Below are positions 1 through 60,585 of a stretch of 60,585 nt of DNA, piece by piece. Numbering within the stretch: the stretch's first letter is position 1; the number at the start of each line of letters is the position of its first letter. The position numbers were made by a program, and so were the translations under genes. The DNA lies in IMG/VR virus record IMGVR_UViG_3300034110_000180, positions 1-60,585 of that record; one strand, written 5' to 3'. The notes under the pieces were generated by a model, which was not told the DNA's origin, made no database searches, and saw nothing but the letters and a program-made list of their open reading frames with translations. The DNA comes from a virus.

Positions 1-131
1 AAGTCGAAGACAAGTACCGGCCATGCATCATGCTGGATTCAAAGTACGCTTACTTTGTTGCTGACACGCTCGAGGCGGCGAAAGAACATGTCTTGGTAAT
101 GCTTGCCGCAAACAAACTGGAGGGCGCATGA
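1..131 (+). CDS. KLEG-family small protein, 3' part (complete copy at 60356-60565)
   Basis: This is the downstream part of the 69-residue gene that begins at 60356; the start is cut by the window edge. The reading frame starts at base 3 and ends with the tail AANKLEGA at TGA 129-131. At base 25 this copy encodes Cys where the other end encodes Phe. The codons for KLEG supply the GGAGG ribosome binding site for the next gene, whose ATG (128) overlaps this stop as ATGA. Function unknown. Confidence 0.85.
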   Translation, partial: VEDKYRPCIMLDSKYAYFVADTLEAAKEHVLVMLAANKLEGA

Positions 132-151
132 GATGGGATAGCACATACAAA
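1..151. repeat. Left copy of the 151-bp terminal repeat
   Basis: These bases recur at 60435-60585 with a single difference: G at 25 against T at 60459. The two ends therefore overlap and the genome closes as a circle of about 60,434 bp. The difference changes Cys to Phe in the gene that spans the junction. A fixed-length assembly overlap of a circularly permuted genome is the simplest reading. A true short direct terminal repeat cannot be excluded from sequence alone. Confidence 0.95.
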
Positions 152-355
152 GGCATCAAGAACTACCTCAATTGGCACGACCTGCTGGATGACGAGGAGC
201 AACTGCTTGGCTACGTCAGGGAGAACACCGCCAACGGCGAGTTCATCGCCATGATCAACGAGGGTGGTATGCCCAATGAAAAGTTCGACAACCTCGAAGA
301 CGCCAAGGCTCACATCGTTGCGTACTACGTGACGCAGAAACTGGAGGACACATGA
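128..355 (+). CDS. KLEG-family small protein, 75 aa
   Basis: Short acidic protein of the tandem small-gene array. The C-terminal third reads FDNLEDAKAHIVAYYVTQKL, the family pattern: an aromatic residue, a short turn, then an Ala-rich helix ending in KLE. It starts four bases inside the previous gene (ATGA) with GGAGG seven bases upstream. Its own tail (KLEDT) encodes the GGAGG of the next gene. No enzyme motif or membrane segment is visible. The first codons are repeated at 60562-60585 because of the terminal overlap. Function unknown. Confidence 0.85.
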   Translation: MRWDSTYKGIKNYLNWHDLLDDEEQLLGYVRENTANGEFIAMINEGGMPNEKFDNLEDAKAHIVAYYVTQKLEDT

Positions 356-573
356 AAAAACTAACGTGGCGTGGGCAGGACTGCGTGGTGGTAAGCCCGA
401 TAGTAACTATGCGATGTCATGGTTGCTTGTTCGTCAACGCCGAGGACGATGAATGTCCGCACACCGACGAATCCGTTCCAATGAGCTGCGATTCAGATAA
501 CGACGTCATCTTCATCGAAGACACACCAGAGGCGCTGGCTGCTTATGCCGCGCAGAAACTGGAGGGCACATGA
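352..573 (+). CDS. KLEG-family small Cys-rich protein, 73 aa
   Basis: Array member with a cysteine pattern: CHGCLF near residues 23-28, then further Cys in DDECPH and MSCDSD. The spacing suggests a small zinc-binding or disulphide-linked fold, but this is inference. The tail AAYAAQKLEGT matches the family end. The start overlaps the previous stop as ATGA behind GGAGG, and the end encodes GGAGG for the next start at 570, so the genes are translationally coupled. Function unknown. Confidence 0.85.
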   Translation: MKKLTWRGQDCVVVSPIVTMRCHGCLFVNAEDDECPHTDESVPMSCDSDNDVIFIEDTPEALAAYAAQKLEGT

Positions 574-818
574 GAACCAAGATCAGGGTGGATAACAAGT
601 GGTACAGGCCAGTGCCTTGGCATGTCGATGGCGAATGTGACGGCTGCGTGTTCGATGGCAAAGATTGCATCAACGATTCGAGCAGCAAGTTCGCCGGCCT
701 ATGCGACGACGGCTGCGAGTTCTCCGGGATGATCTTCATCCGCAACACCAAAGAACACTTCGCTGAGTACGTGGCCAAGAAACTAGAAGGACCTGAGGAG
801 GACGACGATGAAGTTTGA
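570..818 (+). CDS. KLEG-family small Cys-rich protein, 82 aa
   Basis: Begins MRTKIRVDNKWYRPVPW, which resembles the start of the member at 60087 (GKRYWMVP) and of the broken member at 58560 (NKRWYLLVP). It has the cysteine set CDGCVF, KDC, LCDDGC. After KLEGP it carries an extra acidic tail EEDDDEV; the codons for EED and D contain GAGGAGG, the ribosome binding site for the gene at 808, which it overlaps by 11 bases. This is the one member where the KLEG tail has been extended and the binding site has moved with it. Function unknown. Confidence 0.85.
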   Translation: MRTKIRVDNKWYRPVPWHVDGECDGCVFDGKDCINDSSSKFAGLCDDGCEFSGMIFIRNTKEHFAEYVAKKLEGPEEDDDEV

Positions 819-1074
819 CTGGATGAACTGCGGCTCAGGGTACTACCGGTGTTCCACCACCAAGCCGGTGCAGATCAAGTCATTCACCCAAGGCCTATAC
901 AAGGTCCAAGACATGGGCTACGTCATGCCGAAAGATGGTCGGTACATGGCATGCGTATACGGAAGCGTCAACCCGACCATACCGGGCGAGTACTTCGACA
1001 ACATCGATGAGGCCAAGGCCTATGTCGAGGAGCATGCCCTTGCTGGCATAGCGATCAACAAATTAACGAGGTGA
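808..1074 (+). CDS. KLEG-family-related small protein, 88 aa
   Basis: Contains the family's C-terminal block in a variant form: YFDNIDEAKAYVEEHALAGI, ending INKLTR rather than KLEG. This matches the missing need for an embedded binding site: the next gene lies 13 bases downstream with its own GGAG between the two. Start ATG 808 is preceded by GAGGAGG inside the previous gene. Function unknown; relationship to the array is clear from the C-terminal half only. Confidence 0.8.
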   Translation: MKFDWMNCGSGYYRCSTTKPVQIKSFTQGLYKVQDMGYVMPKDGRYMACVYGSVNPTIPGEYFDNIDEAKAYVEEHALAGIAINKLTR

Positions 1075-1087
1075 CCGAGGAGAGATT

Positions 1088-1285
1088 ATGTACACGATTG
1101 AAGAAATGAAGGCTACCCAAGCAAACGCAGGCAAGCCCGGGTTCAATGAGTATGGCGTGCCACTTCACGCATGCAACGGCTACCGCCACGACGAACACTA
1201 CTGGGAACACATCCGAACAGTCGTGAAGAACCACTCCGCGCACTACTGGGCCTACATCCGAGCGATCAACAAGCTAACACGTTGA
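1088..1285 (+). CDS. Small hypothetical protein ending in INKLTR, 65 aa
   Basis: Preceded by GGAG at about eight bases. The protein is rich in His, Tyr and Trp in its second half and ends AINKLTR, exactly as the previous protein does, so the two share a tail and probably an origin. It is the last member of the array before the 151-base gap that leads to the AAA+ ATPase gene. Function unknown. Confidence 0.75.
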   Translation: MYTIEEMKATQANAGKPGFNEYGVPLHACNGYRHDEHYWEHIRTVVKNHSAHYWAYIRAINKLTR

Positions 1286-1436
1286 CGTGTGGCGGTGTAA
1301 GCCTCACGTAAGGCACATACACACAATACGGCTTAGGCCACAACAAGAATTCAGGCTACCCCATCGTTCCAGCGTCACGCTTGGGGGCAGGCATCCAGAC
1401 GCAACACAACCATTCTTCAACACACAAGGAAACACC
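1286..1436 (+). other. Leader region of the AAA+ ATPase gene
   Basis: Non-coding 151 bases. An open frame continues upstream of the ATPase start, but it has no ribosome binding site and no resemblance to the family, so I treat the stretch as untranslated. It contains GGCACATACACACAATAC (from 1313), a copy of the CATACACAC motif seen in several intergenic regions near the divergent gap. No clear sigma70 promoter or terminator is visible. Confidence 0.4.
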
Positions 1437-2435
1437 ATGCGTTACAGCAACATCAAAACATCCGTGCTCTCTCAGTTCCAAGTCGACGGCGGCAATGCCG
1501 TCGTGCCCTTCATCCTCGGCGCTCCCGGCGGTGGCAAATCAGCCTGTGCTCGTGACATTGTCCAGTCCCTCGGCATCGAGAACGTGGTCGAGTTCACCGC
1601 GTCACTGCGTGACCCTGTCGACGTGCTGGGTGTGCCGGATATCTCCGGCGAGTACACACGCTGGGTTCCACCTGCAGAGTTCTACCAACTGCGCGAGGGT
1701 ACTGGGCGCTCAGCACTCATTCTGGAGGAGTTGTCCGATGCACCTGTGCCCATGCAGAACGCGCTGTGCGGCGTCATCTACGACCGCCGTGCTGGCAACC
1801 TCAAGTTGTCTGACGAGCTGTTCATCATCGCCACGGGCAACCGCACCGAGGACAAGTCCGGGGCCAACCGCATCACATCCAAGCTGGCCAACCGCACACG
1901 GCGCTTCGACTTCCAAGAGAACATCGACGACTGGACCGAGTGGGCGCTGGACAAGGACATTGACCCTGTGCTGATTCAGTTCCTGCGCTTCCGTCCCGGC
2001 TTGCTGTCTGACTTCTCTGCTGACCGCTTCGCCAATCCCACGCCACGTGCATGGGAGCGCGTCAACCTGATCCCCAAGGCGCTCGACAACGGCCTGTTCT
2101 TCGACAACTGTGCTGGTGAGGTCGGTGAGGGTGCAGCTGCTGAGTACACAGGCTTCAAGCGTATCTACGAATCGCTGCCTGACGTTGACTCCATCTTGCT
2201 CGACCCAGCCAATGCCGACGTGCCTCAAGACCCTGCAACGCTGTACGCCCTGACCGGCGCGCTGGCTCGCAAGTCCACCAAGGACAACTTCGACCGCGTG
2301 TCCAAGTACCTGTCACGCATGTCGCCAGAGTTCAATGTCATGGCCACCAAGGACGCGATCAAGTTGCAACCAGCCGTGAAGCATTCAAGAGCCTTCGTGG
2401 AATGGGCGTCCAAACATGCCGAGGTATTGATGTAA
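1437..2435 (+). CDS. MoxR-type AAA+ ATPase, 332 aa
   Basis: Walker A GAPGGGKS at residues 28-35, Walker B LILEE around 94-98, and a sensor region IIATGNRTED. A downstream AAA lid follows. This is the layout of MoxR/CobS-like AAA+ proteins, which remodel partner proteins, usually together with a VWA-domain partner. The start is chosen at MRYSNIKTSV because it follows AAGGA and because homologous sequence begins there; the frame is open further upstream. The VWA/metallopeptidase partner is at 6714 and a helical candidate third component at 4497. An HNH endonuclease gene sits 37 bases downstream, probably a later insertion. Some annotation would call this CobS-like; cobalamin synthesis is unlikely here. 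Confidence 0.85.
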   Translation: MRYSNIKTSVLSQFQVDGGNAVVPFILGAPGGGKSACARDIVQSLGIENVVEFTASLRDPVDVLGVPDISGEYTRWVPPAEFYQLREGTGRSALILEELSDAPVPMQNALCGVIYDRRAGNLKLSDELFIIATGNRTEDKSGANRITSKLANRTRRFDFQENIDDWTEWALDKDIDPVLIQFLRFRPGLLSDFSADRFANPTPRAWERVNLIPKALDNGLFFDNCAGEVGEGAAAEYTGFKRIYESLPDVDSILLDPANADVPQDPATLYALTGALARKSTKDNFDRVSKYLSRMSPEFNVMATKDAIKLQPAVKHSRAFVEWASKHAEVLM

Positions 2436-2437
2436 AA

Positions 2438-2472
2438 CTCTGCTACAATGTGCTGACATTTTAGGAGTTCCT
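2438..2472 (+). promoter_or_regulatory. Possible extended -10 promoter for the HNH gene
   Basis: TGCTACAAT at 2441-2449 matches an extended -10 element (TGnTATAAT with one change). No good -35 lies 16-18 bases upstream. A TTTTAGGAG binding site then precedes ATG 2473. A private promoter would fit a mobile endonuclease gene inserted between phage genes. Confidence 0.4.
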
Positions 2473-3111
2473 ATGAAGAAGCGCATTGATATGACCGGCA
2501 TGCAGTTCGGCAGGCTCACAGTTCTTTCCCATGCGGGAAAAGATAAACACGGCAACGCGTTGTGGGTCTGTCGCTGCGAGTGCGGTACAGAGAAAACATC
2601 CAATGGAGCAATGCTCCGCCAAGGCAAGGCAGTAAGTTGCGGCTGTTTGCATAGCGAGATCACATCCAAGCGCATGAAAGTGGAAGCTGTAAAGCACGGC
2701 ATGCACAACACGCCAACCTACTACTCATGGCAGAACATGATGACCAGATGCAACAACCCCAACTTCAAGCAGTACAAAGACTACGGAGGTAGGGGCATCA
2801 AGGTGTGCGAACGATGGCACGAGTTTGCCAAGTTCTACGAAGACATGGGAACGAAACCAGAAGACGCATCACTAGATCGCAAAGACAACGAGGGTGACTA
2901 CACACCTGATAACTGTCGGTGGGCTACTCAAGAGGAGCAACTGTACAACCGAAGATCAACCATTGAATGGGGCGGCAAGACGCTGCTCGAATGGCACAAG
3001 GAAACTGGCATGAACTACTACACCATGTATTCTCGAATCAAACGCTATGGCAACTTGTTCCCACCCCAACTAGAGGGTCTTGGCCGTGCAAAGGCCACGC
3101 ACTTTAAGTAA
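2473..3111 (+). CDS. AP2/HNH-type homing endonuclease, 212 aa
   Basis: N-terminal zinc-binding segment with CRCECG and VSCGC, then the block SWQNMMTRCNN, a YGGRGIKVCERW motif, LDRKDNEGDYTPDNCRWAT and EEQLYNRRST. This series of motifs is typical of phage and phage-borne AP2/HNH homing endonucleases, free-standing genes that cut intron-less or insert-less alleles. It lies directly downstream of the AAA+ ATPase gene. A paralogue at 7832 lies directly downstream of the partner VWA gene, and the two share a 29-base identical stretch (2785-2813 and 8117-8145). AT content is higher than in the neighbours, which supports acquisition. Confidence 0.85.
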   Translation: MKKRIDMTGMQFGRLTVLSHAGKDKHGNALWVCRCECGTEKTSNGAMLRQGKAVSCGCLHSEITSKRMKVEAVKHGMHNTPTYYSWQNMMTRCNNPNFKQYKDYGGRGIKVCERWHEFAKFYEDMGTKPEDASLDRKDNEGDYTPDNCRWATQEEQLYNRRSTIEWGGKTLLEWHKETGMNYYTMYSRIKRYGNLFPPQLEGLGRAKATHFK

Positions 3112-3114
3112 CCC

Positions 3115-3417
3115 ATGAGCCGCATCTACTCCAACTACAGATGGGAGAAACCCGGTCGCAAGGGTGACCGGTATCTCTACAAACGCGACTGGGTGATTAC
3201 GTTCCACAGCGGCATCGAGGCTCGACGAGAAGAGCAGGTCATAGCTACCGTCACCTACGACGACAACTCCAAGTCACCGCACTGGGGCAAGTGGCACGTC
3301 AACATCGGCGCTCAGACCCCTGAGCTCTACGCACTGGCAGTGTCGGACATACCCAAGTTCAGCAGCAAGGACGACGCCATCGCATGGACCACAGCAATGG
3401 TGAGGCTAAGCATATGA
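3115..3417 (+). CDS. Small hypothetical protein, 100 aa
   Basis: Follows the homing endonuclease stop by three bases. It is basic and rich in Tyr and Trp at the start (YSNYRWEKPGRKGDRYLYKR) and ends KFSSKDDAIAWTTAMVRLSI, which has the aromatic-turn-Ala-helix shape of the KLEG array proteins without the KLEG letters. The next gene starts inside its stop (ATGA at 3414). Function unknown. Confidence 0.75.
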   Translation: MSRIYSNYRWEKPGRKGDRYLYKRDWVITFHSGIEARREEQVIATVTYDDNSKSPHWGKWHVNIGAQTPELYALAVSDIPKFSSKDDAIAWTTAMVRLSI

Positions 3418-3698
3418 AGATCACAGACCTCAAATGGACGACCAACAACGACGGCGAGACGTGGACGCTAACCGGATACGTCAACCCGACGTCAGACAGT
3501 CGGTCCTTCACTACTACCCGCAGGCTGTTTGAAATCCAATACCTTGGGCGCACGAGAGTCGCCTTCGGTGGTGGACACGAACGCTGGCAGGTCTACGACC
3601 GCCGCTACTGGGTTGACGACCCACACGACCCGCCCGAGTTCAGTGACCTCGATGTGGCCAAGGCTTGGGTGGAGGTTGTAGTAAGGATTGACCAATGA
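3414..3698 (+). CDS. Small hypothetical protein, 94 aa
   Basis: Start MKITDLKW overlaps the previous stop as ATGA. The beta-rich N-terminal part contains repeated Trp and Thr, and the end EFSDLDVAKAWVEVVVRIDQ resembles the ends of its two neighbours, so 3115, 3414 and 3695 look like a local tandem duplication related to the KLEG family. The next gene again starts at the stop (ATGA 3695). Function unknown. Confidence 0.75.
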   Translation: MKITDLKWTTNNDGETWTLTGYVNPTSDSRSFTTTRRLFEIQYLGRTRVAFGGGHERWQVYDRRYWVDDPHDPPEFSDLDVAKAWVEVVVRIDQ

Positions 3699-3964
3699 AA
3701 TACGTCTGGGAAACCGAGGCGCTGCCTCGCCACATCGAAGATGACGGCAAGACTGTATGGCAGGAACACTGGCACCTCAAGCAGTGTCTGTCTAAAAACG
3801 ATGGCTCCGTCTTCGACTACAAGATCACTGTATGTTGGGTAACCAAGATCGGTGATCGCAAGTGGGCATGCCACTTCGTCAACAGCAAGGGTGAGGGTGG
3901 AACATTCCGATCCCTCAAAGCAGCCAAGGCATACGCCACGGCAATCATCACACTGGAGCAATGA
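3695..3964 (+). CDS. Small hypothetical protein, 89 aa
   Basis: Third member of the local trio. It begins MKYVWETEALPRHIEDDGK and ends TFRSLKAAKAYATAIITLEQ, the same C-terminal pattern as its neighbours. The codons for LEQ contain GGAG, which serves the next gene at 3966. No recognisable enzyme motif. Function unknown. Confidence 0.75.
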   Translation: MKYVWETEALPRHIEDDGKTVWQEHWHLKQCLSKNDGSVFDYKITVCWVTKIGDRKWACHFVNSKGEGGTFRSLKAAKAYATAIITLEQ

Positions 3965-3965
3965 C

Positions 3966-4484
3966 ATGGCAACACCAAAGAAAGTCGAGCTTGGAGAACC
4001 AACCCAGCTTCGCAGAGCAACTGTTCATGAGATCGCAGACAAGCTCAAGGATGCGTTTGTAGTCGTGGCCACCGAACGGGCTGACCGCACAGAAGCGGAG
4101 GCTGTCGTTGGTGAAATCATCCGTGACCTTGAGGTACAGAAGCGCGAAGTCACCATGAAACTGCTAGGCCTCGACAATCGTTGGGGTAAGTGGGAGGTCG
4201 ACCACTGCAATGGGAGAACATCCCCAACCACTGACTACCTTGCAAGTGAAGGGCGTGATTTGGTTAAGGCGTGGGTTAACGAGGCGGTCAAGGAAGTCTT
4301 CACCGCCGACGCCAAGGACAAGTTTATGAAGGAGTGCAAGAAGGCGATACTCAACGAGCTCAAAAACGTTAGCGGCAGTTACAAGACTCGCGAGTACGTA
4401 GAGTCTTTGGTGTCAGACATACGCACGGCACTGGTAAACGAAGCAGCCAAAGAACTACGAGCTGAGCTCGGATTACTCAACTAA
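3966..4484 (+). CDS. Hypothetical helical protein, 172 aa
   Basis: Starts MATPKKVELG behind GGAGCAATGAC. The frame is open upstream, but the overlap with the previous gene and the binding site favour this start. It is highly charged and helix-rich, with no Cys cluster or membrane segment; residues 1-65 and 95-172 look like coiled or bundled helices. It lies between the AAA+ ATPase and the helical gene at 4497, so it may belong to the same module. Function unknown. Confidence 0.75.
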   Translation: MATPKKVELGEPTQLRRATVHEIADKLKDAFVVVATERADRTEAEAVVGEIIRDLEVQKREVTMKLLGLDNRWGKWEVDHCNGRTSPTTDYLASEGRDLVKAWVNEAVKEVFTADAKDKFMKECKKAILNELKNVSGSYKTREYVESLVSDIRTALVNEAAKELRAELGLLN

Positions 4485-4496
4485 AGGAGCAATGAC

Positions 4497-5369
4497 ATGA
4501 CACACACCAAACTCTCAGACAAGGCAGTCCTCGTCAAGCTGACACTTCGACGTGCAGCACTCACCAAGCGGGACCATGGACTTACAGCAACCTTACAACA
4601 GCAGGAGAACGACACCAGCCTCACTGTGCTGACCAAGCTGTTCCGCAACAAAGAGTCGGCCATCAACCAGATCATGGCCAAGTACGGCGAGGTCTACGCG
4701 TACCACAAGAAGCACACCCTGCCCTACGTTGACGCTGGCCCACGCATCCTGCCAAACGAGATGTACTTCGAGTACACACAGGAGATGAAGCATCGCATCG
4801 CTTCGGTGGACGTTCTGCTCGACACATACATGCCCATGTATGACCAGCTTGTGCTGGACGACGTGACGTACCGCAACAGCGGCAGTGCAGCTGGCCGAGC
4901 CAGCGTGGATGAGTACCCCACTGCTGAGAACTTCCGGTTGTCCATGTCTGCCGAGTTGCGCTTCCAGCCCATGCCCGATGCGTCGCACTTCCTGTTCGAC
5001 CTGAGCGAGGACGACGTTGCATCCTTCAAGCGTGCCGAGGAAGAAGCCGCAGCTGCTGCCAACTCCGATGCAATCAACCGCATGCTCAAACCAATGGCAG
5101 CTCTTGTGACCAAGCTCAAGGACTACCAAGGCGGCCAGAAGGAACGCTTCCACAACAGCCTCATCGACAACGTGATCGAAGGGTGCGACATGGCCAAGCG
5201 ACTGGCGATCAACCCCACGCCTGAGCTGCTGGCTGAGATCGAGGGCATCAAGTCACTGGCTGGCTCCATTCTCGACACGGTCGAGGTGGTCAAGGGTTCT
5301 GCCAATGCACGAGCCAAGGCCAAGGCAGACCTCGATGCTGTGGCTAACAAACTGGCCGGGTTCTACTGA
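4497..5369 (+). CDS. Helical protein of the MoxR-VWA cassette, possibly DUF3150-like, 290 aa
   Basis: Almost entirely helical, with an acidic Ala-rich stretch (AEEEAAAAANSDA) and a C-terminal block RFHNSLIDNVIEGCDMAKRL that resembles the end of DUF3150-type proteins. Such proteins are often encoded between a MoxR/CobS-like ATPase and a VWA protein, as here (ATPase 1437, VWA 6714). The family assignment is my recollection of shape and context, not a database match. It begins behind AAAGGAG. Its likely role is an adaptor or structural partner of the ATPase-VWA pair; this is inference. Confidence 0.65.
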   Translation: MTHTKLSDKAVLVKLTLRRAALTKRDHGLTATLQQQENDTSLTVLTKLFRNKESAINQIMAKYGEVYAYHKKHTLPYVDAGPRILPNEMYFEYTQEMKHRIASVDVLLDTYMPMYDQLVLDDVTYRNSGSAAGRASVDEYPTAENFRLSMSAELRFQPMPDASHFLFDLSEDDVASFKRAEEEAAAAANSDAINRMLKPMAALVTKLKDYQGGQKERFHNSLIDNVIEGCDMAKRLAINPTPELLAEIEGIKSLAGSILDTVEVVKGSANARAKAKADLDAVANKLAGFY

Positions 5370-5378
5370 AAGACAACC

Positions 5379-5732
5379 ATGAAAATCAAAACAAGTGAAC
5401 TGACAGGTGCCGCCCTTGATTGGGCGGTGGCGAAGTGCGAGGGAGGGGCTATCCGTACAGAGCACGGGGTATTCCTCAACCAAGGCGATGGGTACGACTA
5501 CTACACCCCATCAACCGACTGGGCACAAGGCGGGCCGATCATTGAGCGTGAAAGCATGGGCATCTGGATGTACCAATGGAACGAGCAAGGCGAGGCCGAG
5601 CAGGGCTGGTATGCCGAGGATAAGGATGGCGACCATGTGCAGACAGGGCCGACACCCCTGATCGCCGCCATGCGGTGCTATGTTGCCAGTAAGCTGGGCG
5701 ATGAAGTCGATGTGCCGGAGGAGCTGACATGA
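5379..5732 (+). CDS. Hypothetical protein, 117 aa
   Basis: Begins MKIKTSELTGAALDWAVAKC, the recognisable start of a widespread small phage protein family (often seen as KVSELTGAALDWAVAKCEG). The middle has paired Tyr and Trp residues (YDYYTPSTDWAQGGPIIERE), and the end is PLIAAMRCYVASKLGDEVDV. Biochemical role not known. The codons for PEEL contain GGAGGAG, the binding site of the next small gene, whose ATG overlaps the stop. Confidence 0.8.
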   Translation: MKIKTSELTGAALDWAVAKCEGGAIRTEHGVFLNQGDGYDYYTPSTDWAQGGPIIERESMGIWMYQWNEQGEAEQGWYAEDKDGDHVQTGPTPLIAAMRCYVASKLGDEVDVPEELT

Positions 5733-5836
5733 CCTACACACTCTGGCGCTACTGCCCACGAACAGGGTTCCGCGAGACGCTCAACTTCGACGGGCCACTT
5801 AACAACAAACCAAAAGGATGGAGGATCGCCAGATGA
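5729..5836 (+). CDS. Very small hypothetical protein, 35 aa
   Basis: Starts as ATGA overlapping the previous stop with GGAGGAGCTGAC just upstream, and ends at TGA 5834-5836, which overlaps the next ATG at 5833. The peptide begins MTYTLWRYCPRTGFRETLNF and is basic. The overlaps at both ends and the good binding site are the evidence that it is translated. Function unknown. Confidence 0.6.
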   Translation: MTYTLWRYCPRTGFRETLNFDGPLNNKPKGWRIAR

Positions 5837-6030
5837 ACTTCTCTGACCTCGAGTACATCCTGATGGTCGCAGTAGCTGTGCTGCTGTGGCGTAACTCAGA
5901 CGTCAAGCGCTGGGGTGAGCGTGAAGAACGCAGAGCCAACAAGTACGCCAACTGGCTGGTTGGCGTGTACGAAAACAAAGGGAAGATCGTCCTCAAGGAC
6001 GACTCCTACTACTTCGAGGAGAAGACATGA
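5833..6030 (+). CDS. Small single-pass membrane protein, 65 aa
   Basis: Short N-terminus then one hydrophobic helix (about residues 8-18, YILMVAVAVLLW), followed by a charged Arg/Glu-rich segment (KRWGEREERRANKYANW) and an acidic end. It starts at MNFSDLEY, the ATGA overlap with the previous gene, behind GGAGG. A phage inner-membrane peptide of unknown role. Confidence 0.7.
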   Translation: MNFSDLEYILMVAVAVLLWRNSDVKRWGEREERRANKYANWLVGVYENKGKIVLKDDSYYFEEKT

Positions 6031-6563
6031 ACAGCAATGAACGGGGCCGTATCACCGGCATGCCGGGCACCACAACGACTGTGATGCTGCACCCACAACG
6101 ACTGGGTGCAAGGATGCGTAACAGCATCATCCGGCAACTGGAAAATCGAGCCATCACTGGCGACTGGCAGTCTAAGTCAGCTCAGCTTGCCACGGCATTG
6201 GCTGCCAAGTACGGGCTGCGGGTCAGCAACAACCACTGGACCGGCATGCGAGTCCTCGGCATCACCGAGGGCGCTGGGCCACTGGTGGCTGAGATTGTGC
6301 GAGCCGACTACACCGCTTGGATACTGGAGAGCCCCGGCTATAGTTCCAACCACTACTACAAAGACCGTGCGACGCAATCAATTGCCGACGCCAACGAACT
6401 CAACCCGGACTTCTTCGTCAGCTTGTTCGACAAAGAGTCCATCCGTAAGGTTACAGAAATCTTGGCGGATCATACTTCGCAGGAACTCAAAGACAAAGCG
6501 AAGCACGTGGCCGACCTGCTCAGAGGCACTGAGCCAATCGAAATCACAACTTTTCAGGAGTAA
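6027..6563 (+). CDS. Hypothetical protein, 178 aa
   Basis: Start ATG overlaps the previous stop (ATGA) behind GGAGAAG. The protein has a basic N-terminal part (RLGARMRNSIIRQLENRA) and a mixed alpha/beta body. I see no catalytic motif. Within the MoxR-VWA region it is one of several genes between the ATPase and the VWA protein. Function unknown. Confidence 0.75.
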   Translation: MNSNERGRITGMPGTTTTVMLHPQRLGARMRNSIIRQLENRAITGDWQSKSAQLATALAAKYGLRVSNNHWTGMRVLGITEGAGPLVAEIVRADYTAWILESPGYSSNHYYKDRATQSIADANELNPDFFVSLFDKESIRKVTEILADHTSQELKDKAKHVADLLRGTEPIEITTFQE

Positions 6564-6566
6564 GAC

Positions 6567-6710
6567 GTGACAGCAGCAACATATGTGTGGGGAATTTTCG
6601 GGTTCATTGGGGCGTTTCAGATTGCCGAAGGTAACAACGCGGCGGCGTTTATCTGCGGTTCAATTTCCTTCGTCGCCCTTATCGTCGCACTCTCACAAAC
6701 CAAGGAGTAA
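6567..6710 (+). CDS. Two-helix membrane peptide, 47 aa, GTG start
   Basis: GTG at 6567 follows CAGGAGTAAGAC. The peptide has two hydrophobic segments (YVWGIFGFIGAFQIA and AAFICGSISFVALIVAL) separated by a short polar turn EGNNA, then SQTKE. It ends three bases before the VWA gene, and its last codons carry the AAGGAG used by that gene. Probably an inner-membrane hairpin peptide; role unknown. Confidence 0.6.
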   Translation: MTAATYVWGIFGFIGAFQIAEGNNAAAFICGSISFVALIVALSQTKE

Positions 6711-6713
6711 ATC

Positions 6714-7832
6714 ATGGCAGTAACCAAACTCGATCGTGCCAAGGTAGCTATCGTTACCCAGCATCCGTTCTTCGCATCCATCCTCATGAAGCGCAAGCTC
6801 ATCGAGGACAACACCATCCCTACTGCAGCTGTCGATCAGCGCGGTCAGATTTACTACAACAAGGACTTCGTCGAGAAGCTGTCTGTTGACGAGCTTGTGT
6901 TCCTGCTGTGCCACGAGGTCGGCCACGTTATCGGTCAGCATGCGCTGCGCCGTGGTGCTCGCCAGCCCAAGAAGTGGAACATCGCCGGTGACGCATGGAT
7001 CAACGACATGCTCAAGGATGCAGGCATCGGCTCTGTCATCGAAGGCTGTGTCAACATGCCCGGCTCCAAGGACGAGACAGTCGACGTCATCTACAACAAG
7101 CTGCCCGACATGCCTAACGGTGGCGGTAGCGGTAGCCCCGGCGGTACAGGTGATGACCTGATCGAGCGCGGTGGCCCTGTGTCTGACGAAGAGGCCACGC
7201 GTATCGACGCCGAGACCCGTGTCGAGATCGCCCAAGCTGCCCAAGCTGCTAAGGCTCAGGGCAAGATGCCCGGCTCACTGGCCAAGATCGTCGCTGACCT
7301 GATCGAGCCTGACACCCCATGGCACGAGATTCTCGAGCGCTACATGACCTCGTTCACTCGCGGTGACTACACATGGGCACGCCCCAACCGTCGCTTCGCC
7401 AACGCATACCTGCCCTCTACCGGCAAGGCTGCCGAGATGGGTGAGATCGTCATTCAGGTCGACGTGTCTGGTTCTATCAGCAAGCTCGAGCTCGACCACT
7501 ACAACGGCCACATGCAACGCATCGTGTCCATGTGCAACCCATCCCGCGTTCACGTCATGTACGTCGACACTGGCGTGGCCAAGTATGATGTGTTCGAGCA
7601 GGGCGAAGAAGTAGCACTCACTTTCTACTGCGGCGGCGGCACTGACATGGAAGCCGGCTTCGACTTCATCGCCAAGGAAGGAATCAACCCCGAGGTGTTC
7701 GTCTGCTTGACAGACGGATATTTTGATTGTAATATTGCAAATGCGCCTGACTATCCAGTCGTTTGGTGCATTTCAAGCGACATCACTCCGGCCTACGGGG
7801 ACACCATTCACTTTACCTTGGAGACTGCCTGA
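6714..7832 (+). CDS. VWA-domain protein with zincin motif (DUF2201-like), 372 aa
   Basis: The N-terminal half has a metallopeptidase-like motif HEVGHVIGQH (His67, Glu68, His71) with YNKDFVEKL upstream. A Gly/Ser linker (about 138-146) follows. The C-terminal half is a von Willebrand A domain with a full metal-binding set: DVSGS at 250-254, the Thr of GGGTD and the Asp of LTDGYFD. This matches VWA-like metallopeptidase proteins that work with MoxR AAA+ ATPases. The ATPase is at 1437. The last 130 bases are visibly more AT-rich than the rest, and the homing endonuclease start overlaps the stop, as if the 3' end was rewritten when that gene arrived. Confidence 0.85.
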   Translation: MAVTKLDRAKVAIVTQHPFFASILMKRKLIEDNTIPTAAVDQRGQIYYNKDFVEKLSVDELVFLLCHEVGHVIGQHALRRGARQPKKWNIAGDAWINDMLKDAGIGSVIEGCVNMPGSKDETVDVIYNKLPDMPNGGGSGSPGGTGDDLIERGGPVSDEEATRIDAETRVEIAQAAQAAKAQGKMPGSLAKIVADLIEPDTPWHEILERYMTSFTRGDYTWARPNRRFANAYLPSTGKAAEMGEIVIQVDVSGSISKLELDHYNGHMQRIVSMCNPSRVHVMYVDTGVAKYDVFEQGEEVALTFYCGGGTDMEAGFDFIAKEGINPEVFVCLTDGYFDCNIANAPDYPVVWCISSDITPAYGDTIHFTLETA

Positions 7833-8407
7833 TGGGTATATTTGTTGACCATACCAATAGCAGGTTTGGAAAGCTTGTAGTCGAGTCGTATTTAGGTAGT
7901 CAAACTTGGCTGTGCAATTGCGATTGCGGTTCTTCTACCAAAGTCAAATCCGGGCATCTTGTTAGCGGCAATACTAAGTCATGCGGTTGTAGGAAGCGGT
8001 CTGTACTAGGCGAGTCTACAACTCGTCATGGCATGGCCGGAACTCGCGTACATAGAATATGGAAAGCCATGCTGTCTAGGTGCAACAACAGAAACCACCC
8101 TAGGTTCGCTGACTATGGAGGTAGGGGCATCAAGGTGTGCGAACGCTGGCACGACTTTGCTAAGTTCTATGAGGACATGGGTGACCCACCACATAAAGCC
8201 AGCATTGATCGCAAAGACAACGACGGCGACTACACGCTACACAACTGTCGGTGGTCCAGCACTACTGAACAAAACAACAACCGAAGAAACAGCATATATG
8301 TTGACGGTGTGCCGCTTAAGCAGTGGGCAGCAGATAACAGTCTGCCATACTCTACGGCGTACTACCGGTACAAACTCACCCTTAACTTGGAGCAATCAAA
8401 TGGCTGA
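7832..8407 (+). CDS. AP2/HNH-type homing endonuclease, 191 aa
   Basis: Paralogue of the gene at 2473: RFGKLVV, CNCDCG, KSCGCRKR, HRIWKAMLSRCNN, YGGRGIKVCERWHDFAKFYE, IDRKDNDGDYTLHNCRW and EQNNNRRNS. A zinc-ribbon-like N-terminus is followed by the HNH/AP2 core. It starts at ATG 7832, overlapping the VWA stop by one base. Base composition is AT-rich compared with neighbours. A 29-base block is identical to the other copy. It is placed directly after the second half of the MoxR-VWA pair. Confidence 0.85.
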   Translation: MGIFVDHTNSRFGKLVVESYLGSQTWLCNCDCGSSTKVKSGHLVSGNTKSCGCRKRSVLGESTTRHGMAGTRVHRIWKAMLSRCNNRNHPRFADYGGRGIKVCERWHDFAKFYEDMGDPPHKASIDRKDNDGDYTLHNCRWSSTTEQNNNRRNSIYVDGVPLKQWAADNSLPYSTAYYRYKLTLNLEQSNG

Positions 8408-8561
8408 CTCTCTCGACAAAGCAATCACCAACCTCGAAACAAAGTTCAACGCAGTGCTCGAGCAATGCTACGAAGCACTGGCCGCTGACGCACCACAGGA
8501 GAAGCGCGATGCCCTCAGAGAAGCGATCGAAGGCTTCATCGAAACATCCAGCAGTAGCTGA
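8400..8561 (+). CDS. Small acidic helical protein, 53 aa
   Basis: ATG 8400 overlaps the end of the endonuclease gene, with GGAGCAATCAA upstream. The peptide (MADSLDKAITNLETKFNAVL onward) is one amphipathic helix pair with an acidic surface and ends ETSSSS. Function unknown; the binding site and helical periodicity argue for translation. Confidence 0.65.
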   Translation: MADSLDKAITNLETKFNAVLEQCYEALAADAPQEKRDALREAIEGFIETSSSS

Positions 8562-8730
8562 GCGTTCGTCCACAGTAGGCGTTCAGGTAGTCCATAACGG
8601 GACCGGGTGGCATATCAACGTGTCACTCGACGGAACTCCTTGGCAGCATCTGGGGCCATTCGAGGAGAGGGTCACTCTCCCACAAGCCCTGCAACTTATA
8701 GCAACAACCATTCAACTCGAAGGAATCTAA
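8509..8730 (+). CDS. Small hypothetical protein, 73 aa
   Basis: Overlaps the previous gene by 53 bases in another frame, behind GGAGAAGCGCG. It has a beta-rich middle (VHNGTGWHINVSLDGTPW) and a C-terminal helix LPQALQLIATTIQLEGI that again ends in LEG, with the codons supplying GAAGGA for the gene at 8733. Probably another relative of the KLEG array. Function unknown. Confidence 0.65.
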   Translation: MPSEKRSKASSKHPAVAERSSTVGVQVVHNGTGWHINVSLDGTPWQHLGPFEERVTLPQALQLIATTIQLEGI

Positions 8731-8732
8731 TC

Positions 8733-9416
8733 ATGGCAACCGTGTACGTTACCAAAGAACTCAAGGACCGCGTCCGCAACAACATCAACACCATGCGTGT
8801 GGCAGAAATCAACAGCGACCTGCCCGGGTATGACAGAGAGCACCTCATCAACGCCTCGCACATCTACCACCTCGGGTGCTGGGGCAAGGAGCACATGCAC
8901 CTGCTCAATGTCATCCCCAAAGACTGGCTGGCATGCAACGAATCCGTGAACACCCACGTGGCGGCCCCGCACACTGATGCCAACGGCAACAGCGGCGAAC
9001 TTGTGTTCAGCATCAAGTTCCGCAACAAGGACAGTTTCTACAACCGCCCATCGACTGACTACTGGAACCGCGTTAATTCAAGGGTTACGTTGGAAGAAGT
9101 GACTGCACTGCCAGAAGAGACACCGGGCCGCGCCGAGGTTCTTCGGCGGTACGAAGACGAGAAAGTTTTGATTGGCATCAACAGCCGCTGGGAGACAGTG
9201 CAGACCAACATCATGGAGTTCCTCGACAAGTGCAAGTCGCTCAACGAGGCAGTCAAGCTGTTCCCTACGATCACCATGTACCTGCACCAAGACGACATTG
9301 CTCGCCTCAATCGCAAGGTTGAGCGCACCGCACAGCGCAAAGCTATCGTGTTAGATGTTGACGTTGAGGGCATTACAGCAGCGGCCATCGCCGCCAAGCT
9401 GAGTGCGTCGCTGTGA
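8733..9416 (+). CDS. Hypothetical protein, 227 aa
   Basis: Starts MATVYVTKELKDRVRNNI behind GAAGGAATC. Residues 1-25 are helical, there is a His/Trp-rich middle (HIYHLGCWGKEHMHLL), and the C-terminal third is helical, ending ITAAAIAAKLSASL. This shape is seen in phage proteins of unknown role. The next gene starts at the GTGA overlap with its stop. Confidence 0.75.
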   Translation: MATVYVTKELKDRVRNNINTMRVAEINSDLPGYDREHLINASHIYHLGCWGKEHMHLLNVIPKDWLACNESVNTHVAAPHTDANGNSGELVFSIKFRNKDSFYNRPSTDYWNRVNSRVTLEEVTALPEETPGRAEVLRRYEDEKVLIGINSRWETVQTNIMEFLDKCKSLNEAVKLFPTITMYLHQDDIARLNRKVERTAQRKAIVLDVDVEGITAAAIAAKLSASL

Positions 9417-9640
9417 GCCTTGCAGACCAGATAGTCGCGATGGAAGAAGAGCTCCAAAGAGCATTGGAAGATGCCCGCATGTACGAGCGGACGTGCAATA
9501 TTCTGGAAGACCAAAACGAAGACCTGTCCGATGAGCTAATAGACGCTTGTGACTTCATTGATTTCGTTGACAAGACCAACCCCGAGCTGCGTGTTGCGTA
9601 TAACGCAGCCAAAGCATTGGAAGGAAACAAAAATGGCTGA
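9413..9640 (+). CDS. Coiled-coil small acidic protein, 75 aa, GTG start
   Basis: GTG 9413 overlaps the previous stop as GTGA. The residues form a continuous heptad-like acidic helix (IVAMEEELQRALEDARMYER and on). The end KALEGNKNG has an AAGGA binding site for the gene at 9633. Likely a small coiled-coil protein; function unknown. Confidence 0.7.
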   Translation: MSLADQIVAMEEELQRALEDARMYERTCNILEDQNEDLSDELIDACDFIDFVDKTNPELRVAYNAAKALEGNKNG

Positions 9641-9824
9641 CAAGATCACCTACCCCACGATTCCCGTGGGTCACCCCGACTACAAGTGGACGTCAGGCGC
9701 TGACGTACAGGCTACATGGAGACGCTTCGGCTGGGTGCCGCCGTTCGGCAACAAGTTCGAGCCCATACCTCCTAAGGAGGTAGAGGTTGTGCAAGCCACA
9801 CGTAAGTATTGGAGAGTCAAATGA
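9633..9824 (+). CDS. Small hypothetical protein, 63 aa
   Basis: ATG 9633 overlaps the end of the coiled-coil gene, behind GGAAGGAAAC. The sequence MADKITYPTIPVGHPDYKW and QATWRRFGWVPP resembles small phage proteins carried as single domains of unknown role. The end KYWRVK overlaps the next start, with GGAGAGTCAA as the binding site. Confidence 0.7.
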   Translation: MADKITYPTIPVGHPDYKWTSGADVQATWRRFGWVPPFGNKFEPIPPKEVEVVQATRKYWRVK

Positions 9825-10468
9825 CACCCATGGAAAGATTCAAGGCACTGACCGCAAGACAGCGCGACGAGATACTGGATAAGCACCGCCAGTTCAACAC
9901 AGAGCACCTCAACTGGTGGGATAGCACATACGACGACTTCAAGAGCGACATGGACGCCATCGGTATCGACGTTGACAGGATGTACTTCAGCGGCTTCTCA
10001 TCGCAAGGTGACGGTGCATGCTTCGAGGGTAATGTCGACGACTGGCCCAAGTTCTTAGAGTCGGTGGGGTACACGTGCCCAGCACTCACTGCACTGGCGG
10101 CAGAGTCGTGGGGTTTGAGCGTCGTCCACCGAGGCCACTACTACCACGAGAACTGCACGCACTTCACGTCTGACATGGTGAGCCCAGACGACTACAGCGA
10201 GTCCGAGATGGATGAGTTCGTGTACGCCCATAGTCCATACAAAACAGACATTCAGAACGCAGCGTTCGTGGCCATCCTCAAAGGATACAACTTCGGCGCA
10301 CTGGAAGACGAGTTCGAGGAAGCCTTCAAGGACCACATGCGCAAGCTGTACCGATCACTCGAAGCTGAGTACGACCACCAAACATCCGACGAGTCCGTGC
10401 TGGAAGCACTGGCCGCCAACGACATGCTTACTGAAATCATTGATGAACTGGAGAGCGAACATGCCTGA
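9821..10468 (+). CDS. Hypothetical acidic protein, 215 aa
   Basis: ATG 9821 is the ATGA overlap start (a slightly upstream ATG at 9809 is less likely because the binding site GGAG lies between the two). The protein is strongly acidic and contains MYFSGFSSQGDGACFEG, a motif found in antitoxin-like or anti-restriction-like phage proteins of unknown role (SGFWSQGDGASFEG is common). It is helical at the C-terminus. No enzymatic motif is certain. Confidence 0.75.
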   Translation: MTPMERFKALTARQRDEILDKHRQFNTEHLNWWDSTYDDFKSDMDAIGIDVDRMYFSGFSSQGDGACFEGNVDDWPKFLESVGYTCPALTALAAESWGLSVVHRGHYYHENCTHFTSDMVSPDDYSESEMDEFVYAHSPYKTDIQNAAFVAILKGYNFGALEDEFEEAFKDHMRKLYRSLEAEYDHQTSDESVLEALAANDMLTEIIDELESEHA

Positions 10469-10988
10469 CCTGAAAAGCGAACTGATGAAACTGCCCAACC
10501 TGTCCAACCTGTCCAACCTGTCCAACCTGTCCTTTGACGACCCCGGAGAACCTGACATGCAAACAACAATCATCGCCGCCCACCCCAACACACTCGGGGT
10601 TTCCGAGACATTCTTCAACATCATCCGCGACAACCCGGGCCTGCACCGCAGCCAGCTGATTGATCTGGCCCACAAAGCCGGCGTCACAAGGTCGTCGTCA
10701 TCATCACTGCTGGGGCAGTTCACCAAGCGTGGCCTCATCACTACCGTTGACCACGGCACCGGCCTAGTGTTCACTGCTATCGGCTTGGAGTACACCAAGG
10801 GTTACGTCCACAAGCCCAAAGCCAAAGCAGCCAAGGTCAAGCGTGTTGCCAAAGAGACACCTGCCACGCAGTCAATGCCGGACAATCCTATCAGGGTCAT
10901 AGGGACTGTGCCAGAGCTGCTGAACGCCCTGTCCATTGTGCAAGCTCGTGAGCTGTACGACGCACTGAAGAAAATCTTTGGGGCATGA
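10461..10988 (+). CDS. Winged-helix-like DNA-binding protein, 175 aa
   Basis: The N-terminus carries a tandem repeat of the tripeptide NLS from four 9-bp units (10498-10533). After DDPGEPDMQTTII the body FFNIIRDNPGLHRSQLIDLA and GQFTKRGLITTV reads as a winged helix-turn-helix, followed by a Lys/Ala-rich linker and a small C-terminal helical domain (VPELLNALSIVQARELYDAL). A second possible start at 10557 (MQTTII) would skip the repeat. Likely a transcription or replication regulator; inferred. Confidence 0.7.
   Translation: MPDLKSELMKLPNLSNLSNLSNLSFDDPGEPDMQTTIIAAHPNTLGVSETFFNIIRDNPGLHRSQLIDLAHKAGVTRSSSSSLLGQFTKRGLITTVDHGTGLVFTAIGLEYTKGYVHKPKAKAAKVKRVAKETPATQSMPDNPIRVIGTVPELLNALSIVQARELYDALKKIFGA
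10498..10533 (+). repeat. Four tandem 9-bp units (AACCTGTCC)
   Basis: Four exact copies of AACCTGTCC in tandem, in frame within the gene at 10461, giving Asn-Leu-Ser repeated four times between Pro and Phe. Being a multiple of three, copy number can change by slippage without shifting the frame. Confidence 0.9.
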
Positions 10989-11290
10989 ACATGTACCTCA
11001 ACTCAGTACCAAGCCCAGTCGAAGGCCCCGACTCATTCAACGTCCGCAGACTGCAGGAATTCTGGCACGTGACCAACAACAACTTCAACATGATTCAAGC
11101 CGAGCTCAACGTAATGAGACTCGAGCTGAGCACGGCCCGGCACGTCAACAAAGAACTCACCCAGCTCCTCAACTGGATTGCAACAACCAACCCGCAAATA
11201 CTTCATGAATTCCAAACCACCGCGCATGCCTTCGACAAACTCGTTCCGCGAAACTCAGGAGACGACGACGTCCCGTGTTCAGCCGCTTAA
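10985..11290 (+). CDS. Helical small protein, 101 aa
   Basis: ATG overlaps the previous stop (ATGA). Residues 18-60 form a coiled-coil-like helix (LQEFWHVTNNNFNMIQAELN and on). It ends in a polar tail with a lone Cys. The next gene overlaps it by 86 bases in another frame. Function unknown. Confidence 0.65.
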   Translation: MNMYLNSVPSPVEGPDSFNVRRLQEFWHVTNNNFNMIQAELNVMRLELSTARHVNKELTQLLNWIATTNPQILHEFQTTAHAFDKLVPRNSGDDDVPCSAA

Positions 11291-11396
11291 GTCCTGTGAC
11301 CGATGCAAGACTGAAGCTGACCCAATGGGTGGCGTCGATATGCGCGGCAAGTGGTACTGTGCCAAGTGTTGGATCAAGTTCCTGAACACCAAGTAA
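11205..11396 (+). CDS. Small zinc-ribbon protein, 63 aa
   Basis: The C-terminal half is a compact four-cysteine zinc ribbon: CDRCKTEAD, then WYCAKCW. The N-terminal half is polar and probably disordered. The start is uncertain: 11205 (MNSKPP) or 11226 (MPSTNS); there is no strong binding site at either. It overlaps the gene at 10985. Likely a small DNA- or protein-binding zinc protein. Confidence 0.6.
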   Translation: MNSKPPRMPSTNSFRETQETTTSRVQPLKSCDRCKTEADPMGGVDMRGKWYCAKCWIKFLNTK

Positions 11397-11397
11397 C

Positions 11398-11868
11398 ATG
11401 AGAAAAAGATCAAAGTACAGACCCAAGCACGTGCTGCTCAACCCCATGGGATTCGTCATGGAGAACTTGTCACCCGTACGGTCGCACACAGCGTTCATGC
11501 TGGACTTGAAGATCAAGAACCACGCAGCGCTGGAAGCCCTGACCAAGGGCAACGCGACACGGGCTGACATCGACACGCTGATTGCCATGGGCAACATCAC
11601 GGAAGCCTTTGCTCGCTTGGGTTTCGGTAAAGACTACAGCGATGTGGTCAATCGAGGACTGCAATCTCTGCGCTCCGTTGGTGCTCGTGGTGCTGAGTCT
11701 GGCCGATTCATTTTAAAGGCCGCTGAGATGTCCGCGCTCAACGAGTTCATGGAACTGCATGATGCACAAATAGAGGTAGTGACCTTGAAGGATATGGACG
11801 CTGCCATTGCATTGGTCCGTGAAGAGTTTCGCTTAAAGAAGATGTCACCTATTACGGAGAAATTATGA
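11398..11868 (+). CDS. Hypothetical helical protein, 156 aa
   Basis: A basic N-terminus (MRKRSKYRPKHVLLNPMGFV) is followed by helices. The motif RADIDTLIAMGNITEAFARL and the later HDAQIEVVTLKDMDAAIAL match a protein family common in phages of beta- and gammaproteobacteria, of unknown function. The start is two bases after the previous stop. The next gene starts at ATGA 11865. Confidence 0.8.
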   Translation: MRKRSKYRPKHVLLNPMGFVMENLSPVRSHTAFMLDLKIKNHAALEALTKGNATRADIDTLIAMGNITEAFARLGFGKDYSDVVNRGLQSLRSVGARGAESGRFILKAAEMSALNEFMELHDAQIEVVTLKDMDAAIALVREEFRLKKMSPITEKL

Positions 11869-12029
11869 AGGGCCGAAGATTTCCTGTGTTCTTGGCTGTA
11901 GCATTGTCCGTGTGGGCTTCACTTGCCTACGCTGTCTTTGCTCATGCACCAAGGACACACAACCCGACGGACTGCCGAGAGCTGGCGCAGCCCGACCAAG
12001 ACAACTGTAAGACAAGGAGGAAACTGTGA
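11865..12029 (+). CDS. Small exported or membrane-anchored protein, 54 aa
   Basis: Positively charged start (MKGRRF), a hydrophobic stretch PVFLAVALSVWASLAYAVFA that reads as a signal peptide (possible cleavage after AYA) or membrane anchor, then a short polar domain with two Cys (DCRELAQPDQDNC) that could form a disulphide in the periplasm. It overlaps both neighbours (ATGA, GTGA), so it is coupled to the lipoprotein gene that follows. Confidence 0.65.
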   Translation: MKGRRFPVFLAVALSVWASLAYAVFAHAPRTHNPTDCRELAQPDQDNCKTRRKL

Positions 12030-12373
12030 ACAGCAGAACCAAACAGACGCTTGCCCTCGTAGCCATCGCGCTACTGGCCGCATGCGAAAAGGCCCCCACC
12101 CCTGAGGTGGCCACGTACAAAGAGTACACCGACATCGAGCGCAAAAACGTCACGGTGCAGGTCGTGTTCTTGGATGAGCCTACCCGCTACTGCGAAACGG
12201 TTGTCGGCACGCTGCGCAACGAGAAGTCCGAATACTTGGGCTGCTCGACATACATCAAGTCCAAGAACAAATGCGACATCGTGATGCGCAAGCCAACCAA
12301 CTTTAACGACGACCTTCACATGGAAGTGTTGGGCCACGAACTGATGCACTGCTTAGGAGCCAACCATGAGTAA
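12026..12373 (+). CDS. Metzincin-motif lipoprotein, 115 aa, GTG start
   Basis: GTG at 12026 behind AAGGAGG. N-terminal lipoprotein signal LALVAIALLAAC with lipobox LAAC (Cys about residue 20). The C-terminus has HELMHCLGANH, a complete HExxHxxGxxH metzincin zinc-binding motif, ending just after it. The body (about 95 residues) is shorter than known metzincin proteases, so it may be a minimal peptidase or a zinc-binding remnant. It pairs with the exported small gene upstream. A role in the envelope is expected from the lipobox: lysis, exclusion or receptor modification. Which of these is open. Confidence 0.75.
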   Translation: MNSRTKQTLALVAIALLAACEKAPTPEVATYKEYTDIERKNVTVQVVFLDEPTRYCETVVGTLRNEKSEYLGCSTYIKSKNKCDIVMRKPTNFNDDLHMEVLGHELMHCLGANHE

Positions 12374-12587
12374 TGGAGAGCCGAACCACAAACTGACCAG
12401 TGATCGTTTCGCTGTGGTGGACGTCAATAACAAGTGGCTGGACGCCAAAAAGTTTTCGCCGCCGAGAGGCGCGAAGATGATGATGATCGACAGAAGGCTG
12501 GGCGTCGCTGTCCTTGGTGTGTGGCGCGACGCAGACGGCTGGACACACTGGTGCCCCCTGCCAACATTTGACCGAGATGGCGAATGA
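12366..12587 (+). CDS. Small hypothetical protein, 73 aa
   Basis: ATG lies eight bases before the lipoprotein stop, behind TAGGAGCC. The sequence has a beta-rich middle (LGVAVLGVWRDADGWTHWCP) typical of small phage proteins of unknown role. The next gene starts inside its stop (ATGA 12584). Confidence 0.7.
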   Translation: MSNGEPNHKLTSDRFAVVDVNNKWLDAKKFSPPRGAKMMMIDRRLGVAVLGVWRDADGWTHWCPLPTFDRDGE

Positions 12588-12835
12588 CAAGGCGCTTCGC
12601 TTCACATGAGATCAGAGCACTGCTGCGGGCCAACCCCGACGGCCTGACACTGAAACAAATTGTGGACGAGTTTCCACAAAGAACACTGGTCAATGTGCGC
12701 AGGTCACTCAAGGCTCTGCCAGACGCATACATTGACCGCTGGGAGTCAGCTCCACGTAAGGCCTACAAGGCAATATGGTGCGTTGTTATCCCGCCAGAAG
12801 ATTGTCCACACCCAACCAAAGGAAAAGTAAGATGA
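12584..12835 (+). CDS. Winged-helix DNA-binding protein, 83 aa
   Basis: Residues 5-50 fit a winged helix: SHEIRALLRANPDGLTLKQI, then FPQRTLVNVRRSLKALPDAY with the recognition helix near TLVNVRRSL, and a wing ending in KAIWCVVIPP. Likely a phage regulator. Overlaps at both ends (ATGA 12584, ATGA 12832) place it in the same operon as its neighbours. Confidence 0.7.
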   Translation: MTRRFASHEIRALLRANPDGLTLKQIVDEFPQRTLVNVRRSLKALPDAYIDRWESAPRKAYKAIWCVVIPPEDCPHPTKGKVR

Positions 12836-13143
12836 CTGTGAAGAAGACCAAACCCGTGAGCGCCGACGTGCTCAACCACCCGTTGTACCCCATATTCATT
12901 GCCGCCATCGAGCAAGCCATGTATGGCAAGGGCGAACGCCACGGCGGTGCGCATACACCGTTCATGGACCAGCCATGGGCCCACTACATCCGCATGCACG
13001 GCAGAGGATTTGCCACCGGCCAAGCCGCCAAAAAGCTGGAGGAAGCTGCAAGCACCCGTGATGGCGTGGCCTTCGAGACTGAGGTCTTCGGTGCGCTGGT
13101 GTACATCGGCATGTCCGTCCTCGCAGAGCGCGGTGAAATCTGA
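12832..13143 (+). CDS. Hypothetical protein, 103 aa
   Basis: The start MTVKKTKPVS at 12832 is taken because of the ATGA overlap and AAGGAAAAG upstream; the frame is open 57 bases further. The body MYGKGERHGGAHTPFMDQPW and FATGQAAKKLEEAAS is a recognisable conserved phage protein of unknown role. It ends one base into the next gene. Confidence 0.75.
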   Translation: MTVKKTKPVSADVLNHPLYPIFIAAIEQAMYGKGERHGGAHTPFMDQPWAHYIRMHGRGFATGQAAKKLEEAASTRDGVAFETEVFGALVYIGMSVLAERGEI

Positions 13144-13490
13144 TGTTCGAAAACATAATGCACGCCTTGATAGGCAACAGCCAGAACCCGCTTCTAAACG
13201 CCGCGAACGGTACGGCCAGCATGGGCTCCGCAATTGGTTCGTCGTACAACAGCCCCGGCACAACAGCCACGGCGGCTATCGCTCAGCAGATTCTGAAGAA
13301 GGAGTCGGCCCCATCGTCCAGAAAAATCTTCCATGGCACAGTGGAAGTCTTGCAGGTGGCCAACGGCTACATCGTCAACATCGGACGCAAAGAGGGCTAT
13401 GCGTACGACACGTACATAGCCGAGACAATTCCTGAGGTGAACGAGCGCATCGCCGCCGCCATCGTCGCATTCCAACTGGAGGGAACATGA
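13143..13490 (+). CDS. KLEG-tailed hypothetical protein, 115 aa
   Basis: The N-terminal half is Asn/Ser/Gly/Ala-rich (NPLLNAANGTASMGSAIGSS), so flexible; the C-terminal half is a compact domain ending IPEVNERIAAAIVAFQLEGT. The ending matches the KLEG array and the codons give GGAGGGAACATG for the next start at 13487. So the same coupling device is used 13 kb from the main array. Function unknown. Confidence 0.75.
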   Translation: MFENIMHALIGNSQNPLLNAANGTASMGSAIGSSYNSPGTTATAAIAQQILKKESAPSSRKIFHGTVEVLQVANGYIVNIGRKEGYAYDTYIAETIPEVNERIAAAIVAFQLEGT

Positions 13491-13765
13491 GTATCAAGCA
13501 AGCAATTCGCAAGTGGCTGATGTCCGACGACAGCAGCGCAGTAAGCCTAGAAGCACCCCGCAGACTGGACGTTAGTGACGATCAGTCCGATCAGACATCC
13601 TTTACCATTCTCAAAGCCGAGAACGGTCGCATCATCAAGGTGTCATCGTACAAGCCAAATCCGCGTGGCCCTGACTGGACGCATGAATTACACATCGTCA
13701 AGGACGACGAGAAAATCCCGGACGTGATCGCTCGCATCATGGCCATCAAAGCACTGGAGAACTGA
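13487..13765 (+). CDS. KLEG-family-related small protein, 92 aa
   Basis: Starts as ATGA inside the previous stop. The second half TILKAENGRIIKVSSYKP and the tail VIARIMAIKALEN align with the preceding protein's second half (both have a G-x-I-x-x-V strand and an Ala/Ile helix), so the two are tandem paralogues. The first half is unrelated. Function unknown. Confidence 0.7.
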   Translation: MSIKQAIRKWLMSDDSSAVSLEAPRRLDVSDDQSDQTSFTILKAENGRIIKVSSYKPNPRGPDWTHELHIVKDDEKIPDVIARIMAIKALEN

Positions 13766-14100
13766 TGATTGACTTTGACATCTACCAACTGCGCGCCATG
13801 CGCACCGCAAAACCAATGGAGCCGCAAGACGACCTCATGCACGCCGCTTACGGCGTTGCCGGGGAAGCCGGTGAGTTCGCTGACTGCGTGAAGAAGAACC
13901 AAGTCTATGGGCGTGAGCTCGACCGTGAGAACGCAATCGAAGAACTCGGTGACCTGCTGTGGTACGTGGCCTTGGGCTGCAGAGCCCTGAACGCGACCAT
14001 GTCCGAAGTCGCTCAGCAAAACCTCGAAAAGCTCAAGGCGAGATACCCGGAAAAATACACCGACGAACTGGCCGCTGAACGAAAGGACAAGGCTGTCTGA
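13765..14100 (+). CDS. MazG-like nucleotide pyrophosphohydrolase, 111 aa
   Basis: Motifs GVAGEAGEFADCVKK and ENAIEELGDLLWYVALG give the ExxE...ExxD metal-binding arrangement of all-alpha MazG-like NTP pyrophosphohydrolases. A single compact domain of about 110 residues is normal for phage forms. It lies directly upstream of the DNA polymerase gene (one-base overlap), consistent with pool sanitising or nucleotide salvage during replication. Confidence 0.85.
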   Translation: MIDFDIYQLRAMRTAKPMEPQDDLMHAAYGVAGEAGEFADCVKKNQVYGRELDRENAIEELGDLLWYVALGCRALNATMSEVAQQNLEKLKARYPEKYTDELAAERKDKAV

Positions 14101-16055
14101 TGACACCCATCTACATCGACTTCGAGACGTTCTGGAGCACAACACATACGCTCTCAAGAATGTCTCCGACGGAGTACGTCACACACCCGGACACTGAGAT
14201 CATCTCGGCGGCCATCAAGGTGGGCAACTCCCCCACGTACGTTCTGTTCGGCGAGCAGAATATCAGAGAGCATCTCCAGTCGCTCGACTGGTCTGATGCC
14301 ATGGCCGTCGGCCACAACATGTCCGGATTTGACTCGATGATCCTTGCATGGCGCATGGGTGTGAACCCCAAGATGTACGGCTGCACTGCGGCCATGGCAC
14401 GCTCCAAGTATTCCAAGACGGGCACCAAGGTGAGCGGCAAGTTCCTGACCGGCGTGTCCCTCAAGAAGCTGGCTGTCGAACTCGACGTCGGCGCGAAGCT
14501 GGACCTCGAAGCCACGAACACCAAGGGCAAGCACCTGTGCGACTTCAGCGAAGACGAGCTGGCTCAGATGGAGGACTACAACAAAGTCGACACTGACCTG
14601 TGCGCTGCCATCTTCAGAAAGCTGGTCCCGGACTTCCCCAAGTCTGAGTTGCTGCAGATCGACATGACAACGCGCATGCTGGTCGAGCCCAAGTTCTTGC
14701 TCAACTACGCGATGGTGGACAAGGCACTGGAAGACGTCAAGGAAGAAAAGCAGCGCTCACTGCTGGAGCTGGCCAACACCTTGGGTATCGCCGAATACGC
14801 AGCCAACACACTCGAGCATGGCACAACCATCGAGGAGCAGGTTCGCACTGAGCTGGCCTCGTCCGCCAAGTTCTCTGAGTTGCTCAAGCGCCTCGGCGTT
14901 GACGCTCCCATGAAGGTGTCGCCCACCAACCCGCAGAAGATGGTTCCCGCACTGGCCAAGACTGACGACGGCTTCATCAAGCTGCAAGACCACCCGAATC
15001 CTGTGGTGGCCGCTGCTGCAAGGGCCAGACTGGAAGTCAAGTCCACGCTGTTGGAGACACGGTTGCAAGCGTTCCTGCGTGCCGCTGATGCCTGCGACGG
15101 CAAGATTCCTGTGCCGCTCAAGTATGCTGGTGCTGACACCACTGGCCGCTGGTCCGGCGAGCAGTACAACATGCAGAACCTGCCACGCATCGACCCCAAG
15201 AAGCCCAAGCCATCCGACGCCCTGCGCATGTCGCTGAAGGCACCCAAGGGCCACAAGGTGATCGTTGCTGACTTGTCCGGCATTGAGCTGCGCGTCAACA
15301 TGTTCCTGTGGAGAGTCCCCTATGCGATGGAGTTATTTGAGGCCAGCCCAGATAAGGCTGACCTGTACAAGTACTTTGCTGCGCACGACCTGTACAACAT
15401 TACAGAGGCAGAAGTCGACAAGAACCAACGTCAGGTTGGCAAGGTTGCACACTTGGGACTTGGCTTCGGTGCGGGTGGCGCTACGTTCCAAAAGGTTGCC
15501 AAGCTCATGGGCGGCATCGACCTGACACTGGACGAGTCAACCAGCGTGGTGAACAAGTACCGCGATGCCCATGGTGAGATCGTCAACGGCTGGCGTCAAT
15601 TCCAGAACAACCTGACCAACATCCGCCAAGGCATATCGGCATCCATCGACCCGTGGGGTATGTGCCAAGTCGAGCATGAGGCCGTGCGCCTGCCATCCGG
15701 TCGTCGCATCCACTACCCGTCGCTGGTCAAAGAGATCGACAACGGCAAGTCCGAATGGTGGTACGGCAACGGTCGCTCACGGGCTCGCATCTACGCCGGG
15801 AAGGGCGTTGAGAACTTGGTGCAAGCCCTTGCACGAGACGTCATTGCTGAGCATGGCGTTCGGTTCTTCAAGGACACCGGCCTGCGCCCATCACTTGCTG
15901 TGCATGACGAATTGGTTTTCATCGTCCCGGAGCGTTCCGCACAGGAGCATCTGGATCACCTGCAAGGAATCATGCGGCGCGGCGTGTCGTGGTGGCCCGA
16001 GTTGGTGACGTGGTCTGAGGGTGATATAGGAGATTCGTACGGCGAATGCAAATAA
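14100..16055 (+). CDS. Family A DNA polymerase with 3'-5' exonuclease, 651 aa
   Basis: The exonuclease domain has DFET at 7-10, VGHNMSGFD around 70-78 and YNKVDTDLC around 160-168. The polymerase domain has motif A VADLSGIELRVN (Asp391), motif B NQRQVGKVAHLGLGFG and motif C VHDELVF (Asp603). All catalytic acidic residues are present, so it should be active with proofreading. The length is typical of small phage PolA enzymes without a 5'-3' exonuclease. It is coupled to the MazG-like gene upstream and followed by a 96-base gap with a promoter. It is the replicative polymerase. Confidence 0.95.
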   Translation: MTPIYIDFETFWSTTHTLSRMSPTEYVTHPDTEIISAAIKVGNSPTYVLFGEQNIREHLQSLDWSDAMAVGHNMSGFDSMILAWRMGVNPKMYGCTAAMARSKYSKTGTKVSGKFLTGVSLKKLAVELDVGAKLDLEATNTKGKHLCDFSEDELAQMEDYNKVDTDLCAAIFRKLVPDFPKSELLQIDMTTRMLVEPKFLLNYAMVDKALEDVKEEKQRSLLELANTLGIAEYAANTLEHGTTIEEQVRTELASSAKFSELLKRLGVDAPMKVSPTNPQKMVPALAKTDDGFIKLQDHPNPVVAAAARARLEVKSTLLETRLQAFLRAADACDGKIPVPLKYAGADTTGRWSGEQYNMQNLPRIDPKKPKPSDALRMSLKAPKGHKVIVADLSGIELRVNMFLWRVPYAMELFEASPDKADLYKYFAAHDLYNITEAEVDKNQRQVGKVAHLGLGFGAGGATFQKVAKLMGGIDLTLDESTSVVNKYRDAHGEIVNGWRQFQNNLTNIRQGISASIDPWGMCQVEHEAVRLPSGRRIHYPSLVKEIDNGKSEWWYGNGRSRARIYAGKGVENLVQALARDVIAEHGVRFFKDTGLRPSLAVHDELVFIVPERSAQEHLDHLQGIMRRGVSWWPELVTWSEGDIGDSYGECK

Positions 16056-16057
16056 TG

Positions 16058-16085
16058 TTGACAGCACTCACCAAGCTGTTACCAT
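16058..16085 (+). promoter_or_regulatory. Sigma70-type promoter upstream of the nuclease genes
   Basis: TTGACA at 16058-16063, 16-base spacer, TACCAT at 16080-16085. The -35 is perfect; the -10 matches four of six. It lies just past the polymerase stop and would drive the nuclease-helicase-SSB genes. It uses host RNA polymerase, consistent with the absence of a phage RNA polymerase. Confidence 0.65.
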
Positions 16086-16101
16086 AGAGGTTCAGAACAA
16101 A

Positions 16102-16132
16102 GCCCCCGACCATCAAATGATGCCTCGGGGGC
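16102..16132 (+). promoter_or_regulatory. Stable leader hairpin before the RecB/Cas4-like gene
   Basis: Arms GCCCCCGA (16102-16109) and TCGGGGGC (16125-16132) pair over eight bases, and the loop contains a further CATCA/TGATG pairing. No T-run follows, so it is not a standard terminator. It lies about 15 bases downstream of the promoter -10 and 20 bases before the start codon, so it could protect the mRNA 5' end. Confidence 0.6.
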
Positions 16133-16151
16133 GCAACCGCATTGGAGCAAC

Positions 16152-16808
16152 ATGGCAAACCCCGCATGGACGTACTCGCAATTAGATACGTTCGAGACTT
16201 GCCCCCGCAAGTTCTACCACCTGAAGGTCAAGCGCGACATCGTCGAGCCGCCTACAGTCCACACAGAGTGGGGCACCAAAGTCCACACTGCGTTTGAAGA
16301 GTTCGTCAAAGACGGCGTCATGCTCCCAGAGGGCATGGAGCAGTGGCAGACGTTGGCATACAAGCTGGCCAAGCTGCCCGGTGCGAAGCTGTGCGAACAG
16401 GCCTACGCTCTCGACCGCAACTTCCAGCCAACGGCATGGAAAGGCGCATGGACAAGGGGCATCGCCGACTTGGTTGTTATCCACGGTGACAAGGCCGTCG
16501 TTGCAGACTACAAGACCGGCAAGCGCAAGCCAACCGAGCAGCTTGACCTCTACGCCAACTACGTGTTTGCCCACCACCCAGAGGTCAACAAAGTTACAAC
16601 GGGCTTCATCTGGCTCAAGGAAAAGAAGATCGACTGGAAGCCGCGTGAACGCACTGATGTGCCGATCATCTGGCAGAACTTTGTACCCCGCGTGAACAAG
16701 CTGGAGTCAGCATACGAACGTGATCGCTGGCCAGCAAAGACGTCAGGTCTGTGCAAGGCTTGGTGCCCAGTATTGAGCTGCGAATTCAACGGGAGGAAGA
16801 ATGGCTAG
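16152..16808 (+). CDS. PD-(D/E)XK nuclease, RecB/Cas4-like, 218 aa
   Basis: Core motifs: WGTKVHTAFEEF (the His motif), RGIADLVV, then VADYKTGKRKPTEQLDLYA, the D...DYK...Q...Y signature of RecB-family nucleases. A Cys near the start (ETCPRKFYHLK) and three near the end (SGLCKAWCPVLSC) have the layout of the iron-sulphur cluster of Cas4/AddB-type exonucleases. Likely a single-strand-end exonuclease for recombination or host DNA processing. It starts behind GGAGCAAC. Confidence 0.85.
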   Translation: MANPAWTYSQLDTFETCPRKFYHLKVKRDIVEPPTVHTEWGTKVHTAFEEFVKDGVMLPEGMEQWQTLAYKLAKLPGAKLCEQAYALDRNFQPTAWKGAWTRGIADLVVIHGDKAVVADYKTGKRKPTEQLDLYANYVFAHHPEVNKVTTGFIWLKEKKIDWKPRERTDVPIIWQNFVPRVNKLESAYERDRWPAKTSGLCKAWCPVLSCEFNGRKNG

Positions 16809-17145
16809 TACCCCAGAAGGCAAGGTCAAAGACGCTTGCAAGAAATACCTCAAGTCCGTCGGTGCTTGGTTCTTTATGCCTGTGTCCAACGGCATGGGGC
16901 AGGTCGGCATCCCTGACATCATCTGCTGCTACCGTGGGTTGTTCGTGGCCATTGAAACCAAGGCTCCGGGCAAGCGAGCGAACACCACGCCCAACCAAGA
17001 TCGAGTCATCGAAGCCATACAAAAAGCTGAAGGCTTTGTTTGGGTAGTGGACAATCCTGATGACATGAAAACCCTGTTCAATTCAATTGACGTCTACTTA
17101 AAAATGGAGAGATCAAATGCCCAAGTCGACACCGCGCAAACTTGA
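16801..17145 (+). CDS. VRR-NUC domain nuclease, 114 aa
   Basis: GQVGIPDIICCYRGLFVAIE followed by TKAPGKRANTTPNQ matches the VRR-NUC core: Asp in PDI, then ExK in IETK, then Q. This stand-alone domain is common in phages and can act on branched DNA, including Holliday junctions. The start overlaps the previous gene by eight bases behind GGAGGAAG. It works beside the RecB-like nuclease and the SNF2-type helicase. Confidence 0.85.
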   Translation: MASTPEGKVKDACKKYLKSVGAWFFMPVSNGMGQVGIPDIICCYRGLFVAIETKAPGKRANTTPNQDRVIEAIQKAEGFVWVVDNPDDMKTLFNSIDVYLKMERSNAQVDTAQT

Positions 17146-17383
17146 ATACCAGAAAGCCTACAACGCTCGCCCTGAAGAAGTGGCCAAGCGCGTGAAGAAC
17201 AACGCAGCACGGCGCGAAGCCATCAAAGATGGCAAGGCCCGAGTCGGTGACGGCAAGGACGTCGCCCACAAGAAGTCCCTCGAGAATGGCGGCGGCAACC
17301 ACAAGTCCAACGTAGCTGTTCAAGACCGAGCAACCAACCGTGGATGGAGGAAAGGCAGTGGCTCTTACAACCCAGATAAGTGA
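17117..17383 (+). CDS. Small HNH-like protein with altered motif, 88 aa
   Basis: Lys-rich protein whose second half reads RVGDGKDVAHKKSLENGGGN, then NVAVQDRATNRGW. Related phage proteins have DVDHxxPLxxGG...NL...NR, an HNH-type fold. Here the central Asp of DVDH is Ala (DVAH), so nuclease activity is doubtful. It overlaps the VRR-NUC gene by 29 bases and is preceded by GGAGAGATCAA. May be a DNA-binding relic or a structural protein. Confidence 0.65.
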   Translation: MPKSTPRKLEYQKAYNARPEEVAKRVKNNAARREAIKDGKARVGDGKDVAHKKSLENGGGNHKSNVAVQDRATNRGWRKGSGSYNPDK

Positions 17384-17585
17384 AGGTGTGTGGTTGGAAG
17401 GCTACAAATTTTTCGGTGTAGACCTACCCAAAGGGGTAACTCACTGCCGACTGATGAGAGATCACCTGTGGGACGTTGTAAACGTCCAGTGGATCACAAA
17501 AGGCGGTGTACAGCATTCCATGCCATTTGAACAAACCGACGAAGGAGTCATAGCCGCGCTGACTGCAATGAAACTCACATGCTGA
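17358..17585 (+). CDS. Small hypothetical protein, 75 aa, GTG start
   Basis: GTG 17358 follows GGAGGAAAGGCA; an ATG at 17340 in frame sits upstream of that binding site, so the GTG is preferred. The beta-rich body (EGVWLEGYKFFGVDLPKGVT, HLWDVVNVQWITKGGVQHSM) ends with the Ala-helix EGVIAALTAMKL reminiscent of the KLEG family tail. It overlaps the helicase start by seven bases. Function unknown. Confidence 0.65.
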   Translation: MALTTQISEGVWLEGYKFFGVDLPKGVTHCRLMRDHLWDVVNVQWITKGGVQHSMPFEQTDEGVIAALTAMKLTC

Positions 17586-19150
17586 TCCACAAAGAAAAGA
17601 AGGCGGTTGTCCTACGCCTCAAAAACCCAAGTCGGGTGACCACGGTTATCCCGACTGCCAAACTGGTCACACACAACGGAGCGACACTGGTAGCAGTGCC
17701 GCACAGGCCCGACGAAACTCGGGTACTTCGCAACTTAGGCTTTGAGGTTCCTGACCCCATGCCTATGCACTACGACTGGCCCAAGGTCAGCGGACGCCAC
17801 GAACCCTTTGATGCTCAGCGTGAGACGGCATCGTTCTTGTCCATGAACAGCCGTGCGTTCTGCCTCAACGGCATGGGCACCGGCAAGACCAACAGCGCGC
17901 TGTGGGCCTACGACTATCTGCGCCGCACCAAGCAGGTCAAGAAGATGCTCGTGGTCTGTCCGCTGTCCACCATGGAGCGCACATGGGCTGACTCAGTGTT
18001 CAACACGTTCTCACACCTCGATGCTGTCGTGCTGCATGGGACACGTGAGCGGCGCAACAAACTGCTCAAGCAGGACGTTGACGTCTACATCATCAACATC
18101 GACGGGCTAGCATCCATCAAGGCCGAGCTGGCCAAGCGCCCTGACATTGACCTAATCGTGGTGGACGAGCTGGCTCTGGCCCGCAACTCCGGCACTGACC
18201 GATGGAAGATACTGAACGAAATCTGCAACAAGCAGGCCGCCCGCCGCGTGTGGGGCATGACCGGATCGCCGACACCTAACGCGCCAACAGATGCGTGGGC
18301 TCAATGCAAGCTGGTCACACCCGACAACCAGAACGTGCCGAAGTATTTCAGTGCGTTCCGCGACAAGGTCATGCGCCAACTGACTCAGTTCAAGTGGGCA
18401 CCACGGCAGGACGCCAACGACACCATCTACCAGATGATGCAACCGGCCATTCGATTCTCGCTGGATGACTGCACTGACTTGCCCGAGCAGACCTTCATTA
18501 CCCGTGAGGTTGCGCTGACTCCCGAGCAGGCCAAAGCCTACAAGGACATGCTGTCCAAGCTGGCGACGGACTACCAAGGCGGTCAGATTCTTGCGGTCAA
18601 CGAAGCAGTCAAGGCCAACAAGCTGATCCAGATCGCGTGTGGTGTCGCCTACGGGACAAACGGCGAAGAAGTCGTCATCCCGTCCAAGCCGCGCCTCGAC
18701 GTGGTCAAGGAGATCATCGAAGAGTCCGAGGGCAAAGTCATCGTGTTCGTGCCACTGACCGGGGCCCTTGAAAGCGTGGCGTCAGAACTGCGTAAGGACT
18801 GGGCGGTAGAAACGGTACATGGTGGCACAAGCAAGAGCGAACGTGACCGGATATTCGGTGAGTTCCAACGCAATGACGAACCCCGAGTTCTGGTGGCCAA
18901 CGCAGCAGCTATGAGCCATGGACTGACCCTTACGGCGGCGACGACCATTATTTGGTATGCGCCTGTCCACTCGAATGAAACCTACGAGCAGGCCTGTGCG
19001 CGAGTACGCAGGCCCGGCCAGACGAGAACCACGGTGATCGTCCACATTGCAGGCACTGACGTTGAGCGTCGGGTCTACAAGCGGCTTCAGGACAAGCAGT
19101 CAATGCAAGGCCTGTTGCTGGACATGATGAAAGAGCAGATCAAAGATTAA
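17579..19150 (+). CDS. SNF2-family DNA helicase/translocase, 523 aa
   Basis: Helicase motif I GMGTGKTNS near residue 97, motif Ia LVVCPLSTM, motif II IVVDELAL (DEL type), motif III GMTGSPTPN, motif V ALSHGLTLT-like (AAMSHGLTLTAAT) and motif VI QACARVRRPGQT. The N-terminal 80 residues are an additional small domain. Phage SNF2-type helicases of this size accompany PolA and VRR-NUC genes and probably remodel forks or recombination intermediates. It overlaps the previous gene (ATG inside). Confidence 0.9.
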   Translation: MLIHKEKKAVVLRLKNPSRVTTVIPTAKLVTHNGATLVAVPHRPDETRVLRNLGFEVPDPMPMHYDWPKVSGRHEPFDAQRETASFLSMNSRAFCLNGMGTGKTNSALWAYDYLRRTKQVKKMLVVCPLSTMERTWADSVFNTFSHLDAVVLHGTRERRNKLLKQDVDVYIINIDGLASIKAELAKRPDIDLIVVDELALARNSGTDRWKILNEICNKQAARRVWGMTGSPTPNAPTDAWAQCKLVTPDNQNVPKYFSAFRDKVMRQLTQFKWAPRQDANDTIYQMMQPAIRFSLDDCTDLPEQTFITREVALTPEQAKAYKDMLSKLATDYQGGQILAVNEAVKANKLIQIACGVAYGTNGEEVVIPSKPRLDVVKEIIEESEGKVIVFVPLTGALESVASELRKDWAVETVHGGTSKSERDRIFGEFQRNDEPRVLVANAAAMSHGLTLTAATTIIWYAPVHSNETYEQACARVRRPGQTRTTVIVHIAGTDVERRVYKRLQDKQSMQGLLLDMMKEQIKD

Positions 19151-19166
19151 CCACAAAGGAACCACA

Positions 19167-19550
19167 ATGAAACTGTCAGAAGCCGTAGAGATGTACATCA
19201 AGATGCGCGACAAAAAAGCAGCCATGAAGGCTGACTTTGACGCCAGCATTGCGCCCCTTAACGAGAATATGGAAAAGCTGGAAGCCAAGCTTCTGGACGT
19301 ATTCAACAAAACTGGCATGGACTCTGTGAAAACCGAGTTCGGTACTGCGTATGCCACCACACGCAGCACTGCCAGTATTGCCGATCGTGAGGTCTTCATG
19401 GATTATGTGAAGGCCAACGAAGAGTGGAGTTTGCTTGAGGCTCGTGTCTCCAAGACCGCAGTCGAGCAGTTCCGCTCAATCCATGACGACTTGCCCCCCG
19501 GAGTGAATGTCCGGACCGAGCGAGTAGTCAATGTCCGCCGTAGCGCTTAA
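19167..19550 (+). CDS. Conserved phage protein next to the SSB gene, 127 aa
   Basis: Residues 1-45 form an amphipathic coiled-coil (SEAVEMYIKMRDKKAAMKAD), followed by a conserved block (TGMDSVKTEFGTAYATTRST) and an end LPPGVNVRTERVVNVRRSA. Proteins of this shape sit beside single-strand binding proteins in many phages. No catalytic motif. It begins behind AAAGGAACC. Likely an accessory to DNA metabolism, by context only. Confidence 0.75.
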   Translation: MKLSEAVEMYIKMRDKKAAMKADFDASIAPLNENMEKLEAKLLDVFNKTGMDSVKTEFGTAYATTRSTASIADREVFMDYVKANEEWSLLEARVSKTAVEQFRSIHDDLPPGVNVRTERVVNVRRSA

Positions 19551-19577
19551 ACTCTCAACCCCAACCACCTAAGTATC

Positions 19578-20525
19578 ATGAACATCATCCCTTTCGATTC
19601 CGGCAGCAAGCTGCCCGCGTACCTCAAGCAAGTTGACGTCGCATCCCTGAACTCCGACCTGACCAGCCATGCTGGCGGTGGCTTCCCTGCAATCTCTATC
19701 AAGGGCAAAGTCTTTGCCGTGGTGCGTGACGGCGAGCGCGAAGTTCTGCGTAACCCCAAAGACCCTGACAGCGCCGCGACCAGCTTAGACGTTGTGTTGC
19801 TCAAGGCCAACAAGGGCACCAGCAAGGTGTTCTACCTCAAGGGCTACAACCCTGAGCAGAGCGAAGGCCAGAAGCCGGACTGCTACTCCGGTGACGGCAT
19901 CACCCCAGCTGGCGACGCCAAGACACCTCAGGCCAAGAAGTGCGCTACCTGCCCACACAACCAGTGGGGCTCGCGTGTCACTGAGAAGGGTAACTCCAAG
20001 GGCAAGGCCTGTAACGACACTGTGCGTATGGCTGTGGCCGCCGCCGGTCTGTTGAATGACCCCATGCTGCTGCGTGTGCCACCTGCATCCATCCGTGCGT
20101 TGGGTGAGTATGGTCAGACACTGGCCAAGCGTGGCGTTGCGTACAACATGGTTGTCACCAAGGTTGCCTTCGACATGGACGCTGAGTCCCCCAAGTTGAC
20201 GTTCAAGCCTGTCGGCTTCCTCGACGACGCTGCATACGCAGAAGTCCAAGAGACCGTTGAGTCCGACATCGTGGCCAACATCTTGGGTGCCAGCTTCAAT
20301 GCCGTCGAAGCAGCTCCTCCCGCCGAAGACACCGAGGTGCCCGAGGATGCTCCAGCCCCTGCGGCCAAGCCAGCTCCTGCAGCCAAGGAAGAAGTCGCAG
20401 CGGAAGAAGCTCCAGCCCCCGCACCAGTGGCCAAGCCCAAGGCAGCTGCAAAGCCCGCTCCAAAGCCAGCCCCTGTTGAGGACGACCTCGACCTCGATCT
20501 GGACGGTATCAGCTTCGACGACTGA
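19578..20525 (+). CDS. Putative single-stranded DNA-binding protein, 315 aa
   Basis: The N-terminal region (1-215) is a mixed beta domain with a Cys group CYSGDG, KCATCP and KACND, probably a zinc site. Residues 240-300 are an Ala/Pro/Lys/Glu-rich disordered linker, and the last 20 residues are strongly acidic with an aromatic near the end (DLDLDGISFDD). A disordered linker with acidic aromatic tip is the hallmark of SSB-type proteins that recruit partners. It sits between helicase and primase-helicase genes. Assigned from this layout, not from a known OB-fold motif. Confidence 0.7.
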   Translation: MNIIPFDSGSKLPAYLKQVDVASLNSDLTSHAGGGFPAISIKGKVFAVVRDGEREVLRNPKDPDSAATSLDVVLLKANKGTSKVFYLKGYNPEQSEGQKPDCYSGDGITPAGDAKTPQAKKCATCPHNQWGSRVTEKGNSKGKACNDTVRMAVAAAGLLNDPMLLRVPPASIRALGEYGQTLAKRGVAYNMVVTKVAFDMDAESPKLTFKPVGFLDDAAYAEVQETVESDIVANILGASFNAVEAAPPAEDTEVPEDAPAPAAKPAPAAKEEVAAEEAPAPAPVAKPKAAAKPAPKPAPVEDDLDLDLDGISFDD

Positions 20526-20533
20526 TAAACAGG

Positions 20534-20578
20534 GGGCCAGTGCGTATCTTTTTTGATGCGGTTAAAGTACACTGGCCC
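20534..20578 (+). promoter_or_regulatory. Long inverted repeat between SSB and primase genes
   Basis: GGGCCAGTG (20534-20542) and CACTGGCCC (20570-20578) pair perfectly over nine bases around a 27-base loop that holds a T6 run and TTAAAGTA. This stem precedes the terminator at 20588. It could be an anti-terminator or binding site. No direct evidence. Confidence 0.45.
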
Positions 20579-20587
20579 TCGATCTCC

Positions 20588-20608
20588 AAGCCCGCCTGCG
20601 GGCTTTTT
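20588..20608 (+). terminator. Rho-independent terminator after the SSB gene
   Basis: Arms AAGCCCG and CGGGCTT around loop CCTG, then TTT (five T in all counting the stem). Rightward orientation. It separates the SSB gene from the primase-helicase gene, so the latter needs read-through or its own promoter. Confidence 0.7.
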
Positions 20609-20625
20609 CCTTTTCTGGAGCAGTC

Positions 20626-20676
20626 ATGAGTTGCGTAAATACAACAGCCGAGAGGGCGAGCAATGGACACCCTTGA
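20626..20676 (+). CDS. Possible 16-codon leader peptide of the primase gene
   Basis: ATG 20626 has a good site (CTGGAGCAGTC) and encodes MSCVNTTAERASNGHP, stopping inside the next gene (which starts at 20663). The overlap could couple translation of the primase-helicase. The evidence is only the binding site and the overlap; it may be chance. Confidence 0.3.
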   Translation: MSCVNTTAERASNGHP

Positions 20677-23600
20677 GTTTCTCAAAGCCATACTCCCAGA
20701 GCACGGCATCCACTATCTGGCCTTGTTCAAAGAAGGCTACAAATTCCCGGCTCATAAGGTCTACACTGACCTTGAGACCATGGCAGACGCCATTGAAGGT
20801 ATGGCTGGCAGCAAGCAGCTGTCGGTGTACCACGCGTGTGCAACATATAAGAAGGCCGTCATCGAGTTGGACGAGCTGGACAAGAACGGCAACAACAAGC
20901 GCAAGTACCGCATCCCTGAGAACTGGGACAAGGCCCGGTCATTCTGGGTGGACGTGGATTGCGGCCAAGACAAGTTCGACAAGGGTCAGGGTTACCTGAC
21001 CAAGAAAGACGCTGCTGTGGCCATGGCCAAGTTCGCCAAGGACGTCGGCATCCCACGCCCCATGCTTGTAGATTCAGGCAATGGCATCCATGCGTACTGG
21101 CCACTGACCAAGGACATTGGTCCTGAACTCTGGCGCAAGATTGCTACGGTGCTCAAGTCCACGCTGGCCCACTGCAAGGTGATCGCCGACCCAACCCGTA
21201 CAGCCGACTTCAGCTCCATCCTCCGCCCTGCGGGCTCAACCAACCGCAAGAACGGCGACGCCAAGGCAGTCAAGGTGCTGGCCACCTGCGAGGCCATCGA
21301 CCCCAAAGAGTTTGCAACCCCGCTGTTTGCGTTTGCCAAAGAGCACGACGTCAAGCTGATCCGCGAGGCACCGAAGAAACAGTATCAGCCGACTGATCTT
21401 AATTCGGACCTGACCGCCCACCTACCCCAGTACCCTGAGATTCCAGTCGACGCCGACGAGATGGCCAGCAAGTGCCAGCAAGCGGGCAAGATGCGCGACA
21501 CCATGGGCGACGTGGAGTACGAAGTCTGGCGTCGGGTTATCGGCCTGCTGACATTCTGCGAGAACGGTCGTGAGACGGCCCAAGCATGGACATCCAACCG
21601 CGAAGAGTCTGGCCACACCAACCTCGACTGGGATGTGAAGTACGACTCTTGGAACGCCGGTCCAACCACCTGCGAGTCTTTCCAGAGATGCAACCCTGAC
21701 GGGTGCAACGGCTGCCAGTTCAAGGGCAAGGTCACCACGCCACTGCAGCTGGGCAGGGTTATCCCTGAGCCCGCCGAGTCCGTCGAGGAGACCGTCAGCG
21801 AGGAAGGCGTGGCCACCGAGACTGCCATACCGGCCCTGCCGCACAGCTACCAGTGGAACTCGGGCTTGCTCAGCCGAATGCTGCCAGACAAGGAAGGCGT
21901 GCTCCAAGCGTTCCCGTTCTGCGAGAACCTGTTCTACCCGACAACCCGCATCCGTGGTGAGGACGGCACGTTCCGTTACGGCATACGCCTGCACTTGCCA
22001 GACAAGCGCGTGCGGGACTTCGAGATTTCCGGCGAGTCAGTGGCATCCCCCACCGACCTGCTGCGGGCCATGGCCCGTTACGAACTGACCAAGAGCAACC
22101 ACAAGAACGCAGGAGAGCACATGGCCGCATACCTGTTGGACCAACTGCAAGCGCTCAAGCGCAACATCACTGAGACCAACACGCTGACAGCGTTTGGTTA
22201 CAAGGACGACAACAAGTCCTTCCTGATCGGCGAGACACTGTATGAGGCCGACGGCTCCGAGCGTACGGTGCTGGTCGGTGGTAACGCCAAGGAGCGAGTC
22301 GCCACATTCAAGAACAGCCGTGGCAGCCTTGAGGGCTACGCCAAGGCCCTGAACTTCATGTACAACCGCCCCGGCGCGGTCCACTGGCAGTACACCGTCT
22401 GTGCTGGCTGGGGTTCGTTGCTTTCTCACCACTGCGAAGACCTGTACAAAGGTCTTATCCTTGCCCTGCAAGGCGGCAAGTCTGGTCGGGGTAAGACCAC
22501 TGCGTGCCATGCGGCGCTGGCCGCGTTCGGCAATCCAGAGAAGCTGACCCTGAACTCCAAGGACGGCTTTACCACCAACGCCCTGTGGGCTACGCTCGGT
22601 GTGTTCAACAACATCCCGGTGCTGGTCGACGAGCTGACTGGTATGGACTCAGCGGTGTTCAGTGACGTGGCCTACGGCGTGTCCAACGGACAAGACAAAG
22701 TTCGTCTGGTGTCCAAGAACGGCGGCGTGGTGTTCGCCAAGTCGTCCGAGTGGCGTCTGAACGTGTACATCACAGGCAACCGTGACTTCTACGGCCTGCT
22801 GGCGGCCAACCAAGCCAACTCCCAAGCGGAAGCTGTGCGCCTGATCCAGCTCAACGTGGACCGCTACGACGCGCTCATGCTGGTCAAGAGGTCCGACTAC
22901 CCCAAGACCGAAGAGGGCGAAGACGCTTGGAGGGCAGCTTCTGCCATGGTGGCAGCGGAGAACATCAAGAAGATGACAGCCAACTCCGGCCATGCTGGCG
23001 TGGCCATGGTTCAGTACATTCTGGCCAACCGCGAAGAAGTCCACAAGGACATGCAGCTGATGCTCAACAAGTTCACTGAGGTTCTGTCCGACCCCAAGTA
23101 CCGCTTTTACCGTGCGCACAGCGCCTGCACCATCGTCATCGCCAAGATCGCCCGCAAGCTGGGCATTATGGAGTTCGACCTCAAGGAGATGTACAAGTTC
23201 ACCGTCAACTTGCTGCGCGATCTGGCCGAGTCCGTCGACGAGAACAACACAGTGTCCTCCGAAGATGCGTTCCAGCGCATGGTCAGCGTGCTCAGCTCAA
23301 GGATCATCGTCACCACCGAGTGCCGGGACCGCCGCGATGGCCGGGGGCCAGAGACGCCGCGCAACAGGGTCAACGGCCCGATTGCTGGCAGATACATCTT
23401 GGGTACGCAGCACAGCAAGGAAATGGCTGGGCGCTTGATCTTGTCTCAGAAGGAAGTGCGCGAATGGTGCATGGCCAACCGCATGGACTATCACTCCATG
23501 CTCAACAGCCTGCAAGAAGCCGGAGCACTGCTATCCCACGGGGAGAAGTTCGTTGTGACTCGCGGCACTGACTGCACGTCCATGCAGACACGCTGCATCA

Positions 23601-23695
23601 TCGTTGACACCAACAAAATGCACGCGGAGGTAAATGCCCCGGTGTTGTCGCTTGTCAGCAACCAGTTTGACGGTGACGCTGTCGGCAGTGTATGA
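20663..23695 (+). CDS. Primase-polymerase/helicase fusion, 1010 aa
   Basis: The N-terminal part is an archaeo-eukaryotic-type primase (PrimPol): VDVDCG with Asp97 and Asp99, SGNGIHAYW around 138-146, and DPTRTADFSSILRPAGSTNR (176-195). The middle region around 340-360 has a Cys group (CESFQRCNPDGCNGC), likely a zinc finger. The C-terminal half has a P-loop GGKSGRGKTT (about 604-613), Walker B VLVDEL near 652 and sensor YITGN, close to the DUF927 helicase type. One protein thus provides priming and unwinding. Binding site GAGAGG at 20651. A strong terminator follows the gene. Confidence 0.9.
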   Translation: MDTLEFLKAILPEHGIHYLALFKEGYKFPAHKVYTDLETMADAIEGMAGSKQLSVYHACATYKKAVIELDELDKNGNNKRKYRIPENWDKARSFWVDVDCGQDKFDKGQGYLTKKDAAVAMAKFAKDVGIPRPMLVDSGNGIHAYWPLTKDIGPELWRKIATVLKSTLAHCKVIADPTRTADFSSILRPAGSTNRKNGDAKAVKVLATCEAIDPKEFATPLFAFAKEHDVKLIREAPKKQYQPTDLNSDLTAHLPQYPEIPVDADEMASKCQQAGKMRDTMGDVEYEVWRRVIGLLTFCENGRETAQAWTSNREESGHTNLDWDVKYDSWNAGPTTCESFQRCNPDGCNGCQFKGKVTTPLQLGRVIPEPAESVEETVSEEGVATETAIPALPHSYQWNSGLLSRMLPDKEGVLQAFPFCENLFYPTTRIRGEDGTFRYGIRLHLPDKRVRDFEISGESVASPTDLLRAMARYELTKSNHKNAGEHMAAYLLDQLQALKRNITETNTLTAFGYKDDNKSFLIGETLYEADGSERTVLVGGNAKERVATFKNSRGSLEGYAKALNFMYNRPGAVHWQYTVCAGWGSLLSHHCEDLYKGLILALQGGKSGRGKTTACHAALAAFGNPEKLTLNSKDGFTTNALWATLGVFNNIPVLVDELTGMDSAVFSDVAYGVSNGQDKVRLVSKNGGVVFAKSSEWRLNVYITGNRDFYGLLAANQANSQAEAVRLIQLNVDRYDALMLVKRSDYPKTEEGEDAWRAASAMVAAENIKKMTANSGHAGVAMVQYILANREEVHKDMQLMLNKFTEVLSDPKYRFYRAHSACTIVIAKIARKLGIMEFDLKEMYKFTVNLLRDLAESVDENNTVSSEDAFQRMVSVLSSRIIVTTECRDRRDGRGPETPRNRVNGPIAGRYILGTQHSKEMAGRLILSQKEVREWCMANRMDYHSMLNSLQEAGALLSHGEKFVVTRGTDCTSMQTRCIIVDTNKMHAEVNAPVLSLVSNQFDGDAVGSV

Positions 23696-23743
23696 TTCGA
23701 CCGCCGGCTTGCCATGGCCGGTTCCTTTGTGGTTGAAGACTTC

Positions 23744-23775
23744 GCCCCCGAGCTGCAAAGCCCGGGGGCTTTTTT
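23744..23775 (+). terminator. Rho-independent terminator ending the rightward block
   Basis: Perfect arms GCCCCCG (23744-23750) and CGGGGGC (23763-23769) with a 12-base loop, followed by six T (23770-23775). It lies between the convergent rightward and leftward genes. The other strand has no A/T-run in the right place, so it terminates rightward transcription only. Confidence 0.9.
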
Positions 23776-23912
23776 CACTTCTTGGCTTTGGCGAGGCAGG
23801 TGCCTGCTTTGGCGCACTTGGCTGGGTTGGGGCAGCCCTTGCAGGGCTTGAAGGGTGCAGCTTTTTTGCCTGCGGTTTTGGCCGGGGCCATCATCTTTTT
23901 ACCGTACATCAT
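23775..23912 (-). CDS. Small Lys/Ala/Cys-rich basic protein, 45 aa
   Basis: ATG at 23912 behind GGAGATTCCC. The peptide MMYGKKMMAPAKTAGKKAAP continues FKPCKGCPNPAKCAKAGTCL and ends AKAKK. It is strongly basic, with a CxxC...C...C arrangement that could hold zinc. Tiny basic Lys-rich proteins near the end of tail operons are seen in many podoviruses; role unknown. Last gene of the leftward block. Confidence 0.65.
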   Translation of the reverse strand: MMYGKKMMAPAKTAGKKAAPFKPCKGCPNPAKCAKAGTCLAKAKK

Positions 23913-23924
23913 GGGAATCTCCAG

Positions 23925-24179
23925 TTAGCATTTCCAAGCCCGCAGGCTTTTGTTGATCCGACTGTTGGGGTCTTTGGCAGTTTTTTCACTGGTCAGCTTC
24001 TCCTTCATGCCCTCCATGCGAGCGCAGAATGAGTCACGTCGTGGGCCACCTTCAGGTTGAGGGGCCTTAAGCCCGGGCTTGCCGGGGTTGGCTTTATTGT
24101 ATGAGGCGCGCCCCTTGGCGTTGAGTCCGCCTTTTTCGGACTTGCCTTCTTTGCGTGTCCACGCTGGTGTCTTGGCCAT
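23925..24179 (-). CDS. Conserved small basic protein (DUF6321-like), 84 aa
   Basis: Begins MAKTPAWTRKEGKSEKGGLN, followed by AKGRASYNKANPGKPGLKAP and an end FCARMEGMKEKL...DPNSRINKSLRAWKC. This is a recognisable phage protein family, which I recall as DUF6321-like: basic, Lys/Ser-rich, ending in a helix with Cys. Function unknown; it may bind nucleic acid. Ten bases separate its start from the stop of the giant protein gene. Confidence 0.75.
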   Translation of the reverse strand: MAKTPAWTRKEGKSEKGGLNAKGRASYNKANPGKPGLKAPQPEGGPRRDSFCARMEGMKEKLTSEKTAKDPNSRINKSLRAWKC

Positions 24180-24189
24180 AGGGTTCTCC

Positions 24190-27100
24190 TTAGTTGGCGG
24201 CTACATCTTCGGCCAGCTTGCGCTGGTCCTTGCGGTACTGCACACCACCGACGGTGCGCTGCTCGCGCTGCGCTTGCTCCTGCGGTGCCTTCAGCAGGTC
24301 CGACACTGGCTGTGGCTTGAGGCCGTTGCGCTGGCGAGTCTGCTGCAGTTTAGTCCATGCTTCACGGGCTTCCTGCATGGAGGCGGTGTCCTTCTGGCGC
24401 ACTGCTTTGGCGTACTGGTTCTTGATGCTCTTGGTGCGATCTTGGAAGTTTTCCGTGATGTCGCGCATGCGGTTCTGACGCTCGTAGGTGACAGCCTGTT
24501 TTACAGACGGCACGCCCAGTCCAGTCATGATCGCTGACATCGCACTGATTTCGCTTTCAGGCAGGATCACGTCGCCGTTACGGCGAGTCATACCTTCCGT
24601 GGCCAAGCGGCCAGCCTTTAACGCATCCGACACGCCCTTAGGCATGATCTGCTCAATGCCTTTGTAGTAGTCGCCTTGGCCCATACGGATCAGACCGTCG
24701 GCCATCCGGGTGGTCATACCCAGAGAAGCGCCGCCCAACAATGTTCCAAACGCTTCGGCGCGACCGGCGGTAGTGCTCAGATCAGCATCACTGAACGGCA
24801 TGATGGACAGCATGTTGCCCGAGCCGATCTTGCCGGACAGGTCCACGCCAGCCAGCGTTGGAGCGCCGCGCATAATCATGTCAGCCCACTCAGGGCCGAT
24901 GGCTTTGCGCATGTCGGCAGTCAGGTCGTACGGCTCATCGTCGTCACCGAAGGCACCCAAGACAAACGCAATGGCCGCATACCCGGGCAGGCCCATCATG
25001 CCAGCAAACGCCGCAGTGTGGCCCAACGAGTAGGCCAGTGTCTTCATGGCCGCAGCACGCTCGTCTGGCTTGGTGAATGCATCACGAATCAGCTTGGCAT
25101 AGAACGCGATCTGGATCAACTGGAACTTGCGGAACTGCAGCGCGATCTTGCCCCACTGGGTGTTGAAGACTCGAGGAGCGTTGAACGCTGTGTAGTCGCC
25201 GTGCGTGTCCGTCAGGATGTCAGCAGCGTACTGGGTTGCTGCAGCTCTAGGGTCTGCAATTTTTGGGTCTTTTTTAGCCCGCTCAAACTCCAGACGGTAG
25301 GCGGCGATGGCTGTAGACAGTCGGTTGACCGCTTCAGTTTTCTGCACGGCCATGCGCATGCCCTTGTTCAGGCGCTGCGCGAACTTGCTGAGTTTGTTGT
25401 CGGCGTCGACCTTGTACTCGTTGATCTCAGTGGCCAGACCGATGTCGATCTTGCCTTGGTTGACCAAGTCGTTGATGGCCTTGCGCACGTCGGCAGGCAC
25501 CTTGGAGAAGTCAAACTGCTGGTCGATCAACTTCACGTCCTTGAACAGCGGGGCCAGATCAGTGTAGGCCTTGGCCATTTCCGACGCGGCCTTGGTGTAG
25601 TCATGGCGACCCGCCATGGCAGGCAGCGACATCATGAACGGCTGTGTCAAGTTCTGCAGGTAGTACGCAGGGCTGGAGGCCAAGAAGAACTTGGATGCCA
25701 GATTGGTCAGGCCACTGACCCACGTGTTTACCTTGACGTCCAGCGAGTCTGCGTAGCGCTGGGTCAGCTCGTTGAAGAGTTCCGACTTGCGCTCACGGTC
25801 ACCAGAGCGGGATTCATTGCGCATGTTCTGCAGCTGGTCTTGCACCAGTGGCTCGAACTGTACGTTGGCCATAAAGTTGGCGTCGGCTCGGCCTTGCTGT
25901 GTGAACGACTGGAGCATGTCCACTTCACCGGCGATACCACGGCGGCGCATCTCAGACTTGCGGGCGCTGCCCTCAGCCAATGCCTCCAAGTACAACTGGT
26001 TGATGATGGACAGCATCTTGCCAGCAGTGGGGTCAGCGCCAACCCGCTTGTCCACAGCAGCGCGCATATTGGTCAGCGCCGGCAGAAGCGCCTCGCCACT
26101 GAAAGCTTTTTCAAACGCTTCTGAGCGTGTAACAAGGTTCAGTTCGTCGAACGCGCCCTGCTCTTCCAGCCGGTCTTTCAGGCTGCGGGCTTCCCACTTG
26201 CTGTCAGCAAAGCTCACATGGTAGTGGTCCGGATCAGACTCGAGCGCCTTGACGCGCTTGGTGTCGTTGGCTTTTACGGCGGCCATGTACTCTTTGGACT
26301 TGCCGATCACGACGTGGGTTCCATTGCGCTTGATGGGCGCGTAGGGCATTCCCTCACGCAGACGGAACAGTGTCTGGAACCGCTTGAGCGAAGCTGCCTT
26401 CTCGGCCTTGAGGGCTGCCAAATTTTCTTTGGCTTTCTCCAAAGCTTCTTCGTCGGTGGTGACGTTGACTAAGGCTTGCGACTCTTTAATCATGGCGTCG
26501 TACTCGGACGTTGCCGCATCCAAGACAACCTTCTTCTTGTCGGCCAGCATCTTGTCGCCGTGGGCGAACACGTCCTTGATGAACTTCTGAGCCTTTGACT
26601 CTCGACCGCCGGGCAACGCCATGGCATCGAACGCAGCTCCCATCTTGGGATCGCGGTATTTGCCGTAGCCCCACTTGCCGGTGCGTGTGGACTCGAACAG
26701 GAAGTCGTTGACACTGCCACGGGCGGAGCCTTTGAACTGCTGCTCGATGTTGGCATAGCCGTCGGCGATCTTCTCGATCTCGCGCTCCAGCTCACTGACA
26801 CGGGAGGCCCGGCGGGCCAGCACGTCGGCAAACTTCTGAGCCGATGGCATACCAGCGGCCACTGCACGCTTGACCAAGTCACTGGTGAACACAGCGTAGT
26901 CCAGATACTTGCCACCCAGATCGCCGAGAGCGCCTACAGTGTTGCGGACCGGCTGCCGCAGCTGCTTGGGCAGCTTGCGTACATTGCTGTCGATCAGGCC
27001 TTTTCTTTGGCGACTGGCTCGAGAAACTGCGCCAACAGGCTGCGCCCCTTGCTGTCCAGCTTGAACTTGTCCTGACTGAGCACCTTGCTGGGCACCTTGG

Positions 27101-30100
27101 GTGGCTGCGTAGTTTGTGGCTTTGACTGCTGCATGTGCTTTCTCCATAAAAGCGTGTGTTGTGGGGAGGTTATCACGGAGGTAGTCCATGCCACCACCCA
27201 TGTTGGAAAAAGCCCACACCTGCGCGAAAACTTCCTCACGCAGCTCCTGAGCTGTCAAAGCTCGGTTGAGCTTGTCGGACATGTCCAGCGGGTAGTTGAG
27301 CAGGTAGCCCAACGCCGTTGTGTCGCTGTTGTCCTCGAAGTAAGTCAGCAGTTCGTCCGCGACCGACCCGGGGCGCATGGCCATGGGCTCACCGTTCACC
27401 TTGGACATCTTGAACTCTTTGTCACCAGAGAACTTGCCCAAGCCGCCTTGCACTTCGTCGATCCCATGGCCGGCTTCGTGGAGTGTGGCGATGGTAGACA
27501 GCTCTTTGTCCTTCAGGATCAGGCCGTTGTAGACGATGGTGCGCTTGCCATTCATCATGGTGTAGATCGCGTCCCACTTCACAGGCGAGAACGTAACCAT
27601 CCACGAGTCGATGGCGTCAACAGCGTTGCCCATACCAGACTTGCGCAGGCTACGGATACCAGCAGCAATGCCGTCAGAGTACCCGGACAGGTCTTCCAGC
27701 GAAGCCTCCACAGACTCGAAGTCAACGCCGTCTTGGTCGGTAGTGCGGACACTGCGACGCGACATACGGGTAAACCCTAACTCAGCTTTAACCAGCTTGG
27801 CCAGCTCGGTTTCAACATCGTTCTCGGTCCAGTTGTCCGGGCCGAACTCAATGAACGTCTTGCGCTGCGCGTCAGTCAGGTCCGCGAACTTGGGGGCTGC
27901 TGGGTACGTGCTGGCTACTTTGTCCCACGCTTCGGCTGCTTGCTCGGCTTGGGTGGGGATTTTGGTTGGGGCTTGGCTTTTTTCGGCAGGCTTTGGGGCA
28001 CGCCGTACTTGTCCGCCCACTCCTTGGCCAGCTTCGGCTTTTGGCTGAACAGGTACGCTTGCTGGGCTTTCGACTTGAACGGCATTGGTGTCTCCACGGC
28101 TTTGCAGCTCAGCAGTGATTTTGCCTGCGAGCTCTGTGTTTTTGATGGTGTCGCGCACGTAGGGCAGCAGCAGGCCCAAGTCTTCCGACGAGAGCTTGGT
28201 GATGTCCCGGCCAGCATCTTTCCAGCGCTGCTGGGCTTCTTTGACTGTGGCCGGTGCCTTGGACACTGGAGCAGCCTTGGGGGCGTCCTTCGCAGCCGCT
28301 TCGGCCATCAGAGTATCAAGCTTGGCGCTGAGCTCGTCGATGCGGGCTTGCACGGACTGCGCGGCCTCAACTACGCCAAGCTGAGTGAGTTCAGCTTTGG
28401 TCGCTTTCAGTTCATCAATGGCATCGGCCAGCTTGACAAATTTGACCGCCGTGTCGCTCCCTGCGGTGCTGGACTTTTGCCAGTACCTAGAGTCGTCAGC
28501 GTTTGCATCCACGTCACCTTCAGCGGTGTCGTCAACCGCCGCCTCAGCATCAACCTCCCCATCTACAGACTCTTGCGCCTGCGTGAGGTCAACAGCCCCT
28601 TCCGTGGTGGACTCGATGCCAAGCTCGGTGAACACCTGATTTCGGTCGAAGCCCATGGACACCGCGATGTCTGCAAGCTTTTCTGGGTTTCCGATCTGCC
28701 GAACACGGCTGCCCTTAATGCCAAACGCCGCGCCGACCTTTTCGCTTGTCTTGACTCTTTCCCCTTGGGCTGCCTTGCGTGCAAGAATATAGGCGCGCAA
28801 GATTTTGCGGTCGCGGTCTTTGTTTTTGCCCTTGCCGACTTGCTCTTCGATGATCGCGTCGAGGTCTTCCTTGGTAAATTCTTTCTGGTCTTGGCGCTTG
28901 CCAGCGGCGTCGGCCAGCGTAGCGTCCAGACCTGCGGTGTTACCGGTCTCACGGGCGATCTCAACGTAGTTCGCCAGCGCAGCGTCTTGATCCTCGACGG
29001 CTTCCTGCTTGCTCAGGCGCAGGGTCGTATTGGCCTTTACTGGGGCGGCATCGGTGATGGCGGCAGGCGTTTGTCCTTGCGGCGCTGTTTGGATGGTTTG
29101 AGGGGCTTGAGGGCCACTTGGTGCTCCGGTAGTTACAGTGGTAGATGGTTGGCCGGGGGCGACTGGAAGAACGCCAGCTTGTTGAAGTGCTCCTCCAGCG
29201 ACGGCGGGACTTCTGACCATTGTTCCTGTGACAGGAGCAGCTGGTCCTGCATCTCCCATGCCTCCCGGAACGACAGCGCCCCCGACTCCCACGCCTCCTG
29301 CAGGCTGCTGAACAGCTGGTATTCCTGTGCCACTTGCTGCCTCCTTAGATGCGTTGATCAACGCCTCGTCCATCAGTTCGAGGGCTTTGTTGTAGCGCTT
29401 TTCGGACATGTATTTTTCACCGGCAAAGTTCCACACAGGAACCATGACGGCTGACTTTGGGTCCACACCGCTTTCGGCCATTACATCAAACAGCTTGCGG
29501 CTAAAGCTGTTCGGGATTACCTTCAACTCATCACGGATGAAAACATCCTTGGGGTCGCGGGTAGTAGCTACACTAGCCATCACTTGGGCGGCGGCAGCGG
29601 TTTCTGCAGGCTTTTCCTGAGTCAAGTCCAGCGCAGCTTGTGAGCGCTGAAGAGCTTCGCCAACCGTCAGGGGGCGCTCGATACCTGTTTCTGGGTCGTT
29701 GACAAACTGGCCCGTTGGCTCGTCGTATGCAGCCTTGAATTGAGCTTCATAGTCTTTGGCTTTGCGCTTTGGACGGTTGACGCCCACGTTCTGGTTGATG
29801 AAGGTCTGCAGGCCAACGGTTTGGTCTTGCGTCACAAACTGACTATCCAGCGGGCGCTGCTCCGGGGGTGTCTGGTCTTCGGTAGCGGACGAGGTCAGGT
29901 CGCGCTCACGAGCGGAATCGCGGTAGCCTTGGCTACGACGCCAGCCCCCACCAACACCACCCAGTAGGCCGCCCAGCAGGCCGCCTCCGACAAACGACTC
30001 TGCATAATCGTCCATGGCTTGCGGGCTGAAAAGCTCTACCCGGGGGTCGATGGCCAGACGGCCAACATTGGATATGTACTCTTGGCCGACTTCACCGCCG

Positions 30101-30729
30101 GCTTCAGATATGCCAGTACGAGTGGCAGCTGCACCAGTGCGCGCAGCACCGCCAGTAAACCCGCCGAGATTGTCGAGGTATCGGTTGGCTGCTACCGCAG
30201 CACGTTCAGCCCGAAGGCCGGTTCCGGCCAGCTTGCCGACAACACCAGTCGCAGCTTCAACACCGCCGTAGGCCAAGCCAAGAGGGATCGCAGTGAGGTC
30301 TGTACGACCAGACTGCTCCCGTTGGGCCTGCATAATTTCACCGATACCGCTCAGACCTGCGACGCCATAAGCTGCGGCGGGCCCTGCAAGCAGACCAGCG
30401 CCAACAACAGGTGCCAGCTCAGGAAGTGTCTGAACACCAAGCTCAGCAGCGTAGCGGCCAACGTCGCCGACGCCGGAAATGTTTTTGTACGAGCCCACCG
30501 CATCTTGGTTGGTGTCGTAGTAGCGCTGGGAGGTGCGCTGGGCCTCAGCTTCCTGCTCCAGCCGGTAGTCCCGGGAAAGCCCCAAGGGCTCGAGCATGCC
30601 GTACGCCTTGGCCTGAAGGCGATCTACGGCGGACCCGCCCAATTCAGACAACCCAGCTTCAGGTGCTTCTACACGATACTGCTTGCTGTAGCGCGCTGCA
30701 ATTTCTTCGTCTGTCAGGCGGCGGGACAT
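24190..30729 (-). CDS. Giant internal/ejection-type virion protein with zincin motif, 2179 aa
   Basis: A 6.5-kb gene. Residues about 110-140 are hydrophobic (LAPVVGAGLLAGPAAAYGVA) and about 250-265 Gly-rich. A long Ala/Pro/Gln-rich and charged middle section follows. Around 1084-1092 is HEAGHGIDE, a HExxH-type zincin site in a small peptidase-like domain. The C-terminal half (about 1240-2179) is helical, with IALQFRKFQLIQIAFYAKLI, close to the PLxRFG-type domain seen in large phage virion proteins, and another hydrophobic region (about 1910-1940). Such proteins are carried inside the head and ejected to degrade peptidoglycan or host protein and help DNA entry. It is preceded by two other internal proteins. 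Confidence 0.8.
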   Translation of the reverse strand: MSRRLTDEEIAARYSKQYRVEAPEAGLSELGGSAVDRLQAKAYGMLEPLGLSRDYRLEQEAEAQRTSQRYYDTNQDAVGSYKNISGVGDVGRYAAELGVQTLPELAPVVGAGLLAGPAAAYGVAGLSGIGEIMQAQREQSGRTDLTAIPLGLAYGGVEAATGVVGKLAGTGLRAERAAVAANRYLDNLGGFTGGAARTGAAATRTGISEAGGEVGQEYISNVGRLAIDPRVELFSPQAMDDYAESFVGGGLLGGLLGGVGGGWRRSQGYRDSARERDLTSSATEDQTPPEQRPLDSQFVTQDQTVGLQTFINQNVGVNRPKRKAKDYEAQFKAAYDEPTGQFVNDPETGIERPLTVGEALQRSQAALDLTQEKPAETAAAAQVMASVATTRDPKDVFIRDELKVIPNSFSRKLFDVMAESGVDPKSAVMVPVWNFAGEKYMSEKRYNKALELMDEALINASKEAASGTGIPAVQQPAGGVGVGGAVVPGGMGDAGPAAPVTGTMVRSPAVAGGALQQAGVLPVAPGQPSTTVTTGAPSGPQAPQTIQTAPQGQTPAAITDAAPVKANTTLRLSKQEAVEDQDAALANYVEIARETGNTAGLDATLADAAGKRQDQKEFTKEDLDAIIEEQVGKGKNKDRDRKILRAYILARKAAQGERVKTSEKVGAAFGIKGSRVRQIGNPEKLADIAVSMGFDRNQVFTELGIESTTEGAVDLTQAQESVDGEVDAEAAVDDTAEGDVDANADDSRYWQKSSTAGSDTAVKFVKLADAIDELKATKAELTQLGVVEAAQSVQARIDELSAKLDTLMAEAAAKDAPKAAPVSKAPATVKEAQQRWKDAGRDITKLSSEDLGLLLPYVRDTIKNTELAGKITAELQSRGDTNAVQVESPASVPVQPKAEAGQGVGGQVRRAPKPAEKSQAPTKIPTQAEQAAEAWDKVASTYPAAPKFADLTDAQRKTFIEFGPDNWTENDVETELAKLVKAELGFTRMSRRSVRTTDQDGVDFESVEASLEDLSGYSDGIAAGIRSLRKSGMGNAVDAIDSWMVTFSPVKWDAIYTMMNGKRTIVYNGLILKDKELSTIATLHEAGHGIDEVQGGLGKFSGDKEFKMSKVNGEPMAMRPGSVADELLTYFEDNSDTTALGYLLNYPLDMSDKLNRALTAQELREEVFAQVWAFSNMGGGMDYLRDNLPTTHAFMEKAHAAVKATNYAATQGAQQGAQSGQVQAGQQGAQPVGAVSRASRQRKGLIDSNVRKLPKQLRQPVRNTVGALGDLGGKYLDYAVFTSDLVKRAVAAGMPSAQKFADVLARRASRVSELEREIEKIADGYANIEQQFKGSARGSVNDFLFESTRTGKWGYGKYRDPKMGAAFDAMALPGGRESKAQKFIKDVFAHGDKMLADKKKVVLDAATSEYDAMIKESQALVNVTTDEEALEKAKENLAALKAEKAASLKRFQTLFRLREGMPYAPIKRNGTHVVIGKSKEYMAAVKANDTKRVKALESDPDHYHVSFADSKWEARSLKDRLEEQGAFDELNLVTRSEAFEKAFSGEALLPALTNMRAAVDKRVGADPTAGKMLSIINQLYLEALAEGSARKSEMRRRGIAGEVDMLQSFTQQGRADANFMANVQFEPLVQDQLQNMRNESRSGDRERKSELFNELTQRYADSLDVKVNTWVSGLTNLASKFFLASSPAYYLQNLTQPFMMSLPAMAGRHDYTKAASEMAKAYTDLAPLFKDVKLIDQQFDFSKVPADVRKAINDLVNQGKIDIGLATEINEYKVDADNKLSKFAQRLNKGMRMAVQKTEAVNRLSTAIAAYRLEFERAKKDPKIADPRAAATQYAADILTDTHGDYTAFNAPRVFNTQWGKIALQFRKFQLIQIAFYAKLIRDAFTKPDERAAAMKTLAYSLGHTAAFAGMMGLPGYAAIAFVLGAFGDDDEPYDLTADMRKAIGPEWADMIMRGAPTLAGVDLSGKIGSGNMLSIMPFSDADLSTTAGRAEAFGTLLGGASLGMTTRMADGLIRMGQGDYYKGIEQIMPKGVSDALKAGRLATEGMTRRNGDVILPESEISAMSAIMTGLGVPSVKQAVTYERQNRMRDITENFQDRTKSIKNQYAKAVRQKDTASMQEAREAWTKLQQTRQRNGLKPQPVSDLLKAPQEQAQREQRTVGGVQYRKDQRKLAEDVAAN

Positions 30730-30751
30730 AGATACCCTTCAATTTGTTGCG

Positions 30752-30766
30752 TGCGACATTGTCGCA
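30752..30766 (-). repeat. Short inverted repeat before the giant gene
   Basis: TGCGACA and TGTCGCA with a one-base centre, located in the 43-base gap between two late genes. In RNA the loop would be too tight, so it is more likely a protein-binding dyad, or chance. Confidence 0.3.
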
Positions 30767-30772
30767 TGCCTG

Positions 30773-32356
30773 TCAGCGTCCGTAAATGCTAGGAGCGTTC
30801 GGAGCGACACCGTAGCTAGATGCCGGGCCAAGACCTGTAGTTCGCGCACCCTGAAACCCAGTTGGGCCTGTGGGGTTGCCACGCGCCCTGCCCTCTTCCG
30901 CGATCTTACGATTCATCGTATCGTAGGCTTCCAGTGCCTTGTTCAGCTTGCTCATGTCGCGCTTGTCGGCCACGTTGTACTCTTCGTTGTTAAACATGAC
31001 GGCATCACCGTCGTTGCTCCAAATCAAGCGACTGGCGTTGTTGTCGGACACCCCGGCAGCCTTGAGCGCCGCAGGACGGTCGCTCGGCAGAACACCCTTG
31101 GTGGACATGAACCCGCCCATTCCATCGGTCTGCACCAGCTTACCGTCGACTTTGTACTGCACGCCGGCCTCTTCAACCTTTTGTGGCTTCTCATCACGAG
31201 GCTTGCCAATCAGGCCGAGCGCTGTTTCCTTTTCTGCCGGAGACAGCTTACGACCAAGGACTGTTTCCATCTCGGTAATTTTCTTTGTCAGGCCTTTCTC
31301 AGGCTCGTCTCTGGCGTATCGTGCAGCCAAGGAGTTGTCTTTTGCAGTGGAAGCCTTGGACGCGTCGATGGCAGCCTGATTCTTCTGCAGGGCCAGCATC
31401 CAAGAACCAATGGTCTCAGGCTCGGTGGCCTGCTTGTTCAGGTACTCAGTGGCCAGTGCTTCGTTGTTGAACGACTGCGAGCTGGTGATTTTGTTGGTGG
31501 CTTTGTCGATGAAGTTCAGAGTGACAGCGCCGTTCTTGCCGGGCACGATGGCCAAGTCAGTCTTGTCGTCGAAGTCAGGGTCCGAGTTGTACAGGGAGCC
31601 GAGCTGCTGCAGGTTCTTGCCCTTCAGCTTGTTCTTGATGCCCAGCACGAACTCTTTCTGCTCGTTCTCGCCTATACCCAGACGTGTGTTGACAGCCTCC
31701 TGCCACTGCTTGGGTGTGAACTTGAACTGCTTAAAGGCAGCATCTTTCAACTCGGCTGCGGTTGCGTTGGGATTCTCAGCTGCGTATGCGTTGAAACCAG
31801 AGTAGTTCTGGCGTTCAGCTTCTTCTTGAGTGAGTCGATTGATGCGAAGGCCGGTCTCTGTTTGGCGGGTTGCAAAATCCTGCGCGCTGCGGGCTTCACC
31901 AGCTTTGGCTCGCTCTTCTGCGGCAAGCGCACGTTGCTGTTCGTACGCACGGGTCTCCAGCGCGTCGGCTTTCTCGACGTCGCCATAGCGGCGGTACACG
32001 CCTGCGAGACCTTCGGCACGCAGTGGGGCGGCGGCTTGACGGGCTTCTTGGCGTGTACTGAAATTCTGAGCACCGCTGGCCACCGAGTAGTCAGGGGCTG
32101 TGAGCCCTTGGCGGCGGGTCAGCTCGGCAATGCCTTGGTCGTACGCAGCAAGTCGCTGCGGGTCGTACGAATTTTGGGCGGGGTCAGCCACGCCAGCCCT
32201 GAGGCCTTCGAGCTGCTGGATGTTTTCCTGCAAGCCGGGACCGTAGGCACCTTCAGTGACGTCATAGCGAGCGGCCTCTTTGGCCAAGTCGCTGGCTCGT
32301 TTCGCATCAGCAATACCTTCAAGCCCCTTGCCGATGTTGTTCCAGTTAAGACGCAT
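30773..32356 (-). CDS. Putative internal virion protein, 527 aa
   Basis: Largely helical: residues 1-200 are Gln/Ala/Arg-rich coiled-coil-like, the middle (about 235-330) has NLQQLGSLYNSDPDFDDKT and a beta segment, and the C-terminus is Gly/Pro-rich (TGPTGFQGARTTGLGP). No signal peptide or enzymatic motif. Its position between the S74-tailed protein and the giant protein, with an 11-base overlap, supports an internal core or ejection protein. Confidence 0.65.
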   Translation of the reverse strand: MRLNWNNIGKGLEGIADAKRASDLAKEAARYDVTEGAYGPGLQENIQQLEGLRAGVADPAQNSYDPQRLAAYDQGIAELTRRQGLTAPDYSVASGAQNFSTRQEARQAAAPLRAEGLAGVYRRYGDVEKADALETRAYEQQRALAAEERAKAGEARSAQDFATRQTETGLRINRLTQEEAERQNYSGFNAYAAENPNATAAELKDAAFKQFKFTPKQWQEAVNTRLGIGENEQKEFVLGIKNKLKGKNLQQLGSLYNSDPDFDDKTDLAIVPGKNGAVTLNFIDKATNKITSSQSFNNEALATEYLNKQATEPETIGSWMLALQKNQAAIDASKASTAKDNSLAARYARDEPEKGLTKKITEMETVLGRKLSPAEKETALGLIGKPRDEKPQKVEEAGVQYKVDGKLVQTDGMGGFMSTKGVLPSDRPAALKAAGVSDNNASRLIWSNDGDAVMFNNEEYNVADKRDMSKLNKALEAYDTMNRKIAEEGRARGNPTGPTGFQGARTTGLGPASSYGVAPNAPSIYGR

Positions 32357-33314
32357 GACTCACCTCCACCATTTCCAAGCCGAGACCGGCGTAATTTACT
32401 GCCATGAAGCCGTCAGGCATCGTGAAGACCATGTCAGGGTATTTCTCCAGCACGTCCTGAGCCATAACGCCAAGGAAGCGGCGACCAGAGCCGTTGACGT
32501 ACTCAAACTCGTACAGTGGCAGCATGGTGCGCTCGTCACGACCAACCAGCTCGATGTTCTGTTTCAGGCGTCGATCGCTCATCGCAAACGCAGTGTAGGC
32601 TTTAGCGCCGCCCGCCAGCAAACCGCCGACATCCAGACCTTGTTCTTTGTTGGCGTTGGCGTAGCTTGTCTGCGAATTCAGGACCGTCCCCATGGTCTGA
32701 CCAGCCTGCGCCATACCGGACATGGCTTGATTTCCGGGGGCCATAGACGTGTTCATACCGGCGGTCCCTGCACCAGTGGCACCTGCGTACGCAGCAGACG
32801 ACGCACCGGCAAGACCGCGACCGAGACCGACAACGTCCATCTTACGAGCCCAGCCAAGCTGTTCGGCTTGGTTACGAGCGCCTGTGGCCGCGCCTGCGCG
32901 AGCGGAAGCCAGCGCCAGAGCGTTTTGATTCTGCATGGCCATCGCGTTGCCAGAGCCGGGGCCCACGCCACGACGGGCTAGGTTGCGAGCTGTGATGTTC
33001 TCAGCCACACCGAACGCACGAGAGGTATCAGCGGACGCCTGACGGGCAAGCTGCTCACGGTAATTCTCGGTGTCGAACTCTTGAGCCTGCCGCACTAGAC
33101 CCTGCTCCACCGGTCGGAACGTGTTGATCTGGTAGTCGTAGTAGTCCTTGGCCTGACCCATCTGCTGCTCTTGCGCAGCCGTCTGTGAAGCGGCAACGCG
33201 CTCGGCCAGAGGTTTCATCTCTGCGTACTGCTGTTTGGAAAACGCCAGTTGCTCTCGACCGAGAGCTTCCATGCCGGAGTAGTCCGGTGGTGGAGGACTT
33301 GATTTACCGCCCAT
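32346..33314 (-). CDS. Virion protein with C-terminal S74 intramolecular chaperone, 322 aa
   Basis: The N-terminus MGGKSSPPPPDYSGMEALGR is the usual start of a phage internal/tail protein of the P22 gp7-like type. The middle is a Gln/Ala/Gly-rich helical region. The C-terminus SDRRLKQNIELVGRD through FLGVMAQDVL is a Peptidase_S74 chaperone domain with the Ser-Asp pair in SDRRLKQN, usually found at fibre tips, where it cuts itself off after folding. Here it is on what looks like an internal protein, which is unusual. It overlaps the next gene by 11 bases. Confidence 0.7.
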   Translation of the reverse strand: MGGKSSPPPPDYSGMEALGREQLAFSKQQYAEMKPLAERVAASQTAAQEQQMGQAKDYYDYQINTFRPVEQGLVRQAQEFDTENYREQLARQASADTSRAFGVAENITARNLARRGVGPGSGNAMAMQNQNALALASARAGAATGARNQAEQLGWARKMDVVGLGRGLAGASSAAYAGATGAGTAGMNTSMAPGNQAMSGMAQAGQTMGTVLNSQTSYANANKEQGLDVGGLLAGGAKAYTAFAMSDRRLKQNIELVGRDERTMLPLYEFEYVNGSGRRFLGVMAQDVLEKYPDMVFTMPDGFMAVNYAGLGLEMVEVSHAS

Positions 33315-33317
33315 GAT

Positions 33318-33734
33318 TTACTCCTTGCGCAGCCAACGACATGTGTCGGGCCGCATTACCAAAACATGCATGTCGGCACCGGGGGCACCGTCCTTCATCA
33401 CGAACTCTTCCTCGAACCCGAGGTGCTTGTCGAACGCTATGACGTGAGGCTCGTTGGATGGAACCATCCCTGTAAGCCGCTTTAGTCCTGCGTAGTTGAA
33501 GGCGTAGTCGCACACCGCCCGTAGCATGGGGATGATCTTCTTGGTCTGCTTGGCGATGGCTATGTGGCACGTCGCATTGGCTCCGTTGAAGTTGTTGATG
33601 ACTACACCCGCAATCACCTCGTCACCATCGACCACACCCAGCGCGTAGAAGCTGCCCCAGCTAGCACCTTGGCCAACCTGCTGGGCAACCCATGCACCGA
33701 TACGATCTGCTTGGTCATAAACGAGTTCTGCCAT
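33318..33734 (-). CDS. GNAT-type acetyltransferase-like protein, 138 aa
   Basis: Beta-alpha layout with GVVDGDEVIAGVVINNFNGA, then the segment IIPMLRAVCDYAFNYAGLKR and VPSNEPHVIAFDKHLGFEEE, matching the GNAT fold with a C-terminal Asn/His-Leu-Gly-Phe block. The usual R/Q-x-x-G-x-G/A acetyl-CoA loop is not clear, so activity is uncertain. A protein of this type is common between tail and internal protein genes in podoviruses. It is separated from the gene below by only three bases. Confidence 0.75.
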   Translation of the reverse strand: MAELVYDQADRIGAWVAQQVGQGASWGSFYALGVVDGDEVIAGVVINNFNGANATCHIAIAKQTKKIIPMLRAVCDYAFNYAGLKRLTGMVPSNEPHVIAFDKHLGFEEEFVMKDGAPGADMHVLVMRPDTCRWLRKE

Positions 33735-33753
33735 AGCGCGTATTATGACGCAA

Positions 33754-33948
33754 TCACTGCAATCTATCCACTACGGCGTTGAGCTGCGCGATTACCTCGG
33801 CAAGAGTTGCGGTAGTAGGTAGTGGCTGAATCCGGCTCACATTCCTAGCCTGCCCGGTGATTGCATCCAAGTTCTGCTTTATGGACGACAGGGCCAAGTC
33901 AAGGTCGTGCTTGCCGGTCATGACGGCGGGGATAGCTGCTTTTGCCAT
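33754..33948 (-). CDS. Small conserved structural-region protein, 64 aa
   Basis: Short protein ending TTATLAEVIAQLNAVVDRLQ, a helix with hydrophobic heptads that I recognise as a recurring small phage protein of unknown role. Start ATG overlaps the stop of the preceding 671-residue tail gene by one base. It could be a trimeric coiled-coil tail component. Confidence 0.65.
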   Translation of the reverse strand: MAKAAIPAVMTGKHDLDLALSSIKQNLDAITGQARNVSRIQPLPTTATLAEVIAQLNAVVDRLQ

Positions 33949-35963
33949 TAGGATGCCTGCGACAGTTCTGCAACGGTGGTTGCTATGGCGACCGAGTACG
34001 TCTTGACCGAGGCGTTCAAGCCCACGCTGTAGACCTCACTGAGATACCCGGAAGGCAAGCGGAATGGCTTGGTCGATACCACGTTCTTGGTGAACACTGG
34101 GGTGTTGTTGGAATACAACGTGAACTGGACGCGCTTGGCGGTGTTGAGCTCCACCGGCACAATGTTGCTGCCGTTAATTTCCATGCTCAGTATTTCGTGG
34201 CCGTTCAGGTGTCCGGCTACGGCGTCAGCCCCTGCGGCTATGAGCGCGGCGTTTGCTGCAATCTGGCTCGTGTCCACGGGCACGATGTCGCCGAACATGG
34301 CATGAACTTGCGCTACGGCCATATTGACTGGGGACGATAACTGCATGCTGCTGCTGAGCCAGTCAGCATCGTAAGAACGCCCGGGGACCGCGTCCCACTC
34401 ATACAGGACTTCGTCTTTTGCCGCGTAGAGCTTGCCGTCGTACTCGTTTCTGTACAACGCACTGGGAGTCTCTTCGACCTCAACGGCGCTGTCAGGCTCC
34501 CCCAAATCCAGAACCCACGTTCGATTGGTGGTGCCGTTGGTGTACCCAGCGTAATACTGGCCGTCATGAAAGGCAGCAACGAAGGAGGCAGGGTTGAGCT
34601 GCGACCATTCTTCTTCGCGGTACAGCTTGCTGGTGATGCGGTTTACGGCACCGGGGGATACGAGCCACAGCCCGTCGAAGCTGGGGTAGATGGCCTCGCT
34701 GCCAATATCAACAACGCCCCGGGCCGACACGCATGGAGCGTAAGTCTCCAACGTCGTGGCAGACATGGTGTCCGGATCGGAGCCGGTAAACAGCACTGGG
34801 TAGGTGTCAGTCAGCACGATCACCGAGTTGCTCGCGGCCACAGCAGCGACGCCGACGCCAGCGAACGCATAGCGGTTACGCACCGGCCAAGAGTACGGCA
34901 TGTATGGGTCACTGAAGCACAGCTCGTTACCGGCAAGGCCAGCCAAGCAGCCGTTGGGCAGGCTGATCAGGCTGATCAAATTCTTCGGCACGGTTGACGA
35001 ATCCGCCGTCGGCAGCACCTCACCAAGGTCCGCAGCAAGAACGGTGTCTACAAACGACGTGGCGCTTGTGCTGGTCTCACCTACGAACAGGAAATCCCCG
35101 GACGTGCCCACTGTGCGGTACACGCGGTACTTGTAGGTTGCAGTGTCGTAGGTGGCCACACGAGCCACAGTGCCGCCGCTTGTGTACGTCTGAGTTGTTG
35201 TGAGCGCTACGCTGAACTGGTTTGTAGCCGCGTTGACGCTGACGATCCTGAAAGTCCCGTTGAGCGAAGTCATGCCAACAACGCCTGAGATCGTGATCTG
35301 CTCATACTGGTCGAGCGAGAACTGCCCAGCTGCAAGCGTGACTGTGACTATGCCGGGGGGTGTCGTGGCAGCAGCGGCGACCGAAAACGAGTTGGCTGGC
35401 TTGGCGGGCAATGTGGAGATTGTCCAAGTGCCGTTGTGGTGGCCAGATACTACGTCTGTAGGCGGGCTTGGCGGGGACTCCTGCCCGAAGTTATCCACGA
35501 ACGTGACGACGTAGGCGCGGCTCTCAACGGTGCCGCCGCCGCCAGAGACCGTTGGGTTGCTTGGGGCCACCGCAGGCGGGCGAATGCCAAGTGCCAAGAA
35601 CCCAGTTGGGTAGGGCGTGCTCTGAATTGCCAGAGCGTACGTGGACATGCGCGGCGAGAAAGACTCGCTGGCGTAGAAGAACCGACCGTAGGTGTCGTTG
35701 GCGTTTGGCGATAGCGCCACGCTCACGTGTTCCGACCATGTCAGCCAGTTGTCTGTATAGCTGCCATCGATGTATGCGCGGTATCGGTAGATCGTGCCGA
35801 TGTTTCTGCCTGCGTCGTAGACCTGCCCGAGGCCAGCGAGTGGGTCCAGTCGCCCGGATGTGATCTTGCAGTTCAGTGCCCGCAAGGCTTGGTTGGGCTG
35901 CAGCAGGCGATCGCTCACCCGAGGGATTTGACCTCTGAAGGCTTTGATGTTTACTGCTGTCAT
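33948..35963 (-). CDS. Tail hub/nozzle-type protein, 671 aa
   Basis: Begins MTAVNIKAFRGQIPRVSDRL, the start of a large tail-tip protein family in short-tailed phages (related to T7 tail tubular protein B or P22 gp10 by position). Beta-rich throughout; a Thr/Val/Ser-rich insert of fibronectin-like character lies at about 140-290, and a beta-propeller-like repeat pattern follows (YPSFDGLWLVSPGAVNR). No catalytic motif. Part of the tail knob; host DNA channel. Confidence 0.7.
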   Translation of the reverse strand: MTAVNIKAFRGQIPRVSDRLLQPNQALRALNCKITSGRLDPLAGLGQVYDAGRNIGTIYRYRAYIDGSYTDNWLTWSEHVSVALSPNANDTYGRFFYASESFSPRMSTYALAIQSTPYPTGFLALGIRPPAVAPSNPTVSGGGGTVESRAYVVTFVDNFGQESPPSPPTDVVSGHHNGTWTISTLPAKPANSFSVAAAATTPPGIVTVTLAAGQFSLDQYEQITISGVVGMTSLNGTFRIVSVNAATNQFSVALTTTQTYTSGGTVARVATYDTATYKYRVYRTVGTSGDFLFVGETSTSATSFVDTVLAADLGEVLPTADSSTVPKNLISLISLPNGCLAGLAGNELCFSDPYMPYSWPVRNRYAFAGVGVAAVAASNSVIVLTDTYPVLFTGSDPDTMSATTLETYAPCVSARGVVDIGSEAIYPSFDGLWLVSPGAVNRITSKLYREEEWSQLNPASFVAAFHDGQYYAGYTNGTTNRTWVLDLGEPDSAVEVEETPSALYRNEYDGKLYAAKDEVLYEWDAVPGRSYDADWLSSSMQLSSPVNMAVAQVHAMFGDIVPVDTSQIAANAALIAAGADAVAGHLNGHEILSMEINGSNIVPVELNTAKRVQFTLYSNNTPVFTKNVVSTKPFRLPSGYLSEVYSVGLNASVKTYSVAIATTVAELSQAS

Positions 35964-36040
35964 AGTTTTATCTCAGTATTTGCCTTCAGCAAACACGTTT
36001 ATGAACAAACAGGCGCAGCCGATGCGAACGACTGACTGGC
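35964..36040 (-). other. 77-base gap in the tail operon
   Basis: No reading frame with a binding site and no terminator stem is visible. An A/T-rich patch lies near 35964-36010. I see nothing else in it. Confidence 0.4.
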
Positions 36041-36304
36041 TCACAGGACTGATCCGTGGGTTTCATCCGAAGACGGCGTTACTGTGACTTCTGGTGGCGG
36101 CGCAACGTACTCAGCAATTGGACCATATGCGCCAGAAACAATGTCAGCAAAAATGGCGCGGCCATGTGCTTCCACATCGTTCTGGCTTGCTGTAAACGGC
36201 AAGATTTCAGTGCCAAATTGACTGGTCGTGATTTCGCAGTCAATGGTTGTGTGCTCTGCGTTACCCCATTTTGGGTTTGTCAAAGATGTAAGGGTTGCTT
36301 GCAT
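36041..36304 (-). CDS. Conserved small tail-region protein, 87 aa
   Basis: The start MQATLTSLTNPKWGNAEHTT at 36304 is chosen for its strong AAAGGAAG site; the frame stays open upstream. The motif block IDCEITTSQF, EILPFTASQNDVEAHGRAIF recurs in phage tail-fibre-region proteins, often as an assembly-type or fibre-end protein. Exact function unknown. Confidence 0.7.
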   Translation of the reverse strand: MQATLTSLTNPKWGNAEHTTIDCEITTSQFGTEILPFTASQNDVEAHGRAIFADIVSGAYGPIAEYVAPPPEVTVTPSSDETHGSVL

Positions 36305-36315
36305 GTTGCTTCCTT

Positions 36316-36663
36316 TTAAGAAATTCTCAAATAAAGTCCTATTGGGTATGTGTAGGGGGTTTGTTGCGGATGAGACATAGCCCTCCAAGTTCCCGACATG
36401 GAAGCTCCCACAGCACCGCCACCGAGGACAAGGCTGCTGCCATCTGTCGATAAGGAAACTGCCTGAAGAATATTGCCAGCAGCGGTTCCACCAAACAAAT
36501 TCGTTCCGCCTGAGTTTCTAAGAAACGCATAAGTACCCACGCCGCCTGCTGTTGCCCCTGCTGTTGCATTAAGCACTGCGGTTGTTGTTACAGCGCCAGC
36601 CGCCGTAGTTTGAACTGTTGCGTCATTGAACGTAATTGACGTTCCGCTTACTGTTACTGCCAT
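36316..36663 (-). CDS. Small tail fibre-like protein, 115 aa
   Basis: Thr/Ala/Gly-rich, beta-solenoid-like (FNDATVQTTAAGAVTTTAVL) ending in a short globular tip (TPYTYPIGLYLRIS). This resembles C-terminal parts of tail fibres. No chaperone domain. Lies between two other fibre genes; likely a fibre subunit or tip. Confidence 0.65.
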   Translation of the reverse strand: MAVTVSGTSITFNDATVQTTAAGAVTTTAVLNATAGATAGGVGTYAFLRNSGGTNLFGGTAAGNILQAVSLSTDGSSLVLGGGAVGASMSGTWRAMSHPQQTPYTYPIGLYLRIS

Positions 36664-36672
36664 GATGGCTCC

Positions 36673-37356
36673 TTATGCGGCACGAAAGCCGGTCGTTTGA
36701 TCCATAGTGAACTTGGTCACGCCGCCGTATTTAAACAGCAGTTGACCGCCTGATTCTTCAACTGTCCAGTTTGTCGATACCAATTTTGTCGCGTTTGTCG
36801 CGTTTGTCGCGTTTGTCGCGTTTGTCGCCGTGGCAGCATTGCCGCTGGTATTCTGGTTGCCTGCGGTGTTTACGCCGGGCAGGTCTATGTTGGTCGACCC
36901 ATCGAAGTTAACACCGCCGATACTTCTGGGGGTAGCTAGCTTCACAGCTTTGTCGATTGTCCCCACTACAGTTTGCAAAAATGTTTGAACCCCGGACCAA
37001 GTATTGGCGCTCTCTTTGATGCCAATGGATGACCCAATATCAGCAGCAGTCAGGCGTAGGCCCACAACAGTGCCGGCACTGAACGCCAACGCAGTCGTGC
37101 CCTCTTGTCCGCGCAGTACGTTAGAAAAAATGCCGGAGCCTGCCGTGCGCGTGCGGACGTATACGATTTCCACTGCACCTGTGGAGTCCTGAAGCGTGAC
37201 CTTGAACCAGTTGGTTGCTGCTGGCACAGACCCAGTGTTGGTGTTGGCCGTTGGGAACAAGTCCGCCTTGGACGCCTCAACCACCATGGATGTGGCGGAG
37301 TCCGTAATACTGGCTGTGAGCAGCGCTCTGGCGTTGTTCGTAAAAAGTTGAGGCAT
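36673..37356 (-). CDS. Tail fibre-like protein with NAT repeats, 227 aa
   Basis: An N-terminal virion-attachment domain (MPQLFTNNARALLTASITDS) is followed by a beta domain and the phrase IGGVNFDGSTNIDLPGVNTA, shared with the fibre at 38861. A run of Asn-Ala-Thr repeats (from a 9-bp tandem repeat at 36787-36828) precedes the tip. The shared phrase shows that these fibres are related by duplication or recombination. Confidence 0.7.
   Translation of the reverse strand: MPQLFTNNARALLTASITDSATSMVVEASKADLFPTANTNTGSVPAATNWFKVTLQDSTGAVEIVYVRTRTAGSGIFSNVLRGQEGTTALAFSAGTVVGLRLTAADIGSSIGIKESANTWSGVQTFLQTVVGTIDKAVKLATPRSIGGVNFDGSTNIDLPGVNTAGNQNTSGNAATATNATNATNATNATKLVSTNWTVEESGGQLLFKYGGVTKFTMDQTTGFRAA
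36787..36828 (-). repeat. Tandem 9-bp repeat encoding Asn-Ala-Thr
   Basis: Four to five copies of GCGTTTGTC on the + strand (GACAAACGC on the coding strand), giving NAT repeated in the fibre protein. Copy number can vary in frame. Confidence 0.9.
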
Positions 37357-37400
37357 TGCCTACTCCTTATGTGCTGGGCACTATTGTACTTGGCGCAGCG

Positions 37401-37913
37401 TTAGGCCGCCATAGTACTGGCGACTGTCTGCACCGCAGCAACGCGTCGACCCCAGCCTTTACCGAATGTACCCCAGTGAGGCAAATCCATCAAGAACGAC
37501 AATCGGCGCTTGGCGTAATCTTCCACCAAATCTGCTGGGTCAAATGCAGCCACTGCGGCCAGAGTCTTCGGGCCGATGCCACCATCTTGGTCCACGCCAA
37601 CGCAGCCTTGCAGCCACTTGGCGGCGCGCCCGGGGCCGCTGTTCACGGCAGCGTCAAACACGCAGTAGTCAACGCCTGCAGGCAGGTCGTCTCCTTTGAT
37701 CTTGTCCCAGTACTTGGCTTTGTACATCGGGCCCACCAGCTCGGGAGTCAGGGCCCGCATGGTTTTTTCGTCTACCTCGTGGCCAACCCACTCTTCCCAG
37801 ACGCGCTTTGTCACGCCGAGGTTGGTCATGCCGCCGGGATCGTCTTTATGAAAAACATAGCCACCCTCGTGGTGCAGCACAGCCTGCAAAGCCTCAGCAA
37901 AATTTTCGCGCAT
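37401..37913 (-). CDS. Endolysin, glycoside hydrolase family 108-like, 170 aa
   Basis: The N-terminal signature HHEGGYVFHKDDPGGMTNLG with Glu16 as the likely catalytic acid, then GVTKRVWEEW, matches GH108 lysozyme-type endolysins. The C-terminal region GGIGPKTLAAVAAF is the usual peptidoglycan-binding-like helix pair. No signal peptide, so release needs the holin. The start at 37913 (MRENFAEAL) lies inside the 3' end of the HNH gene; the upstream open frame is shadow sequence. It belongs to the holin-HNH-endolysin cassette. Confidence 0.85.
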   Translation of the reverse strand: MRENFAEALQAVLHHEGGYVFHKDDPGGMTNLGVTKRVWEEWVGHEVDEKTMRALTPELVGPMYKAKYWDKIKGDDLPAGVDYCVFDAAVNSGPGRAAKWLQGCVGVDQDGGIGPKTLAAVAAFDPADLVEDYAKRRLSFLMDLPHWGTFGKGWGRRVAAVQTVASTMAA

Positions 37914-38403
37914 GTTCAATCCTATGGCAGTTGGCGCACAACAGTACACAACGCTCAATTTCTTGGGCTATGCGCTCCACACTGTTGTTCGATATTAGTT
38001 TGGATGGGTCTTCTTCTTTTTCACCGACATGATGAAAATCAAAAGCAGCCGAAGGAAAAACTCCCCCGCAATTCTGGCAGCATCCACCCATTGCGTCAAC
38101 GAGCGCATCCTTAATGGTTTGCTGCCTAGCTAATTTGAAATGTTTTGCACACCTCAACCAGCCACCTTTTCCATTTAGCTTTTCGCGGCATTCTACGCAC
38201 TCTCCATCAGTGGAATAAGCGCGCAGCGGTGCGTCCATTTTTCTCCCGGCCTTGGCTCTAAGGTAGTGGGCGTTGCACCAGCCTTTTGCAATTGCGTCGT
38301 GTGGGCAGTTATCGGCCGAACAAGACCCACGTTTATCGGCGCTATGACGTGTCTGCTCTTTTGCCATTGCATCAGCAATAGCCTTAACCAGCACGGATTT
38401 CAT
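37894..38403 (-). CDS. HNH endonuclease inserted in the lysis cassette, 169 aa
   Basis: The core CQNCGGVFPSAAFDFHHVGE and LLCANCHRIEH gives the two Cys pairs and the HH and N/H of a zinc-containing HNH nuclease. An upstream Cys-rich part (GSCSADNCPHDAIAKGWCNA; ECVECREKL) resembles a second zinc element. It starts at 38403 (MKSVLVK), overlapping the holin stop (ATGA), and ends 20 bases inside the endolysin gene. It is more AT-rich than its neighbours, so probably a free-standing homing endonuclease that invaded between holin and endolysin. Confidence 0.85.
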   Translation of the reverse strand: MKSVLVKAIADAMAKEQTRHSADKRGSCSADNCPHDAIAKGWCNAHYLRAKAGRKMDAPLRAYSTDGECVECREKLNGKGGWLRCAKHFKLARQQTIKDALVDAMGGCCQNCGGVFPSAAFDFHHVGEKEEDPSKLISNNSVERIAQEIERCVLLCANCHRIEHARKFC

Positions 38404-38858
38404 TTCATGTCCTTGAGTTTGCGGTTTTCTTCGCCCTTGTCCTTGGAGCCTTGCGAGCTGCCACGGTGGAAGTTGAGCACAGTACCGCACATGGTAATCA
38501 GGGAGCCGAGGGCCATATACACCAGTTCTTTGTTCTGCTCAGGCACGCCTTTGATGAACGCAAACCAAGCCAAGAAAATGGTGGCTGAGACAATACCGAT
38601 GTCCAGCGCATAAGCCGTGTTCTTGGCCAGCCACGAGGCTTCAGTCGACTCCTGAATCTTGGCGTTCATGTCCCGAGCGCTGTCGGTGTTTGCGTGTTCC
38701 AGTTCGGCCAGCTTGGTGTCGTTAGCCATCTTGGCCAGCTCGCCATCTTGCGCCATCTTGGCAAGGTCCATTTGCGCCTTGGCCTTGGCCTCAGGGTCCG
38801 GAATCAGCTTGTCGATGAGCTTGCCCCCAACATCCAACAGTGCGGTCAATGGAAACAT
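38400..38858 (-). CDS. Holin-like protein (3TM holin type), 152 aa
   Basis: The N-terminal helical part IDKLIPDPEAKAKAQMDLAK is the known marker of the 3TM-type holins of phages and gene transfer agents (PF11351-like). Two clear membrane segments follow (NTAYALDIGIVSATIFLAWF; LVYMALGSLITMCGTVLNF) and a charged Lys-rich tail. It sits directly upstream of HNH and endolysin. A pore-forming holin that times lysis. Confidence 0.8.
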   Translation of the reverse strand: MFPLTALLDVGGKLIDKLIPDPEAKAKAQMDLAKMAQDGELAKMANDTKLAELEHANTDSARDMNAKIQESTEASWLAKNTAYALDIGIVSATIFLAWFAFIKGVPEQNKELVYMALGSLITMCGTVLNFHRGSSQGSKDKGEENRKLKDMK

Positions 38859-38860
38859 GT

Positions 38861-39715
38861 TTACCCCTCAATGAGTTTTTCAACCAGCTGCTCAAGTCTG
38901 GCAATCTTTGCGTCTTGTTGGACTATTCGTTGCGCAAGAGCAACAGCAGAAACCAGCGCTGCGCCACCGTAGTTTACTGACATCCGCCCATGCGTATCAG
39001 TGAGCACAGAATTTTGCAGCACAAGCGAAAGTGATTGAGCCGAAACGCCATCCTGCGTAACGTGGGAGTCTGTTCGATCAAACGTGCCGTGTTTGACCTT
39101 TGCAAGCTGCTCTATAAAATCCGCCGGCAGTTCGCGCCAGTTAGTTTTTACTCGCTCATCAGATGATGCGGTGAACGCGACTGCAGTGTAGCTATTTGCG
39201 CTGTTCAACCCATTAGCTGTGGTGGCTGTAGCCGCGTTGCCTGTACAAGAAGCGGAAGAGCCTGAAGTGTTCTGGTTGCCTGCGGTGTTCACACCGGGCA
39301 GGTTGATGTTTGCAGTGCCGTTGAAGCTGACACCGCCGATGAGGCGCGCTGTCTGCAAGGCAGTAGCCGTAGCTGCGTTGCCTCCGTTCGCCTCTGCCGT
39401 CACCACGATGTTTGCAGTGCCGTTGAAGCTTGTGCCGTTGATTGTCCGTGCAGTCTGTAGTGCCGTAGCTGTAGCAGCGTTGCCTGATGTCGAGCTGGAT
39501 GTTGTGGCATTCCCGCTCAGCGAAGCAGTGATCGTCCCAGCACTGAAGTTACCCGAGGCGTCCCGCTGTACGAGCTTGGATGCTGTGTTCGCAGACGTGG
39601 CGTCGCTGGCTACGAGCTTTTGCCCAAGCTCAGTGTTCAGGTTCGTAAAGTTGGTGTCGACCTCCGTGTTGGTCAGCGGAGACCCCTTACCAGCTCGGGT
39701 GACAATCGTAGCCAT
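38861..39715 (-). CDS. Tail fibre with C-terminal S74 chaperone, 284 aa
   Basis: The N-terminus MATIVTRAGKGSPLTNTEVD is a typical fibre attachment start. The middle is Ala/Thr/Asn-rich with repeats GNAATATALQTARTINGTSF and a second similar block, and shares LPGVNTAGNQNTSGS with the fibre at 36673. The C-terminus SSDERVKTNWRELP and GVSAQSLSLVL is an S74 chaperone domain with Ser-Asp. The chaperone trimerises the fibre and cuts itself off. Two base pairs separate it from the holin. Confidence 0.8.
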   Translation of the reverse strand: MATIVTRAGKGSPLTNTEVDTNFTNLNTELGQKLVASDATSANTASKLVQRDASGNFSAGTITASLSGNATTSSSTSGNAATATALQTARTINGTSFNGTANIVVTAEANGGNAATATALQTARLIGGVSFNGTANINLPGVNTAGNQNTSGSSASCTGNAATATTANGLNSANSYTAVAFTASSDERVKTNWRELPADFIEQLAKVKHGTFDRTDSHVTQDGVSAQSLSLVLQNSVLTDTHGRMSVNYGGAALVSAVALAQRIVQQDAKIARLEQLVEKLIEG

Positions 39716-39727
39716 GGGCGGCCCCTA

Positions 39728-40165
39728 TCAGGAAACGGTGATAGACCAAGTGACGCTCATGGCGTCGTCTGCACCTTTGTTGACCACCGCGAACACTGTG
39801 CGGCACAGCATCGTGCCAGCCGAAGAAGCGTTGAACACGCCGGCCTCAACCGCAGCGCCAGTGGCGGTGCCTGCAGGGAACGTGGCTGTGTAGGTGACGA
39901 CAGCACCAGAAGCGGTGCTGGAGGCCAGTGCGACGCGACCGAGCTCAGCGCCCAGTGCAGTGTTACCAGCGGCTGCTGCGGTGTTGGTCGAGCCGAGAGC
40001 CATGTGGCTCATGGCCGTGGGGGTGCCGACCATACGGGCGGCGATGAATTCTTTGCCGACAGTGACAACCAAGTTCTTGATTTCGCGCTGGTCTTTGACT
40101 TGGCCGTCCGCGCCGGTGACGATGATGCGCACTTGGCCGGTGATTTTGATCTGATCGTTGATCAT
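39728..40165 (-). CDS. Putative tail/decoration protein, 145 aa
   Basis: The start MINDQIKITGQVRI at 40165 follows TAGGAGTG. Beta-rich with ALGSTNTAAAAGNTALGAEL and VFNASSAGTMLCRTVFAVVN, a recurrent pattern of small phage tail or fibre-base proteins (sometimes called tail fibre or hub protein). Exact role unknown. Confidence 0.65.
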   Translation of the reverse strand: MINDQIKITGQVRIIVTGADGQVKDQREIKNLVVTVGKEFIAARMVGTPTAMSHMALGSTNTAAAAGNTALGAELGRVALASSTASGAVVTYTATFPAGTATGAAVEAGVFNASSAGTMLCRTVFAVVNKGADDAMSVTWSITVS

Positions 40166-40175
40166 GCTGACACTC

Positions 40176-40868
40176 CTAGGTAAAAGTTCTGGATTCGCCG
40201 ACGTAGTCTTCGGCAAAGTACGTCGGGTCGCAGTAGTTTTGCGAAACCAAAAGGCCCTCGTCAGAGGCCCCAATCATATCGCCAAACGGTTTGTTGTGGG
40301 AAAACACTTTGGTGTCTACGGCAAAAACGACGTTGGCCGCATTCTTAGCAAACACAAAAACGGAGCCGTCTGTAGCATCGAATGCGTCGCTCATCGCCAC
40401 GCCATCAAATACGCGCTTTGTCAGGACAGGCCGCGCCACGTCAGAAATCGAGTACGTATCAGCGAACGGCTTGGATGTTGTCTTGTATGGCCTGTCTGTT
40501 GGGGCCACGTAGTCGGCAAACTCCCGGGTAAACACCCGCACAGCCACAAACACTTCCGTGAAGCTGACTGAGTCATTCAGACTCTTGGCAACCTGCAGTG
40601 TCAAGTCATCGACAGTGGTTGCGCCGTCCGCTAACTGCTTGGCGACCGCAAGGGCCACGGCGTCACTGACCACAACGATCTCGGGGACGTACTTGAACTG
40701 CCCTGTCGTATCCAAGAAAGCACTGGTGTTGAGCAGGATGTAGGACACATCCACCGCTGGCGTCACGGCGCTGGCACTGGCCCCGGCAAGCGCGGCGCTT
40801 ACGCTGACTCTGGGCTTTACAACCCGCAGAGACGACGCCGTCGTGTTGCCTGTGACCCGGATTCCCAT
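40176..40868 (-). CDS. Structural repeat protein, 230 aa
   Basis: Built from repeated short beta units with conserved motifs (F/V-x-D-x-x-x-x-x-D, e.g. KPFADTYSISD, KRVFDGVAMSDAFD), a pattern of elongated virion proteins. It begins MGIRVTGNTTASSLRVVKPR. Located in the tail-gene region with one-base overlap to its neighbour, so probably a fibre or tail accessory protein. Confidence 0.6.
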   Translation of the reverse strand: MGIRVTGNTTASSLRVVKPRVSVSAALAGASASAVTPAVDVSYILLNTSAFLDTTGQFKYVPEIVVVSDAVALAVAKQLADGATTVDDLTLQVAKSLNDSVSFTEVFVAVRVFTREFADYVAPTDRPYKTTSKPFADTYSISDVARPVLTKRVFDGVAMSDAFDATDGSVFVFAKNAANVVFAVDTKVFSHNKPFGDMIGASDEGLLVSQNYCDPTYFAEDYVGESRTFT

Positions 40869-41200
40869 CAGAAGTCCTCACGCACCTTGAAGCGCAGTGT
40901 GTCGTACACGGTCTGAATCTGGCCGTCGGAGAACGTCATCTCGATCTCACCTTCGTAGTCGCCGGGCTCGCCCTGCAGCATCTCTGGAGCAGACGCTGGG
41001 TAAAACACGACTTGGCCGTTGGGCCCGTCAGTCACGGAACCCGTCACAGTGGCGGTGAGCGTGGTAGCCCCGGCAGCCCGAAACTTCAGAACGACCGTAG
41101 CGCCCGTAAGAACTACCGGTGCGCCGGTGGTGTCATCGGTGATGTTGCACACGAGGGCGGGGCGAGTGTCACCCTGAACCAGTTTGATTTTCTCGGCCAT
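40868..41200 (-). CDS. BppU-like N-terminal domain protein, 110 aa
   Basis: KLVQGDTRPALVCNITDDTT followed by LTGATVVLKFR and GDYEGEIEMTFSDGQIQTVY matches the short beta-sandwich seen at the N-terminus of baseplate upper proteins (BppU-type). Here it stands alone. Probably attaches fibres to the tail. Confidence 0.75.
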   Translation of the reverse strand: MAEKIKLVQGDTRPALVCNITDDTTGAPVVLTGATVVLKFRAAGATTLTATVTGSVTDGPNGQVVFYPASAPEMLQGEPGDYEGEIEMTFSDGQIQTVYDTLRFKVREDF

Positions 41201-41208
41201 GTCAGTCC

Positions 41209-41817
41209 TTAGGCAATAGGGCGCTGGCGCACCATCAAGTTGATACCACGGAAGTCGCGGATTCTGGCAGTTGTGATGGCCCGCTCGTAGATGGCCTTCT
41301 GGGTTGTAGCCATGGCCACGTCAGTCCACTCTTTGTTCGGGATCATGGCCAGTCGCGCAACGGTGCCGCTCACGAGGGTGTCGGCCCATGTCTCATAAAT
41401 CCAGTCTTCCACGCCGGAGCCTGTGCGGCTGGGCTTCAGAACGGCGTAGACCTTGAACACCGACCGCTCCTCAGGTACAGGGGCGATGAAGATGCTGCGA
41501 TCGGCGTTGACCCAGAACTCCCGGGGGTCGCCTTTCTGGCCCAGATTCTGGGTGGCGACCAAGCGCAGGTCCGTGCGGTCAAGTGGCAAGTCGTTGTGAA
41601 TGACGGAGATCACGTCCTCGACCACGGCGTCAGCATCCAAGTCGTACTCGACGGTGCCGGAGGTGACATAGATCGCGTCGATCTGCTCGCGCCACAGGTA
41701 CGTGCGGGCGAAGAAGTCTGAGGCCACGATGGCCAGATACTCCTTCATCGTCGCGTTCGGGCAGTCGTTCAGGTGCGGCGACAGCAGCGGAAGAAAGTCA
41801 TCCCATGTTTTTGCCAT
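41209..41817 (-). CDS. Head-tail connector/tail-tube-adaptor protein, 202 aa
   Basis: The N-terminus KTWDDFLPLLSPHLNDCPNA and the repeated pattern of charged helices and beta strands (FARTYLWREQIDAIYVTSGT) are typical of the connector-type proteins between portal and tail in podoviruses (T7 tail tubular A-like by position). It overlaps the next gene by one base. Confidence 0.7.
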   Translation of the reverse strand: MAKTWDDFLPLLSPHLNDCPNATMKEYLAIVASDFFARTYLWREQIDAIYVTSGTVEYDLDADAVVEDVISVIHNDLPLDRTDLRLVATQNLGQKGDPREFWVNADRSIFIAPVPEERSVFKVYAVLKPSRTGSGVEDWIYETWADTLVSGTVARLAMIPNKEWTDVAMATTQKAIYERAITTARIRDFRGINLMVRQRPIA

Positions 41818-42494
41818 TACGCAACTCCCGGCTGCGAGGCAGCGTCAACTTGTTGTTTCGTGCCCAGCGCGTTCTGGAACGCTTGGTAGTGCGCGACGGC
41901 CCGCTGCATCATGGCTGTCTGCTCGGCGTCCTTGCTGTACGCACGGTACATCATGTAGTCAAACAGCGCGGTCGCAAAGATGTCGTCGATGCGAATCGTC
42001 TCGGCAGTCGTGGGGTCAAACAGCTGGGTGTCAGTGAGCGTGTGCTCGGCGGGCAGCACGGAGTAGATCACCTCCAGACGCGCAGAAGTCGTAGCTGGCG
42101 GGTACACCAGAAACTCTTTGGGCGTGCGGGGGTCAAACGTGTACAGCTCGATGGTGGCGGTCGGCGTCTCGGAGTACCAAGAGCGGCGCTGGGTGTCGAG
42201 GCTTTTGCGGGATGTCACGTAGATGCTTGACATGTCCGACGTGGGGGCGAGGTTGCGTACAACCTCAACCAACCGGATGGCGTTGGGGAACGACCCGGTG
42301 ATGTTTTGGCGTGGTCCGGCCACGCAGGTGAACTCGGCGGTCTGGGTGTTGACATCGGGCCGCAACCCGATGGTCTCCTTGTACGCGTCGTTGAGCCAGT
42401 ACTGCAGCTCGGCAACGGTCCACCGCACAGAGTCTTCGTCCTGCAAGAGCGTCTGTGCCCTCACGATCAGGTCAACAACTTTCACGGTGGCCAT
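41817..42494 (-). CDS. DUF6682-like head-tail adaptor, 225 aa
   Basis: MATVKVVDLIVRAQTLLQDE, then VRWTVAELQYWLNDAYKETI is the hallmark of a phage family I recall as DUF6682. A helix-rich N-terminal and a beta-rich middle with PATTSARLEVIYSVLP follow. Its place between capsid and tail genes suggests an adaptor ring. Confidence 0.75.
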   Translation of the reverse strand: MATVKVVDLIVRAQTLLQDEDSVRWTVAELQYWLNDAYKETIGLRPDVNTQTAEFTCVAGPRQNITGSFPNAIRLVEVVRNLAPTSDMSSIYVTSRKSLDTQRRSWYSETPTATIELYTFDPRTPKEFLVYPPATTSARLEVIYSVLPAEHTLTDTQLFDPTTAETIRIDDIFATALFDYMMYRAYSKDAEQTAMMQRAVAHYQAFQNALGTKQQVDAASQPGVA

Positions 42495-42502
42495 GGTCTA
42501 CC

Positions 42503-42781
42503 TCACAGTTCAGGCTCTACATCAGCCAATTCTACCGCAGCAGGAGCTTCAGGGGTAGCTTCTGCTTTCTTGGCGCGGGCTGGCTTCGCAGCAGTCTTGG
42601 CAGCGGCCTCATCGACAACGGCGTTGGAGTGGGCATTGGCCAAGTCTTGGCCCTCGGGCGTATACACCCATTCGGCACCGTCCATACGGGCCAGAATCAC
42701 AATCTTGCCGTCAACAACAGCGCGGGCTTTGTTGGACAGAATCTCGCCACCGAGGCGTTCGAGCAATTCGAGGATGTTCAT
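42503..42781 (-). CDS. Small protein with Ala/Lys/Pro tail, 92 aa
   Basis: The first 50 residues are a small mixed domain (ILELLERLGGEILSNKARAV, then VVDGKIVILARMDGAEWVYT), the rest Ala/Lys/Glu/Pro-rich and disordered. It lies directly after the capsid terminator. No known function; perhaps a head accessory. Confidence 0.65.
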   Translation of the reverse strand: MNILELLERLGGEILSNKARAVVDGKIVILARMDGAEWVYTPEGQDLANAHSNAVVDEAAAKTAAKPARAKKAEATPEAPAAVELADVEPEL

Positions 42782-42798
42782 TGTTTCTCCGTTAAATG

Positions 42799-42822
42799 AA
42801 AAAAGGGGCTCCGAAGAGCCCC
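42799..42822 (-). terminator. Rho-independent terminator after the capsid gene
   Basis: On the leftward strand GGGGCTC, loop TTCG, GAGCCCC then six T: a perfect UUCG-tetraloop terminator. It limits the highly expressed capsid transcript and lets downstream genes be expressed less. Confidence 0.9.
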
Positions 42823-42838
42823 TTTATTGTGCCACCGA

Positions 42839-43840
42839 TCAGGTAGCCGAGCCAACTTGGGCAATGACCATGGCTTCGGGCTTGACGACCTTGCGGCCAT
42901 ACACAGCCAAACCACGGACGATGTCGCCGAAGTCAGTCTGGTTGCGCAGGGGCTCAGTCTTGTTCACGGTCATGGCGAAAGACGTTGCCGCCTTCGTACC
43001 AGCGACCATCAAACGACGGGCCTTGGCGCTAGCCACAGCACCACCAGTGGCGGGGTCGGTCAAACCAGCGACCAGCGCCTTGCCTGCAGCGCCTTTGGGC
43101 AACAGGTTGGACACGTACACAGTGAAGCGGTCCAGCATGCCGATCTTGCCACTGCGGATGGTCGACTGGGAGTCGCCAGTGAAGTAGGCTTGAGCGATGT
43201 TGGATTGCATCAACAGGTGGCGGTCGAAGGGGCTGATCACCAAGAAGCGACCATCTTCAGGCACGTTCTGCTCGTCCAACACTGTGGACATGCGCAGGAT
43301 ACCCTTCAGCACGTTCTCAGGAGTGGCTTGGTCGATGGGAGCGGTATCAGTGCCCAAGTTGTAGGCAGCAGAGATCGCACCAGCGGTAGCGCCTTCGTTG
43401 GCAGCGGCAGGGCCTTCGGTCACGAAACTGTTGAAGAACACTTCGTTTTCGATGGCGATCTTCAGCTGCTTGGCGGCGTCTTCAGTGAACATGTTCATCA
43501 AGTTCATGTCGGACTGATAGGCCAGCACGTCGTTGACTTGCACGCCGAAGTACTTGCCCTTGTTCACTTGCATATCTTGGAAGATAGGAGTGGGGACTTC
43601 GTACGACAGGGACTGGCCAACGGTGTAGTCGGAGATGCTGATCGAAGGAGCCAGACGGATACGGATGGTATCGCCTTGGTTCTTCAGTTCACCTTCATAG
43701 TCGGTGTTGGCGATTTCCGACAACATCGTGTTCTGGTAGAACTTGGCCAGCAACTTGCCAGACCACAGAGTGGGAATGAACGCACCGGAGTACGAGGGGT
43801 TGGTGGCAAAGCCACCGGAGACGGGATAAACTGCAGGCAT
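42839..43840 (-). CDS. Major capsid protein, 333 aa
   Basis: Beta-rich protein with the layout of HK97-fold coat proteins of podoviruses: N-terminal arm, LAKFYQNTMLSEIANTDYEG, QVNDVLAYQSDMNLMNMFTE and FLVISPFDRHLLMQSNIAQA. It follows a scaffold-like gene and is followed by a strong terminator. The binding site TTAGGAGGCC is among the best in the window, as expected for an abundant protein. Confidence 0.9.
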   Translation of the reverse strand: MPAVYPVSGGFATNPSYSGAFIPTLWSGKLLAKFYQNTMLSEIANTDYEGELKNQGDTIRIRLAPSISISDYTVGQSLSYEVPTPIFQDMQVNKGKYFGVQVNDVLAYQSDMNLMNMFTEDAAKQLKIAIENEVFFNSFVTEGPAAANEGATAGAISAAYNLGTDTAPIDQATPENVLKGILRMSTVLDEQNVPEDGRFLVISPFDRHLLMQSNIAQAYFTGDSQSTIRSGKIGMLDRFTVYVSNLLPKGAAGKALVAGLTDPATGGAVASAKARRLMVAGTKAATSFAMTVNKTEPLRNQTDFGDIVRGLAVYGRKVVKPEAMVIAQVGSAT

Positions 43841-43889
43841 GATGGCCTCCTAAATTAAGACAGGTTGGGGTTCAACGCTGTGTCACTGG

Positions 43890-44840
43890 TCACGCAACTA
43901 CGCGACCTTCCATGAACGCAGCATCAATTTCAGCTTCAAGTTTCTTTGCCGCGTCGGTTTGCCCTTTGGTCCCCAAATCTGCAGCCTTGCGGAACATCTT
44001 CTCGATGTCCGAGTTGGTGTAGACCTTGCCTTTTGGCGAGGCGCTGGGGGCGCTAGAAGCACCACGATTTGGCTGAAGTTGACGTTCCAGCTCTTCGGTT
44101 TTGTCGGTCTTTTGCTCCACGGGTGCAGTGTTCTGCTTGAACAAGGACACGTAGTGTGCAACGCCTTCAGCATCGCCTCGGTTGAACGCTTGCTGTGCAA
44201 CAGAAGCTCGGGGGGCTCGGAGCAGCGGGTCTACTTCGTTCAGCCAAGCAATCCACTTGGGATCAGCATTGACCACTTCAAAGTCCGGCACCAAACGGTA
44301 CAGGCGCTGCTCGAAACTTGCTTCGGACACTTGGGTGCCGGTACTGGTCAGCTGCTCGCGCAACTTCTCATTCTCGACCCTCATGGCGTCTAGCTCGCCT
44401 CGAAACTCTGCTGCCACTTCGCGGGCAACTTTGCGTTGGACCTCAATGAGGTCGGAACCAAATGCTTCAACATCAGCATCAGTCACCAACTTGGCCGGGG
44501 CTGCTGGCTCGACGGGCTTGGTCTCAGCGGCTTTGCGGAGGCTATCCACTTGGGCCTTGAGTTCGCGCATGTCGGCGTGCAGGCGAGGAACTTCGGCGTC
44601 GTACATGCCCTTGAGCGTTTTGTACTTCTGCTCCCATTTCTCTTCCGTGACCACGGGTTCGGTCGGTGTCGGCGTTGGCTCGGCAGGCTTGGGCTCAGCT
44701 GGCTGAGGCTGTGGGTCTTGGGGAGGCTCTGCTGGCTTCGGGTCAGGGTCTGCGGGTGCAGGGTTCTGGCTCTCTGCGAGCTGCTTTTCCAGTGCTTCCA
44801 GTTCTCGTAACTGCGCTTCTACTTGCTTTGGCAATGCCAT
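43890..44840 (-). CDS. Scaffold-like protein, 316 aa
   Basis: The N-terminal half is Pro/Lys/Glu-rich and helical (AELEK-type leader, then PADPDPKPAEPPQDPQPQPA), followed by a coiled-coil (LHADMRELKAQVDSLRKAAE) and a C-terminal acidic/basic region. This composition and its position directly upstream of the capsid gene are those of scaffolding proteins. No protease motif is visible, so it may be recycled rather than cut. Confidence 0.75.
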   Translation of the reverse strand: MALPKQVEAQLRELEALEKQLAESQNPAPADPDPKPAEPPQDPQPQPAEPKPAEPTPTPTEPVVTEEKWEQKYKTLKGMYDAEVPRLHADMRELKAQVDSLRKAAETKPVEPAAPAKLVTDADVEAFGSDLIEVQRKVAREVAAEFRGELDAMRVENEKLREQLTSTGTQVSEASFEQRLYRLVPDFEVVNADPKWIAWLNEVDPLLRAPRASVAQQAFNRGDAEGVAHYVSLFKQNTAPVEQKTDKTEELERQLQPNRGASSAPSASPKGKVYTNSDIEKMFRKAADLGTKGQTDAAKKLEAEIDAAFMEGRVVA

Positions 44841-44926
44841 TCAATTCTCCTTGGGCTCCAACTCTGCTTCAGGCTCCTACTGCGGTCTGCCGTTCACATA
44901 ATGGTTTGCTCGGATTTACAAAATTC

Positions 44927-44940
44927 GGATCATTTGATCC
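44927..44940 (-). repeat. Short inverted repeat at the end of the 80-residue gene
   Basis: GGATCA and TGATCC with a TT centre, overlapping the stop of the gene at 44930. Could be a weak pause site or chance; no T-run follows. Confidence 0.3.
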
Positions 44941-45172
44941 GGTCGAAGACCTCGGACGATTTCTCAACCGCCTCGAGGAAATCTGATAAGACCTGAGCCT
45001 GACCTTGGAGACGGTACAGTCGGTGCGGTTCTTCTGCCTGCATCAACGAGGCCTTGGTCTCGTCTAGCTTGGTTCGGAACAGCGCCAACAGCGCTTCGTT
45101 CTCTTGCAACTTGCAGCGGATCAGCGCTTGCATGTGTTGCCGGTCTGGCTTCATGCCGATGAACGTTTTCAT
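44930..45172 (-). CDS. Small helical protein before the scaffold, 80 aa
   Basis: Helical and charged (MQALIRCKLQENEALLALFR, then TKLDETKASLMQAEEPHRLY), with no known motif. It is read right behind a strong sigma70-type promoter; the predicted transcript start lies about three bases before the ATG, so the mRNA would be nearly leaderless. A later in-frame ATG (45154) lacks a binding site as well. Possibly an accessory scaffold. Confidence 0.65.
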   Translation of the reverse strand: MKTFIGMKPDRQHMQALIRCKLQENEALLALFRTKLDETKASLMQAEEPHRLYRLQGQAQVLSDFLEAVEKSSEVFDRIK

Positions 45173-45181
45173 TGTGTGTAT

Positions 45182-45210
45182 TCTATACCAGTGTGTTGGG
45201 GGTGTGTCAA
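45182..45210 (-). promoter_or_regulatory. Sigma70 promoter driving the scaffold-capsid genes
   Basis: On the leftward strand TTGACA (45205-45210), 17-base spacer, TATAGA (45182-45187). The -35 is perfect and the spacing ideal. It lies at the stop of the gene at 45207 and points to the 80-residue gene, scaffold and capsid. Confidence 0.7.
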
Positions 45211-45863
45211 GAAAACAACAGGGCAATCAGTTCCTGCTCTGACGGATTGCGAATCGACTTGGGCTTCATGACCACGCTGCGGGTACTGATAGAGCCGACA
45301 ACTGTGTGCGCGACCGAGGCCGAAATGCGGATGCCGGCAGACGCCGACAACTTTGGCGGTTCGCATGCCACGACCTCAACTGGGTAGCCGCTGAGCGTCT
45401 CACCGGTGAACGGGGCGATCGCCGACGCGTGGGGCAGCAACATCTCCCATGTCGAGTACGAAACCGATACGGTGAGCGCGGTGCTGCATGCGGTGTTGGG
45501 CTTTTGTTGCGGATTTACAACAGATACCGTGGTGCGGGCGACTGTCGGAGAAATGACACCTGAGACCGGCAGCGGCACAAGGCCGAGCAGGACGCTTGGG
45601 AAATCGACGTTCCATCCGAAGTGGGCCTCGGCCACAACGCTCGGGGTCGTGACCATGCGTCGGAATTTTGGCACCCCGCCGGCAGCCTCGCGCTGCACCG
45701 TCTGCAGCAGGTGAACGATAGCCGTGGCCGTGGGCAACTGCGAGTAGGAAACCAGCAGCTCCCCGGCAGTACTGCCGGTGACGCCAGCCGCACGCAGGTG
45801 CTGAGCAGCCGTGCCGGTGCTCAGTTGCGATATTTCTACAAGCCGTTGCCCGGTTGTGGTCAC
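45207..45863 (-). CDS. Hypothetical structural protein, 218 aa
   Basis: Thr/Ser/Val-rich, beta-strand-like, with no charged coiled-coil: LVSYSQLPTATAIVHLLQTV and SVSYSTWEMLLPHASAIAPF. The content resembles tail or fibre proteins. It follows the 956-residue fibre-like gene by 12 bases. The end overlaps the promoter for the next transcript. Function unknown. Confidence 0.6.
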   Translation of the reverse strand: MTTTGQRLVEISQLSTGTAAQHLRAAGVTGSTAGELLVSYSQLPTATAIVHLLQTVQREAAGGVPKFRRMVTTPSVVAEAHFGWNVDFPSVLLGLVPLPVSGVISPTVARTTVSVVNPQQKPNTACSTALTVSVSYSTWEMLLPHASAIAPFTGETLSGYPVEVVACEPPKLSASAGIRISASVAHTVVGSISTRSVVMKPKSIRNPSEQELIALLFS

Positions 45864-45875
45864 GCTAGGCTCCCC

Positions 45876-48746
45876 TTACGGCAGGACTTTGGCCCACACG
45901 GCGTCAGCGTTCTGCTCTGCAGTTGGGACGTCGGCAGCCGTGGCCAGTACCGTGGAGGCCTCCATCTCAGCTAGCGTAGGCTTGGTGTCCACAGCGGCGC
46001 GCAGTGCGTGCAGGTTGTCTGTGGCTTCCACGAACCCGGTGGTCACGCTGTTGACGTCCGCGTAGAGGTCGTTGACCTTGCTCACCATGGTGGCGAAGTC
46101 GGTGTTCTGGCTCTGGGTCAAGCCGCCCGTGGCTTGGTCGTACACGTACCAGCCAAGCGTGTAGTTGCCTTTCAGCATGCTGCAGTCGCGGGCCAGCAGG
46201 CTGTTCTTGTCGTAGAAGATCAGCTTGAAACCGCTTGTGCCCGTGAAACGGAACTTGCCTGCAGAGATGTTGCTGGCGATCTTGGTGCCGGTGGCGAAGT
46301 CGGCGTTGACCGTGCCGTTCACACACTTCCAGACATCCACGAGGCCGCCCACAGTGCCCTGCACGTTCACAGAGCTGTCGCCGTTCGCGTCTTCCACGTC
46401 GATGTTGATCAGCTCGTTGTCGAACGCAGTGAAGGTGCCGCCACCTGTCACGATCTCTTTGATGAACTTGGCATCGGCGTCGTAGCTTGCGGCCTTGATG
46501 GTGATGACGTTGCCCAACACCGAGTACACGGCAGGCGCGTCGTCGCGCACCTTGACGCTGAAAGTGCCTTCAATGCTGGTGCCGCTTCGAGTGGCGATCT
46601 GGCCCAATTTGATGCCCTGCTCGGTGAGCCGGAACACCGCCGTGCGGTCGTAGCGCTTGGATGGGCCTTCGATGGTGGTGTATGCGGCCACAGTGGCCTG
46701 CACCGGCTCGCTGATGCCCACATCGGGGATGTCCACGAAGTCGATGGTGTTGAGGCCAGCGGCCAGCGTGATGGTGCCTTCCACTCGCTGGGTGCCGTAC
46801 AACTCACGGGCGTACTTTTTGACGAGGCCAACAGAGCCGGGTGGGTAGTACACGGTGTAGTCCGCCGCGCTGCCGGACACGTTGGTCTGGAACAACTCGG
46901 TCGCGCTGGTGCTGGGGTGCCACACGCCTGCCACGCCTGCGGTGGTGACGTTTTTGAGCGTCAGGATGGAGGACGACTGCCCGCCTGAAAAATACAGGGC
47001 GGTGATCGTGCCGTTGTTGGTAATCGTATTTGCACCAATCTGCAAGTTTCCAGCTCCGGCAGTGATCGTGCCGTTGTTGATGCCAGTCCACCCAACCCAG
47101 TTACGCAAGCTGCCCGTTACCACGCAGTCGTCAGGCTGACCTAAGTTTGCGGGTTGATTGCGCTGGTATTGATAGACATCGTAAATGTCCTGCACCGGAT
47201 GAACACCCGTGCTTGTCCAAATTTTATTGGGAAAGTCGAAGGTGACACCAGTGATGGCCGCTGCGTTGGCAATCACCTTGTCGCTGGTGGGCAGGCTCAC
47301 ATGCACAAATGTGGGGGTTGCATCATTGTTGCCAGCCAATGAAACTAACGTGCTTTGCTTGTCGTAGCCATAGCGGCTTGAGCTAATGACATGGGTTTCA
47401 GCGCCTCGCGTCGTGCCCGTGCAAAAGTAGCTGTATGAGGACAAGTTTGTCGTGGCTGTTGTGAAGCCCCACGCAAACACAAATTCACTCGTCGCTGCAC
47501 CGCCCACGGTTGCAATGGCTTGCTGAGACAGGTCAAACGTGATGTCTGACGTGATGCCCTTGGCGCGAACACCGGCCACGTTTGAGCCGACTGGCTGGTA
47601 GTACATAAAGCCATCACTGAGCAGGTTGCCAGCGGTGTCTTGCACCCGAATGGTGATCTGTTTGGAGAACTCCAGCACGTTATGGCGGCCACCCGATGAA
47701 CTGGAAGACCGCCACGCGATGTTTGTCCCGAGCAGGTTGTTTTTTAGGCGAGTCCATGCGGAACCCAAAAGCACGATCTGAACGCCAGCGTAATACGATG
47801 GTAGCACGTAGGTCGTGAGGTAGTCCTCGATGACAATCCGCGAAGCCGTGGGGACGCTTGCCAAATTGATCTCAGGCCCGTCCGTGTCGATGGGGGTGTA
47901 GCCCTTGATGCTGAACTGGGGCACGCCAAAGTTAAGCCACACACCGACAAAGGTTTTGTTGGCTTGGAAGTCAATCGAAGCCGTGGTGTTGTCTTGACGC
48001 AAACGCGCTTGGCTTGTACCTGTGCCACGAGCGCAAAGAATCCAGCACACATCCCCTTGAGTCGTGATTTTGGAGAAGTTGCCTGAGTCGGTTGTTATCC
48101 AGTCAGCGCCATAACGAATACAAGCATCAATGATGGTGAACTTGGCAGGGAAGCTCGCATTGGTGCTGACCAGCCGCATGATCTTTTGGCCGTTTTGCCC
48201 AAGCCAATCAAAACCCGGATACGGAAATGGTGCGTTTGCTGCGGCTGCTTTGCGACCGTTGACGATGATTTCACCACCGCTTGCGCTACCACGAACTTCA
48301 AATCGGTTGGAGCAAGACCCATCGTTGCGAAGCTGTGCAACCCGTGAGTCCACGGTCAAAGTGCCTTCAATAAAGAAGTCTTGGCCACCCACATCAAAGA
48401 TTCGATAAAGGTCAGCACGGTTTGTAATGACAATGCCTGTCGCAGCGCCCAGACTCAAATCCATTCTGTCCGTGCCCGTTTGCGTGATACCCGTCTGACA
48501 GGTAAACGCTTGGCCTGAGAACGTGCCAAAGGCTGAATCAACTGTCAGCGATGTAGCCGAAGTAATGGCTGTGATTGTCTTGGTCACGCCGCCCACGGTG
48601 ATCGTGCCAAAAACCCGAGGCTGCGAAGTTGAAGGAGCGCCGCCAATGGCAAAGGCAAAGGCCGTACCGCTGCCAGTTACTGTGGTCGTGCCAGCGCATG
48701 AAACTGTGCCCGTTCCCGCTACCGCTGCTGTTCGTGCGAATGTCAT
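45876..48746 (-). CDS. Large tail spike/fibre-like protein, 956 aa
   Basis: Ala/Thr/Gly/Ser-rich with many short beta repeats (TVTGSGTAFAFAIGGAPS, GTITVGGVTKTITAITSATS), as in beta-helical spikes. The body has VSLAGNNDATPTFVHVSLPT and a long beta-rich section; the C-terminus is a helical stalk ending AEQNADAVWAKVLP. No depolymerase catalytic triad can be fixed by eye. It is the largest receptor-type candidate and lies between portal-region genes and scaffold. Confidence 0.7.
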   Translation of the reverse strand: MTFARTAAVAGTGTVSCAGTTTVTGSGTAFAFAIGGAPSTSQPRVFGTITVGGVTKTITAITSATSLTVDSAFGTFSGQAFTCQTGITQTGTDRMDLSLGAATGIVITNRADLYRIFDVGGQDFFIEGTLTVDSRVAQLRNDGSCSNRFEVRGSASGGEIIVNGRKAAAANAPFPYPGFDWLGQNGQKIMRLVSTNASFPAKFTIIDACIRYGADWITTDSGNFSKITTQGDVCWILCARGTGTSQARLRQDNTTASIDFQANKTFVGVWLNFGVPQFSIKGYTPIDTDGPEINLASVPTASRIVIEDYLTTYVLPSYYAGVQIVLLGSAWTRLKNNLLGTNIAWRSSSSSGGRHNVLEFSKQITIRVQDTAGNLLSDGFMYYQPVGSNVAGVRAKGITSDITFDLSQQAIATVGGAATSEFVFAWGFTTATTNLSSYSYFCTGTTRGAETHVISSSRYGYDKQSTLVSLAGNNDATPTFVHVSLPTSDKVIANAAAITGVTFDFPNKIWTSTGVHPVQDIYDVYQYQRNQPANLGQPDDCVVTGSLRNWVGWTGINNGTITAGAGNLQIGANTITNNGTITALYFSGGQSSSILTLKNVTTAGVAGVWHPSTSATELFQTNVSGSAADYTVYYPPGSVGLVKKYARELYGTQRVEGTITLAAGLNTIDFVDIPDVGISEPVQATVAAYTTIEGPSKRYDRTAVFRLTEQGIKLGQIATRSGTSIEGTFSVKVRDDAPAVYSVLGNVITIKAASYDADAKFIKEIVTGGGTFTAFDNELINIDVEDANGDSSVNVQGTVGGLVDVWKCVNGTVNADFATGTKIASNISAGKFRFTGTSGFKLIFYDKNSLLARDCSMLKGNYTLGWYVYDQATGGLTQSQNTDFATMVSKVNDLYADVNSVTTGFVEATDNLHALRAAVDTKPTLAEMEASTVLATAADVPTAEQNADAVWAKVLP

Positions 48747-48749
48747 CGA

Positions 48750-49091
48750 TCAGCCCTCGAAAAAGGATTCTTTGGTTGCGTCGGCTGTTGGCTCAAACTC
48801 AAAACCAAGTGCTTGCGCCACGATGATGTACGCGCCTTCTGCGCTGGCATCCCACGTGCAAGTCATTGTGCCGGAATCATCAAGGCCGGTGTACTTGCTT
48901 TCGGCGTCGCTCGTGTACTTGAAAGTGTGCGAGGCGCTGCACGCGAACAGGCCGGACTCGGTCAGCAGTTCGTGCTTGAAGCTGACGGTGTCGAACAGAT
49001 TGTCCTCCATGCTACGGACGTTGTAGCTGGTGGCTTCGACACGGCCCATGCTGCCGTAGGCAACGACTGGTTTGATGCGTTTGGTGATCAT
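48750..49091 (-). CDS. Small structural protein, 113 aa
   Basis: Beta-rich protein with no signal or catalytic motif: VRSMEDNLFDTVSFKHELLT, GLDDSGTMTCTWDASAEG. The start overlaps the previous stop by four bases. Probably a virion accessory (decoration or fibre base). Confidence 0.65.
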   Translation of the reverse strand: MITKRIKPVVAYGSMGRVEATSYNVRSMEDNLFDTVSFKHELLTESGLFACSASHTFKYTSDAESKYTGLDDSGTMTCTWDASAEGAYIIVAQALGFEFEPTADATKESFFEG

Positions 49092-49390
49092 GACTTGACC
49101 TCTTTAGGATACACGAATGCGTAGTAGTAAACGTGGCAGAAATAGCCGATGTCTTTGGTGATCCACGTCGGGAAGAATACATCAACTGGATACGCCCCGG
49201 TGTCGATGTAGTGCAACGAGCGCACAATCTGAATGGTACACCCAACCGTCATAAACCCGAAGCCCGTTTTGAGCAGCCAGTGCATGTTATCGTTGTCGCC
49301 AAGGAAGACCTTGATGATGGCGACGGGCAGGAAGTACGCTGCCGCTACGAGCATTATCCACAACCACACGACGACATTGGCGTCCTTCAT
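49088..49390 (-). CDS. Multi-pass membrane protein, 100 aa
   Basis: Hydrophobic segments at about 7-28 (VVWLWIMLVAAAYFLPVAII), 40-58 and a final Tyr/Phe-rich segment. Small for a transporter. Its position directly after another membrane protein (49387, four-base overlap) suggests a lysis or membrane-remodelling pair. Confidence 0.7.
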   Translation of the reverse strand: MKDANVVVWLWIMLVAAAYFLPVAIIKVFLGDNDNMHWLLKTGFGFMTVGCTIQIVRSLHYIDTGAYPVDVFFPTWITKDIGYFCHVYYYAFVYPKEVKS

Positions 49391-49854
49391 GGTGCGGCCC
49401 TTCTACGAACAACCTTTTTGGCCGGAGCTTTCTTGGCCGCCGGCGTGGGGTTCACAGCCTTTTCAACCTCGGCCTTTGCTGCCGTAATAGTCTTGGCTGC
49501 GGCCACGGTTTCTGTGGCCACCTCAATGATGTCTTTGCCGTCCCATTTATCGAAGAGCATGACGATGGCTTTGACCACCGGGAACGCCAAGATGCCGCAC
49601 GCGCCTGCAATGGCAAAGGCCACGTTGACGTCGTAGGGACTCATACCCAGCCAAATGGCGATGGCCCCGCCGAATGTCACACTGGTGCCCACCGCTGTGC
49701 CGCCGACGATGACTCCGGTGGCCAGCTTACCGTGCCCCGGGAGCGCCGGAGTTCTGCGTATGAACAGAACGAGGATCGAAATCACAAGCGCTGGGACGGC
49801 GTAGTACACCTTGGACAGGACGAATCCGCTGGCTGAGGTTGTCGTGGGTTCCAT
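49387..49854 (-). CDS. Holin-like membrane protein, 155 aa
   Basis: Three hydrophobic segments (VYYAVPALVISILVLFI; GVIVGGTAVGTSVTFGGAIA; VNVAFAIAGACGILAFPVVK), a charged linker (MLFDKWDGKDIIEVA) and a Lys/Ala-rich basic tail (AAKKAPAKKVVRRRAAP). This is the general plan of a class of phage holin-like proteins. A second holin candidate is at 38400, so one may be an antiholin or a different membrane protein. Confidence 0.65.
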   Translation of the reverse strand: MEPTTTSASGFVLSKVYYAVPALVISILVLFIRRTPALPGHGKLATGVIVGGTAVGTSVTFGGAIAIWLGMSPYDVNVAFAIAGACGILAFPVVKAIVMLFDKWDGKDIIEVATETVAAAKTITAAKAEVEKAVNPTPAAKKAPAKKVVRRRAAP

Positions 49855-49868
49855 CGGTAGCTCCGCGC

Positions 49869-50261
49869 TTAAGAAAACGTGATTTGGTCTTCTGCGATGT
49901 TAACCGTAAACGGGCCGTTTGTGCTACTGTAATTTGAGCCCCATGAGCCGACAAACAGCACTGTGTTGTCCTGCGAAGCGTCATAAATCATAAAACCGCC
50001 AGCAGTGATAGTGGCGTTCTGCCAGACGGCGTTGTCCCATGTGAGGCAGGCTGCGTCGCCCTGAGTCCAAGCCTTGCCGTTGCGCAGCAACTGGCCGCCG
50101 GCCTTGTAGCCCTTGCCGTCGACTTCACCGACGGGGGTGTATCGCTTGGTGTTGGGCCCGATGCTGGCTTCGCTGGTGTACAGCGCAATCATGCACTTGT
50201 CTTGCGCGACGGTCTCAAGGAAGAGCAGCTTGGCTGCGGTGGCAATGCCTGTGTCAATCAT
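49869..50261 (-). CDS. Head-associated structural protein, 130 aa
   Basis: Compact beta-rich protein: CMIALYTSEASIGPNTKRYT, and YKAGGQLLRNGKAWTQGDAA. This resembles proteins between portal and capsid in podoviruses with head-vertex or decoration roles. It is two bases from the portal gene. Function inferred from position. Confidence 0.65.
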   Translation of the reverse strand: MIDTGIATAAKLLFLETVAQDKCMIALYTSEASIGPNTKRYTPVGEVDGKGYKAGGQLLRNGKAWTQGDAACLTWDNAVWQNATITAGGFMIYDASQDNTVLFVGSWGSNYSSTNGPFTVNIAEDQITFS

Positions 50262-50263
50262 GG

Positions 50264-52390
50264 TCAGACTCCGTTAGGACGTGGGGACATAGTGTTTGAT
50301 TCTCTGCCGCCCACAGCGCTCCCGTCCGGGAGCATGTTCTTCGGCTTGCGAATCTTGGTGGCACCGGTGACGTTACCGTCTGCGTCGCGCTTGAATTCTA
50401 CCTCCATTGGATCGGTCGGGTTCTCCAGTTCCTGCATGGCCATGGCCAGCTGTTCTTGGAGCTGCGCGTTCTGCTGCTGCAACTGCTGCATGGCTGTCAG
50501 GGTCGGACGGTCGGGGACAATCCGGTTGACGTTGCCGCTCAGGTTGCGAGCCTGCTCGCGCAGGAGCTCTGCCGCGCCGTCCATGCCGACGATCTGCTGG
50601 GCCACTGGGCTGTTGAGCACGACCTGCATGAACTCGTTGCGGCGCACGGCTTCGGCTTCCTTGACCACCAAGCTGGTAGCGCCACGGGCCACGGCCTTGA
50701 CGTCACCGATCAGGTCTGGGTCTTTGCTGTATCGCAAGTTGTCTTGGTACAAGCGCTCAATGCACGGCACGATGACACTGCGGTCGATGTTGCTGATCAC
50801 CTGCTTGATGCCCTTGCCGGCGTTGGAAATCAGCATGGACAGGCCAGACGACGTACGGCCAACCCCGGGGCTGCTCTCGCCGGTCATGTAGCGCGGGATC
50901 ATGGTGTCTTCGTCAGCGCGGGCCGAGAACTTCTCAAACACCGCCATCAACTCTTGCGCGTTGCTGTTGGGCTGGAAGAACGTCAGTGGCTGCGAGCCGT
51001 CGTTGAACTCGGAGCTCTGAAACTGCCAGATTTTCCAAGGGTACATCTCGGTGATGTCTTCGCCCGGTGGCAGGCGCGACACGTTCACACCCACCTGAGG
51101 GCCGGAGCTGATGCCCATGTTGTTGGCCAAGCTGCGCGCAGCGGCGTTCACCATGTTCTGGGAGTCGCGGCACAAGTCAGCCACGCCCTTGCCCGCCACA
51201 GCGCCCGGTACGCGCTCATACGAGGTCACGTAGTACGGCTTGCGGCCCAGCGGGTCGTAGTTCAGCACAGCACGGATCACCGTGGAGCCCACCAGCCACA
51301 CCTCGCAGGGGTAGCTCAGGTCTGGGTCAGGGATGTCTTTGGCAGACAGGCCCCAGTCCAGCAGGTCTTTACCCTGCACGCTGTCCCACATCTGCAGGGC
51401 GTCGATCAGGTCTGTCGTGAAAATCGTCTGGGTGGTGTCCTTGCCCTCGGCAGTCGCCTGCGCGCTGTCGGTCCACAGCCACTCGTTGAGGTTGCCCTGC
51501 TCGAATTTGTTGAGCACCGAGCGGATCGCGTCGTCGTTGTACCCGGGCACGCCGATCAGCGCCTGCAGGTCGTCACGAGTCATCTTGTGGCGCTCAACGA
51601 TGAAGCCATCTTGCACGTCCGAGGACCAAGGGGCCCAGTAGAACATGAACGGATCAACCCGCTCCCACTCGTTACGAATCTCTTCTGTGGGCACCAACTC
51701 GCCGTTCTTCCACTCCATGGTCTTGCGTTTGCGCTTGACCGGGCCCTTCAACACAGCGTAAGGAAATGTAACAACGTCATCAAGAAACGCATTCAGCGCA
51801 TCGGTCCAGCCGCCTTCAACGAGCTGGTCTTCCATTTTCAGCTCCATGCGGTCAACGCGCTCGTTGGCCTCTTCACGCAGTTTACGCATCGCTGCGTCTT
51901 TCATCTGCATGGCCGCCTCGCGCAGCTGTGTGGGGTCCGGAGGGGTTAGGCCCTGCTCCATCATCGTCTGCAACTGCTGCTGCATGTTGGCCATCAACTC
52001 TTGGATGATCTCAGGCGGCAGTGTCGGCTCTGGCGTAGCCTCAAGGCTCCACGGTTTGTCCGTGCCGGTGCCCAGCAGGGTATCGCGCAGCCAGCTCGTA
52101 GCAGCGCGGCATTTGACCGACGTCAGCTGGATGTAAATCTCCGAGCCGCCTTGGCGCTTGATGTCCGCCATTTTGTCAGGATCGTACTCACCGTTGCGCT
52201 GGCGCAAGCACTGCAGCATGCGCTCCTCGATCGTCCGTTTGGCTTCACGGGCAGACTCCCAACGCTTGCGTGCGTGAGCGGCAAGGCCCTGAATAACAGG
52301 CTGAGCCTGCATGTCAGTGTTGCGTTTCTGCGACTCCCGCTCCAGATCACTGGAACGGGCTACGGGGATGAGTGCGATGCCAGTGGCCAT
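50264..52390 (-). CDS. Portal protein, 708 aa
   Basis: Large helix-rich protein with wing- and stem-like segments: TSVKCRAATSWLRDTLLGTG, VVTFPYAVLKGPVKRKRKTM, FIVERHKMTRDDLQALIG. The C-terminus has a long Gln-rich helix (TLTAMQQLQQQNAQLQEQLA), the barrel-like segment of P22-type portals. Size (708) fits P22-like portals, slightly larger than T7 gp8. It is directly downstream of the terminase. It forms the dodecameric DNA channel. Confidence 0.9.
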   Translation of the reverse strand: MATGIALIPVARSSDLERESQKRNTDMQAQPVIQGLAAHARKRWESAREAKRTIEERMLQCLRQRNGEYDPDKMADIKRQGGSEIYIQLTSVKCRAATSWLRDTLLGTGTDKPWSLEATPEPTLPPEIIQELMANMQQQLQTMMEQGLTPPDPTQLREAAMQMKDAAMRKLREEANERVDRMELKMEDQLVEGGWTDALNAFLDDVVTFPYAVLKGPVKRKRKTMEWKNGELVPTEEIRNEWERVDPFMFYWAPWSSDVQDGFIVERHKMTRDDLQALIGVPGYNDDAIRSVLNKFEQGNLNEWLWTDSAQATAEGKDTTQTIFTTDLIDALQMWDSVQGKDLLDWGLSAKDIPDPDLSYPCEVWLVGSTVIRAVLNYDPLGRKPYYVTSYERVPGAVAGKGVADLCRDSQNMVNAAARSLANNMGISSGPQVGVNVSRLPPGEDITEMYPWKIWQFQSSEFNDGSQPLTFFQPNSNAQELMAVFEKFSARADEDTMIPRYMTGESSPGVGRTSSGLSMLISNAGKGIKQVISNIDRSVIVPCIERLYQDNLRYSKDPDLIGDVKAVARGATSLVVKEAEAVRRNEFMQVVLNSPVAQQIVGMDGAAELLREQARNLSGNVNRIVPDRPTLTAMQQLQQQNAQLQEQLAMAMQELENPTDPMEVEFKRDADGNVTGATKIRKPKNMLPDGSAVGGRESNTMSPRPNGV

Positions 52391-52452
52391 GGGTTAGTCC
52401 TGCTTATGCGTGGAGGCACAATTGCCTAATTGTACGCTGCCGTGCAGTCGGG

Positions 52453-53925
52453 TCAAGTGTACGAGTACCCGGACTTCTTTATCTCCCGCCTGCCGGTCTG
52501 CAATCCAGCCCCACGGATGTTCATGTCGATTATGGAATCGGCGTACTGGTTGGCGTCGTGGACGTGGGAGAACTCGTTCTTGTCCGGCTTGTCCTCCATC
52601 TCCCCGTTCTTCTTGATTTTGTACCGGTATCCGTACCGGAACCCCTTGATCAACATGGTGCATCCCGGGTCGATGAGGTACATCGCCTTGCCTTCCAACT
52701 GCTGCACAAGCAAGCGCTCGACGCCTTGCACCCGCTTCTCCGGGTCGTTCGTCGGAGGTTTCTGGCACTTGAACCCCGCCTGCTTGACGATATCCACCAG
52801 CGACACCTCGTTTTGCTGCTGCTTGGCATACCCGGCTGGGTCCGGAGCCACGAGGAACGTGCAGCCCTGCATGTGATTGGCGATGAACGGGTTGAGCTTG
52901 GTGCGCAGGAAAGTCTCTATACCCATGTTCTCTGACGTCAGCTCGGCCAGAGTCACCACGCGCCCACGTGGGTCACGCTGCTTGAACACCGCCGCCGGCG
53001 TGCGCCCGAAGTCCAACCCGATGATCACCGGGTAGTCTTGGCTCTTGATCGGCTTGATCGACTCCTTGGACACGTGGAACTCGTGCGTGAACGTCTTCTC
53101 GTACACCGGGGTGCCCGACAGGCTGCGGCCATACTCCGACCGCAGGTACACGCGCAGCCAGTCCTCCGACTTGCCCGGGATGATGTTCGGGTAGTACTGC
53201 TTGGGCAGGTGGTTGTAGTTGTCGCACTCTGGGTTGACCGCCCACTCGACGCCGTCCTTGTCCAGCAGCAGCTCCTCCGGGTCTTCCCCGAACTTCTCAA
53301 CGTACACCTCGGGCTTGATGATCGCCGCTGGCTGCTTGTGAATCGCCCAGTTCGATGGCGGCTCTTCCATTTTGTTGTGCCACCACGTGTCCTCATCGGG
53401 CATGTTGGTGTCGAACAGCGCGCACGACCGGGTGGGCCCGCCGTCCTTGGCCGAGGGGTATCGGTTCAGACGCGACAGCAGGCCGTCCACAACCTCACTG
53501 TTGAGCTCTCGGCTCTCGTTACCCCACAGGAACGTGGTCTCCAGCGACAGGGCCTTACGCACGTCATCAGGGGTGTCCAGCGGGATGAAAATCCATTCCG
53601 ACTCCACCTGCGTGCCATCTGGCAGTTTGGCCATCAGGATGAACGTCTTCTCCACGGCCTTCCAGATACCAGCCTCGCCCGGGGGCAGCCAGTCGAACAC
53701 CGTCTTTCGGGTCGTCAGTGCCAGCTGGTCCGCCGTGTTACGCACAATGATCGCCCGCGTCTTGCGAACCCCCTTGGCGTTGGGCTTCTGGCCACAGGCC
53801 AGCCGCACCAGCTCATGCACGCAAGTGACCGACTTGCCACCGCCCACAGGCCCCGCCAGCACGCGCACGTAGGACTCGTCCAGCATGAAGTTCCGCTGTG
53901 TATGTGTGGGTTTGTAGCTGCTCAC
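52453..53925 (-). CDS. Terminase large subunit, 490 aa
   Basis: Walker A GPVGGGKS at 25-32, Walker B FLWGNE at 132-137, then the nuclease domain with GLDFGRTP (Asp305), APDPAGYAK (Asp362) and HVHDANQYA (Asp457). All catalytic residues for ATP-driven packaging and DNA cutting are present. GTG start at 53925, overlapping the small terminase stop (GTGA). Packaging from circularly permuted concatemers is consistent with the overlapping ends of the assembly. Confidence 0.95.
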   Translation of the reverse strand: MSSYKPTHTQRNFMLDESYVRVLAGPVGGGKSVTCVHELVRLACGQKPNAKGVRKTRAIIVRNTADQLALTTRKTVFDWLPPGEAGIWKAVEKTFILMAKLPDGTQVESEWIFIPLDTPDDVRKALSLETTFLWGNESRELNSEVVDGLLSRLNRYPSAKDGGPTRSCALFDTNMPDEDTWWHNKMEEPPSNWAIHKQPAAIIKPEVYVEKFGEDPEELLLDKDGVEWAVNPECDNYNHLPKQYYPNIIPGKSEDWLRVYLRSEYGRSLSGTPVYEKTFTHEFHVSKESIKPIKSQDYPVIIGLDFGRTPAAVFKQRDPRGRVVTLAELTSENMGIETFLRTKLNPFIANHMQGCTFLVAPDPAGYAKQQQNEVSLVDIVKQAGFKCQKPPTNDPEKRVQGVERLLVQQLEGKAMYLIDPGCTMLIKGFRYGYRYKIKKNGEMEDKPDKNEFSHVHDANQYADSIIDMNIRGAGLQTGRREIKKSGYSYT

Positions 53926-54431
53926 TTGATCTCCTTGACTTCTGCGTCCAGTGTAACGGGTGTGAAGCCTTGCTGGTTGCTGAGACTGACCGACTGGCCA
54001 CCGCCCAAGTCAATGCTGATCGTGAACCCGGGCCCTGAGCTGACTGCCTTCTCTTCCTTGGGCTCGAGCCCGGCGGCCTTGATGAGCGTCTTCAGGATGT
54101 CGTGTTTCTGGTTCAGGCTCGCATCTGGGCTGGCAGCTTGGACGTACACCTGATCGAGCAGCTCACCGGCCATCCACGCCGCTTTCGCTTTGAACGTGAT
54201 GCCGTTTTTCTCGTACTCGGAGCGTTTGACCTGAACTTGCAGTTGGAACCACTTCTGGGACTCGAGCTCCTTGAACTGCTCGATGCTCAGGCCATGCCGG
54301 GCGGCCACAACTAGGTCATCTTCCATGCCAAGGGCAATGGATGCAACCATTTCATCGCTGATTTGCGGGAACGACAGGGTCTTTGGCTTGTACTCCAGAG
54401 GCGTATCGTCCATGTCGTCATCAAGACCCAT
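53922..54431 (-). CDS. Probable terminase small subunit, 169 aa
   Basis: Begins MGLDDDMDDTPLEYKPKTLS at 54431 with GAGGAGG upstream. It contains a helix-turn-helix-like segment (LGMEDDLVVAARHGLSIEQF, KELESQKWFQLQV) and a C-terminal beta-tail. It is directly upstream of the large terminase with GTGA overlap. Assigned from position and layout. Confidence 0.75.
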   Translation of the reverse strand: MGLDDDMDDTPLEYKPKTLSFPQISDEMVASIALGMEDDLVVAARHGLSIEQFKELESQKWFQLQVQVKRSEYEKNGITFKAKAAWMAGELLDQVYVQAASPDASLNQKHDILKTLIKAAGLEPKEEKAVSSGPGFTISIDLGGGQSVSLSNQQGFTPVTLDAEVKEIK

Positions 54432-54606
54432 GTTGAGCCTCCTCTTGTTGCATGTCGGACGTATGTTTTTTGGCTTTTTGGTACGCCAAATGGTACTTTT
54501 CCATGGCAATTCGGGTCATTTCAGCCGAGGAAACGCCCTTTTCTAAGGCCATAACACGGTATTTTTCGATCAAATCTTCCGGCAAAAACATGTTGCAGCG
54601 CTTCAT
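54421..54606 (-). CDS. Ribbon-helix-helix DNA-binding protein, 61 aa
   Basis: MKRCNMFLPEDLIEKYRVMA, then LEKGVSSAEMTRIAMEKYHL fits a short CopG/Arc-type RHH: a beta ribbon of residues 2-7 and two helices. It is the first gene of the leftward block and overlaps the small terminase start by 11 bases, so it may regulate the late operon. The three RHH proteins of this phage (also 56500 and 57004) may cross-regulate. Confidence 0.75.
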   Translation of the reverse strand: MKRCNMFLPEDLIEKYRVMALEKGVSSAEMTRIAMEKYHLAYQKAKKHTSDMQQEEAQHGS

Positions 54607-54711
54607 TTTTGGTCCTTTTCGGCGGTTTTTGGGGTGGTGTGTATGTGTATGGTAAGGCTTTTTTTGTTTTTTGGGGGAATTTTGAGGGGGTGGGGGCTTT
54701 GCGGCGTAAAG

Positions 54712-54725
54712 GTGTGTATACACAC
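54712..54725. promoter_or_regulatory. 14-bp perfect palindrome, possible operator
   Basis: GTGTGTATACACAC. The TATACA of the leftward strand inside it lies 17 bases after CCGACA, so a weak leftward promoter may overlap it. As such it could be an operator for the late block, for example for the RHH protein encoded at 54421. Confidence 0.45.
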
Positions 54726-54812
54726 AGTTGTAATTCTTGTCGGGCTCGGCGGGAGCGTCGTAAGCATACCGGGGGCCGGGGGGTGGGGGTGGGGGGCCTG
54801 TGGGGGGTGCCC

Positions 54813-54864
54813 GATTATCAAGGATGCCTAGGTTGTAGGGACTCTGGATTATCAAGGTTGCCTA
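54813..54864 (+). repeat. Two 18-bp direct repeats (17 of 18 identical)
   Basis: GATTATCAAGGATGCCTA (54813-54830) and GATTATCAAGGTTGCCTA (54847-54864), 34 bases apart from start to start. They lie right before the predicted RNA, so they may be protein-binding sites for its promoter or origin-type iterons. Confidence 0.75.
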
Positions 54865-55410
54865 CAGTAGAGCGATGATCGCATCGTCTCACCCCGCTAA
54901 GTGCAAGCGACTTGTGCCGGTATCAATCACATGACGTAAGTCATCGTGGCTATGCTGGGCAACACGGGCCAAGTGCATGGGGAAAGTGTCCTTTAAAAAT
55001 CTGCAATCAGGTGTCAGTATGGTGCGGTGACAGCGCCCTGAAATTGACCTGACCTAAGTTCACCGGGTAAGTGTGGGCTGACAAGCATCCGGGGGCATAG
55101 TCTCACGGCCAAGCCAAGATACTGCACTGGGGTATCTGTACGGCACTGCGGTATCTGTCGGGGTAAGAGTCCCTGCAGGTAGGGCGGTAGCGGAAAGACG
55201 CTACACGGGCAAAGTGTTCGCCGTAAAGGGACACGAGGGTATCAACGTCACCCGGTACAGAAAGACGAGAAAGCCACCCCACGAAACAAAAGCAAAAAGC
55301 TGGCCTAACCACCGACATACGGAGTGGAGGGTGCGCGAACACGGGCAGGTTACGTCACAACGTAGCGAAATCCCCTAGTAGGCTATACGGTTTTGCCAAA
55401 CCAAAACGTG
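54865..55410 (+). ncRNA. Candidate large structured RNA, about 540 nt
   Basis: Hairpins seen on the + strand: GCGATG/CATCGT (54872-54887, loop ATCG); GTGCAAG/CTTGTGC (54901-54917, loop CGA, two G-U pairs); ATGAC/GTCAT (54931-54944) with a GNRA-type GTAA loop and outer CAC/GTG; GGTGC/GCGCC (55021-55037, one G-U); AGATAC/GTATCT (55117-55137); a nested set GTCCC/GGGAC (55169/55232), GGCG/CGCC (55183/55222), GTAGCG/CGCTAC (55187/55204); GTTACG/CGTAGC (55349-55366, one G-U); GGTTT/AAACC (55389-55402). G-U pairs fit only the + strand, so the RNA runs rightward. No coding frame covers it. Limits are approximate. Not tRNA, RNase P or tmRNA as far as I can see; it may be of the large ornate phage RNA class (GOLLD or ROOL-like) or new. 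Confidence 0.6.
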
Positions 55411-55491
55411 GGGTGGGCTTTTGAGAGCGCATTGCATGGTGTAGTGCGTTCTTTCAAGCTCATTCAATCATTCAACCTCGAAGGAATAATC

Positions 55492-55941
55492 ATGTCCAAC
55501 CAAATCGCAGTCCAAGAAATGCAAGTGTCGATCTATAACAACGCCGCCAATGGCGGCACGGTCACAATGAATGCCAAGGGTAAGTCCGGCTCGTTTGCCC
55601 GTGCCATTGCGTTTGCGAGTCGTGAAGCCCGTCAAAACCTCTCAGCAGGCATGATGCTCAGCCAACTGCAAAACGGCCAGTATCGCCCTCTCGTTGCCGA
55701 CATTCTTTCGTGTGGCCTGATTCCCAAAGCCAACTTGGATTGGGTGTCTGCTTCCATCCCTGCAACTGGCCCCGTGAACAAAGAGGCATTGATCGGTCTG
55801 TGCAAGCAAGTCAAGACCGTGTACGACAACAAGCGCACAAAGAACGGCGACCCCGTGGTGCTCAAGGGTGAGAAGGCTTTCGTCATGGGTTTCGTCCAAG
55901 CCATCGTGGCTGATGTGGCCGAGGTCACCATTGACGCTTGA
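55492..55941 (+). CDS. Hypothetical leading protein of the rightward block, 149 aa
   Basis: ATG 55492 (MSNQIAVQEMQVSIYNNAAN) after CGAAGGAATAATC. The frame is open further upstream but over the RNA region. It is well-formed alpha/beta, with no Cys cluster (one Cys in SCGL and one in LCKQV) and no membrane segment. Being the first gene after the divergent gap and followed by a 20-bp palindrome, it is probably expressed on its own. Function unknown. Confidence 0.8.
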   Translation: MSNQIAVQEMQVSIYNNAANGGTVTMNAKGKSGSFARAIAFASREARQNLSAGMMLSQLQNGQYRPLVADILSCGLIPKANLDWVSASIPATGPVNKEALIGLCKQVKTVYDNKRTKNGDPVVLKGEKAFVMGFVQAIVADVAEVTIDA

Positions 55942-55957
55942 TGTTTCGTCCCCTCTG

Positions 55958-55977
55958 CTCCCTGCGTACGCAGGGAG
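55958..55977 (+). repeat. 20-bp perfect palindrome
   Basis: CTCCCTGCGTACGCAGGGAG, starting 17 bases after the stop of the 149-residue gene. A T-run (CTTTTT) appears only seven bases further on, so it is at best a weak terminator. As DNA it is an ideal dimer binding site. Confidence 0.75.
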
Positions 55978-56151
55978 TGTAGCATGCTTTTTGCCCATGT
56001 CAAGCGTGTGTATGTGTAGGTTTTCATAAAATCCAAGGGTTTTGGGCTGGATAGTAGGTTTGGATTTCAAGAAACCCATTAACCATGCGTGTTATATAGA
56101 TGAAGTCATCCAATTATCCAGAAAGACAATGTTTTTAGAGTTTTCGTATAT

Positions 56152-56224
56152 GGAAAAGGGAGAGGGGGGTCGAGGGTCTTGGGGCTACCCCCTCTACCCC
56201 TAAAGTTTCCGCACCCCCTTTTCC
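56152..56224 (+). repeat. Large nested inverted repeat
   Basis: Outer arms GGAAAAGGG (56152-56160) and CCCTTTTCC (56216-56224), inner arms GAGGGGG and CCCCCTC (56162-56168 and 56188-56194). G/C-rich with purine asymmetry. No gene in it. Possible structural or origin-type element. Confidence 0.55.
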
Positions 56225-56410
56225 AGACTTGGATTATTCGATTAGGGTAAACCCTAACATCGCTGAAACCCGCATGGTTACTGGCTTCCAGAGCATACAC
56301 ACCTAAATTCCTGCTATCCAAGCATGAAATCCAAACGCTCAACATGAGCACAGACACCCACGAATTCCTAAAATCCAAGGGAAAAAGTGCAGAAAAACCA
56401 CACTTGCGGG

Positions 56411-56447
56411 TATACTTTATGTATACGCTGACTATACTTCATGTATA
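56411..56447 (+). promoter_or_regulatory. Tandem 15-bp operators overlapping a -10
   Basis: TATACTTTATGTATA (56411-56425) and TATACTTCATGTATA (56433-56447) differ in one base and are 22 bp apart, two helical turns, so on the same DNA face. The second copy covers the -10 TATAAT (56444-56449). The next gene is an RHH regulator, and Arc/CopG-type regulators often bind such tandem sites, so autorepression is likely. Confidence 0.65.
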
Positions 56448-56452
56448 ATTCA

Positions 56453-56471
56453 AGTGTGTTCAAAACACACT
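56453..56471 (+). repeat. Leader hairpin of the RHH gene
   Basis: AGTGTGTT, CAA, AACACACT: perfect 8-bp stem, just downstream of the predicted start of transcription. It may protect or attenuate the mRNA. Confidence 0.55.
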
Positions 56472-56499
56472 CCGTAACTACTCCCTGATAGGACCAAAG

Positions 56500-57003
56500 A
56501 TGAAATACGTGAACCTCCGCCTCCAAGATGACGAGCATGCCCGAATGGTTGCTATGGCTGAGTCCAAGTTTATGCCTGTGACTTCCATGCTCCGCATGCT
56601 GTTCGCCGACCATGAGGCCAAATCAAGGGCGCAGCACTCATCCGCGCCAGCCCCCAAGATGAACAAGCGAGACCAAGCTTTCGCCGAGTACCACAACCTC
56701 ATGGCCAATTTGCCAGCACAGTGGACGAAGGAGCTGTTTGACTCAACACGCAAAGCCATCAATGACTTGCGAACCCAAGGCGGCAACATCCACCACACAG
56801 ATATGCCACTGCCTGAGTCCATGGTCAAGTGGAACAACGCACAGCACCCCAATGCGGCAGACCCCAAGTATGCGAGCTGGTCAATTGAACAACTCAGAGC
56901 AGAGGTGGATGCTACCGGCAACTCAAGCGCTCAGGCATACCTGACCTTTAAACTTCAACGAGCGGCAGGTGACCTGCAAGACCTCGATTTCCCGGAGGAC
57001 TGA
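56500..57003 (+). CDS. RHH-type DNA-binding regulator, 167 aa
   Basis: The N-terminal RHH (MKYVNLRLQDDEHARMVAMA, VTSMLRMLF) is followed by a longer helical domain with RDQAFAEYHNLMANLP, also present in the next protein (RRELAFAKYNELMANIP). So the two are tandem paralogues. No obvious binding site for the ribosome close to the ATG (GGACCAAAG nine bases upstream). Expected to bind the tandem operators in its own promoter. Confidence 0.8.
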   Translation: MKYVNLRLQDDEHARMVAMAESKFMPVTSMLRMLFADHEAKSRAQHSSAPAPKMNKRDQAFAEYHNLMANLPAQWTKELFDSTRKAINDLRTQGGNIHHTDMPLPESMVKWNNAQHPNAADPKYASWSIEQLRAEVDATGNSSAQAYLTFKLQRAAGDLQDLDFPED

Positions 57004-57357
57004 ATGGCCATGAAAACCTTCACACTTCGCCTGCCAGATGACGACCACGCACGACTGATGGCAGCAGCTAGCGCCGCAGGGCTGTCGATGGGTAGCTACC
57101 TGATTAAGCTGCTCGATGCAGACACAGGGCACACACGACCTCTCAAGCCAACGAAGGTTGGCCGCAGAGAGCTGGCCTTCGCCAAATACAACGAGCTCAT
57201 GGCAAACATCCCACCGAAGGACACATGGACTACGCAGATGTTTGTTGACCTGTGCTATCAGATACGACTGCTCAGGTACAGCGGGGGTCAGATACCGCTG
57301 GCCGAGATGCCATACCCTGAAGAGTTTCAGGAATGGTACAGGCTACCACCCACATAA
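57004..57357 (+). CDS. RHH-type DNA-binding regulator, 117 aa
   Basis: MAMKTFTLRLPDDDHARLMA, then GLSMGSYLIKLLD is an RHH N-terminus; the rest parallels the previous protein. It starts right after its stop (TGA then ATG), behind CCGGAGGAC within the codons for PED. So again the end of one gene encodes the binding site of the next. A strong terminator follows. Confidence 0.8.
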   Translation: MAMKTFTLRLPDDDHARLMAAASAAGLSMGSYLIKLLDADTGHTRPLKPTKVGRRELAFAKYNELMANIPPKDTWTTQMFVDLCYQIRLLRYSGGQIPLAEMPYPEEFQEWYRLPPT

Positions 57358-57362
57358 CAACC

Positions 57363-57399
57363 AACCCGCCAGCAACCACTGAGCGGGTTTTTTTTTTTT
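57363..57399 (+). terminator. Rho-independent terminator after the RHH genes
   Basis: AACCCGC (57363-57369), loop, GCGGGTT (57383-57389), then an unbroken run of T to 57399 (12 T from 57388). Rightward. It isolates the RHH operon from the small-gene array. Confidence 0.9.
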
Positions 57400-57417
57400 G
57401 ACCCAAAGGAGCCCCTC

Positions 57418-57594
57418 ATGGCACATACACACCAACATCTCATATACACACCTCGTGATGAGCGCATGGATTTCATGGGCGACGACGAGCCCTTTGTCTT
57501 TGAGACTCATACACATACACACGTCAATCCCTTCGAGTCCGATGACCCAGAGGTGGCCTATCACGAATACTTGGCCGAACGATTCAGCCGGTAA
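57418..57594 (+). CDS. Small His-Thr-rich protein, 58 aa
   Basis: ATG 57418 behind AAAGGAGCCCC. Contains MAHTHQHLIYTPRDERMDFM and later ETHTHTHVNPFESDDPE, ending YHEYLAERFSR. The DNA shows several copies of the CATACACA motif here because of the His-Thr codons, so that motif is coding in this gene. The His content could bind metal. Function unknown. Confidence 0.65.
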   Translation: MAHTHQHLIYTPRDERMDFMGDDEPFVFETHTHTHVNPFESDDPEVAYHEYLAERFSR

Positions 57595-57646
57595 CCCCCT
57601 AAAACCTACACGTACACAAGGTGTGTATTTATCCAAGGAGGAACTC

Positions 57647-57868
57647 ATGAACACACAACAATCAAAAGCCTTGCGATTGGCTGATTGGTTAGTAGACGGA
57701 GAACCCTACAATGCAGCGCCTGAAGCAGCCGACGAACTGCGCCGCTTGCACTCAGTCAACGCTGAATTGTTGGCAGAACTCCGTAAAGCGCTGCCCTGTT
57801 TGCGAGAGTTTGGCATCGGAAGTCAATTCAAAGACGCCAGCGCCGCCATTGCCAAAGCACAGGAGTAA
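57647..57868 (+). CDS. Coiled-coil small protein, 73 aa
   Basis: ATG 57647 after CCAAGGAGGAACTC. The start MNTQQSKALRLADWLVDGEP with ELRRLHSVNAELLAELRKAL is a recognisable phage pattern (ALRLADWLEDG...AANELRRLH): a short conserved box and a coiled coil. Function unknown. Confidence 0.75.
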   Translation: MNTQQSKALRLADWLVDGEPYNAAPEAADELRRLHSVNAELLAELRKALPCLREFGIGSQFKDASAAIAKAQE

Positions 57869-57871
57869 CAC

Positions 57872-58093
57872 ATGGCCGTGTCCACATACAACCTCCCCGA
57901 CAAACCCGACACCAACACACTGACCCTGACCGTACGCCTCCAAGACGTGTATGGGAAACAAACCGTGTACCCGGTGTGTCACGTGGCCAAAACATTTGCA
58001 GCACTCACTGGCTGCAAGACGCTCACAGACGAAGCGATCAAGCACACCAAGACTCTTGGCTACACCATCGTGGTCGAGCAACGAACCCTCTAA
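57872..58093 (+). CDS. Small hypothetical protein, 73 aa
   Basis: ATG 57872 follows CACAGGAGTAACAC. The sequence is polar with TNTLTLTVRLQDVYGKQTVY, then CHVAKTFAALTGCKTLTDEA; alpha/beta, no known motif. Its stop is followed by AAGGAG for the next gene. Confidence 0.7.
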   Translation: MAVSTYNLPDKPDTNTLTLTVRLQDVYGKQTVYPVCHVAKTFAALTGCKTLTDEAIKHTKTLGYTIVVEQRTL

Positions 58094-58102
58094 GGAGAAA
58101 AC

Positions 58103-58135
58103 ATGACACACATGACACACATGACACACATGACA
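58103..58135 (+). repeat. Tandem 9-bp repeat (ATGACACAC)
   Basis: Three full units of ATGACACAC plus part of a fourth at the start of the gene. Each unit holds an ATG, so translation could start at any copy with a suitable spacing from the GGAG site. Slippage would keep the frame. Confidence 0.85.
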
Positions 58136-58555
58136 CCAGAGCGCATTGATGCCCTTTGGAAGCAGGCATTCGACAACACCGAGGATGGCGGGAAAACGTC
58201 ACACCGATTTGCCGCTTTGCTTTTTGCGGAGGCCGCAGCACCTACTGTGCATAAGTCAGTAGCTGAGACTGAAATAGATAGTCCCGCAGGGCATTGCGGG
58301 ACTATCTATTCAGAGGTATTCCTCCCTGTAGGAACAAAACTCTACACCACACCACCCGCAGCACCTGTGCCGCTGACGGATGACCAGATTTGGCGGCTTT
58401 GGTGGTCACGCCACGACGGGTGTTGTGGGCTTGAAGGAAAAAAGCTTGGGGAAATTCCCGTCACAAAAGAAGAGTTTGTTGCCATTGTGCGCTCGGTTTT
58501 ATCCTACTACGGCATCACAGAGAAAGGCATCAAGATCATGGACAAGATCGGATAA
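58103..58555 (+). CDS. Hypothetical protein with MTH repeat and internal palindrome, 150 aa
   Basis: ATG 58103 follows TAAGGAGAAAAC. The first 9 residues are MTH repeated, from a tandem 9-bp repeat; an alternative start is 58130 (MTPERIDALW). The rest has a helix and FLPVGTKLYTTPPAAPVPLT, a motif of small phage proteins. Between them, bases 58273-58310 form a perfect 16-bp inverted repeat that encodes SPAGHCGTIYS in frame. Function unknown. Confidence 0.7.
   Translation: MTHMTHMTHMTPERIDALWKQAFDNTEDGGKTSHRFAALLFAEAAAPTVHKSVAETEIDSPAGHCGTIYSEVFLPVGTKLYTTPPAAPVPLTDDQIWRLWWSRHDGCCGLEGKKLGEIPVTKEEFVAIVRSVLSYYGITEKGIKIMDKIG
58273..58310 (+). repeat. 16-bp perfect inverted repeat with 6-base loop
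   Basis: Arms AATAGATAGTCCCGCA (58273-58288) and TGCGGGACTATCTATT (58295-58310), loop GGGCAT. The mRNA would form a very stable hairpin inside the reading frame. There is no T-run. It may be a palindromic element that entered the gene in frame, or a structural control of translation. Confidence 0.9.
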
Positions 58556-58559
58556 CGCC

Positions 58560-58649
58560 ATGGCCGAACCAACCCCACTGGAGGCAGACTACTACCCACG
58601 CATCAAACACAACAAGCGCTGGTATCTACTGGTATCTACTGGTGCCTGA
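58560..58649 (+). pseudogene. N-terminal piece of a split KLEG-family gene
   Basis: Begins MAEPTPLEADYYPRIKHNKR, continues WYLLVSTGA and stops at 58649. A tandem 10-bp duplication (TGGTATCTAC twice, 58620-58640) shifts the frame. With one copy, the frame would run KRWYLLVPEVLIHEGCAFYI straight into the next gene and match the paralogue GKRYWMVPS at 60087. So it is the front part of a single gene. Confidence 0.7.
58620..58643 (+). repeat. 10-bp tandem duplication causing a frameshift
   Basis: TGGTATCTAC repeated twice, followed by TGGT. Not a multiple of three, so it breaks the frame of the split gene. It may be a real polymorphism, a slippage switch or an assembly fault. Confidence 0.8.
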
Positions 58650-58857
58650 GGTCCTCATTCACGAGGGCTGTGCGTTCTACATACCGGATAGCGACGAGCA
58701 CTGCAAGCTCATTAACGAGAACGGCGGGACAACCGATGAACTGCCAATGTTCAAGCGGCATGACTGCGGGGACCACGGCACCATCTTTCTTGCACCATCC
58801 AAGTTTCCTGAGTACCGGGCCCATCTCGTGGCTAAGAAACTGGAAGGTAAGACATGA
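58642..58857 (+). CDS. KLEG-family protein, C-terminal piece of the split gene, 71 aa
   Basis: GTG 58642 could start it, but there is no good binding site, so as it stands it may be expressed only poorly or by frameshift. It has Cys residues (HEGCAFYI, DEHCK, RHDCGDH) and the tail YRAHLVAKKLEGKT. It supplies GGAAGG for the next start at 58854 (ATGA). Together with 58560-58649 it is a normal array member with one frame break. Confidence 0.65.
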   Translation: MPEVLIHEGCAFYIPDSDEHCKLINENGGTTDELPMFKRHDCGDHGTIFLAPSKFPEYRAHLVAKKLEGKT

Positions 58858-59105
58858 ACACCGGCAAGGTTGAATGGCGGCTAAACAAGAGCTTGGACCA
58901 TAAATCGTTGGAGTACACAGACCTGTTCATCGACGATGTGTATCAGTCCATATGGCTGGAGCGCGACCGAAACTGCGGCACATGGCAATTCGTAGGGTAC
59001 AAACCTTCCGGGTCGTACCGTTCGCCGACCGAGGCCACCATGGAAGCGGCCAAGGAGCACGGCACCACATGGATGGTCATCAACAAACTGGAGGGTAAGA
59101 CGTGA
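58854..59105 (+). CDS. KLEG-family small protein, 83 aa
   Basis: ATG overlaps the previous stop; GGAAGG in the KLEG codons is its binding site. Sequence WRLNKSLDHKSLEYTDLFID, then SPTEATMEAAKEHGTTWMVI and tail NKLEGKT. The C-terminal block is close to that of the protein at 60356 (TLEAAKEHVLV). No Cys pattern. Function unknown. Confidence 0.8.
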   Translation: MNTGKVEWRLNKSLDHKSLEYTDLFIDDVYQSIWLERDRNCGTWQFVGYKPSGSYRSPTEATMEAAKEHGTTWMVINKLEGKT

Positions 59106-59380
59106 AGCAGCACCCAAGATTCCCCGACCACATAGCGGTCAACCATCAGACACTGCCTAGCGCAGAAGAACGCGTTGCCCTGACAGGTGAAGCAGCTTGG
59201 CGTCATGGTGTATGCGTCGAGTGCCCTGAGAGATTGTGCGCCCGTTCAGAAGATGACACGCAGTATGCGCACTGCCTGCTGTCGTCACCAAATGACAACA
59301 AGTCCATGGGCGTATGGATGACGCAGACCACGTACGCCATATTCAAACTACACGATGGAAAAGTGAAGGCGCTCAAATGA
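59102..59380 (+). CDS. Small Cys-rich protein of the array, 92 aa, GTG start
   Basis: GTG 59102 overlaps the previous stop (GTGA) behind GGAGGG. Contains CVECPERLCARS and AHCLLSSP, a Cys set like that of the other Cys-rich array members, and a C-terminal strand TTYAIFKLHDGKVKALK without the exact KLEG. Function unknown. Confidence 0.75.
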   Translation: MKQHPRFPDHIAVNHQTLPSAEERVALTGEAAWRHGVCVECPERLCARSEDDTQYAHCLLSSPNDNKSMGVWMTQTTYAIFKLHDGKVKALK

Positions 59381-59502
59381 CCAAACACACCACAAGAGGC
59401 AGCATACCCTCGGTATGGCAGGACGATGGGTTCGGGACACTGCACCGCATCACATTCGCAGCACTCATTGCCCGCGTTGAGTCTGGGTGGAGAGAGTTGT
59501 GA
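59377..59502 (+). CDS. Very small protein of the array, 41 aa
   Basis: ATGA overlap with the previous stop. MTKHTTRGSIPSVWQDDGFG, then TLHRITFAALIARVESGWREL, a helix at the end. Its codons for SGWRE carry GGAGAGAG, the site for the GTG start at 59499. Function unknown. Confidence 0.65.
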   Translation: MTKHTTRGSIPSVWQDDGFGTLHRITFAALIARVESGWREL

Positions 59503-59729
59503 AGCTCGGCCACTACCAGAAGCTGCGGCAACACCCCGACGACCCCAACGTGTGGGAAATAACCACCGATACGCTTAGAAAGATGGGCCACATCGGGTCA
59601 GTGTGCCGTGGATGCCCTTACCTGCCGAACCTCGAATGTCCAATTCTGGGAGACGAAAGGTCTTGTCGTTCAGGCACCGTGTGGTACGGCGAACACATCT
59701 TGATTGCAAACAAACTGGAGGGAGCATGA
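59499..59729 (+). CDS. KLEG-family small Cys-rich protein, 76 aa, GTG start
   Basis: GTGA overlap start at 59499 preceded by GGAGAGAG. Cys set CRGCPYLPNLECPILGDERS with a further Cys; tail HILIANKLEGA. An in-frame ATG four codons upstream lacks this site. Ends by giving GGAGGGAGCATG to the next gene. Confidence 0.8.
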   Translation: MKLGHYQKLRQHPDDPNVWEITTDTLRKMGHIGSVCRGCPYLPNLECPILGDERSCRSGTVWYGEHILIANKLEGA

Positions 59730-59998
59730 CCATACAAAAGCAACCATTCCTGTTGGCTGACAACCTCGTTGTTGTGGCCACGCAGATGAAATCAGCAAGC
59801 GTCCTACCCGGCGGAAACAGGAACCCAGTCGCTCCAAGTCTATTCATCATGCTTGGGGGTACTGAGCCTGATCATGGAGTTCAAGCCATACCCCCATGCA
59901 GTATGTATGTGTACGGGGAGAAAGCCATCGAGGAACTGCAAGCAGCGTGTGCCTTCGCACTACTGCCGAAGGTCGTTAACAAACTGGAGGGAGCATGA
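59726..59998 (+). CDS. KLEG-family small protein, 90 aa
   Basis: ATG 59726 overlaps the previous stop (ATGA) behind GGAGGGAGC. Sequence MTIQKQPFLLADNLVVVATQ with a mixed middle and tail LLPKVVNKLEGA. Two Cys only. Function unknown. Provides GGAGGGAGCATGA for the membrane peptide at 59995. Confidence 0.8.
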   Translation: MTIQKQPFLLADNLVVVATQMKSASVLPGGNRNPVAPSLFIMLGGTEPDHGVQAIPPCSMYVYGEKAIEELQAACAFALLPKVVNKLEGA

Positions 59999-60090
59999 TC
60001 TACTGGAAAATCTGTCTGGCGTGGCTGGTTGTCTACGCCGTGGGCACTGCTGTCCTGCTCATGGATTTGCTTTGGTGGAGGCCGGGATGA
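59995..60090 (+). CDS. Membrane peptide, 31 aa
   Basis: MIYWKICLAWLVVYAVGTAV, then LLMDLLWWRPG: one hydrophobic helix with Trp at both ends. ATGA overlaps at both sides (59995 and 60087), with GGAGGGAGC before it and GGTGGAGGCCGGG before the next. The tight packing supports translation. Possibly an inner-membrane peptide. Confidence 0.6.
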   Translation: MIYWKICLAWLVVYAVGTAVLLMDLLWWRPG

Positions 60091-60359
60091 TTGGCCGAGT
60101 CATACATGGCAAGCGCTACTGGATGGTGCCGTCCATACGGGACTCAAAGATAGGTGGTGGCTGCGACCACTGCGTGTTCGATGACCGTGATACAAACGGG
60201 TGTACGTTGATTGACGATGCACCGGAAGACGACAAACGCTACGGAGACACGCACCGTACTGGGTGCAATCCACCAGAAAGCAACGACGACTTCATATTCA
60301 TCAAGCGCACGAAGGCGGCCATGGCCGAGTACATCGCCAAGAAACTGGAGGGCACATGA
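60087..60359 (+). CDS. KLEG-family small Cys-rich protein, 90 aa
   Basis: ATG 60087 with GGTGGAGG upstream; the longer open frame to the left is not used. Begins MIGRVIHGKRYWMVPSIRDS, then CDHCVFDDRDTNGC and THRTGCNPPESNDDFIFI, and tail KAAMAEYIAKKLEGT. It is the best-preserved model for the Cys-rich subfamily, used above to read the split gene. Ends in GGAGGGCACATGA. Confidence 0.85.
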   Translation: MIGRVIHGKRYWMVPSIRDSKIGGGCDHCVFDDRDTNGCTLIDDAPEDDKRYGDTHRTGCNPPESNDDFIFIKRTKAAMAEYIAKKLEGT

Positions 60360-60565
60360 GATGGGTACCACTTGAAAGCGGCACAAGCTGGTGGCTGGAG
60401 AACGCCGAAGGCATCTCACAGGCCTACGTCGTAAAAGTCGAAGACAAGTACCGGCCATTCATCATGCTGGATTCAAAGTACGCTTACTTTGTTGCTGACA
60501 CGCTCGAGGCGGCGAAAGAACATGTCTTGGTAATGCTTGCCGCAAACAAACTGGAGGGCGCATGA
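60356..60565 (+). CDS. KLEG-family small protein spanning the junction, 69 aa
   Basis: ATGA overlap start, MRWVPLESGTSWWLENAEGI; then YRPFIMLDSKYAYFVADTL and EAAKEHVLVMLAANKLEGA. The Phe of RPFIM is Cys in the left copy (1-131). Ends in GGAGGGCGCATGA, giving the start of the next gene at 60562. Function unknown. Confidence 0.85.
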   Translation: MRWVPLESGTSWWLENAEGISQAYVVKVEDKYRPFIMLDSKYAYFVADTLEAAKEHVLVMLAANKLEGA

Positions 60566-60585
60566 GATGGGATAGCACATACAAA
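60435..60585. repeat. Right copy of the 151-bp terminal repeat
   Basis: Identical to 1-151 except T at 60459 (G at 25). See the left copy. Confidence 0.95.
60562..60585 (+). CDS. 5' end of the KLEG-family gene at 128-355
   Basis: Eight codons (MRWDSTYK) of the gene that is complete at 128-355, cut by the window end. Binding site GGAGG in the previous gene's tail. Confidence 0.85.

Follow-up and report, generated by a model that had tools for sequence, protein, structure and literature searches.

The analyzed window covers 60,585 bases and corresponds to one virus record of IMG/VR. In this window, a gap at positions 54865-55491 separates a leftward terminase block, encoding TerL and portal, from a rightward gene that starts at 55492. 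The genes at 1-24 kb, among them those for a family A DNA polymerase, a helicase and a primase/helicase, also run rightward, in the same sense as the gene following the gap. Judging from this gene direction, a circular or permuted genome would make the gap the beginning of a single long unit read rightward. ARAGORN found no tRNA genes within the window. Shortly downstream, an ORF at 57004-57357 (+ strand) showed a match to the HicB family (E 2.2e-5, above the curated cut-off).

The two direct repeats preceding the gap (Table 1) probably mark a promoter or regulator region; a pattern search recognized no sigma-70-like promoter near 54813-54864. The 34-nt spacing of the units is identical in about 20 relatives, which show at least two versions of the sequence. 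Some relatives carry a very different repeat of the GACCAGTAGT type in the same position, as if the binding specificity had been swapped. A G-rich tract at 54760-54810 adjoins the repeats and is found in most relatives.

Within the gap, the longest open reading frames comprise 79 aa (minus strand) and 54 aa (plus strand). Because stops and indels interrupt both of them in the closest relatives, a coding explanation was rejected, and the preliminary description of this DNA, which had called the gap free of genes, was right in that no credible gene is present.

Table 1. Features of the gap and its immediate surroundings, in window coordinates.
Feature	Position	Strand	Basis or remark
Two 18-bp direct repeats in 34-nt tandem units	54813-54830, 54847-54864	+	Repeat comparison with relatives
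Whole element	~54870 to 55456	+	Extends slightly past 55410, the end given initially
5' hairpin, loop around AUCG	54870-54890	+	Two-sided stem changes in relatives
5' domain, a single long hairpin with interruptions and a GUAA tetraloop (54936-54939) at its tip	54892-54982	+	Close relatives
boxA-like element GTCCTTTAAAAATC	54988-55001	+	10/11 to GYTCTTTAANA
Hairpin AGATACT/GGTATCT	55117-55137	+	TAACGCT/GGCGTTA in L003 and L004
Stem 55152-55157/55176-55181 around hairpin GGGG-UAAGAGU-CCCU	55152-55181	+	Read by eye
Conserved 3' domain	55183-55270	+	R1 match and pair counts
Hairpin Pa, loop ends GAAAGA	55187-55192/55199-55204	+	3' domain
Pb, GGC with GCC	55208-55210/55220-55222	+	3' domain
Pseudoknot, loop GTGTTC with GGACAC	55214-55219/55229-55234	+	Covariation, independent of R1
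Hairpin Pc, loop ACCCGGTACAGAAA	55246-55249/55264-55267	+	3' domain
Terminal stem	55273-55283/55407-55418	+	Holds branched 123-nt insertion 55284-55406
Last hairpin ahead of ribosome-binding site	55424-55454	+	Relatives: hairpin of differing sequence in the same place
First rightward gene, 149 aa	55492-55941	+	No Pfam/PHROGs family, no fold match

Folding energy left it doubtful whether the gap encodes a structured RNA. The preliminary description had expected an energy lower than that of shuffled sequence; the stretch 54865-55410 instead equals shuffled sequence on the plus strand (minimum free energy z -0.42, with 36/100 shuffles equally good), and the minus strand gives z +1.10. When the folded stretch is extended to 55463, it becomes remarkable in energy (z -3.4) because of its last 195 nt (55268-55462, z -4.68). 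The plus-strand z-scores of the relatives are mostly weak. Folding energy is a poor guide for this RNA, which would have been missed by an energy criterion alone; comparative evidence was therefore sought, and covariation settles the question.

For this comparison, about 120 IMG/VR loci, some sharing a contig, were collected via TerL and the downstream gene. Their gaps are homologous yet diverged and modular, with constant ends and exchangeable middle parts. The 3' domain was first aligned for 22 sequences. Given a four-helix structure, 84% of the cells in this alignment are paired, 16/18 pairs show two-sided changes, and covariation amounts to 0.608; slid structures reach at most 0.152, and 0/500 shuffles score as high. 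Since shuffles ignore the relatedness of the sequences, sliding provides the fairer control. A covariance model built without the pseudoknot (R1) found the domain in 31/92 sources at 44 bits or more (next match, 12), and scanning the viral collection with DNA patterns added 13 contigs at 40 bits or more (next, 21.8). All members score at least 40 bits and all other sequences less than 22. At least 43 IMG/VR contigs plus the window carry the 3' domain, resulting in 44 known members, and the window itself scores 56.4 bits (E 9.7e-15). Across the family, helices Pa, Pb and Pc and the pseudoknot display compensatory changes. Searching 369 genomes from the same class as a Stutzerimonas genome with R1 returned three matches of 23-25 bits, which were judged to be chance (summed expectation of about 0.06 for the best of them).

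When 37 members (35 distinct sequences) were aligned by fitting to R1, covariation over all helices reached 0.666 versus at most 0.133 for slid structures, with two-sided changes again in 16/18 pairs. The pseudoknot, which is absent from R1, reached 0.463 on its own, which 0/500 shuffles equaled; slid structures gave at most 0.273. Among the cells of the 3' domain, 20 G-U/U-G stand against 3 A-C/C-A combinations, and the RNA strand is therefore the plus strand, as proposed initially from wobble pairs. In close relatives, at least seven hairpins, including helices of the 5' and the central domain, are backed by two-sided changes, in agreement with the many hairpins first noticed in the sequence. 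When the longer 3' region was aligned with MAFFT (A4), the T-loop-like hairpin described below was misplaced, and this alignment was left out of the counts; a list of 5' hairpins had been selected for pairing and was excluded as evidence. Overall, the compensatory changes that the preliminary description had asked for in homologous gaps are present, and they strongly support its central proposal that the gap encodes a real, large structured RNA on the plus strand.

Several details of the architecture changed upon comparison. The proposed GNRA-type loop was confirmed as GTAA, which is kept while its stem shifts from ATGAC/GTCAT to ATGGT/ACCAT. Of a nested three-level stem, only the inner GTAGCG/CGCTAC (ACAAGG/CCTTGT in L003) stands, and the two outer levels are wrong: the outer GGGAC is part of the pseudoknot strand GGACAC, and the GGC at 55208-55210 forms Pb with the GCC at 55220-55222. 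A real RNA does occupy 54865-55410, but the element continues beyond this end to about 55456. The 5' hairpin, which shows six two-sided changes and no broken pairs in L003 and L004, may occupy a boxB-like position. The hairpin GGGG-UAAGAGU-CCCU is also supported by changes in close relatives and appears T-loop-like by inspection. Two unpaired loops, GGAAAGAC and ACCRAGAACAGMAA, are conserved among the members. Two adjacent 19-nt imperfect repeats lie inside the RNA at 55120-55157, the first largely within a covarying hairpin. The branched 123-nt insertion in the terminal stem has no homologue among the collected loci or in plasmids and is possibly an inserted RNA element.

The RNA showed no relationship to known families. 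Rfam 15, which covers GOLLD, ROOL, OLE and group I introns, gave no match in this RNA when the window was searched at the gathering threshold, none for 54600-55500 at E values up to 10, and none for the RNA of eight relatives at E values up to 1. Likewise, the gap and two other RNA types had no blastn match among cultured phages, and the open-access papers searched describe nothing alike. The preliminary description had left the choice between GOLLD/ROOL and a new class; as none of the Rfam models matched, a new class is preferable. We call the gap RNA a new RNA family and, as a presumed phage leader RNA with boxA, an unusually large and elaborate one.

Ahead of the core, nearly all members carry the motif GATC(A/T)TTAAAAATT. 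boxA, the NusB-S10 site of rRNA operons, has the consensus GYTCTTTAANA (PMC5725501), which the phage motif resembles. Sense-strand matches to this consensus are enriched ahead of the RNA: at 9/11 or better, 30 gaps contain 38 sense versus 4 antisense sites (shuffled mean 9.6, maximum 19). These gaps are homologous and not independent draws, but the flanks of the motif vary far more than the motif itself. The exact consensus occurs in L122 and L243, while the window site has one mismatch and, taken alone, is not significant and expected by chance. Several relatives carry two boxA-like sites, as do rRNA operons (PMC4807359). boxA is missing in L023, L026, L031 and L040, where the R1 core is missing as well, and L068, which has no standard boxA, shows the looser variant GCCCATTAACAA. 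Short leaders with boxA and without the core were found in L002, L007 and L122, and boxA function therefore needs no such core. The Pseudomonas rRNA spacer contains TTCTTTAAAAATTTGG about 140 nt before the 23S gene, close to the phage motif; an assignment of this spacer sequence to betaproteobacteria was rejected. The variant TCATTAAAAATTTGGGTAT was not found in the 369 genomes mentioned above.

Next to its structure, the position of the RNA is conserved. Wherever the contig permitted a look, it stands just upstream of the first rightward gene, with the end of the 3' domain 60-220 nt ahead of the start codon, and the family precedes at least three unrelated-looking protein families. Two of the downstream protein families showed no fold match using AlphaFold and Foldseek (window protein: pLDDT 74, moderate confidence), and tblastn of two downstream proteins against phages found none. 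In the four loci lacking boxA, another structured RNA without an R1 hit occupies the same gap, followed by another downstream protein family. The pseudoknot arms of this replacement RNA change together (CCGGG/CCCGG to UAGGG/CCCUA) and adjoin a constant AGCGCC/GGCGCU stem. At L247:2607-2713 (+), Rfam Atu_At1 matches the leftward strand with 84 bits (gathering threshold 60), at a site upstream of the terminase side; Atu_At1 is described as a Rhizobiales sRNA, and a similar sequence is visible in L122.

Taken together, we consider it likely that the gap is the structured 5' leader of a rightward, probably early or replication, unit in which boxA and NusB-S10 keep the polymerase processive. This reading is favored because the RNA heads an operon, precedes at least three protein families and can be replaced by another RNA; such a variety of downstream protein families would also be less expected for a dedicated RNA-protein pair than for a leader. 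The preliminary description had recognized the structured RNA, but neither the boxA-like element nor the pseudoknot nor the operon-leader position. Transcription would start near the tandem repeats, and the 5' hairpin and boxA-like site would load host NusB-S10 as in rRNA operons. RNA polymerase would thereby become Rho-resistant, crossing about 600 untranslated nucleotides, where Rho would otherwise end transcription, and continuing into the operon. The RNA might be tethered to the polymerase, so that the core, with its T-loop-like hairpin, pseudoknot and terminal hairpins, folds properly; its role would be mainly in cis, with an additional action in trans conceivable. In reporters, NusB-S10 on boxA shields untranslated RNA from Rho, and a 567-bp non-coding 5'-UTR, a geometry that appears close to the gap leader, caused Rho termination that boxA relieved partly (PMC4807359). 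NusB-S10/boxA has further been proposed to tether nascent rRNA to the polymerase and thus to aid its folding (PMC4807359). Against the leader reading, no promoter is recognized, boxA leaves the strong conservation of the core unexplained, the boxA of the window is at chance level by itself, and four relatives have none.

A rival possibility is a free-standing, trans-acting phage RNA of the GOLLD/ROOL kind, cut near the terminal hairpins and working as RNA or RNA-protein particle, where boxA would be present because the transcript is long and untranslated, like rRNA. The elaborate core, whose 3' domain is universal and whose 5' part varies, the conserved unpaired loops, the strong hairpins that separate core and gene and might serve as processing sites, and the exchange of the RNA as a cassette are all in favor of this possibility, which we nevertheless regard as doubtful: the RNA always lies directly upstream of a gene, no terminator of its own was recognized, and there are no tRNA genes nearby. 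Somewhat more speculative still is a new class of large phage RNA whose synthesis and folding would resemble those of ribosomal RNA, using host boxA/Nus signals, and that would serve the infection as a trans-acting machine of RNA or of RNA and protein.

A riboswitch or autoregulatory element, in which the leader senses a ligand or protein and controls translation of the gene at 55492, would agree with the 5' UTR position and the strong hairpin immediately before the ribosome-binding site. It seems improbable, however, given that unrelated-looking proteins follow the same RNA family and that their start codons lie so far past the 3' domain. That the hairpins act as DNA, in an origin or packaging site, is suggested by the neighboring terminase genes, tandem repeats and G-rich tract, and the repeats outside the core may be a DNA element; for the core we consider this very improbable, as one strand accepts G-U and avoids A-C, which indicates selection at the RNA level. 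Finally, a non-functional spacer with chance hairpins would explain the shuffled-like energy of 54865-55410 and the weak z-scores of most relatives, but is refuted by the covariation of 35 distinct sequences, which far exceeds that of slid and shuffled controls, and can practically be dismissed.

Few large phage RNAs are known, and the gap RNA adds a well-supported structured family. Its association with boxA/Nus signals offers a testable idea of how hundreds of untranslated nucleotides could be transcribed and folded, and R1 and the 44 members make transcriptome searches and antitermination reporter tests possible.

Comparing the gap RNA to known systems, GOLLD and ROOL are likewise phage-borne RNAs of hundreds of nucleotides with pseudoknots, large and ornate and often located near tRNA islands, and GOLLD combines a universal 3' part with a variable 5' part (PMC12286853), as does the gap RNA. 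Unlike these, the gap RNA has no Rfam match and no tRNA in the window, and stands as an operon leader with boxA; GOLLD and ROOL form a homo-oligomeric RNA cage. The antitermination regions of rRNA leaders and spacers (boxA; NusB-S10-NusA-NusG-SuhB) share a boxA-like site ahead of a long structured untranslated RNA, a hairpin preceding boxA and, as in several relatives, two boxA-like copies. In the phage, in contrast, a phage-specific RNA and then a protein-coding operon follow instead of ribosomal RNA, and the Nus link is putative. Further parallels are lambda nut and HK022 put, phage cis-acting antitermination sites in which an RNA element heads an early operon. We know of no sequence relation of the gap RNA to either, and no N-like antiterminator was identified for it. 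Compared to nut and put, the gap RNA is several times larger and is composed of several domains including a pseudoknot.
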